Of a DNA stretch of 31,271 nt, positions 1 to 31,271 are shown in pieces. Each line of letters begins with the position of its first letter. Positions within the stretch are counted from its first letter, which is position 1. The translations under genes were made by a program, and so were the position numbers. Origin of the DNA: a virus; IMG/VR virus record IMGVR_UViG_3300046009_006356, positions 1-31,271 of that record. One strand, written 5' to 3'. The notes beneath the pieces are model-generated. The model saw only the letters and a list, made by a program, of their open reading frames with translations. It was not told the DNA's origin and made no database searches.

Positions 1-3000
1 CTCAGCAAAGTAGAAGGATTGTTGTTCAGTTTCGTCAACAATGCTCCTGTATTTGTTCCGTTTGGTGCAATCTGTTGTCTTGGCAATACCGAATAATTCT
101 GTCCCGATCCCCATTTTGTGGGATCTGTTGAGTAAGTAAAGTAGTTCTGTATGTCCGAATCCGATATGACCCATTCTGGCCAGTATCCTGCCTTTCCATC
201 ACCAACAGATCCAAGAAAATCGCTCTTTATGCTGTTGAATATTCTTGCAGGATACGGATCCTCATAATTCACCAAGAAGGTATTTGGGTGGTGAGCAATT
301 TCAAAGAAAGGATACCCCAAAGAAGATTGCAATGTTGAGGTTGCAGTCACGCCTCCTTCGGTATTCAATGCCGGATATATTCCGGCTGTCAAGGAAAGAA
401 TAGGAAGGTTCCAGGAGTGTTTGTCTGCTCTGATGATGTCATTTTTCCAACGATAGTGCAAATATGCCTCAACCGTTTCCCGTTCTCTCTTGTTCAATGC
501 TCTATCATAAAGAAGAACTTCGTGCAATACTCCGTTGAAGTAATTTTGACCTAGACCAATCGTAAGTCTTTGACCTGAAGTCATGCCTTTCAGAGAAGAA
601 ACAGCAGTTCCAATTTCATTTCCATTCACTACCGCAAAGTTCTTTCCCTGTGAATACACTTTGGTAATGACGAAATTTGATAGGGTTATTGTGTAAGGAT
701 TTGCCGTATTCAAAGTAGAGTTCAGAGGTTTTGCACCGGATATGTCACAGGGAGAGACCCATAGTGAGATGTAATCTTCTGCCTGAAGATTTTTCACAAT
801 TGTTTCATATGTTCGGCTCTCTGTCGGAGAGGTAGCATTATCTGCGAATCCTGCCCATGTCCATTCTGCAACTACGAATTCCTTTGGAATATCCGCATAT
901 GTAGCGTTGTCGTCCAGATCAAATTCATTCTTGGTCAAAACGGCTTTCCAATAATAAGGAGGAAGTTCGTTTCCGGATAGATCGAATTGAAACTTGTATG
1001 TTGAGTTTCCGATTTCCGAATAAGAAATCCTATGGGTTGCTATCTTCTGATAACGATAATATCTTGCGTCTTCGGAAAAATCGTCGTTGCTTTTCCTGTC
1101 GTATTTTCTATTGATGTCATTGTTACTAGAGTAATAAGATGCGGTCAACGATCCGCCACCATCATCTATGACGGAAGATACGATCAAGGTATTTGGATTA
1201 TTTGTCGTATCGAATGAAAGATCATTCAATGCATATTCTATTTGTGAACTTTTGCTGAACAACGGAGAGAATCTTCCGGCAGAGACTTCCGATTCGCTCG
1301 CAACAAAAGAGGCAGTCAATGCTCTGTTGGTAACTGCAAGTGCCGTGGCACCGCCGTAGTTTCCCACGCCGTAATTGAACAGCAATTTGGGGTCTGTAGA
1401 TTGGTTTCCTTCTACAAATGCCCTTTCGTAGTCAACGCAGATGCTTTGTGACTGAAAATGATGACCGGTCGCGGCACCTGTAGTGCCATTGTTGGATTGT
1501 CCACGAACCACACCGACTATCATTGAATTTTTCTGACTTGTGAAGAAATCCTTTGCCCCATCCGAAACAGGATATGGGGTAAATGCGGCAAACAAGGTTC
1601 TTTCGCCTATGTCGAAGTTCGGTGTGGTAAGAACCGAACCAAATGTTCCAACGGAGCCAGTAAGATGCAGACCACCCATGACGGAAACGGAGGGAAGTGA
1701 AACATTTCGATATGCAGAAGCGGTATATCCGTTCCCGCTTGAGTCTCGCCAAGAACCAACAGTCGCTCCGACAGCAGTAAGAGATTTGCCGTCAAGCCAA
1801 AGTTTCAAGCCACTTATGTCTTTTGGATTGAATCCTACGGCATATGAGCGGTGAATTACGGGAGTTTCCTTGGTATTCAAGAGGGTTCTTGCAACAGTTC
1901 CCTCTTCTATCTGACTTCCCCATAGATAGATTCCTCTTTCACCATATGTCGGAAAGGATGTTTCTATTGGGTTGTCAACCAAAAACTCCAATCTCTTGTT
2001 TTGATATGTTCCATTTGGAAGCAAGACTCTTTGGATTTCTGGTGTATTGATGGTTATTTTCATCCTGTACCAGTAGTCAGGAAGAGACTCCACCGTGGCA
2101 CTTCCGTATGGAGTCGGTTCTACGATCAATTCTTCCGTTGGAACGAATTGGAATTTTGCCTTTACCAAAGTTGTAGCAGGAAATGTTTTCTTATTCACTT
2201 GGACAATGTAACCATAAGTCAATTGTGTTGGCGGAAGGTCCGAATCAGCAGATTGCAATGGTCCTAACTTGAAATAAATCGAGAATGTAGCGGTACTACT
2301 CGATGAATTCCACGAAATAGTACGATTTATCAGAGATTGACCATTTGCCGGACCAATTTGCGGATCATAGATTCTTTTGACCAAGTATGCTTGTTCCGAA
2401 CCATCCGGAGACAAGGTTCCATCCAAAGATAGTGTGTAATTGGATGGATTTATTGATGGTGATGCCCCAGTTTCTTTCCAATTAGGAAGATCGCTGCTGT
2501 AATTGAGATAATTTTGCCCCAAAGAAAACAGTTGAAGATCGGGAGGATTTCCCGAAGCACCAAGTATCAGGGTATCATGCAACGAAGGATAATAAGGAGT
2601 GGGTCTTCCATTGTATAGAAGTTCACCAATGTCTATGTTGGTGTAGAGGGTATAGGGAGAATAGTTTCCAAGAACTTCGGTATCGGTTTTCTTTATGGTC
2701 GTGTCCGTAATCGGATTTGTTGACGAACAACGGTTTACAACGACTTTTCCGAACATACCCATTCCTGCGGGATGTATCAAGGTTCTGAGTATTTCCTTGT
2801 AACGATCTATTACGATTTCGCTGAGAAGCACATATGAAAAGTTCTGATAGAAATGATTGTCCTGCATCACCTTGTTTGTTGACAATCTTCCATCATTTCC
2901 CGAATAATAACCAGGATACTTGCATATCGTTCCTATTGTCGGCTCTACAGAAGCACCTGATCCGAATTTCGTATCAATTGTATAGGTTGGAGTAGCCTCG

Positions 3001-4556
3001 TAACCAACTCCAAAGTTGTCTATTCTTGTTTTTATTACGCTACCATTGCTGTCTACTTCAATGATTGTTCCGACTGCTCCTTCGCCCGTATCGTTTGTCG
3101 GCATTAACTCCAATGGAGCAAATGCTTCGGTTTTTGCATATGTCGTGGGATGCGTAAGATCAAATGATGAAGATTCATTGACTTGAAGACCCCAGACGAA
3201 TATTCCATAATCCGTGGTTGCGGTTTGCAGCAACGAATTGTTGTATGCTCCTCGTCCTAGAAAAACATCAACTTTTCCATTCGTAATGGTAGTTCCGATA
3301 TATTGTGCGGTGAACGAAACGCGATACCAACCGTTTCCAACGGAAATCAATTTTCTGTTTTCGACTCTTTGCCAAGATGAATCGGCGTTTGTACTATTAT
3401 CAACTCCATTTGAGGTATTTGTCGAATCAGGAAATGTGTTAAACACGACCTGTATGTAACTGCTTCGATTGGAATTCGAAAGACGAAGATAACCGGTTCC
3501 ATAGTCATCGGGTTTTACATAGGCACTAATTGTGTAATATTTTCCGTTCTCAAATCGTATTTCATTCTTTGAAGTAAAGTAGTTGCTTCCTCCAGACCCG
3601 CTACTGGTAGTGGTAGGAACAAATCGGTAAGCAGTATAAGAACCATCGGGTGCGGCTGTTTTTGATGTTGGTAAAAGAGACTTGTACCTTCCCTCGGGAG
3701 GAAACAACCAAAAACTCTTGTTGTCGAATTCCTGACTGTATTTCAGAAGATTCTGCAAGTATGGACGGATTGATGGTTGAAAGAATATCCTTTCTCCCTT
3801 TCTGTAGTCAGATCCGCCATTTGTTACCTTCAAATCCGAAAGAACGGAATAGACCTTTGGCTCTCTTTGCAACTTGCCGTCATTGTCGGTGAATTCTATG
3901 CCACCATAGTTGGACGCAAATGATCCATTTGCACGAAACTGGCCATTCACATTAGTGAGGAATATTTCACATACTTCTCTTGTTCCCAACTGATAGGAAA
4001 ATACATCTATGACTCTTCCGCTTGCGATGATTGAGCCATCCGTTGATCTCTGGAATACGACCTTTCCGCGAGCATCGAATATCTTGTTTCCCGATTCATT
4101 TGAACATCTGATGGACTTCTTTTCTATCCATTTTCCGTCCGAAAGACGAAGAATGTCTCTGGCAGGATAATAGAATTCAACAGCAGCATCATACAGTATT
4201 CTGAATAGAAACTCATAGGTCTTTTCTGTTCCCTTGTTTCTGTAGAATTCCTTGATGTTCTTTATCAACTGACGAACATTGACTGTGTTCCCGTCATCTG
4301 TTATTGCAAAACTTTCAGGAAAATTCAACAGGTATTCGTTTTTGAACATTTCAACGAATTGATCCAATGTTTGATCAACATCATTGCTGTTGTTCAATGC
4401 CATAGGAGTCCTGACATAACCTTCCTTCGACTGCTGTTCAAGCCATTCGTAATATGCTTGCACAAAAGCAACCATAGTCGGATTGTTTGTCTGAATAAAT
4501 TCAGGCAGACGATGGCTTATTATCGAAGAGTGGTATTTTTGGTTACCTGTTGTCAT
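1..4556 (-). CDS. 7: gp7-like baseplate wedge protein with adhesin modules (3' end beyond window)
   Basis: This is an open frame of 1518 codons with no stop before the left edge, so the C-terminus is missing. It starts at the ATG 6 nt after the gp6 stop; I see no clear Shine-Dalgarno, so it may depend on coupling to gp6. The first ~270 residues (opening MTTGNQKYHSSIISHRLPEF, with an EFYRNKGTEKTYEFLFRILY stretch) and the HPAGMGMFG segment near residue 594 look like the conserved core of marine T4-like gp7, the wedge initiator that binds gp10 and gp8. The core is interrupted by a jelly-roll-like module (about 330-465, GNGWYRVSFTA, ending in a FVWGLQ strand). A second such module follows (about 755-885, DYWYRMKIT ... 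IYLWGSQIEEG), then a LamG-type lectin-like domain (about 910-1372, starting ISGLKLWLDG and ending LLYDRALNKRER). Position after gp6 supports gp7. The adhesin reading is inference. Confidence 0.65.
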   Translation of the reverse strand, partial: MTTGNQKYHSSIISHRLPEFIQTNNPTMVAFVQAYYEWLEQQSKEGYVRTPMALNNSNDVDQTLDQFVEMFKNEYLLNFPESFAITDDGNTVNVRQLIKNIKEFYRNKGTEKTYEFLFRILYDAAVEFYYPARDILRLSDGKWIEKKSIRCSNESGNKIFDARGKVVFQRSTDGSIIASGRVIDVFSYQLGTREVCEIFLTNVNGQFRANGSFASNYGGIEFTDNDGKLQREPKVYSVLSDLKVTNGGSDYRKGERIFFQPSIRPYLQNLLKYSQEFDNKSFWLFPPEGRYKSLLPTSKTAAPDGSYTAYRFVPTTTSSGSGGSNYFTSKNEIRFENGKYYTISAYVKPDDYGTGYLRLSNSNRSSYIQVVFNTFPDSTNTSNGVDNSTNADSSWQRVENRKLISVGNGWYRVSFTAQYIGTTITNGKVDVFLGRGAYNNSLLQTATTDYGIFVWGLQVNESSSFDLTHPTTYAKTEAFAPLELMPTNDTGEGAVGTIIEVDSNGSVIKTRIDNFGVGYEATPTYTIDTKFGSGASVEPTIGTICKYPGYYSGNDGRLSTNKVMQDNHFYQNFSYVLLSEIVIDRYKEILRTLIHPAGMGMFGKVVVNRCSSTNPITDTTIKKTDTEVLGNYSPYTLYTNIDIGELLYNGRPTPYYPSLHDTLILGASGNPPDLQLFSLGQNYLNYSSDLPNWKETGASPSINPSNYTLSLDGTLSPDGSEQAYLVKRIYDPQIGPANGQSLINRTISWNSSSSTATFSIYFKLGPLQSADSDLPPTQLTYGYIVQVNKKTFPATTLVKAKFQFVPTEELIVEPTPYGSATVESLPDYWYRMKITINTPEIQRVLLPNGTYQNKRLEFLVDNPIETSFPTYGERGIYLWGSQIEEGTVARTLLNTKETPVIHRSYAVGFNPKDISGLKLWLDGKSLTAVGATVGSWRDSSGNGYTASAYRNVSLPSVSVMGGLHLTGSVGTFGSVLTTPNFDIGERTLFAAFTPYPVSDGAKDFFTSQKNSMIVGVVRGQSNNGTTGAATGHHFQSQSICVDYERAFVEGNQSTDPKLLFNYGVGNYGGATALAVTNRALTASFVASESEVSAGRFSPLFSKSSQIEYALNDLSFDTTNNPNTLIVSSVIDDGGGSLTASYYSSNNDINRKYDRKSNDDFSEDARYYRYQKIATHRISYSEIGNSTYKFQFDLSGNELPPYYWKAVLTKNEFDLDDNATYADIPKEFVVAEWTWAGFADNATSPTESRTYETIVKNLQAEDYISLWVSPCDISGAKPLNSTLNTANPYTITLSNFVITKVYSQGKNFAVVNGNEIGTAVSSLKGMTSGQRLTIGLGQNYFNGVLHEVLLYDRALNKRERETVEAYLHYRWKNDIIRADKHSWNLPILSLTAGIYPALNTEGGVTATSTLQSSLGYPFFEIAHHPNTFLVNYEDPYPARIFNSIKSDFLGSVGDGKAGYWPEWVISDSDIQNYFTYSTDPTKWGSGQNYSVLPRQQIAPNGTNTGALLTKLNNNPSTLL

Positions 4557-4562
4557 ATATCA

Positions 4563-6464
4563 TTATCTATTGGATGGGAACGAAGTAGCAGTTTGTGATC
4601 TTTCCGTTCGGAAGGAATCAGGAACCACGGAAACCACAGAATTTTCCTTGTCGAACAGTATTATCTGATTTCTTCGGGTAAAGATGTCCTTTGATATTGG
4701 AACAACGGTAATTTGGATTTCTGTGTTTGTAGAGGGCAAAATGTATGTTGGATTGAAATCTAACAGACTGAGAGTTCCTGTCTGATAATTGACGGTTCCT
4801 GCATTTTCATTGAGGAATATCTTCTCTTCGCCCAACTTCTTGTAAATTCTGATGTTTCCATAACCATCATCATCCAGAAAAGAATCTACCTCCGTTTGAG
4901 TAGAAGGATCGTAATAGCCAAATCCGCTGCTTGATACTACGGGAGGATAGCCATCTACGGGATGGTAGATTTCGTTGTCAAAGTTGAATTTGATGGTGTA
5001 TACACCGACTTGACCAAGAATTGGCTCAAATCTTTTCTGAATACGCAAATCTGCCTGTGTGCTTGTGAAACTTTGATTGATCGAATCTATGAAGGCTGCA
5101 AACTTGGAAAACCTGAAATTCAGACCAAACTTGCCCAATTTTTCCGATGCATATGCGTCCAATGTGTTGCTGACCAACTGCTCAAGATCAGATGAAGAAA
5201 GATTGGTAGCATTGGGATTGTAACGAATAGTTGAGTCCAATACGATGTAGATGTAATCAGGATCTACCACTTCGGGAGTTATTCCAAGTACATTCTTTCT
5301 TTGCAGTATGGTGTCCTGAATGGACAATTTCTCAAGAGTTGATAGTTTGCTTGCATTTTGCGGTTTAATCGAAACAAACACTTTTCCGTATTGAGGAGGA
5401 TCGTTTTCTTCTCCTCCCCATACCAAAATTGAATCGGCAGACTTGTAATCCCTCGTAAGAATGGTTTTATAGTCTTCCGCAGTAACTGTTCTTTCCTGCG
5501 ACTGATAGTTTCTAGGTGCATAGTATCGTATTGACTCAATGTCCTCTGGCTGACTTCCTCCGAAAGAGGATTGTGGAGTTCCGGCTTCATCGGTTTTTAC
5601 TCGCACTATTGGAGTTACACCCGCATCACGAACCGCTCCTGAATACTTGAAGGATTGCACTCCGTTTGCTTCATCCGCTCTCGTTACGAGGTATTCTATT
5701 ATGATCGCATTTCCGTTTGTTGGTTTTCTTCCGACAATTCCATCTCCAAACAGTATCTGATACTTACCGTCTTCTGCCTCTTGCAGGAAATAAGCGTTTG
5801 TTGCACCATCAATGGTATTGATATCCTCTGCAAGCACCCAAATGTCATTTATACCAGTTATGTCTTTTGCCGATTTGGTGACACGAACTCTTATTGTGCT
5901 TGTATCAATTCTGCTTTCTGGCAGTATGAATCTTTGCGAAGTGTCAGACTCGTTTACGATGTAGGTAAATGCCTGAACTCTTCCTTCCTTTATCTCAACA
6001 TTTCTTGCAATTGCATTGTCTCCCTCATTGACAACTTTGTAGTTTTGCAGGGGAAGAAATGTGTAAATTGAACCATTTCCGTTTGCCGAAAAGGTATCTC
6101 CCCTCTCCACGAATACATCACCTCTTGCTACGCTTGCCTTGAATGCTCTTGTTGGTTTTGTCCATATGATGTCAACAACTGCGGTAGAAGCCCTGTATGA
6201 TCTTGGAGTGTAGCCAAGTTGCTTTGCGATTGATACGACAGATTGCCTTTTTGCAGCAGAGTCAATAAAGGATTCATTTGCAACCATGTTTGCATAGTAT
6301 GCTTGGTAGTGAGTATTGTATGCAAGCAAATCAAGAAGAATATTCATGCCCGACCCTTCAAAGTCATAGTCCTTGAAGCGATCCTGATTGCGAAGAAAAG
6401 CCTTCAAGTTCGACTTGATTGAATCAAAGTCGAGATTGTCTATTGGCAAATTGGGCGTGGTCAT
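4563..6464 (-). CDS. 6: Baseplate wedge protein gp6 (baseplate J-like)
   Basis: This 633-aa protein has the usual gp6 N-terminus of T4-like phages: a short lead, then an IKSNLKAFLRNQDRFKDYDF-type helix, NILLDLLAYNTHYQAYYANM, and SAAKRQSVVSIAKQLGYTPRS. The middle holds the Baseplate_J-type fold with the DAGVTPIVRVKTDE and ESIRYYAPRNYQSQERTVTAEDYKTI region. Dimers of gp6 form the continuous ring of the baseplate wedge and trigger the change from hexagon to star. The length is close to T4 gp6 (660 aa). The start overlaps the gp25 stop, and a GGAGAG lies 8 nt upstream inside the gp25 end, which fixes the start. gp25 and gp7 flank it in the expected order. Confidence 0.97.
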   Translation of the reverse strand: MTTPNLPIDNLDFDSIKSNLKAFLRNQDRFKDYDFEGSGMNILLDLLAYNTHYQAYYANMVANESFIDSAAKRQSVVSIAKQLGYTPRSYRASTAVVDIIWTKPTRAFKASVARGDVFVERGDTFSANGNGSIYTFLPLQNYKVVNEGDNAIARNVEIKEGRVQAFTYIVNESDTSQRFILPESRIDTSTIRVRVTKSAKDITGINDIWVLAEDINTIDGATNAYFLQEAEDGKYQILFGDGIVGRKPTNGNAIIIEYLVTRADEANGVQSFKYSGAVRDAGVTPIVRVKTDEAGTPQSSFGGSQPEDIESIRYYAPRNYQSQERTVTAEDYKTILTRDYKSADSILVWGGEENDPPQYGKVFVSIKPQNASKLSTLEKLSIQDTILQRKNVLGITPEVVDPDYIYIVLDSTIRYNPNATNLSSSDLEQLVSNTLDAYASEKLGKFGLNFRFSKFAAFIDSINQSFTSTQADLRIQKRFEPILGQVGVYTIKFNFDNEIYHPVDGYPPVVSSSGFGYYDPSTQTEVDSFLDDDGYGNIRIYKKLGEEKIFLNENAGTVNYQTGTLSLLDFNPTYILPSTNTEIQITVVPISKDIFTRRNQIILFDKENSVVSVVPDSFRTERSQTATSFPSNR

Positions 6465-6871
6465 CTGATTCTCTCCACTATTACTGTTGCTTTGTATGTT
6501 TCCACACGATTTTCAACCTGAAACTCTATGTCTATTTTGTAGGCATTTTCGTTCATGAGGTCAATGATGTTGACTTTTAGACCTCTGACTCGCTTTTCAT
6601 ATGCCTGTACCAATTCCGTTATCTTCCTTTTTAGTTGCAAGGCAATAAGAGGATTTGCAGGTTCAAAAAGAAGATCCATGATTCCTGATTCTATCTCGGG
6701 ATGAAATGGTTTCTCATATCGTTTTAGTTGAAGCAAGTTTTTCAGGGATTGCCTTACTGACTCTACGCCCGTGACGAGTTCAATGTCCTCAGTCAATGGA
6801 TCAATTTCAAAGTTCATGTTTATGTCCGAAAACGCCGATATTGGGTCTTTCAGTCTGTTGTTAATTGCCAT
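6461..6871 (-). CDS. 25: Baseplate wedge protein gp25 (GPW/gp25 family)
   Basis: This 136-aa protein is the full length of the gp25 family. It shows the family core: DPLTEDIELVTGVESVRQSL near residues 25-45, then LLQLKRYEKPFHPEIESG and LLFEPANPL, with the alternating basic helix LKRKITELVQAYEKRV. gp25 clamps the gp6-gp53 wedge core and primes sheath polymerisation. AAGGAG lies 8 nt before the ATG, within the end of the upstream gene, which overlaps this gene by 11 nt. It overlaps gp6 by 4 nt downstream. All of this fits a tightly coupled baseplate operon. Confidence 0.97.
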   Translation of the reverse strand: MAINNRLKDPISAFSDINMNFEIDPLTEDIELVTGVESVRQSLKNLLQLKRYEKPFHPEIESGIMDLLFEPANPLIALQLKRKITELVQAYEKRVRGLKVNIIDLMNENAYKIDIEFQVENRVETYKATVIVERIR

Positions 6872-7499
6872 TCATGGACTCCTTTGCGAGTTGGAGTTCT
6901 ATGAATCCTCTGTGTTCCTCGAATGTTCTTGCAAAGTCCAATGGTTTGTTTGGAACAGTTTCTTCGTCAAGCCAATCCATGTTGATGTATCCGATTACCA
7001 TGCTGTCTTTTCTTATCGGCAAAACAGCAAATGCCTCTGTTCCTTTGCTTCTGCAATATGTCTTGAGCGTGGAGTCCGATAGATTCTTGATGTAATGTAT
7101 CTGTGGTTCGTCTTGCTTCATCAACTCTATCTTTTCCCAAAGCAAGGTTGCAAGAACGGCTTGAGTGTGCATATACTCGTATGCAACTCCATTCTTGCAA
7201 CTTTCGTGAGTCACCGACATACGCTTCATGGGAGAGCCATCAAGGAACTTTCCTCCATTGTGAAACTGAAGTATTTGCACTCTGTCGCAACCGCTTTGAT
7301 AGCGAAGGGTGGTGATCAATTCCTGAACCTGGCCATATCTGCGTATGTCTTCTACGGTTATTGCTGCATCCTTTTCTTCCTGCCGTTTCCAGCAAAGCGT
7401 TTTCTTCCGAAGATACGATGCACCCGCAAGCATACCGGCAATCACGCCAGCCATAGCGGTTCCAACATTCATCCAAACATCAAAATTCCCTGAACTCAT
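6861..7499 (-). CDS. Membrane-anchored GAF/PAS-like protein; candidate T4 T-type (class III) holin
   Basis: This gives 212 aa from the ATG at 7499. A GGAGG inside the end of the PAAR gene sits 8 nt upstream and selects this start over an upstream in-frame one. Residues 9-31 form a single hydrophobic helix (NVGTAMAGVIAGMLAGASYL), followed by a basic KK/KR stretch and a soluble alpha/beta domain. The domain has strand pairs at DRVQILQFHNGG and EAFAVLPIRKDSMVIGYINM, a GAF/PAS-like pattern. One N-terminal membrane helix, a large soluble domain and a length of ~212 match the topology of T4 holin T (218 aa). The GYINMDW strand and C-terminal helix look like the corresponding part of T as I remember it. 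The holin role is inference. A GAF-type sensor or a structural membrane-contact protein remains possible. It lies between the PAAR tip and gp25 genes. Confidence 0.5.
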   Translation of the reverse strand: MSSGNFDVWMNVGTAMAGVIAGMLAGASYLRKKTLCWKRQEEKDAAITVEDIRRYGQVQELITTLRYQSGCDRVQILQFHNGGKFLDGSPMKRMSVTHESCKNGVAYEYMHTQAVLATLLWEKIELMKQDEPQIHYIKNLSDSTLKTYCRSKGTEAFAVLPIRKDSMVIGYINMDWLDEETVPNKPLDFARTFEEHRGFIELQLAKESMNGN

Positions 7500-7500
7500 G

Positions 7501-7788
7501 TTAGCCTCCGCAAAACACATTTTTGCTTCCTGTGGCAACCGCTGAACCGCAATTCAAAGGATCGCCTATTCTTGCTGCCTGTCTGCTGTTCACATAAACC
7601 ATAGAAGAACCTTGTGCCGTATGCGCTTTATGGCAGGAATCTCCGCAGCAATGAGTTCCCCAACTGTCATATTGGCGATGCCAACCCTTATTGTTGACAA
7701 ATACATTAGTAGACCATGAGATATTCTGCCTTGGGGGAAAGCATCCATGACCGCTGCAAATGTCTCCTTGTCTGTTGGCTGCTGGCAT
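7501..7788 (-). CDS. 5.4: PAAR-domain spike tip protein (T4 gp5.4 analogue)
   Basis: This 95-aa protein starts MPAANRQGDICSGHGCFPPR, the typical PAAR opening with glycine, histidine and cysteine metal ligands. It continues with VFVNNKGWHRQYDSWGTHC and ends with VYVNSRQAARIGDPLNCGS...CGG. PAAR proteins form a sharp cone with a bound metal ion that caps the gp5 beta-helix and pierces the outer membrane. I placed the start at 7788 because GAGGT lies just upstream and the family N-terminus begins there; an in-frame extension to 7875 overlaps the upstream gene and lacks family character. It follows gp5 and one unknown gene, as gp5.4 follows gp5 in T4. Confidence 0.9.
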   Translation of the reverse strand: MPAANRQGDICSGHGCFPPRQNISWSTNVFVNNKGWHRQYDSWGTHCCGDSCHKAHTAQGSSMVYVNSRQAARIGDPLNCGSAVATGSKNVFCGG

Positions 7789-7795
7789 TGTTACC

Positions 7796-8512
7796 TCACG
7801 GTGGACCTGGAAAGAAGCCTTTTGCTTTTTGGGCTTCCAAATATTGAAGATTCGTGGCTGTTGCGCCATCGACATAGAACTGATTCTTGATATTTAGGAC
7901 AAGATAATCTCTATCTGAAGACCAATTGTTGCTCAAACTGTAGTTGAAGGAGCCATCAATGTAGACATTAGGATCTGACTTGTCGAATACCCTTGCCGTG
8001 AAGTTTATGGGTATCCGAAACCCTACACCATTCCTGAAATAAGAGGCAGAACCTATGGTGGCATAGTTTTGCTCATCTATTTCAAAGTCTGGTGGAATAT
8101 TCAACGATGAGACATACTGATCCATTTCCCCTGTTCTTCCTATGAATTTTCCGGTATCTAGATTTAGAACCATGTCAGGGGAAAAATCACCTGTTACCAT
8201 CAAAAATCCAGGATCACCGAATGTTTCTGGCAAGCAAGTCAAAGAAATGCTCTTAATCAAGAACAATCCCCAATTGGAATCATCCGTTATGTCCTCTTGT
8301 TCAAAGTAAATTCTCGGAGGTTTTACGGGTGGAAAATCAGAACCACCATAAAAATAGGAGGAGGGAGCAATTGGAAAATGAAGTCTGAAGCAATCCGCAC
8401 TCAATCCAGACCCTGAAGGGACACTTACATTCATTCCATTAGGATAGTAAGTGCTTGGATTGACTTCAGAAAGAGTTCTGTATTTTCCCTGCCATAGGTA
8501 TTCCTGCGCCAT
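7796..8512 (-). CDS. Conserved phage protein of unknown function between gp5 and PAAR
   Basis: The protein is 238 aa, mostly beta-strand and proline/glycine/aromatic rich, without signal peptide or membrane helix. Recognisable stretches include FRLHFPIAPSSYFYGGSDFP near residues 43-62 and a C-terminal Ig-like-looking segment (NFTARVFDKSDPNVYIDGSF, then SSDRDYLVLNIKNQF). GGAGG lies 10 nt upstream of the ATG. The ATG overlaps the gp5 stop as TGATG, and the stop overlaps the Shine-Dalgarno of the PAAR gene, so all three are translationally linked. Position suggests a virion protein tied to the central spike, but I recognise no family with known function. Confidence 0.75.
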   Translation of the reverse strand: MAQEYLWQGKYRTLSEVNPSTYYPNGMNVSVPSGSGLSADCFRLHFPIAPSSYFYGGSDFPPVKPPRIYFEQEDITDDSNWGLFLIKSISLTCLPETFGDPGFLMVTGDFSPDMVLNLDTGKFIGRTGEMDQYVSSLNIPPDFEIDEQNYATIGSASYFRNGVGFRIPINFTARVFDKSDPNVYIDGSFNYSLSNNWSSDRDYLVLNIKNQFYVDGATATNLQYLEAQKAKGFFPGPP

Positions 8513-10308
8513 CAGAATGAACCTCCGTCAAGAACATCAGGGAGGATGACGGGTTGTGCGAATTCTGCGGGGAATGCAAGAACAGGAACACTAGGAAGTG
8601 GCGCAACCGGCGGCAATTCTGAAGTTGGATCGGTATTTGCTATCCCTGTTTGTCCTGGATACCCCTGCAATAGTGTCGCTGCTTCGTTGGGGACAGCGTA
8701 GAGGCTGACCGTTGGAAGACCAGGAAGCCCCGTTGCTTGCTGTGCTGCTCCTGTTCCTCCTGCCATAACGATAGTTGAATCCGAAACTCCTGGAGATGTG
8801 GGAGGAATTGGAGGCAAAGCAACGGCAGCGACTTGGTTGGAACCACTTGAAGATTGCCGCGATTCCGATTCGTTTGTCAATGCTGCAATTGCTGCGCCAC
8901 CCGCAATTAGCCCAAGTCCTGCACCCAATGTCAGCAAAGTCTTGGTTTGGTCAGAAAGACCTGCTTCCTCTGCCGGTGGTTCTTTTGCTTTCACCCCTCC
9001 TACTTCGGAAGGAATTGCAGCAGGAGCAGATCCGTTTACGGATGTTGAAGTTGCACTTGTTTGTGCCGTGGCGGTAGTAGTTGCAGTAGAAGTGGTTGTC
9101 GCTGTCGTGGAAGTATTGGTTGTTTCTGTCGTAGCAACCGCACTTGCAGATATAGTTCCTTCTGCTTGTTTTTCCAATGTGCTGTTTGGAGTGGTATTTC
9201 CAGCAACGACTCCACTAGTATTTGCTGCGCCCAAGGAGGGCAAAACCCTTGTAGATTTTGTATCTTGTGGATCGGGGAATTCAACTCTTCTTTTTTCTAT
9301 CCTATCAAGACCACCAACATCAACGGAGGAGGAATTTACACCTTCTGGATTGAGGTCTATTCTCGGAGCAACAAATGTCATGTTTCCGCCGCTTGCCAAT
9401 GTATACGAACCGGAAACCTTATGCACAAGACTTCCTTTTGTATGCATGACCACATTTCCATGTACCAATGTTTTCATGTCGCCGTCTATTTCAAGATAGA
9501 AATCTCTGCCGACTTTGAATTGTGCTTTCCCCTCATTCGTATACAGAACATCTCCCTTTATCATCGCTGATTTGGAGCCTATGATGATTTCATAGTCATC
9601 ACCGACTATTTTCGTCAATCTCGATCCTGTTGCCCCAATTTCCTCAAAAGAACCCGATTTGTGATAGCGATGCAGCCTTTCCTTGTTCGGAGTGTCGTCT
9701 ATTTCTACTATGTGACCCGATTCGCTTTCGTAGACATGATTGTGTGGATAAGTTGCGCCATAGGCAGAAAAAGGCTCTTCCCAAGAACCAACCAATGCTG
9801 TTGGTATCTTTGGAACTCTTGATTCTTCTTTTGACTTCAAGATCGTATTTTCTAGATTTTCTGCCCGTGCAAGCCTGTTGGTATCTTGTTCTCCTGCATA
9901 TGAATCCAACGGATAAACTCCACTAGGATCATAGAAACCAACTTCGGGATCCTTGTATTTGCCGTATTCGTTGGTGAATGGATAACCTGCAATTGATCCC
10001 ATCACTATAGGATCTTGTGCATGAGGACCATCTCTGAAAAATCCTATTACCCATGTGCCTGGCAAAATTCCCGTTGGACTAGTTCCTTTTCCGCTGATCG
10101 CGGCACTAGTTATTGGTTGAATAACCGAAGCCCACGGCAAGGATTCTGTGGGTATGAGAAGTTTGTCCGATGTATGAAATCCGTAGATGCGAACTTTGCA
10201 ACGACCAAGTTTGAATGGATCATTTATGTCCTCAACGACTCCATGCCACCAGACAAAATCCATCTTTCCGAGATAATCATTCGGGTTTTCATTCATTTCA
10301 CTCAGCAT
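8512..10308 (-). CDS. 5: gp5-like baseplate central spike/hub protein, without lysozyme domain
   Basis: This is a 598-aa protein. Residues ~15-115 form the OB-fold of gp5 (FVWWHGVVEDINDPFKLGRC, VRIYGFHT, LPWASVIQPITSA, GTWVIGFFRDGPHAQDPIVM). A spacer follows, then residues ~235-325 show the strand-turn repeat of a triple-stranded beta-helix (YEIIIGSKSAMIKGD, FYLEIDGDMKTLVHGNVVM, SLVHKVSGSYTLASGGNMTF). The T4 lysozyme domain that normally sits between them is absent, as in cyanophages. The rest is unusual: an Ala/Thr/Ser-rich stretch (~365-435), a hydrophobic Gly/Ala segment (~455-476) and a Pro-rich tail. The ATG directly follows the stop of the hub gene, with GGGGAA upstream. Confidence 0.9.
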   Translation of the reverse strand: MLSEMNENPNDYLGKMDFVWWHGVVEDINDPFKLGRCKVRIYGFHTSDKLLIPTESLPWASVIQPITSAAISGKGTSPTGILPGTWVIGFFRDGPHAQDPIVMGSIAGYPFTNEYGKYKDPEVGFYDPSGVYPLDSYAGEQDTNRLARAENLENTILKSKEESRVPKIPTALVGSWEEPFSAYGATYPHNHVYESESGHIVEIDDTPNKERLHRYHKSGSFEEIGATGSRLTKIVGDDYEIIIGSKSAMIKGDVLYTNEGKAQFKVGRDFYLEIDGDMKTLVHGNVVMHTKGSLVHKVSGSYTLASGGNMTFVAPRIDLNPEGVNSSSVDVGGLDRIEKRRVEFPDPQDTKSTRVLPSLGAANTSGVVAGNTTPNSTLEKQAEGTISASAVATTETTNTSTTATTTSTATTTATAQTSATSTSVNGSAPAAIPSEVGGVKAKEPPAEEAGLSDQTKTLLTLGAGLGLIAGGAAIAALTNESESRQSSSGSNQVAAVALPPIPPTSPGVSDSTIVMAGGTGAAQQATGLPGLPTVSLYAVPNEAATLLQGYPGQTGIANTDPTSELPPVAPLPSVPVLAFPAEFAQPVILPDVLDGGSF

Positions 10309-11610
10309 TTAGATTTCCCCACTAGCAAATGTTTGCGTATCAGGTATTCTCTCGTCAAAACCATCCTTGACCAATTCCATTTTCATGTTGTAACTACCAT
10401 CGCCAATCTCATGCAGTATGGCGGTAATCATGTATTTTCCCGAAAGATAGGGATCATACCAATCGTCTTTGTTTTTGGGATTTTCCGTGCTTGGTATATC
10501 AACAGAAACCATGTCTCCGACTCTTCTATTTGAATCGCCATTCACCAAAATAGTAAGAGTGTTTGTTTTGAACTGATTCATTTGAGACTGCCTGCGTGTG
10601 GATACAATCTCCATTTCGTCATTGTCTTCCAATGTGTCGTATCTGAATGAATGTTTTGGATAGTACTTCTGATAGGCAGTAACATTGAAACTGAGATCAT
10701 CTGTTAACTTTGATACCAATGGATACTTGGATATTGATGGCAACCTATCTCTTTGCGTAAAATAGGTATACAATTCCGTAGAAGAGGTCTTGCCGAATAT
10801 GTCAACTACGAGCGCATTGTTTGCATAGACACCAGAAACAATTTCCCTCATCTTGTCGCCTCTTCCGCCAACGGAAAAGGAAATGATATTGTAGAACTCC
10901 TTCTTCATGAAAATCTCACCGGTAGTAGAGTCTCTATTTGAGGGAGTATGGTGATACTTTACGAATGCCTCTTGAGCCTTCAGAATACTCAAGGGAAAAA
11001 AGTGATATTTGCCATCCAATGTCTGAAAAAACACATAATCACAGGCTTCTGGAAATGACTCCGCCGATGATCTTTTTGCCAACCAACTTATTGCATACAT
11101 TGGATTCCAGTTTGGAACTATTATGTTCCTCCTGCCAAGAGTGGGACAGCAGTTTATGTTGATTCCCAAAACATCATTCCCTATTCTTTCCACCATTTCG
11201 CTGTATTTCATGTCGTTAAAGGAACGAGATATTCTCAGTTTTGCGTTTTCGTAAACAGGAGGAGAGACAAATTCAAGACGAATCAGTTTCTTTCCTTCAC
11301 CTGACAGTTTTGTCTCGGATGTGACTTTATAGATTCTGAATTCCCTTTCAGTCAACTCCCTGGTTTCTGGATCTCCTGGAGTGCTGAATCTAACACGCAA
11401 AGTTTCTCTGCCCGTAATTTGCAAGTATCTCACAAGGTTGAGGGAATCTACCAAAACCAAGAATCCAGACAAACCATTTGCAAACAGATCCTCGTAAATG
11501 TTCAAAGACACGAATTGCGCCTTCACATCCAACAATGCTCCGGCAGCAGATTCTATTGTCAAAGAATCTACTAAAATGTCTCCAGGATTTAGGATGTTCT
11601 CTGTTTCCAT
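10309..11610 (-). CDS. 27: gp27-like baseplate hub protein
   Basis: The product is 433 aa (T4 gp27 is 391). Early residues read VDSLTIESAAGALLDVKAQF and LNIYEDLFANGLSGFLVLVD. The middle has RISRSFNDMKYSEMVERIGN, the typical segment of gp27/GpD hub proteins that leads into the second tube-like domain. The C-terminal part has the barrel-type stretch LTILVNGDSNRRVGDMVSVD followed by LSGKYMITAILHEI. gp27 trimers close the tube end and hold gp5, and the gene sits directly before gp5. I chose the ATG at 11610, with GAGG 6 nt upstream, over an in-frame TTG at 11625 that lies inside the previous gene and lacks a ribosome site. Confidence 0.8.
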   Translation of the reverse strand: METENILNPGDILVDSLTIESAAGALLDVKAQFVSLNIYEDLFANGLSGFLVLVDSLNLVRYLQITGRETLRVRFSTPGDPETRELTEREFRIYKVTSETKLSGEGKKLIRLEFVSPPVYENAKLRISRSFNDMKYSEMVERIGNDVLGININCCPTLGRRNIIVPNWNPMYAISWLAKRSSAESFPEACDYVFFQTLDGKYHFFPLSILKAQEAFVKYHHTPSNRDSTTGEIFMKKEFYNIISFSVGGRGDKMREIVSGVYANNALVVDIFGKTSSTELYTYFTQRDRLPSISKYPLVSKLTDDLSFNVTAYQKYYPKHSFRYDTLEDNDEMEIVSTRRQSQMNQFKTNTLTILVNGDSNRRVGDMVSVDIPSTENPKNKDDWYDPYLSGKYMITAILHEIGDGSYNMKMELVKDGFDERIPDTQTFASGEI

Positions 11611-11617
11611 TACTGCC

Positions 11618-12481
11618 TCAGACAAACAATGATCTGAATTGAGTCACTATTGCACTCATGAATTCTGGCTTTATCACACGGATTGTTCTCTTGTTTTCGT
11701 TTACTTTGTATTCCTGAGTTCTATTGTCTATCGCCAACACTTCGGTAAATCCAACCTGTGTGACATAACGATTCAATATTGAAGATGTGCTTGTGACATC
11801 CGAAGGCGGTCCCGATCTTGGATTTAATGTGTTTCCATCAGCGTCCTCAAAATGATCTACAGAATACTCATAAGGCTGAATTCTTGAGAAAGCAAGCAAC
11901 TTTCTTTCATCGTTATCAATGAAGAACCTAGCGTACCCATCAGTTGAATTAGGAAAGTCATATGAGGGATCAAAACGAGAGGCTTCCTCGCCATCTATGA
12001 CTATTTGGTTGTATGTCGGATTCCATTTAAGGATGTTAGCAGAGATTACCGATCCATCAGAAAGTCTTTGATGAATCGTATTTGCTTTCGCTAAAATTGG
12101 TATGTCCTGATTTAGGAATATCAGGCTTGGAGATGTTGATGATGCGGCAGCATCGGGGTAGTAAATGGATTGACCCTTGTATTTCGTGGCAATGACACTT
12201 TCAAGTTCTGCGGAAGAAAGCGGCCACTCAAAGGAAGAATCATGTATTTCATTGAAGAGCAATATTACCCAATGCAGATCGGATCTGTCGTAGATTCTAT
12301 GAGCCAAAGTTTCGGGTCTTTCGCCGTCTTGAACCTCATACGGCAATGATGTCATTGCGGAATTTTTGAAGTATTCGCTTATCTTTGCACGAACAGTAAT
12401 ATCCTTTACGACTTGGACTTTAGTCAAATCGTTTTTATCCATGCTGTACGAGATAGATGGGAAATGGGAAAAGTAAGGCAT
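11618..12481 (-). CDS. 53: Baseplate wedge protein gp53
   Basis: The protein is 287 aa; T4 gp53 is 196, so this one has a longer C-terminal part. The family core is in the first ~110 residues: MPYFSHFPSISYSMD, then DITVRAKISEYFKNSAM, and the LysM-like stretch GERPETLAHRIYDRSDLHWV followed by LLFNEIHDSSFEWPLSSAEL. gp53 joins adjacent wedges around the hub in the last step of baseplate assembly. Residues ~110-215 include an ILKWNPTYNQIVIDGE element often seen in large marine versions. The start lies 3 nt after the gp48 stop, with AAGGGT near -10. Confidence 0.94.
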   Translation of the reverse strand: MPYFSHFPSISYSMDKNDLTKVQVVKDITVRAKISEYFKNSAMTSLPYEVQDGERPETLAHRIYDRSDLHWVILLFNEIHDSSFEWPLSSAELESVIATKYKGQSIYYPDAAASSTSPSLIFLNQDIPILAKANTIHQRLSDGSVISANILKWNPTYNQIVIDGEEASRFDPSYDFPNSTDGYARFFIDNDERKLLAFSRIQPYEYSVDHFEDADGNTLNPRSGPPSDVTSTSSILNRYVTQVGFTEVLAIDNRTQEYKVNENKRTIRVIKPEFMSAIVTQFRSLFV

Positions 12482-12484
12482 TAA

Positions 12485-13792
12485 TTAGAACCCTTGATCT
12501 ATGCGATCTTGTGTGAGAATTTCCATTTCGCTGAATGAGAGATTCATGGTTATGTGAGTGGGTGCCGCACCTTCTTCGTCTGGTTGGAATGTCGTGAAGG
12601 GATTGGTGCCGTATTTCACGGTTATGCCTGTAAGCGCACAACGAGCCATTCTGCTCAAGTAGAGGTTTTCCTTATCAGTATTTACAAATGTCATTCTAAA
12701 TTCCGCAGGATAATCAAGAAATCTTCCACCATATGATCTAGCAGGCAATGAATATCTTTTGAAGGTTCTTATTATTGAGTAGACTTCATCTACTTCTTTT
12801 CGGCTTTTAGGCATAAACTCAAAATCAAAATCGAATGTTCTTCTTTCCACGCTTTCGAACAACTGCAAAACAAAAGGATTTTGCACTCTTCTTTGACTGG
12901 CTTCAAGATACTTCTTCAAGTTCAAATCGCCCTCAAGACCCATTCCGTCACCAACACTCTTCAACGCATCCTCCATTTTTTTCACGGTTCCCATTCCCAA
13001 TTGTTTACTCAATGCTTCTGCGGCTTGTTTGGTTGCAGGATCCAGGCTTCCGTTCGATGCCATGCTCATCAAGTTCTTTATTCCACCTTGTATGCCGGAT
13101 GCCATTGTGTCAAGAGTGGAAAAACTAGTGTCTTGACTGTATTTCATGGAGTATTTTGAACTCACGCCACCAGGCATATAGAGAAAAACAGTCTTTGTTG
13201 CTCTCTTCAACTTGCCTTCAAGACCCAATGCCTCTTGAACAAATCCCTCTTCTCCTCTTCCGAGTTGATCAATGTTTTGCTTTCCTGCGTTTGCAAGTTG
13301 CTGTACTGTTCCTGTTGCCAGTCCAGAGTTTATTAGATTTGCACCTTGTATTACATTTCCTATTGTAAAATTTCCAACGCCTATTTGAGTTGCAAGAATT
13401 CCTTCTTTGGTAATTCCTGTAGCCGTACCAATCGTTGATATCAAATTGGTCGTTACTGAACTTTCGGGAAGCACTCTTCCTATGGCACCCGCACCTTTTG
13501 CAATCAAACCGCCTACTCCTCCTTTGTTGGACAGTTCGGAAGGAAATATTGGCTTTTCTCCACGAACAGACTTTAGACCTTCCCCATCATTTTCGAAGAT
13601 ATCAAACACTATGAAGTTTTGATGTTCGGGAGAATCGCCCAAATCAAATGGATATCGGTAAAAGGATCTTTCGGTTGGCGAATACGGAACTGCTGAAACA
13701 CGATTTAAGTCTCGGTCTGCTTGACCATCAGCAGATCCTTGAAATGCTCTGCCATTGCCATAAAGCCGTTTTAGGAATGAGGTTGAATCCAA
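12485..13792 (-). CDS. 48: gp48-like baseplate tail-tube cap protein
   Basis: This 435-aa protein has the diagnostic C-terminal half of the gp48 family: RRVQNPFVLQLFESVERRTF, then FEFMPKSRKEVDEVYSIIRT, LPARSYGGRFLDYPAEFRMT, and a final PTHITMNLSFSEMEILTQDR. Residues ~85-190 are a Gly/Ala-rich, fairly hydrophobic insertion. gp48 sits on the hub and starts tube polymerisation together with gp54. It shares ancestry with the tube protein gp19. No ATG is available near the start. I use TTG at 13792 because AGGAGA lies 9 nt upstream and a late-type promoter just beyond that. It is the first gene of the leftward baseplate operon. Confidence 0.88.
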   Translation of the reverse strand: MDSTSFLKRLYGNGRAFQGSADGQADRDLNRVSAVPYSPTERSFYRYPFDLGDSPEHQNFIVFDIFENDGEGLKSVRGEKPIFPSELSNKGGVGGLIAKGAGAIGRVLPESSVTTNLISTIGTATGITKEGILATQIGVGNFTIGNVIQGANLINSGLATGTVQQLANAGKQNIDQLGRGEEGFVQEALGLEGKLKRATKTVFLYMPGGVSSKYSMKYSQDTSFSTLDTMASGIQGGIKNLMSMASNGSLDPATKQAAEALSKQLGMGTVKKMEDALKSVGDGMGLEGDLNLKKYLEASQRRVQNPFVLQLFESVERRTFDFDFEFMPKSRKEVDEVYSIIRTFKRYSLPARSYGGRFLDYPAEFRMTFVNTDKENLYLSRMARCALTGITVKYGTNPFTTFQPDEEGAAPTHITMNLSFSEMEILTQDRIDQGF

Positions 13793-13815
13793 AGGTGTAG
13801 GTCTCCTGTGTATGC

Positions 13816-13822
13816 TATTTAT
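13816..13822 (-). promoter_or_regulatory. T4-type late promoter for gp48-gp7 operon
   Basis: The minus strand reads GGATAAATAGC here. By T4 spacing, transcription would start near 13810, directly before the AGGAGA ribosome site of gp48 (13802-13807). The motif recurs at several operon starts in this window. Confidence 0.7.
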
Positions 13823-13832
13823 CCAAAATTTG

Positions 13833-13839
13833 CTAAATA
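13833..13839 (+). promoter_or_regulatory. T4-type late promoter for gp4-tape measure operon
   Basis: The plus strand reads GCTAAATACC, predicting a start near 13845, immediately before GAGGAG (13847-13852). It lies only 10 bp from the divergent late element of gp48. Confidence 0.7.
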
Positions 13840-13859
13840 CCTAAACGAGGAGAAATACC

Positions 13860-14321
13860 ATTTCCAAGGGAAGTTACAAAGGATTCTACAGACCAACGAA
13901 CCCCATAAAGTATCGGGGAGACCCCAATAACTGTGTCTATCGGTCATTGTGGGAGCGTAGGTTCATGGTGTTCTGTGATACCAATCCGAACATCATAGAG
14001 TGGTCTTCGGAGGAAGTGATCATTCCATATAGATCCCCGTTCGACAACAAAATTCACAGATACTTTGTTGACTTCTGCATCAAGACCAAGAACAAAGAAG
14101 GAATCATTGAAACCCTGCTCATAGAGGTCAAGCCGAAAAAGAAGACCAAGCAGCCAGAAGCGGTTGCCGTAGGCTCTCGCGTAAGCCGAAGCAAACTCAC
14201 GGAAATCAGGGATTGGATGGTTAATAGCGCAAAATGGGAGGCAGCAAAGGAATACTGCAAGGACAGAAATTGGAAGTTTCAAATTCTGACCGAAGATGAA
14301 ATTTTTGGAGCGCACAAATGA
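13860..14321 (+). CDS. 4: Head completion protein gp4 (apparent ATT start)
   Basis: From the ATT codon at 13860 the frame gives 153 aa, against 150 for T4 gp4 (also called gp50). The N-terminal part SKGSYKGFYRPTNPIKYRGD followed by VYRSLWERRF is part of the family and is encoded upstream of any ATG, GTG or TTG that could preserve it. An in-frame TAA lies at 13842-13844. GAGGAG at 13847-13852 is 7 nt before the ATT, ideal spacing. Downstream motifs are NPNIIEWSSEEVIIPYRSP, a DFCIK-type strand and IEVKPKK, an endonuclease-like E-x-K arrangement. gp4 acts with gp50/gp65 type factors to finish DNA-filled heads before tail joining. The stop overlaps the next ATG (ATGA). The start codon could also be a substitution of ATG. 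Confidence 0.88.
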   Translation: MSKGSYKGFYRPTNPIKYRGDPNNCVYRSLWERRFMVFCDTNPNIIEWSSEEVIIPYRSPFDNKIHRYFVDFCIKTKNKEGIIETLLIEVKPKKKTKQPEAVAVGSRVSRSKLTEIRDWMVNSAKWEAAKEYCKDRNWKFQILTEDEIFGAHK

Positions 14322-14905
14322 GCCAAAGAGATGCAATTGCCATTCTTCGGCAAATGTTTGCTGAGGGCATAGACATTACTTCACGAAAGGCTACTAACTG
14401 GCTTCGTGACCATTTGTCAGATGTAGGAGCAATAAACACAGAAAGCGTGATAAAAACCTCTGGCGGAGCGACCACCTTTGAACCTGGCAAAATATACCTG
14501 TTTGGTTACTCTCCCAAGACCGAACAAGACTTGAAGTATTATGATCGCTTTCCTCTGATTTTGCTCATAGATTACACCAAAGACGGCTTTCTTGGGCTAA
14601 ACTTTCATTACTTGCACCCAAATGATAGGGCTAACTTTTTCAACAATCTGCAAACCTATGTAAACGATGAGGAATTTGACAAAAATCCAAACGCTTTGTT
14701 CAGCATCAATTACGGCACTCTGAAGTCCGCAAAATCTTTGAAGTATTACAGACCATCAATAAAGAGATACTACTACAAAAACATCGTGTCAAAGGTCACT
14801 TTGGTTCCTCCCATTTATTGGAAATTCATGTTGTTTTTGCCCCTAGATAGATTTGCAAAAATAGTCAAAGAACAAGTCTGGAAAGAATCCAGAAGGAAAC
14901 TCTGA
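14318..14905 (+). CDS. Conserved phage protein, possible DNA-end or head/tail completion factor
   Basis: This 195-aa protein starts in an ATGA overlap with gp4 and ends in TGATG with the gp54-like gene. Residues 1-35 form a basic helical region, followed by a GKIYLFGYSPKTEQDLKYYD segment, RFPLILLIDYTKDGFLGLNF and HYLHPNDRANFFNNL. The C-terminus (KYYRPSIKRYYYKNIVSKVT, then YWKFMLFLPLDRF) is rich in Tyr and Lys. This YYDRFPL / GLNxHYL pattern is one I associate with a protein conserved in T4-like marine phages, but I cannot name it safely. In T4 the gene next to gp4 is gp2, the DNA end protector, so that is one candidate by position only. It is likely a virion-assembly protein. Confidence 0.7.
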   Translation: MSQRDAIAILRQMFAEGIDITSRKATNWLRDHLSDVGAINTESVIKTSGGATTFEPGKIYLFGYSPKTEQDLKYYDRFPLILLIDYTKDGFLGLNFHYLHPNDRANFFNNLQTYVNDEEFDKNPNALFSINYGTLKSAKSLKYYRPSIKRYYYKNIVSKVTLVPPIYWKFMLFLPLDRFAKIVKEQVWKESRRKL

Positions 14906-15966
14906 TGCCAACATTCTTTCAAACAGCCCTACAAGTTCTTCCGAGTTACATTAGTTCTTTCTTCCCGCCAAATGTAGGGGCAACGAAGTTCAGTCAGGAT
15001 TCGGCATGGCAAGAGTATCTAAGTGATGCTGGCCGCAATGGATTTGGTCTTCCCAACAGATTTTTGATGTTCATAGAAAGTCCTTGGCTGAATGAAAAGT
15101 TTGGGTTTACGCAAACGCAATTCGACAAGAGACTCACATATCGTTGTTGGAGCGTAAACATACCAGGTCAGTATTTCTCAAAGTTGGAACGAGACATTGC
15201 TGGACCAGTTCGCAGAATACCGTATACGACCACTTTTGAAGAAGATATTACCATGCAGTTTTATTGTTCTCCTGACATGGCAGAATTCGGATTCATCAAA
15301 AAGTGGATGGATAGCATACTGAATCCCGTATCCAGATATGCCGCATTCTACGATGACTTTGCAAAGGACACCAAGGCAACCCTGCTTTTCATACCAAACA
15401 ACTTGAAGACATTGGCTGACATACAAGAGATGTTTACGCAAAACAAACTCAGAGGATTGAGATTTACGGAACTCTATCCGACAAGTTTGAGAGTAAATGG
15501 CGGAACTGTAGAGTGGGCTTCTTCAAGCAAACCAACATTCATACAGGTTGGGTTTGCCTTCAGAGAGGCAGTTGACATAACAACATACGATGCCGAAGTA
15601 AGTAAGCAATTACGAGACCTTGCCGATATTGCCGCAAATCCTCTTTCAAGCAATCTGACCAAGTTCATGGAGAGCGAAGGAATAGGAATGGAAACCAACA
15701 TCGGATTGGATGGAAATGTCGTTACAAATGCAGGAACTCAATCTGGCATACTAGGCAACAGCGAAGTCGGACAGAGCGCAGTTACACGGGGAATAGCACC
15801 ATTGCCAGGAAACGGTCAGTTGTATGCAGACGGAGGAACGGTCAAAACCGTGGATCTTGGAGGTCTGGAGACATTGGAATCTGCCGGTGGCATAGGAGCC
15901 GGTGGGGCAGGGAACTTCCCTGCCGGTTCTCCCTTTGCCAACAATGGCGGCGTTTCTGTTGCGTAA
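14905..15966 (+). CDS. 54: gp54-like baseplate/tail-tube junction protein
   Basis: The product is 353 aa (T4 gp54 is 320). Residues ~45-245 have the tube-protein fold shared by gp19, gp48 and gp54: GLPNRFLMFIESPWLNEKFG, TYRCWSVNIPGQYFSKLERD, YTTTFEEDITMQFYCSPDMA, then a KKWMDSILNPVSRYAAFYDD helix. It continues with ELYPTSLRVNGGTVEWASSS and FIQVGFAFREAVDI. gp54 caps gp48 and initiates tube assembly. The last ~100 residues are Gly/Asn/Thr-rich and low in complexity. It starts in a TGATG overlap. It stands away from gp48 on the opposite strand, unlike T4. gp19-type tube protein is the main alternative, but the low-complexity tail and context favour gp54. Confidence 0.7.
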   Translation: MPTFFQTALQVLPSYISSFFPPNVGATKFSQDSAWQEYLSDAGRNGFGLPNRFLMFIESPWLNEKFGFTQTQFDKRLTYRCWSVNIPGQYFSKLERDIAGPVRRIPYTTTFEEDITMQFYCSPDMAEFGFIKKWMDSILNPVSRYAAFYDDFAKDTKATLLFIPNNLKTLADIQEMFTQNKLRGLRFTELYPTSLRVNGGTVEWASSSKPTFIQVGFAFREAVDITTYDAEVSKQLRDLADIAANPLSSNLTKFMESEGIGMETNIGLDGNVVTNAGTQSGILGNSEVGQSAVTRGIAPLPGNGQLYADGGTVKTVDLGGLETLESAGGIGAGGAGNFPAGSPFANNGGVSVA

Positions 15967-15972
15967 CCTGCA

Positions 15973-15979
15973 ATAAATA
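15973..15979 (+). promoter_or_regulatory. T4-type late promoter before gp26
   Basis: CAATAAATACC lies 7 nt after the gp54-like stop, with AAGGAG (15989-15994) and the gp26 ATG (16001) following. This would give gp26, the small ORF and the tape measure their own late transcript. Confidence 0.65.
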
Positions 15980-16000
15980 CCATGTCTTAAGGAGATTACT

Positions 16001-16729
16001 ATGGCTATACCAATTATCGCTACACCAACCTATGAATTGACATTGCCCTCTACCAAGAAAAAGATCAAGTATCGTCCTTTCTTGGTCAAAGAAGAAAAAA
16101 TGCTGCTTCTTGCTATGGAATCCAAGGATCCAAAGCAAATTCAAAGCACAAGCAAGGAAGTCATCAAGAACTGCACCTTTGGAGAAGTAGATGTAACCAC
16201 ATCTCCTCCGTTTGACATCGAATATATCCTTCTTCAACTTCGAATTCATTCAGTCGGAGAGAAGGTTTCGACAAAACTCAAGTGTTCCAAGTGCGAGACT
16301 CCAAATGCCGTGGAAATAGATTTGAAATCAATTGGAGTATCCGAAAGCACCAATCATACCAACACCATAAAGTTGACAGATAAAATGGGAGTCATCATGA
16401 GATACCCAAACATGGGAGATGATGAACTTCTTCAGACTGCAAATGCCGATGAAAAAGATGATCCCATCAAAAACGCAGAGATGTCAATGAAATTGATTGC
16501 TTCTTGCATAGAAGTAATCTATGACGGAGACAAGACATATCCAACCAAGAATTTCAGCAAGGAAGAGATAAACGAATTCATCGAAAATCTTTCTCAAGGT
16601 ATGTTTCAAAAGTTGATTGCATTTTTTCAGGATATGCCTGCCATCAAGCACAACTTGCAGTTTAAGTGTGAAAAGTGCGAACACGAAAACAACATAACAT
16701 TGCGAGGTATTCAGGATTTTTTTACTTGA
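16001..16729 (+). CDS. 26: gp26-like baseplate hub assembly protein (T4_baseplate family)
   Basis: The 242-aa sequence begins AIPIIATPTYELTLPSTKKK with IKYRPFLVKEEKMLLLAMES, the standard opening of T4-like gp26. NCTFGEVDVTTSPPFDIEYI and QLRIHSVGEKVSTKLKC follow. Paired cysteines C95/C98 and C223/C226 suggest a zinc-ribbon-like element. gp26 is an assembly factor of the hub that acts near the tape measure. The last codons read GAT TTT TTT ACT TGA with a run of seven T at 16717-16723. This is a canonical -1 slippery heptamer directly before the stop, and the -1 frame continues into the next ORF (see findings). It starts after a strong AAGGAG. Confidence 0.9.
   Translation: MAIPIIATPTYELTLPSTKKKIKYRPFLVKEEKMLLLAMESKDPKQIQSTSKEVIKNCTFGEVDVTTSPPFDIEYILLQLRIHSVGEKVSTKLKCSKCETPNAVEIDLKSIGVSESTNHTNTIKLTDKMGVIMRYPNMGDDELLQTANADEKDDPIKNAEMSMKLIASCIEVIYDGDKTYPTKNFSKEEINEFIENLSQGMFQKLIAFFQDMPAIKHNLQFKCEKCEHENNITLRGIQDFFT
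16717..16723 (+). promoter_or_regulatory. Candidate -1 ribosomal frameshift site (T TTT TTT)
   Basis: In the gp26 frame the heptamer is read T-TTT-TTT. Slippage of both tRNAs by -1 would continue with TAC TTG ATG ATG and fuse 241 gp26 residues to the following small ORF, giving about 307 aa. The zero-frame stop is only one codon further on. I see no strong downstream pseudoknot. Confidence 0.5.
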
Positions 16730-16923
16730 TGATGCATTATGACGGACTTGCGAACATGATGCAGACAAACTTCATAATGATGAAAGAACACAATTTCAGT
16801 CTCACGGAACTAGAAAACATGATTCCGTGGGAAAGGCAAATTTACATCGGATTGTTGGTTAACTATGTGAAAGAGCAAAAGGAGAACATGGATCAACAGC
16901 AGGCTTCGTTGAAAACAGGTTAA
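16729..16923 (+). CDS. Small hub/tape-measure chaperone-like ORF (possible frameshift extension of gp26)
   Basis: The ORF codes for 64 aa from the ATG pair in the TGATGATG overlap with the gp26 stop. It is mostly helical and reads GLANMMQTNFIMMKEHNFSL followed by ENMIPWERQIYIGLLVNYV. Short proteins with the LTELENMIPWER-type signature lie between gp26 and the tape measure in T4-like marine phages. In T4, gp51 is the hub assembly factor next to gp26, but I cannot show homology. The frame is open upstream to at least 16675, so it can be reached by -1 frameshifting as well as by reinitiation. The layout matches the G/GT chaperones that precede tape measure genes in many long-tailed phages. Confidence 0.75.
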   Translation: MMHYDGLANMMQTNFIMMKEHNFSLTELENMIPWERQIYIGLLVNYVKEQKENMDQQQASLKTG

Positions 16924-16938
16924 GCCCGCAAAGGACAA

Positions 16939-19611
16939 ATGGCAGAAGAATCACCGCTTGGTAATCCATTAAACGAAAAAACTGTTGCAGATATGAGCAA
17001 CAAGTTGTCTTCTGCAAACAAGATACTTGCGGAGATAGCAGAGCAGTCCAACGATACCGGAGAATCAATTGGTAATCTTCTTCGTAATGAAAAAACCCTT
17101 CTTGAAGAAACAAAAAACACGAACAAGAACATAAAGGAAATTGCCGATTCGAATCGCAGAATGGCTCATGCGGCAGAAGAAGAGCGCAGAGAATCCAAAA
17201 AGGCAGGAGGAGCGGGTTCCATAGGCACAACAGGATTTGGCGCACAAATGAAAGAATCAATGAAGGAAGCAATGAAGGGGGTTGCTCCGATTTATGCAAA
17301 TGCGACAAATCCTCTAAAGACAATGATGACCGAACTACTAAAGAAAAGCAGCCTTGGGGGTGGTTCGGGTGGTCTTTTCGGAATGGGTGGATCCAATGCA
17401 GGAATACTGGGAACGGCTGTTGCCGGTTCTGCTGGATTTTTAATCGGATTCCTTACTCCCGTGATCAATTCCTACAAGACATTGTTCATGTCTTTTTATG
17501 ACTTGATTTCTCCCATTTTGAAAGGAATAGGATCATTGGGGAAATCCATTTTCACTTTCTTTATGGAAACATTTCCCCTCGCTGACGAGTTAAAAGGACT
17601 GTCCAAAGGTCTTGTCGATACCTTCAAGATTTTGAGCGATATGCTGATGTCGGGTGTCAAATTCATAGGCAACGGTATTGACTATGGCTTGATTTTGCTG
17701 CGTAGAACTTTTGGTATGAACATTCCCAGACTAGAAACCATACTGAACTTTTTTGGAGACATTTTTACGGGGTTTTCTAGCAAAATAGGCAGTTTCTTGA
17801 GTGCCGATGGCATTTTGTATGGCACCATGAATGCAATTCAGAAAATCTTCGGAGAAGGAGCATTAAATGTCTTCGTGAAGGCATTTGAATTTGGAGAAAA
17901 ACTTGCAAAGTTCCTTCCTTTCCTTACGGTCATTCCTACGGCAATAGAAACCATAGTGGCTGCATTTGAGAAGTTTGAAACAGAAGGGTTCAAAGGAGTC
18001 TTCAAGGCAATCATGGTCGGACTGCTCAAGGGAGTTGTTGCATTCTTTACTCTAGGATTGTCTGATTTTGCCCTAGATTTCGAGAAGATGTATGCGACTC
18101 TTTCGAACAGTCTAGATGGACTATTTGAGCAATTTAGTGCTGGTTTTGATTTAGTGGTGGATGTCTTTGAATCGTTGTTTGCAACAGTTATGCAACTATG
18201 GGATGGCGTTCTGAAACCAATTTTCACTTCTTTGTATGAGGATGCATTAAAACCCATAATGGAAACACTCAGCATGATTGGTGATTTTGCCATGATACTT
18301 TTTGATATGGTAGTTACCATTCTGAACCCAGTCATTGCCATCGCAAGATTTGCATTCAAAGTAATATTCGAAGTAGTAAAGGTTGTTTGGAATTTCCTCA
18401 TCTATCCAATAATCGAACTTTTGGTTCCGGTCTTCAAGTTCTTGTTTAAGACCATAGGAATACTCATGATTCCCATACAGGCTATTGTAGGTGCGCTGGT
18501 AGTCATGGTAGGTAATTTCTGGGAGAAATTCCTTAAACCCATATTGAATTGGATAACAGACCTTTTTTCGGCAGGAGCGGAAATGGGATCGTTGTCCGAT
18601 ATGATAAGCGAAGCCTTGGCATATTGGGGAGACATCATAAAAGCAGGATGGAATTTCATTATAGGCTATTATGAGATGATCACGGATACGATTGCAGATG
18701 CAATGTTATGGTGGTATGACCTTATCGTAGAAACATGGGATGCGATATACAATATTTGGGACAAGACTACGACAATGATTGCCGATGCAATGTTATGGTG
18801 GGCAGACCTGATCACGGAAGCATGGAACTACATCTATGGTCTTTGGGACACCACTACGAGTCTTCTTGCAGACGGTATGCTCATTTGGGCAGGGTGGATA
18901 CAAGATGCATGGAACTACATCTATGGTCTTTGGGATTCTCTTACCGATGCTCTTGCGTATGGCATTCTTTGGTGGCACGAAAAGATAACAGATGCATGGA
19001 ACTATGTTGTGAGTCTTTGGGAATTTGCTGTTGATGCCTTGGCAGAATCGTTAGAGCCAATTGTAAGCCCTATCATGGACTTTTTCGATTATGTCGGGCA
19101 AGTATTTAATGGATTGAAAGAGTATGCAAGCAGCCTAGTGTCTTGGATACCTGGACTTGGCGGCGGCGGAGAAGCAAAGGCATCTGAAATAAAAGAGGCT
19201 ACTCCAGGAGAAGTAGGTCCAATTAGAGCGGCTGCTCTTAGGATGAAAGCCCAAGAAGAGAGCAGACAATTTGTAGGAACGAGCGCAGGAGGAGAAGTCC
19301 TTACTTCAAAAAAGAAAAGTAGAAGAGAAGAGGACGAAGAATCTAGAAGAAGACTGCAAGACATTATTGCAAGAGAAGAAGCGCAATACGGTAAAGAAGG
19401 TGCGGCTGCTTTGCGAGATGCAGCCAGACAACAAATGGCGGCAGGAGGCGGTGCTGCCGGTGGCGCAGGAATATCAAGTGTAGTGATCAACAACGCACCA
19501 ACAACAAACATCGCTGCTGGTGGCGGTGGACAAGCAGCAGCGATACCGGTGCCGCTATCTCCAAATCCGATCCGCCATGCAGATCCAACTAGAGCAATGA
19601 TATCTTACTAA
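16939..19611 (+). CDS. 29: Tape measure protein (T4 gp29 functional equivalent)
   Basis: The protein is 890 aa. Residues 1-100 are a polar coiled-coil-like region (LSSANKILAEIAEQSND and LLEETKNTNKNIKEIADSNR). Then comes a long alternating hydrophobic helical body with likely membrane-inserting segments near 150-215 (TAVAGSAGFLIGFLTPVINS). Residues 557-701 are five tandem 29-aa repeats rich in Trp. The end is charged and then Gly/Ala-rich (VVINNAPTTNIAAGGGGQ), as is common in tape measures. It sets tail length and is ejected through the tube. AAAGGA lies before the ATG. T4 gp29 is 590 aa, so a longer tail or extra domains are expected. Assignment rests on size, composition and position after gp26 rather than on specific motifs. 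Confidence 0.85.
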   Translation: MAEESPLGNPLNEKTVADMSNKLSSANKILAEIAEQSNDTGESIGNLLRNEKTLLEETKNTNKNIKEIADSNRRMAHAAEEERRESKKAGGAGSIGTTGFGAQMKESMKEAMKGVAPIYANATNPLKTMMTELLKKSSLGGGSGGLFGMGGSNAGILGTAVAGSAGFLIGFLTPVINSYKTLFMSFYDLISPILKGIGSLGKSIFTFFMETFPLADELKGLSKGLVDTFKILSDMLMSGVKFIGNGIDYGLILLRRTFGMNIPRLETILNFFGDIFTGFSSKIGSFLSADGILYGTMNAIQKIFGEGALNVFVKAFEFGEKLAKFLPFLTVIPTAIETIVAAFEKFETEGFKGVFKAIMVGLLKGVVAFFTLGLSDFALDFEKMYATLSNSLDGLFEQFSAGFDLVVDVFESLFATVMQLWDGVLKPIFTSLYEDALKPIMETLSMIGDFAMILFDMVVTILNPVIAIARFAFKVIFEVVKVVWNFLIYPIIELLVPVFKFLFKTIGILMIPIQAIVGALVVMVGNFWEKFLKPILNWITDLFSAGAEMGSLSDMISEALAYWGDIIKAGWNFIIGYYEMITDTIADAMLWWYDLIVETWDAIYNIWDKTTTMIADAMLWWADLITEAWNYIYGLWDTTTSLLADGMLIWAGWIQDAWNYIYGLWDSLTDALAYGILWWHEKITDAWNYVVSLWEFAVDALAESLEPIVSPIMDFFDYVGQVFNGLKEYASSLVSWIPGLGGGGEAKASEIKEATPGEVGPIRAAALRMKAQEESRQFVGTSAGGEVLTSKKKSRREEDEESRRRLQDIIAREEAQYGKEGAAALRDAARQQMAAGGGAAGGAGISSVVINNAPTTNIAAGGGGQAAAIPVPLSPNPIRHADPTRAMISY
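18607..19041 (+). repeat. Five tandem 87-bp (29-aa) repeats in the tape measure gene
   Basis: Units begin at 18607, 18694, 18781, 18868 and 18955. The translated units share a pattern A-D-x-M-L-W-W-x-D-L-I-x-x-A-W-N-Y-I-Y-G. Units 2 and 3 are the most alike, and the first is the most diverged. The period is exact, with no indels. Confidence 0.9.
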
Positions 19612-19618
19612 ACAAAAA

Positions 19619-19652
19619 CCGCCGCCCATTTCTGGACGGCGGCTTTCTTTTC
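19619..19652. terminator. Bidirectional intrinsic terminator between tape measure and gp32
   Basis: GCCGCC (19621-19626) pairs with GGCGGC (19638-19643), with TTTCTTTT after it on the plus strand. On the minus strand the same hairpin is followed by a T-rich GGTTTTTGTTT. It would serve the tape measure gene from the left and gp32 from the right. Confidence 0.85.
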
Positions 19653-19665
19653 CCTTAAAGGTGCT

Positions 19666-20595
19666 TCAGTCCTCTTCCGCCAACTTGCGGAAGTAAGCCA
19701 AGGCATCTTCCTCCCCATCTCCATCGTCAGCAGCCTTTGGAGCAGGCTTCTTGGCAGCAGGCTTGACTGCTTCCTCGGTAGCCTTGTTGCTCTTGGCAAA
19801 CTTCTGTGATAGAGACTCGCGTACAGGCTCGTCATCTGCCTTCTTCTCGGGGGCTTCCGTGAAGAGAACAGTATGCAGACGATCCTTGAGTTCATCATAG
19901 GACTTGAATTGATCGGGAGCAACAAACAGTTGCAAGGAATGCTCCTTCTTCCAAAGAGCCTCCAACTCCGAATCCTCCCCGTCAAGCAGGGCAGACGATG
20001 CTTCAAACGAACTCTTCTCGTAGTTGACATAGCCACCGTCACCGATAGTAGCCTTCAACTTGAAGTTGCATCCCTGCCAGAAGTCGAACGGATTGATCGG
20101 CTTCTCGTCATCAAACTTCGGGTTCATCTTGTCGTTGATCTTCTCGAAAATCTTGGCACCATACTTGAAGAGAAACACCTTGCCCTCGTTTTCGGGATGA
20201 GCAGGATCCTTCACAACAAGAATGTTGCTGATGTACGACAACTTGCGCTTTCTGTCTCGGGCAATGGTCTTGTCCGATTCGATACCGCTATTCCAAAGTT
20301 CGTTGTTGCCTTCGCAGATTGGGCACTTCTTGCCAATCGTAGTTGGGCAGTTCTCAATCATCCAACCGCCCTTACCCTTGAACCCGTGCGAGAATACCCG
20401 CACCCAAGGAATCTCTTCGCCTTCAATGGCAGGAAGGAAGCGAATCACCGCATAGCCATTGCCAGCCTTGTCTCGCTCTAGTGACCAAAACCGGTCATCC
20501 TTCTCGTATCCCCCCTTGCTGTTCAACTTCTCCATTTCCTTGGAGAGTTGTTCTGTCATTGTCTTTGACTTCTTCTTGAGGTCTGAAAATCCCAT
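19666..20595 (-). CDS. 32: Single-stranded DNA-binding protein gp32
   Basis: The protein is 309 aa from the ATG at 20595; an ATG three codons upstream lies only one base from AAGGA, too close. It has the gp32 layout: a basic N-terminal helix for cooperativity, an OB-fold core (DDRFWSLERDKAGNGYAVIR, FLPAIEGEEIPWVRVFSHGF), a His-Cys3 zinc site (H70, C83, C91, C94) and RKLSYISNILVVKDPAHPEN. A Lys/Ala linker and an acidic C-terminal tail (DDGDGEEDALAYFRKLAEED) follow; the tail recruits replication partners in T4. It coats template DNA in replication, recombination and repair. gp59, its partner, lies directly upstream as in T4. T4 gp32 represses its own translation, and the leader here is unstructured, which would allow that. 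Confidence 0.97.
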   Translation of the reverse strand: MGFSDLKKKSKTMTEQLSKEMEKLNSKGGYEKDDRFWSLERDKAGNGYAVIRFLPAIEGEEIPWVRVFSHGFKGKGGWMIENCPTTIGKKCPICEGNNELWNSGIESDKTIARDRKRKLSYISNILVVKDPAHPENEGKVFLFKYGAKIFEKINDKMNPKFDDEKPINPFDFWQGCNFKLKATIGDGGYVNYEKSSFEASSALLDGEDSELEALWKKEHSLQLFVAPDQFKSYDELKDRLHTVLFTEAPEKKADDEPVRESLSQKFAKSNKATEEAVKPAAKKPAPKAADDGDGEEDALAYFRKLAEED

Positions 20596-20642
20596 ATGCT
20601 TCATGTCCTTTCGTATGTTGAGTGTGTTGAAGTATGAGTAGT

Positions 20643-20670
20643 ATTGTACTGTTATTTAGTGTTCAGTCAA
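20643..20670 (-). promoter_or_regulatory. gp32 promoter region: sigma70-like with overlapping late element
   Basis: On the minus strand TTGACT (20665-20670) and TACAAT (20643-20648) are 16 nt apart. CTAAATA, the late-type element, lies within the spacer at 20653-20659. This would allow both early/middle and late expression of gp32, as in T4 where several promoters serve this gene. Confidence 0.6.
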
Positions 20671-21296
20671 GTGCTTTCGCAAAGGATTTTCTTGACGGAC
20701 TCTTTTATGTTTTGAAGGTTTGCTGCATGAACTACAAATGGACGATATCCCCGAATCGTTTTTCGATATTCCGTCCACACAGGATCGGTTTTCAATTTGC
20801 TGTCCCAAGTGTTCGTGAATTCCGTAAGGTAATCCAACAAGCAAAAGGTTTCGGGAGTTATCCTCTTTTGCAACAGAAGTTTGAAGATTTTGGGGTGATT
20901 CTTGCCATCACAGACAAACAGTTTTACCCATGATTGCGGAGTGAAGTCTTCATGGATAGACGCATAGTGAATCAGAGTCTTAATATCCTCACCGAATTGA
21001 TACGACAGTCTTTCGTTTCGCTTTCTCCAAACAAGAAAGCGTTGATTTGCTTCTTCGCCCATCATTGATCCTATCCAAAGACTAGGATTGTCGTGCATCT
21101 GAGAAACAAGAAAACGCACCATGCTTTCTTCGTTGGCGTGTCGCTTTGCCAACTTGTCGAAAAAATGACGATCTTTTCTGTTTTCAAAGGTTTCTATCTT
21201 TGGAGACAATTTTCCAAAACGAAAGAAATCATACTTGTCTCCACCGAAGTGTGCCTTCAGGGAGACATAGATTTTGTAGGCTTCATATCCATTCAT
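20667..21296 (-). CDS. 59: DNA helicase loader gp59
   Basis: At 209 aa it is close to T4 gp59 (217 aa). It has the family opening NGYEAYKIYVSLKAHFGGDK YDFF..., then a helix with ENRKDRHFFDKLAKRHANEE, LVSQMHDNPSLWIGSMMGEE and a basic C-terminal half (DPVWTEYRKTIRGYRPFVVH). The protein binds fork DNA and gp32 and loads the gp41 helicase. Its start overlaps the gp33 stop by 4 nt, and gp32 follows. The order 33-59-32 is the same as in T4, which supports all three calls. Confidence 0.95.
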   Translation of the reverse strand: MNGYEAYKIYVSLKAHFGGDKYDFFRFGKLSPKIETFENRKDRHFFDKLAKRHANEESMVRFLVSQMHDNPSLWIGSMMGEEANQRFLVWRKRNERLSYQFGEDIKTLIHYASIHEDFTPQSWVKLFVCDGKNHPKIFKLLLQKRITPETFCLLDYLTEFTNTWDSKLKTDPVWTEYRKTIRGYRPFVVHAANLQNIKESVKKILCEST

Positions 21297-21520
21297 AGAG
21301 GAAGTTTGGAATCTTTCTTTAGCAGATTCAACCGCTGCCCTTCAATCTTCAGGCGTTCCTTTATTGGCTTACTCAATATCTTGGAAACAGTATCGGGTTC
21401 GACCCCATACTTTTCGCAAATGTGGATGACCGCATCAATGTAAGATGGCTCTTTCTGTTTCTTGACGAATTCTTCGACTTCCTTTGAGAAGTCTTGACCC
21501 AAGTTTACTATTGATCCCAT
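21293..21520 (-). CDS. 33: Late transcription coactivator gp33
   Basis: This 75-aa protein contains the gp33-type segment EPSYIDAVIHICEKYGVEPD followed by LLSKPIKERLKIEGQRLN-like helices (here SKILSKPIKERLKIEGQRLN) and ends KKDSKLPL, the hydrophobic C-terminal end that binds the sliding clamp gp45 in T4. gp33 bridges RNA polymerase, the late sigma gp55 and the clamp, and represses non-late transcription. T4 gp33 is 112 aa; marine versions are shorter. The place before gp59 matches T4. Its presence agrees with the many TAAATA late-type promoters in this window. gp55 is not in the window. Confidence 0.88.
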   Translation of the reverse strand: MGSIVNLGQDFSKEVEEFVKKQKEPSYIDAVIHICEKYGVEPDTVSKILSKPIKERLKIEGQRLNLLKKDSKLPL

Positions 21521-21523
21521 TTG

Positions 21524-21742
21524 TTACTCCGAATAGGGGACTACGCCGATATGTTCTATTGCGCGGCGAATGCCATTTTCCATTTCCTCTTCCGTAAGAA
21601 GCATGACAATCTCATCTCCTTCTTTGCGAAAGATGCGGACGCAATGATACCGAGTCTTGCTGTTTTCTGCAAGAGGAGGAAGCGGAGTCTCCTTTGCAAA
21701 AAGACTCTTAACCCAATTTAACAGTCTCGTTAGCAATCTCAT
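21524..21742 (-). CDS. Small phage protein of unknown function
   Basis: The product is 72 aa from the ATG at 21742, with GGAGAGGATC just upstream. The N-terminus is basic and amphipathic (MRLLTRLLNWVKSLFAKE), then a Pro-rich joint, then a small alpha/beta part (TRYHCVRIFRKEGDEIVMLL, TEEEMENGIRRAIEHIG). It overlaps the end of the exonuclease gene by 35 nt and ends 3 nt before gp33, so it is in the same operon. I recognise no family. The amphipathic start could bind a membrane or nucleic acid. Confidence 0.7.
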   Translation of the reverse strand: MRLLTRLLNWVKSLFAKETPLPPLAENSKTRYHCVRIFRKEGDEIVMLLTEEEMENGIRRAIEHIGVVPYSE

Positions 21743-22406
21743 GCTTGATCCTCTCCTGTATTTCCTCAAAGTCGTTCTTTGACCAAAAGAGGTCAATTGC
21801 CTTTCTCAGCCCTTCCCGTGCGTTTTTGGAATCCTCAATGAACTCTTGATCAATTCCGTTATCGCAAGCAACAAGAATCACAGTCTGTGGCAACTTCTTT
21901 TGACCTGTGCGCTCTACCCACATATGTGCGTATGCACACGCCTGTTGGAAATAGTTTGCAATGTCGGACTTTCTTTTTTCGCTTCTTGCAGACTTGAAGT
22001 CGATGACAGAAATTTCTCCATTGTATTCTGCAATGCAGTCAAATCGTCCTGCAAGACGCAAGGTATCCGACCACATAGGCATTTCCTGACCATAGATGTT
22101 CGTAATCTTGTCAAGATGTTTCTTGATGATCATGAAGAGGTTCTTGTCTCCCAAAGGAGCAGCCTTCACCTTGTCATGTTCGTTCTTCAAGTATGCTTCG
22201 GTGATTTCGTGAAGTTTATTGCCACGGGCAATTGCTTGCTTGGAAATCTCCATGTTCTTTGGATCACTTCTCCACTTTGCCCAAAAGTCCCGCTTCTCAA
22301 ACCCCGTGACCGTAGTTACGGATGGATACCACATACCACTTGCAGGGGATTCGTAGAAACGACCTAGATCATCGACTTCAATTGACTTCATTTTTGGGAA
22401 TACCAT
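21708..22406 (-). CDS. PD-(D/E)XK exonuclease (MGME1/RecB-like)
   Basis: The product is 232 aa from the ATG at 22406, which overlaps the upstream stop as TAATG; an in-frame ATG 4 codons earlier is possible. The nuclease signature is complete: GNKLHEITEAYL (H66), LAGRFDCIAEYNGEISVIDF with D123, D136 and K138 (I-D-F-K), and a QACAYA helix of the RecB type. The GMWYPSVTTVTGFEKRDFWA opening is typical of the MGME1-like exonucleases found in T4-like marine phages. It probably degrades single-stranded or host DNA, or trims ends in recombination-dependent replication. It lies in the replication operon upstream of gp33-gp59-gp32. Confidence 0.88.
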   Translation of the reverse strand: MVFPKMKSIEVDDLGRFYESPASGMWYPSVTTVTGFEKRDFWAKWRSDPKNMEISKQAIARGNKLHEITEAYLKNEHDKVKAAPLGDKNLFMIIKKHLDKITNIYGQEMPMWSDTLRLAGRFDCIAEYNGEISVIDFKSARSEKRKSDIANYFQQACAYAHMWVERTGQKKLPQTVILVACDNGIDQEFIEDSKNAREGLRKAIDLFWSKNDFEEIQERIKHEIANETVKLG

Positions 22407-22675
22407 TAGTGCATCCAATCTTGCTTGCTGCTACGCATATTGTGTCTTGGGTGTGCTTGCTTGACTTTTGCCATGACTTCTTTCCACCCATTGTCGGGCT
22501 TGCGAACACCAATTCTTACGGAATCGCATACTGCGGGTGCGCCCACCACAAGTTCGATCTTCTTCTTTCCACAAGATGGACACTTTTTCTTCACGGGCTT
22601 TTCTATGTCTGCCATGCGAAGCATTTCTTCAAATGCATGACCACATCCCGAACACTTGTAATCATAGAACGGCAT
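22406..22675 (-). CDS. FmdB-type zinc-ribbon protein
   Basis: This 89-aa protein has the zinc ribbon MPFYDYKCSGCGHAFEE with C8/C11 and C32/C35 (KKCPSCGKK), followed by a flexible tail with NGWKEVMAKVKQAHP. FmdB-type ribbons are small putative regulators. This version is common in T4-like marine phages, and its role is unknown. GGAGG lies 6 nt upstream. A late-type element lies at 22701-22707. The start overlaps the upstream gene by 14 nt. Confidence 0.88.
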   Translation of the reverse strand: MPFYDYKCSGCGHAFEEMLRMADIEKPVKKKCPSCGKKKIELVVGAPAVCDSVRIGVRKPDNGWKEVMAKVKQAHPRHNMRSSKQDWMH

Positions 22676-23243
22676 TCGTTACCTCCTCGGTTAGTGAAGT
22701 ATTTATGACCCACCAATCGGGAGTATTTCGCTTTGTCCATTTTGCAATTCTTCGTTTGCCGCCATTGTAGTATTTCTTGTATGCAGCAATGGAATCTCCG
22801 TTGACCTTGTATTCATCGGGCATGGCTTGCGGCGGCTCACGAAAACCATTCTTGCCTTTCAAGTTCATGGGAGGATTGCGTAATTCGTGCCAACACCGAT
22901 TGACAACTGCATGAGTCTTGTCATAACGGTATGTGTATTCCTTGCATAAGTGTGTCAGCAAATCATAAAGCCAAAGATACTGATCTTCGGTTTCCCTCGT
23001 CCATACGGCAGAAGGATGATTGACATGAGATGCAAGGAATAACTGCGTGTTTAACTTCGGATCATCCAAAGTCCAACGCTTCAGTTTACGATTGTTTACC
23101 AAGACAACCGATTGCTTGCCATCGTGCAGCCGATGGGCAGTAGACAGCAATTGAGTGTATTCAAGGATCATTTTGACCACATGGCGGTCGCAATGCATAC
23201 GCGCACACTTGCTCGGATCGTTGTCTAGGTAGAAAATGTTCAT
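22662..23243 (-). CDS. Conserved phage protein (MNIFYLDND family)
   Basis: The product is 193 aa from the ATG at 23243. The sequence opens MNIFYLDNDPSKCARMHCDR with HVVKMILEYTQLLSTAHR, then LFLASHVNHPSAVWTRETED, LWLYDLLTHLCKEYTYRYDK and FREPPQAMPDEYKV. The end is basic (YYNGGKRRIAKWTKRNTPDW). I know this as a widely conserved phage family without a settled function; resemblance to pyrimidine-dimer glycosylases has been suggested for such proteins but is not evident here. The conserved Asp, Cys and His at the N-terminus hint at metal binding or catalysis. There is no Shine-Dalgarno, and a possible extended -10 box lies 7 nt upstream, so it may be leaderless. Confidence 0.8.
   Translation of the reverse strand: MNIFYLDNDPSKCARMHCDRHVVKMILEYTQLLSTAHRLHDGKQSVVLVNNRKLKRWTLDDPKLNTQLFLASHVNHPSAVWTRETEDQYLWLYDLLTHLCKEYTYRYDKTHAVVNRCWHELRNPPMNLKGKNGFREPPQAMPDEYKVNGDSIAAYKKYYNGGKRRIAKWTKRNTPDWWVINTSLTEEVTNAVL
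22701..22707 (-). promoter_or_regulatory. T4-type late promoter for the FmdB-gp32 operon
   Basis: The minus strand reads TCATAAATACTTCAC. The predicted start near 22695 leaves a short leader ending in CGAGGAGG before the FmdB ATG. It lies inside the 3' end of the upstream gene. Confidence 0.65.
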
Positions 23244-23250
23244 GTGTTTG

Positions 23251-23259
23251 ATTGTAGCA
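23251..23259 (-). promoter_or_regulatory. Possible extended -10 promoter after the tRNA gene
   Basis: TGCTACAAT on the minus strand has the TGn extension and a good -10 hexamer. No -35 hexamer is visible at 16-18 nt. Transcription would begin next to the ATG at 23243. Confidence 0.4.
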
Positions 23260-23264
23260 TAAAG

Positions 23265-23337
23265 TGATCCTGACGGGATTCGAACCCGTGTTCTCGCCGT
23301 GAAAGGGCGGTATCCTAGCCAACTAGACGACAGGACC
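23265..23337 (-). tRNA. tRNA-Glu(UUC)
   Basis: A 73-base cloverleaf: acceptor GGTCCTG pairs with CAGGATC (one G-T wobble), the anticodon stem-loop is CCGCC-CTTTCAC-GGCGA with anticodon TTC, and the T-arm is CACGGGTTCGAATCCCGTG-like. The discriminator base is A, and CCA is not encoded. The last anticodon-stem pair (first C with A) is a mismatch. The D arm GTCTAGTTGGCTAGGAT is typical of bacterial tRNA-Glu. It lies immediately downstream of the acidic-protein gene and is probably co-transcribed from the sigma70-like promoter at 23904-23932. Confidence 0.95.
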
Positions 23338-23343
23338 AAATGA

Positions 23344-23363
23344 GGCGGTGGTCGATCACCGCC
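23344..23363 (-). other. Hairpin between acidic-protein gene and tRNA
   Basis: GGCGGTG pairs with CACCGCC around a 6-nt loop. No T-run follows on the minus strand, so a processing or stabilising hairpin is more likely than a terminator. Confidence 0.5.
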
Positions 23364-23379
23364 GCCAAGGTGGATTTAA

Positions 23380-23613
23380 TCAGTAGGACTCTTCTTCTTC
23401 GTCCTCATCGTCCCAATCATCGTCCTCCTCTGAGTCCTCATCGTCCCAATCATCGTCCTCCTCTGAGTCCTCATCGTCCGAATCCTCATCATCCTCGTAG
23501 TATTCGTCATCATCTTCGAAATACTCCTCCTCGTCCTCATCCTCTTCGATGGGATCATAGTTGAGAGGATCGGCAGGATCAAGAGCAAGAAGTTCGGTTT
23601 CTGTGTCAAACAT
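23380..23613 (-). CDS. Extremely acidic small protein
   Basis: The product is 77 aa from the ATG at 23613, with GGAGG 10 nt upstream inside the previous gene. The first 20 residues are ordinary (MFDTETELLALDPADPLNYD). Beyond them nearly every residue is Asp or Glu, with spaced Tyr/Trp and a perfect 11-residue duplication (D-S-E-E-D-D-D-W-D-D-E at 49-59 and 60-70), which is a 33-bp tandem repeat in the DNA. Such proteins can imitate DNA or act as charge-based binders of host nucleic-acid enzymes; that is inference. Early expression is likely because it shares the sigma70-like promoter of the upstream gene. Confidence 0.8.
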   Translation of the reverse strand: MFDTETELLALDPADPLNYDPIEEDEDEEEYFEDDDEYYEDDEDSDDEDSEEDDDWDDEDSEEDDDWDDEDEEEESY

Positions 23614-23614
23614 T

Positions 23615-23833
23615 TCAGTTTTCCTCCTTGTCCTTAACAGGAATAACATCGTCTTCCTTGACCCAAAAGTGTTCATATGGAGCGGTCTCCCCGATCCATT
23701 CGGGAGAGTAGACGCTAACGAGAAATTGTGACCCCCAAACGGGATCGCGCTCCACGCGCTTGACTTGACCGACCTTGTTTAGTGATTGCACGAAAACCTT
23801 CTGTGGCTTGGTGCGTGACTTACTATCTGACAT
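23615..23833 (-). CDS. Small early protein of unknown function
   Basis: The product is 72 aa from the ATG at 23833, with GAGGA 8 nt upstream; longer in-frame versions run into the promoter region. The N-terminus is basic (MSDSKSRTKPQKVFVQSLNK), followed by short beta-like stretches (SQFLVSVYSPEWIGETAPYE, HFWVKEDDVIPVKDKEEN) that suggest a small SH3-like barrel, not a firm family call. It is the first gene of a short leftward unit (this gene, the acidic protein, tRNA-Glu) behind a near-consensus sigma70 promoter. Its 64-nt leader carries two hairpins. Confidence 0.75.
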   Translation of the reverse strand: MSDSKSRTKPQKVFVQSLNKVGQVKRVERDPVWGSQFLVSVYSPEWIGETAPYEHFWVKEDDVIPVKDKEEN

Positions 23834-23841
23834 AACTGTAT

Positions 23842-23883
23842 CCTCTAATGAGGCTCCCACACCGACCTCCAAACGCTTGGAGG
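23842..23883 (-). promoter_or_regulatory. Structured 5' leader of the 72-aa early gene
   Basis: In the minus-strand RNA CCTCCAA pairs with TTGGAGG (23866-23883, 4-nt loop). Downstream CCTC pairs with GAGG (23842-23853), and that GAGG is the ribosome site. The 3' arm of the first hairpin could also pair with the CCTC of the second. Confidence 0.4.
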
Positions 23884-23903
23884 ATTTTCGATGTGTTTGC
23901 ATA

Positions 23904-23932
23904 AGTATAAGCCAGAGAAATCGGTCTGTCAA
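23904..23932 (-). promoter_or_regulatory. Near-consensus sigma70 promoter, leftward
   Basis: On the minus strand TTGACA (23927-23932) and TATACT (23904-23909) are separated by 17 nt. It drives the 72-aa gene, the acidic protein and probably tRNA-Glu. Confidence 0.85.
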
Positions 23933-23942
23933 GGCTTGACAG
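23926..23942. repeat. Perfect 17-bp palindrome at the divergent -35 boxes
   Basis: CTGTCAAG-G-CTTGACAG, arms of 8 bp with one central base. Each arm contains one TTGACA box, so a protein bound here would control both promoters. Confidence 0.9.
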
Positions 23943-23963
23943 AAATAAATCAGGTGATAAGAT
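23936..23963 (+). promoter_or_regulatory. Sigma70 promoter with extended -10, rightward
   Basis: TTGACA (23936-23941), a 16-nt spacer and TGaTAAGAT, with the hexamer TAAGAT at 23958-23963. The predicted start is near 23970, one base before the ATG of the 379-aa gene. Confidence 0.8.
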
Positions 23964-23970
23964 ACTACCC

Positions 23971-25110
23971 ATGACAACCAAAGCAGAAAAAGTCCATTGG
24001 GGCATTGAGCCTGAATGGGGCGAAACTTTCAAAGATGAATTTGAAAAATCCTGCGCTCTTGCTAGGGCAGAAAATTGGTATCACCATATGTCTGATGATT
24101 CCGATCATCGGCGGTGGGTTTGTGAATTTCTAAAATCCAATGACTTCACAGAAGCCGATATAAAGGCTTATAGCCGTTTGGGGCAGACAAGCACCACGGC
24201 AGGGGAAGTAGCAGAGAACGAGCCAGCGTGCAATCTAGGCGTATTGGCGAGGCTTGTAGAACGGGCTGCACCAATCCCCGAAATTCGTAAGGAAAGACTT
24301 CTACGAGCAGTCCGATATCTCGTTGCGAAGGGCAAGACCATTCGTGAAGAAGAAAAGCCAGAAACTGTTCCAAATATTCAAGATCGGATTCGTGAACAAG
24401 TTTCAATTTTGATCGGTGAACTTGAACAAATTGAAGACGCTTTCTTTACAAACAAGACTGCCGATTTCAAGGGCTGTACAGACATTGAGAATTACATCAA
24501 GAATCGAAACATTCGCGGTGTACAGGCTAGTCGCATTGCAGAATGGTTCAGGCGGCGCATAGAACCAATCGAAGCGGTTATTCAGGGCAAGGCAGACGAA
24601 CAATTGAAGGAGGGTTATTCCCTCTACACAAAGAAGCAACTCAAGGATTACCTAAAGTGGTTGAACTGTCTTGTCCTTGCTTGTCAGCATCAGATTGAGG
24701 TCTCCAAAAAACTACGCGCTCCCCGCCGAAGAAAGCCAAAAGACCCCTCCAAAGTGGTCAAGAATATCAAATACAAGAAGGAGGATACGAATCTCAAAAT
24801 CAAGTCCGTTTCTCCTTACAGGCTCGTAGGAGCCGAAAAAGCAATCATCTTCAATACGAAGACAAGGGTGTGTACTGTGTTTGAGGCAGAAACTCGTCAA
24901 GGACTTTCTGTCAAGGGAACTACGATTATTGGGTTTGATTCCTCAAAATCAAAATCAAAGAAGTTAAGGAAGCCAGAAGCACTTCTGAAGATTATTCAGG
25001 AAGAAGGAGGCATTCGTGCTGTCAAGAATGCTTTTGCCTCCTCCAATACACAGGAAAAAGATGCAAAAGGACGAGTAAACGAGGATACGCTCATCCTTGC
25101 AGTCTACTAA
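23971..25110 (+). CDS. Phage protein of unknown function (379 aa), putative early gene
   Basis: This is a soluble, charged protein with no membrane helix. Residues 1-60 include EKVHWGIEPEWGETFKDEFE and a Trp/His-rich SDDSDHRRWVCEFL stretch. Residues ~100-250 are helical (IQDRIREQVSILIGELEQIE, YTKKQLKDYLKWLNCLVLAC). A strongly basic linker follows (RAPRRRKPKDPSKVVKNIKY), then a beta-rich part with SVSPYRLVGAEKAIIFNTKT and FEAETRQGLSVKGTTIIGFD. The second half resembles proteins I have seen in large marine phages, without known function. The basic centre suggests nucleic-acid binding. There is no Shine-Dalgarno, and the sigma70-like promoter ends 7 nt before the ATG. Confidence 0.8.
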   Translation: MTTKAEKVHWGIEPEWGETFKDEFEKSCALARAENWYHHMSDDSDHRRWVCEFLKSNDFTEADIKAYSRLGQTSTTAGEVAENEPACNLGVLARLVERAAPIPEIRKERLLRAVRYLVAKGKTIREEEKPETVPNIQDRIREQVSILIGELEQIEDAFFTNKTADFKGCTDIENYIKNRNIRGVQASRIAEWFRRRIEPIEAVIQGKADEQLKEGYSLYTKKQLKDYLKWLNCLVLACQHQIEVSKKLRAPRRRKPKDPSKVVKNIKYKKEDTNLKIKSVSPYRLVGAEKAIIFNTKTRVCTVFEAETRQGLSVKGTTIIGFDSSKSKSKKLRKPEALLKIIQEEGGIRAVKNAFASSNTQEKDAKGRVNEDTLILAVY

Positions 25111-25113
25111 ATA
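25107..25113 (+). promoter_or_regulatory. T4-type late promoter before the DUF6433-like gene
   Basis: CTAAATA overlaps the stop codon of the 379-aa gene. AAGGAG (25120-25125) and the ATG at 25134 follow at the spacing seen at the other late-type sites. Confidence 0.65.
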
Positions 25114-25133
25114 AGATTGAAGGAGCATACACC

Positions 25134-25556
25134 ATGCAACTACTGATTTCTGAGATTATCGAAAAGGCATCGAAAGAAAAGACTCCAAAAGAAAAGGCTA
25201 ACATTCTTCGGGCGCATTCTTCCTCTGCTTTGCAAGAAGTATTTCGCTACGCATACGATCCGAAGATCGAATGGTTCTGCAAAGAACCTCCAGGTTACAC
25301 CCCCGACCCCGCTCCAGAAGGTCTTGCGTACACGACACTCATGATTGAGTTTCGTAGATTCTATCTGTATACGAAGGATAATCCCGTAGCAGAGAAGCGC
25401 AAGAATGAACTACTCATACAACTCTTGGAATCACTTCATCCTACAGAGTCCAAGATTGTAGAGCAGATGATTGCTGGTGAAATTCCAGGAATCGACAGAG
25501 AGGTCGTTGACCTCGCATTTCCAAATCTAATTTCAGCAAAGGTCGTAAAGACATGA
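25134..25556 (+). CDS. DUF6433-like phage protein
   Basis: This 140-aa protein starts MQLLISEIIEKASKEKTPKE with KANILRAHSSSALQEVFRYA, then DPKIEWFCKEPPGYTPDPAP and an IQLLESLHPTESKIVEQMIA segment. I recognise this as the small family (DUF6433) common in T4-like marine phages, usually without known function. It has a strong AAGGAG, its own late-type element and an ATGA overlap with the next gene. Late timing and wide conservation suggest a role in virion assembly or late metabolism, but this is inference. Confidence 0.85.
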   Translation: MQLLISEIIEKASKEKTPKEKANILRAHSSSALQEVFRYAYDPKIEWFCKEPPGYTPDPAPEGLAYTTLMIEFRRFYLYTKDNPVAEKRKNELLIQLLESLHPTESKIVEQMIAGEIPGIDREVVDLAFPNLISAKVVKT

Positions 25557-25732
25557 GTCACTCGGATAAGGATGAAAATCGGATAACCGATAAGCAAGCA
25601 AATCTTAAGAACGCACACAAGAAGCATCTCAAGCATCACAGAAATCTGAACGACAGCATTTCAAGACTTGATGACATTGATGATGATGACTTTTTCTACG
25701 AGACCAAGGAGAAGTTTCATCGTGGTCGCTGA
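25553..25732 (+). CDS. Small basic/acidic phage protein (59 aa)
   Basis: The ORF starts at the ATG in the ATGA overlap with the previous gene and ends in TGA at 25730-25732. It reads MSHSDKDENRITDKQANLKN, then a Lys/His-rich stretch, DDIDDDDFFYETKEKFHRGR at the end. Its position, coupled start and overlap with the next gene support real translation, but it has no recognisable domain. The ribosome site would lie in the upstream gene; no strong one is visible, so it depends on coupling. Confidence 0.6.
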   Translation: MSHSDKDENRITDKQANLKNAHKKHLKHHRNLNDSISRLDDIDDDDFFYETKEKFHRGR

Positions 25733-25925
25733 TCCAAGAACAAAGCCTCACAATCCATATGAGGATGATGCGGATGATCTAGAAGGAGATGTCCATGAGG
25801 AAGTACCTTATGAGACTGAAAGATTCCTGCGTCCTTGTGGACACGCTCCTGAATGGATGCATTCAGCGGATAGTCCCCGACAGCAGCGGCGCGAACGAAA
25901 TCAGTTTTGGAGCAATGTACTGTAA
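25722..25925 (+). CDS. Small phage protein, likely GTG start (67 aa)
   Basis: GTG at 25722 is preceded by AAGGAG at about 10 nt; no ATG in this frame lies near, and the frame upstream is a mere continuation through the previous gene. The product has PRTKPHNPYEDDADDLEGDV, then ERFLRPCGHAPEWMHSADSP and a basic end (RQQRRERNQFWSNVL). Its stop overlaps the end of the convergent RuvC-like gene by 25 nt. No family recognised. Confidence 0.55.
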   Translation: MVADPRTKPHNPYEDDADDLEGDVHEEVPYETERFLRPCGHAPEWMHSADSPRQQRRERNQFWSNVL

Positions 25926-26476
25926 GCGTATTTGCAAATGAAGTAAGAGTCCACGATATCGGACACGGGACTCGCAACTTTTTTTGAATCGGGGCTGATC
26001 TCTTTCATGAGTTCAGCCCCTGTTTCTTTTACAAAGGCTTCATACATTCTGTCTTTGTCGGCATTACCTTTGCCGCTTGCGAACTTCTTGACAACAGTTG
26101 GTCCGACCAAGTGAAATGCAATTCCTGCTTTCCACAATTTCCATTTCAACAATCCGCCATTTTCGCCAAGATTGAATACCTTACCTCTTGCTCCTAATGC
26201 GTAATCCTCAATGTATACAAGATCACAATCTTTGACGAGTTCCAATGCCCAATTTGAAATCTTGTCATAACGATCTTCGTTTCTTCCAAATTCAGGCATA
26301 CTCCATTCAGGATACTCCCACCCACGACAATGCAGTCCCGACTCCATGTAGACAGTTGCGTGTTTTAGGGTTTCCGTAAGATAATGTGATTTGCATTGGG
26401 ATAGAGAAAAGCCATCACCGCTATGAACGGTAATGGCTGGTGAACACAACGAGTAATCAATTCCTGCAATTTTCAT
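25901..26476 (-). CDS. RuvC-like (RNase H fold) Holliday junction nuclease
   Basis: The 191-aa sequence shows the RuvC-type catalytic layout: KIAGIDYSLCSPAI with D7 on the first strand, DLVYIEDYALGARG with E90, and SPVSDIVDSYFICKY with D173 and D176 on the last helix. A basic turn FASGKGNADKDRM lies between. These phage proteins cut branched DNA; T4 uses endonuclease VII (gp49) for that job before packaging, so this may replace it. The late-type element at 26484-26490 fits that timing. The leader would be only ~2 nt and there is no Shine-Dalgarno. Confidence 0.8.
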   Translation of the reverse strand: MKIAGIDYSLCSPAITVHSGDGFSLSQCKSHYLTETLKHATVYMESGLHCRGWEYPEWSMPEFGRNEDRYDKISNWALELVKDCDLVYIEDYALGARGKVFNLGENGGLLKWKLWKAGIAFHLVGPTVVKKFASGKGNADKDRMYEAFVKETGAELMKEISPDSKKVASPVSDIVDSYFICKYAYSTLLQN

Positions 26477-26483
26477 GCAGGAG

Positions 26484-26490
26484 TATTTAG
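26484..26490 (-). promoter_or_regulatory. T4-type late promoter for the RuvC-like gene
   Basis: The minus strand reads CCTAAATACTCCTGC then ATG. The element lies between the nrdJ stop and the ATG and predicts a start about 2 nt before the ATG. Confidence 0.6.
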
Positions 26491-26493
26491 GAT

Positions 26494-28413
26494 TTACTGC
26501 TGCGTCAAGTCAACGATTTCACAAGAGTTGGCATTGCAAGCAAAGGTCTGCGTTCCCGTGGTGGTATCTTCCTTTTCGTATTTTGAAAGTTGAGACCAAT
26601 CGACATTCTTTGGCATCTTTGCAAGCATTGCCTCGTATTCCTCCTTGGTGCAATCCTGATATGGGGCTTGCTTATAGGAGTGTTCAGAATGCGGTAGGAA
26701 CGAGATTCCCGAAATCGTGTCGATAAAACGATAGACCCATGCACCCACATCAAGCCATTCATGTTCACGAACAGTAATGGTTACCGATGGCTTGTGTTCA
26801 CACCAAAAGTCCTGATACATCTTCCAAAGTTCAAGATGTTCAATTGCAGTCAAATCATTTCGTGTTGGCGATCCCTTTGGTGACTTCATGGGAAACGAAA
26901 AAACCATAGTATGATCAGGACGCATTACGCATGGTTCGGCTGGAAATCCCTGATCAATCATGAATTGACAAATGGGATCCTTGCGATCTGCGCGAACCGT
27001 GCGAATGTAATGATCGTTGTGACGAGCATGAATTCCCGATGCAGCATCCACCAATTGCGATACGGTTCCGCTTGGCTTGACGCAAGTGATTGCGGCAGCA
27101 GGGTTGATTCCCAACTTCTTTGCCCACTTTGCGTTTGTTTCGATTGCGGCTTGCTTCATTTGACCAAGAGTTACCTCAAGTCCGTTCTTGCTGCGAAGAA
27201 ACGGATTATCCAGAATTCCCGTCAATGAAACACCAAGCAATGCTTCCTCTTCGCAGTTCTTCTTCCATTCGCTTGAGATGTATCGAAAGTTTGTCAGAGA
27301 GGCTTGCCATGTGCCGAGAATGGCAGCAAGACGAACCTTGCGAACAAGATCGTCCACAGTATCCTCTGCACGAACCACTACTTCCGACAAATTGCAGAAT
27401 TCCCTGTCTCGCAGGATAATCTCGCTGCAAGGGTTGGTTCCAAAATCATAGTTGGAATCGCGGCGATCACCCAACTTTTCCACTTGACGCTTGGATGCAT
27501 CCCGATTGAAAATACCACGCTCACCGCTCTTGGACTTGTAGAGAGATACCCACTCATCCATGAATGTGCCTATTTCGGGGCGTTCGCTGTAAACCGCTGA
27601 ATTGTTTGCAAGAGCGCGTTGCGGATCAATGACCCACCATTGACCGACTTTTGCATTACGCATACGCTCATCGTTTAGGTCAGATAGGCTGATCAGGGCA
27701 GAACGGCGAACTCCACCGACAACCACGATCTCCGCAATCTTGCATACGATGTCATGACATTCGATGGATGTCAACTTGCGACCCTTCGCCTTTTGAAAGG
27801 TATCGCTCGTGAACTTAAAGAGATCAACTAGAGGTTCTGGACCAGATGCGCGACCGCCAAATGTCTTAAGTCTCGCGCCTTTCTGACGAACCTTTGAAAC
27901 ATCCCACTTCGGCAACTGTCCCGCAATCAACAGACTGATGAGTTCCTTGTACGCCTTTGCCCAACCGATCTTGGAGTCTTCGACAACAATGACGGTATCA
28001 CTTGGAAAGAACTCTTCAGCAATCGTCGGCAGTTTCTGCACAAAGTGATTCTCTACGCTGAAACCCACACCAGTCCCGCACATGAGGACATACAGGATCT
28101 CGTCAAACGAACGAACACGATTGACCGCAACAAATGCACAGTTGTATCCTGCGACATTATCGCGCTCAAGTGCAGGACCAGCAGTCATCAATGCTCTCAT
28201 CGAAGGCATGACTTCAAGATTCAGGACAGCGGTCTCCAACTCCTTGCGCTGTTCCTTCGTGATCTTGTTGCCAAGATGCTTATCAAAGAAGTCGAAGTAC
28301 CGAGCAACGGTTTCTTCCCATGTTTCTCTGCGATTTTCCGACTCAATCCACCGGCTGTAACGCGAAAGGTGGATGAAATCCTGGTACAAAGTTGGAAGTC
28401 CGTGTTCGCTCAT
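26494..28413 (-). CDS. nrdJ: Monomeric class II (adenosylcobalamin-dependent) ribonucleoside-triphosphate reductase
   Basis: The product is 639 aa, about 100 shorter than Lactobacillus leichmannii RTPR (739). All catalytic positions are present: C92 and C340 as the redox pair, N327-x-C329-x-E331 (NPCSEI) around the radical cysteine, with the same C329-C340 spacing of 11 as in RTPR. The C-terminal C626-x4-C631 pair hands over electrons from thioredoxin. Also typical are KPSGTVSQLVDAASGIHARH and VVVGGVRRSALISLSDLNDE. It makes dNTPs for phage replication without needing oxygen or an NrdB partner, but needs B12. AAGGAG lies 6 nt before the ATG. Confidence 0.96.
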   Translation of the reverse strand: MSEHGLPTLYQDFIHLSRYSRWIESENRRETWEETVARYFDFFDKHLGNKITKEQRKELETAVLNLEVMPSMRALMTAGPALERDNVAGYNCAFVAVNRVRSFDEILYVLMCGTGVGFSVENHFVQKLPTIAEEFFPSDTVIVVEDSKIGWAKAYKELISLLIAGQLPKWDVSKVRQKGARLKTFGGRASGPEPLVDLFKFTSDTFQKAKGRKLTSIECHDIVCKIAEIVVVGGVRRSALISLSDLNDERMRNAKVGQWWVIDPQRALANNSAVYSERPEIGTFMDEWVSLYKSKSGERGIFNRDASKRQVEKLGDRRDSNYDFGTNPCSEIILRDREFCNLSEVVVRAEDTVDDLVRKVRLAAILGTWQASLTNFRYISSEWKKNCEEEALLGVSLTGILDNPFLRSKNGLEVTLGQMKQAAIETNAKWAKKLGINPAAAITCVKPSGTVSQLVDAASGIHARHNDHYIRTVRADRKDPICQFMIDQGFPAEPCVMRPDHTMVFSFPMKSPKGSPTRNDLTAIEHLELWKMYQDFWCEHKPSVTITVREHEWLDVGAWVYRFIDTISGISFLPHSEHSYKQAPYQDCTKEEYEAMLAKMPKNVDWSQLSKYEKEDTTTGTQTFACNANSCEIVDLTQQ

Positions 28414-28452
28414 ATGTTTCTCCTTGTTGTTTGGTGAGGATATTTAGAGAGA

Positions 28453-28481
28453 ATCATACTCCGAACCCTCCACAAAAGCAA
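28453..28481 (-). promoter_or_regulatory. Possible sigma70 promoter of nrdJ
   Basis: On the minus strand TTGCTT (28476-28481) and TATGAT (28453-28458) are 17 nt apart. The predicted start near 28446 leaves a ~33-nt leader. A CTAAATA at 28441-28447 lies just there, so a late start is an alternative. Confidence 0.5.
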
Positions 28482-28516
28482 GTGATTTCGGAACAAAGAA
28501 GCAGCAATTTACAAGT

Positions 28517-28771
28517 TCAAGAATCGACAGATTCCCATTCAGGTTCGTTCGTGATTTCTCTAATTTCCTCCATCGTGTAAGGACCGAGAATCCCTTGCAG
28601 CGATGAAATTGTTGGAGGAACCGATGTGCCACGCCATTTCAAAATTGCTTTGTTGCCATTCAAAGAGTAACGAACGCCATTGATGGTTCCGAGCAACTGA
28701 GAAAAATCAACAGAAGAAACATCTGCTGAATTCACTATTGCGTAGAATATCGGATCGTTATGTATGACCAT
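28517..28771 (-). CDS. Small phage protein at the end of the fibre operon
   Basis: The product is 84 aa. The ATG at 28771 overlaps the end of the lectin-like gene by 14 nt, with AGGA at about -7. The sequence is VIHNDPIFYAIVNSADVSSV, then QLLGTINGVRYSLNGNKAIL and an acidic end (YTMEEIREITNEPEWESVDS). It could be a fibre-assembly helper because of its place after adhesin genes, in the way T4 gp38/gp57 serve fibres, but no sequence feature proves this. Confidence 0.7.
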   Translation of the reverse strand: MVIHNDPIFYAIVNSADVSSVDFSQLLGTINGVRYSLNGNKAILKWRGTSVPPTISSLQGILGPYTMEEIREITNEPEWESVDS

Positions 28772-29525
28772 AGCGTGTCCTGTTTCTGGCGTAGTTGAAT
28801 TCTATTTCATCCGTGGTAAGAGCCTTGTTGTACATACGAATCGTACCGATTCTTCCTTGAAAATACTGAATGGCACTCATTGCTCTTCTTCCAAGAGCAA
28901 TTGCATTACTACTTGTCAATCCTAGAGGAAGTCCCGAACTTTGCGACCCCGTGTAATCACTTGCAGATAAACCTCCCTCTTTGAAAACTTTTGCAGTATA
29001 TGTTCCTGTTGCTCCCGTAACGGAATATCGTATGAACAGATTATTCCATTGATTTGCAGCACAAGTGACTCCTGTTACCAACTGTGAGTACAATAATGAA
29101 GTTGCAGTTGAACCTAATCTTGGATCAAGAGTATTATTAGCCAGTATAACAGAAAATCCACGATTTGCAGTAGATGCCACATTTGTGTTGTTTGAAATGA
29201 TGGTTCTTATGCCGCTTGTGGTTGATGGACGAATCCATGCGTCTATCGTAAAACTCTGCAAATTGAGAAAATCCGAAGTTCCCGTTGTTCCAGGCAAATA
29301 GTCTGTTATACCATCCAAATCAATGTATCCAGGCGCAGCAGTAGAACCACTTATAACGGCAACATAACCACCAGGAGTCGAATACTCTATATCCGTTCGA
29401 AGGTCGTTTGCCGTGTTTCCTGCAAATCCGTAGTCATTGCTGAAATCCACATTTAATATCAATCCATCCGTGGAATAATTTCGAAGACCCGTGACAACCC
29501 CTATCTTTCCGCTTGGAGAAATCAT
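28758..29525 (-). CDS. LamG/concanavalin A-like lectin-fold virion protein
   Basis: This 255-aa protein is essentially one LamG-type domain. It has an N-terminal strand GLILNVDFSNDYGFAGNTAN, the central LQSFTIDAWIRPSTTSGIRT motif, NQWNNLFIRYSVTGATGTYT and the usual end FQGRIGTIRMYNKALTTDEI followed by EFNYARNRTRYG. LamG-like domains in tail proteins bind surface glycans, so a receptor-binding or fibre-tip role is likely. The start overlaps the fibre gene stop as ATGA. A related but larger domain is in the gp7-like protein at the left end of the window. Confidence 0.85.
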   Translation of the reverse strand: MISPSGKIGVVTGLRNYSTDGLILNVDFSNDYGFAGNTANDLRTDIEYSTPGGYVAVISGSTAAPGYIDLDGITDYLPGTTGTSDFLNLQSFTIDAWIRPSTTSGIRTIISNNTNVASTANRGFSVILANNTLDPRLGSTATSLLYSQLVTGVTCAANQWNNLFIRYSVTGATGTYTAKVFKEGGLSASDYTGSQSSGLPLGLTSSNAIALGRRAMSAIQYFQGRIGTIRMYNKALTTDEIEFNYARNRTRYGHT

Positions 29526-30700
29526 ACGATGAGATTTCCGGAGATGTTCACAAGATTGGTGCTATGTTCAAGAACGGTTGCGGATGCGTGTTGACCGATC
29601 AACTTGAATTGATTGCCGTAACTCTGCATGGTAACACCAGATGGTGCCGTGAATCCAACTTGACCCGCACCCAATTGAATCACCGTGCAGTTGAATCCCG
29701 TATCAAGTCCCGCAGGAATCGTGACAGTCGTGGTTGCTGCATTGCTGAATGTCACGATTTTTCCGTTGTCCGTTCCTGTCAGCGTATAGGAAGTTCCTGT
29801 CTGTGCATTGATTGCATTTGTACCGATTCTATAACCCTGATCTGATCTGATGTATCCACCCGTTATTTCAATGGTATTGAATGTTTGGGTATTAGAGAAG
29901 GTCTGCGAAGCATTTGTCCTTGCAATCGTTCCTGTAAGACCGACATGACCGGTAGAACCCACTACAAAATCATTTGTGTTGAAAGATGCAACACCTGTCA
30001 AGGATGTGGTCGCAAGACGAGCATCAAACGAACCGGTTCTGCCGGTTTGAGTGAACAATACTGCACCCGCACCTGTTATCGTTACTGGACCAGTAGCACC
30101 ATTGACTCTTGATACGGTTCCGTCAACCAACGCCAAGGTTCCGCTTGAGGAAGGCATATTGACCGTGCTTCCTGCCGGTCCTACTACATTTGATTGCAGT
30201 ATCTGCGTGTAACTCGAAGTATCGTCATACCAAGATATGTTCTGTGTTCCGAAGGTGGCTATCTTTACGCTATCGTCTATCGTTAAAGTCGGTGTGCCAG
30301 CGTTTATTGTTTGTGAGGCTATGAATGTGTTGGACGCATTCGTTCTGGCAACGGTAGACCCAAGACCTACATGACCGGTAGAACCCACTACAAAATCATT
30401 TGTATTGAAAGATGCAACACCTGTCAAGGATGTGGTCGCAAGACGAGCATTGAATGTTCCTGTTTTCCCGCTTTGTGCAAACAGAATTGCACCGGTTCCC
30501 GTCAAGCCAACAGGTCCGGTTGTTCCGTTGACGGTAGTCACCGATGAAGTCTGATCCAAAAACACAACATTTGTTCCGTTTGTCCCGCCCACGAATAGTC
30601 TTCTATCCGCAAGATTGACGGCAACTTCTCCCGCAGTCAAGGACGGGGACGAAGAAGGCGTAGACGAACGATATATCTGAATTATGCTTTCGCGTGGCAT
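29522..30700 (-). CDS. Tail-fibre-like protein with duplicated 142-residue module
   Basis: The 392-aa sequence starts with IQIYRSSTPSSSPSLTAGEV and AVNLADRRLFVGGTNG, a common start of short fibres that attaches to the tail. Two modules follow, VNGTTGPVGLTGTGAILF and VNGATGPVTITGAGAVLF, 142 residues apart; each includes RLATTSLTGVASFNTNDFVV. A C-terminal receptor-side domain (YTLTGTDNGKIVTFSNAATT, TIPAGLDTGFNCTVIQLGAG) resembles a beta-roll seen in phage fibres. It is Thr/Gly/Ser/Asn-rich and lacks Cys except one. There is no Shine-Dalgarno; the late-type element at 30709-30715 predicts a leader of ~3 nt. Confidence 0.85.
   Translation of the reverse strand: MPRESIIQIYRSSTPSSSPSLTAGEVAVNLADRRLFVGGTNGTNVVFLDQTSSVTTVNGTTGPVGLTGTGAILFAQSGKTGTFNARLATTSLTGVASFNTNDFVVGSTGHVGLGSTVARTNASNTFIASQTINAGTPTLTIDDSVKIATFGTQNISWYDDTSSYTQILQSNVVGPAGSTVNMPSSSGTLALVDGTVSRVNGATGPVTITGAGAVLFTQTGRTGSFDARLATTSLTGVASFNTNDFVVGSTGHVGLTGTIARTNASQTFSNTQTFNTIEITGGYIRSDQGYRIGTNAINAQTGTSYTLTGTDNGKIVTFSNAATTTVTIPAGLDTGFNCTVIQLGAGQVGFTAPSGVTMQSYGNQFKLIGQHASATVLEHSTNLVNISGNLIV
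29943..30450. repeat. 82-bp direct repeat inside the fibre gene (29943-30024 and 30369-30450)
   Basis: The two copies are 426 bp apart and differ at a single synonymous base (29978 versus 30404). Confidence 0.95.
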
Positions 30701-30708
30701 GGCAAAGT

Positions 30709-30715
30709 TATTTAG
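30709..30715 (-). promoter_or_regulatory. T4-type late promoter for the fibre genes
   Basis: The minus strand reads GTCTAAATAACTTTGCC before the ATG at 30700. Confidence 0.65.
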
Positions 30716-30746
30716 ACCTCACGAATCAGAACAAACAATCAAGAAA

Positions 30747-31271
30747 TCAGAAAGTTCCGCCGTCTATGTTTGCAACAATCGTGGCAACGGTATATGTTGC
30801 GGCACTTGTGTCGATTGTGCCTGTTGGTTGTGCAGTAAGCCCCGTAAAGAACTTGAACTTTCCACTATCGCTTGCATCCCTGAAGGATCCTGCGTATCTG
30901 GTTGCTCCCGATGTGTAGATACCGAACCAACCCAAGTCAAGGCTGTCTGCCGCGTTACCTGTTCCCAATGCAATCAGGGAATCTTCCACCACGAAAGTAT
31001 CGACATTTGCGGTGAATACCGTTCCGTTTACCGTCAGGTTTCCAGGAATCGTTACATTGTTTGCTAGTCCTACCGTAATGGTTCCTGCGCTGTTTGTTAC
31101 GACTGTTTCGTTTGCAGTACCGGTGATCGTCAGGGTTTGACCGAGATTTATCGTGGAAGAACCACCACCTCCTGCAAATATGATTGAGGAATTTGCAAGT
31201 TGCGTATTGCTTACACCACCGGTCTTGATGGTTACATCTCCACCCGCACTTACATCGAAGGATGCGCTGTT
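30747..31271 (-). CDS. Tail-fibre-like protein (5' end beyond window)
   Basis: 174 residues of open frame run from the right edge to TGA at 30747-30749; the start is outside. The visible part is glycine-rich beta (VTIKTGGVSNTQLANSSIIF, INLGQTLTITGTANETVVTN), then GLANNVTIPGNLTVNGTVFT and VDTFVVEDSLIALGTGNAAD, then a GWFGIYTSGATRYAGSFRD segment. The NNVTIPGNLTVNGT motif followed by a short VxDxLIxLG strand is the hallmark of cyanophage-type fibre/adhesin proteins. It is upstream of the next fibre gene on the same strand, and a late-type promoter lies between them. Confidence 0.85.
   Translation of the reverse strand, partial: NSASFDVSAGGDVTIKTGGVSNTQLANSSIIFAGGGGSSTINLGQTLTITGTANETVVTNSAGTITVGLANNVTIPGNLTVNGTVFTANVDTFVVEDSLIALGTGNAADSLDLGWFGIYTSGATRYAGSFRDASDSGKFKFFTGLTAQPTGTIDTSAATYTVATIVANIDGGTF

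Follow-up and report, generated by a model that had tools for sequence, protein, structure and literature searches.

The window analysed here is the whole of the IMG/VR record IMGVR_UViG_3300046009_006356 (31,271 bases, positions 1 to 31,271) from an uncultured virus, and it contains a set of T4-like tail and neck genes that encode baseplate hub/tail lysozyme, wedge, tail tube cap, head closure (gp4-like), DNA end protector (gp2-like), and tail tube-like proteins. The gene for the tail tube-like protein (14905–15966, plus strand; phrog_45 tail tube, E = 1e-14) lies directly 5' of a plus-strand gene for a 242-aa gp26 protein (16001–16729), which matches the Pfam model T4_baseplate (PF12322, E = 3.4e-67) and phrog_150 (E = 6.5e-73). 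A tape measure protein gene follows on the plus strand at 16939–19611, where it matches tape measure phrogs (best E = 4e-11), consistent with the initial annotation, which had placed gp26 just before the tape measure gene. Two further ORFs that adjoin the tail genes, at 7796–8512 (minus strand, 238 aa) and 19873–20481 (plus strand, 202 aa), had no PHROG match.

The 3' end of gp26 reads ATT CAG GAT TTT TTT ACT TGA, and the seven T at 16717–16723 (plus strand) constitute a slippery heptamer T TTT TTT in the X-XXY-YYZ phase, one codon before the zero-frame stop TGA at 16727–16729. In the window translation the –1 frame has no stop between 16675 and the one at 16921–16923, and the part of it that extends gp26 (16720–16923, plus strand) matches phrog_634, gp51 "baseplate hub assembly catalyst" (E = 6.5e-24), which makes a gp51-type C-terminal domain available in this frame. 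Slipping back by one base would give a fusion of 307 aa with the junction GIQDFF-YLMMHY in the computed translation. The same frame contains an ORF (16729–16923, plus strand) of 64 aa from the ATG at 16729, or 63 aa from the ATG at 16732, and the first of these ATGs overlaps the gp26 stop in TGATGATG at 16727-16734, both in the window and in its closest relative, L001. The initial annotation had described the heptamer, its phase, the open –1 frame with a 64-aa ORF and a fusion of ~307 aa, and all of its coordinates hold. Runs of seven T are rare in the window (3 versus 21 expected from shuffles), and among 22 window genes checked only gp26 combines an in-phase heptamer near its stop with a long –1 extension.

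Relatives were gathered from IMG/VR using several queries and from named phages, and the main set comprises 179 loci with a complete gp26 end that form 80 clusters at 80% protein identity. The initial annotation had reasoned that a functional site should recur in related phages in the same phase and in front of an open –1 frame, and the alignment of gp26 3' ends revealed this pattern: 171 of the 179 loci and 73 of the 80 clusters have T TTT TTN at the gp26 end with an identical phase. It had also named patterns that would speak against slippage; among direct relatives, no other codon for Phe, Asp, Asn, Ser, or Ala breaks the heptamer, and the –1 frame runs from the site into the ORF without a stop. 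The slip site occurs as TTTTTC in 51 clusters, TTTTTT in 21, and TTTTTA in one; its first Phe codon is TTT in 73/73, and the codon 5' of the heptamer is always NNT (GAT, AAT, AGT, TCT, GCT, CAT, or ACT) with no other synonym used. With clusters taken as independent, the probability of such a codon choice given gp26 codon usage is ~1e-29 for the 73 clusters and 1e-17 for 45 clusters at 60% identity, whereas other Phe–Phe pairs in the same genes have a slip-like context in only 8 of 76 cases. Judged by this codon choice, the heptamer at the gp26 end is not a product of chance.

These comparisons also bear on two explanations that do not involve the ribosome. Slippage of RNA polymerase on the T run could likewise join the two frames, and the window does carry seven consecutive T; however, polymerase slippage needs no phase and usually needs a longer run, whereas 51 of the 73 clusters have T TTT TTC with six T only and the phase needed for tRNA re-pairing is always kept. 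We therefore rejected this explanation as highly improbable. Homopolymers are also prone to sequencing and assembly errors, which could split one real gene into two, but the same frame relation recurs in 171 loci, which come from many independent assemblies and include cultured isolates, and the zero-frame stop, for which all three stop kinds are used, lies from 0 to 8 codons past the heptamer. The comparison across these loci leaves practically no chance that such an error created the arrangement, and it was likewise rejected.

From the slip onward, the –1 frame stays open for 57–75 codons in each of the 73 heptamer clusters, while the +1 frame mostly closes early. It encodes one conserved domain with the consensus FFRxxLxHxSLxNxYxTNFxLMQHHKYSLxELENMxPWERxIY, for which a Pfam search found no model, and differences between relatives fall mainly on the third position of its codons (3,051, 2,340, and 4,997 at positions 1, 2, and 3, respectively). 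The start codons available in this frame are important for assessing the possibility that two separate proteins are made by translational coupling, that is, by reinitiation on the overlapping ATG, resulting in a free gp51-like peptide and no fusion. The presence of TGATGATG in the window and in L001 favors coupling, as does the annotation of gp51 as a gene of its own in database records. However, 56 of the 73 clusters have no ATG before –1 codon 11, even though the protein sequence encoded by these codons is conserved; their first ATG falls most often at codon 20 or 21, within the conserved block, and the annotated gp51 start of S-RIM2 is likewise placed ~20 codons into it. When GTG and TTG are counted along with ATG, 49 of the 73 clusters lack any such codon before –1 codon 10. 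Because the first stretch is conserved without an early ATG, reinitiation cannot replace slippage in those 56 clusters, and to judge from the codons at hand this stretch could hardly be translated there otherwise than by frameshifting. Coupling also leaves the heptamer and its phase unexplained, and T4 gp51 is a full fusion (discussed later). Reinitiation as the sole mechanism was therefore rejected and is, in our assessment, very improbable.

It is less improbable, though still unlikely, that both mechanisms operate in the lineage of the window, with a frameshift fusion made alongside a free 64-aa domain that arises by reinitiation. Because the ATG overlaps the gp26 stop in the window and in L001, a free 64-aa protein is possible there, and 17 of the 73 clusters have an ATG within the first six –1 codons. 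On the other hand, the nearest SD-like sequence, AGGA, lies 12–15 nt upstream of the two ATGs, which is further than usual, and most relatives manage without such a start.

T4 gp51 consists of a gp26-like domain (residues 1–201, PF12322, E = 3.9e-52) followed by a domain of the –1 type, and a profile built from the 73 –1 domains matches T4 gp51 with an i-Evalue of 2.9e-7 in a set of 10 sequences. In the profile alignment the second Phe of the slip site aligns with F200 of T4 gp51. Because the junction in T4 gp51 thus falls at the slip site, T4 gp51 looks like a frameshift fusion that has been frozen in frame, and sequence comparison supports the homology of the two parts in the window to T4 gp26 and gp51.

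The structure of gp26 was predicted from an alignment of the window and related loci that excluded named phage records, and the resulting model has a mean pLDDT of 90.6. The best VIA-align match of this model was the HK97 tail assembly chaperone 2ob9 (residues 1–85), with a Z score of 7.2, which lies below Z 8 and below the level that is safe on its own; the second was YqbN (3klu, Z 6.6), and the next scored 3.6, so that the two leading matches stand well clear of the others but cover residues 1–87 only. A Foldseek search of the predicted model against the PDB returned nothing significant (E 1.2), and a sequence search for a relative with a solved structure found none. In the predicted model, the N-terminal fold of gp26 is thus closest to that of a tail assembly chaperone, and this putatively HK97-like fold together with the position before the tape measure gene supports a scheme with a short and a long chaperone of the lambda G/GT type. 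The record of Dickeya phage LIMEstone1 describes its gp26 (L094, 1450–2256) as a structural protein whose status is confirmed. Since virions contain neither lambda G nor GT (PMC5009743), the structural assignment in LIMEstone1 counts against the explanation by a chaperone frameshift.

Overall, we consider it very likely that a programmed –1 ribosomal frameshift yields two tail assembly chaperones from this locus, the short gp26 and the long gp26-gp51. Most ribosomes would read gp26 to the TGA and release the short chaperone of 242 aa. A minority would slip one base back at T TTT TTT, where both tRNAs could re-pair on TTT, and would bypass the TGA and continue in the –1 frame to give the long chaperone of 307 aa, with the gp51-like domain as its last 66 residues. 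If lambda G and GT are a guide, the gp26 part common to both forms would coat the product of the tape measure gene that follows, which is the presumed client of the chaperones, and the additional gp51-like domain would bring in tail tube subunits. The site, its phase, and the open and conserved –1 frame are read in the sequences themselves; from them we infer that slippage occurs, and its rate, the roles of stimulators, and the binding partners are described here in the same conditional sense.

Two elements near the heptamer are candidate stimulators of slippage. An SD-like GAGG is found at 16704–16707 (plus strand), 9 nt 5' of the heptamer, and 26 relatives have GAGG exactly 10 nt 5' of theirs. 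Where codon –5 encodes Glu, GAG is used in 26 of 41 cases, compared with 27% elsewhere in gp26 (p = 8e-7). Codon –4 shows an excess of GGG (13 of 70 versus 6%, p = 2e-4). Downstream, a predicted RNA hairpin at 16733–16763 (plus strand) begins 9 nt 3' of the heptamer in the window, with a folding z-score of –3.5 and none of 200 shuffles folding as well. The downstream segments of single relatives fold somewhat better than controls (mean z of –1.5 versus –0.5), but RNAalifold identified no common structure in 73 gapless downstream segments, and the position of the hairpin is not conserved in relatives. Both the SD-like motif and the hairpin are putative frameshift stimulators. The layout in the window resembles that of the –1 frameshift in E. 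coli dnaX, which has a heptamer, an SD-like element ~10 nt upstream, and a hairpin downstream. However, dnaX is a cellular gene with the heptamer A AAA AAG and its shifted product is the shorter one, whereas the window has T TTT TTT in a phage gene and the shifted product would be longer.

The frameshift in lambda G/GT, reportedly described by Levin in 1993 and Xu in 2004, resembles the arrangement in the window in that the –1 shift lies close to the 3' end of a small gene that immediately precedes the tape measure gene, two products of different length result, and the fold is chaperone-like (for the window, putatively so in the predicted model). The two differ in that lambda is a siphovirus and the window virus a myovirus, in their slippery heptamers (G GGA AAG in lambda), and in the size of window gp26, which exceeds that of the similar HK97 chaperone domain; no sequence relation between the two systems emerged in this analysis. 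A 2016 review described the G-T shift as conserved in long-tailed phages "except T4" (PMC5009743). The initial annotation had known of no shift reported for T4-like gp26, but this no longer stands: as cited in PMC10885494 and PMC12846349, Vladimirov, Gautam and Davidson 2022 (Virology 566:9–15) identified T4-like chaperones, and PMC12846349 credits them with polyT slippery –1 signals in T4-like chaperone genes. According to the summary of the same work in the PRFect paper, some T4-like phages use two genes, one short and one long, in place of a shift (PMC10885494). The T4-like chaperones (gp26 short, gp51 long) belong to the same protein family and have the same domain order as those in the window, but T4 encodes the long form separately in gp51, a gene transcribed divergently from gp26, whereas the window has one gene and a probable shift. 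A conserved –1 shift with a T-rich GTTTTT motif has also been reported for the chaperone of contractile-tail phages of the Vandenendeviridae and Andersonviridae, whose long –1 ORF is usually annotated as hypothetical (PMC12846349); these are other families, and their motif differs from the full T TTT TTY heptamer.

A literature search yielded no description of the gp26 shift beyond Vladimirov et al. 2022 as cited by later papers. Novelty is thus modest, because –1 chaperone shifts are well known in long-tailed phages and have already been noted for T4-like phages; what is new at the level of sequence comparison is the breadth of conservation, the SD-like element ~10 nt upstream, and the clade-specific loss of the heptamer. 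None of the named annotated records with the heptamer that were inspected marks a joined product; the extension of the long chaperone is annotated as a separate short gene or a hypothetical protein. Sullivan 2010 describes cyanophage gp51 as ~20% of the length of T4 gp51 and without the first ~200 residues (PMC3037559), and a frameshift offers an explanation for this short gp51. It would also bring gp26 and gp51, the T4-type "baseplate hub" proteins, into the general scheme of tail chaperones, and the slip site can be tested directly in a group to which abundant marine viruses belong.

The heptamer is present in the marine cyanophages S-PM2, S-ShM2, P-HM1, and S-RIM2 and pelagiphage Mosig, as well as in Sinorhizobium phage phiM12, Stenotrophomonas phage Bhz51, Agrobacterium phage OLIVR6, Vibrio phage R10Z (Schizotequatrovirus), EniLVp02, and Aeromonas phage phiAS5. 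By contrast, the gp26 ends of T4, RB49, and Konradin have no heptamer and the –1 frame past gp26 lacks the domain; in these phages gp51 is a separate, divergent gene. The proposal in the initial annotation that gp26 represents the lambda G/GT system in a T4-like form is supported for the window and its relatives, including by the predicted similarity of the N-terminal domain to the HK97 chaperone, and T4 gp26 and gp51 do correspond to a short and a long form; in T4 itself, however, these come from two genes and gp26 has no slip site.

The Ackermannviridae and Vibrio phage D506 have no heptamer but retain the conserved –1 domain, in a frame open for 50–64 codons. Their sites read GA(A/G) ATT TTC, TCA CTT TTC, or AAC CTT TTT, in which only a T-TTY tetramer is left, and this tetramer is always kept just before the zero-frame stop (L090, L091, L093–L095, and L186–L203). 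Slippage on a single codon is possible at these sites, as is reinitiation (TAATG in the LIMEstone-like phages). In a tree of 58 proteins with the root unplaced, T4-type gp26 and gp51 group together (98/95) and the Ackermannviridae are nested among heptamer users. We lean slightly toward the view that a single chaperone pair is produced by three routes in the T4 superfamily: by the T TTT TTY heptamer in most lineages, including that of the window; by a degenerate T-TTY site with a still conserved –1 ORF in the Ackermannviridae; and by gene duplication with the fusion fixed in frame, as T4 gp51 joined at the old slip site would suggest, after which T4 gp26 would have lost the slip site and the extension. 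Because the root is unplaced, the direction of these changes is our inference; if this reading is correct, gene duplication replaced a programmed frameshift at least once. A useful natural control is provided by L208, in which a T4-type gp26 has GAG TTT TTT AAA at its end, so that X is G and the heptamer is broken, and the –1 frame lacks the gp51 domain. In the Stenotrophomonas jumbo phage CM1 (L098), near 2100–2150, the match to gp26 is nonsignificant (E = 6); its sequence AGT TTT TTT ATC and a long –1 ORF with a PYER motif, like PWER, suggest that it is perhaps a remote relative with the same arrangement.
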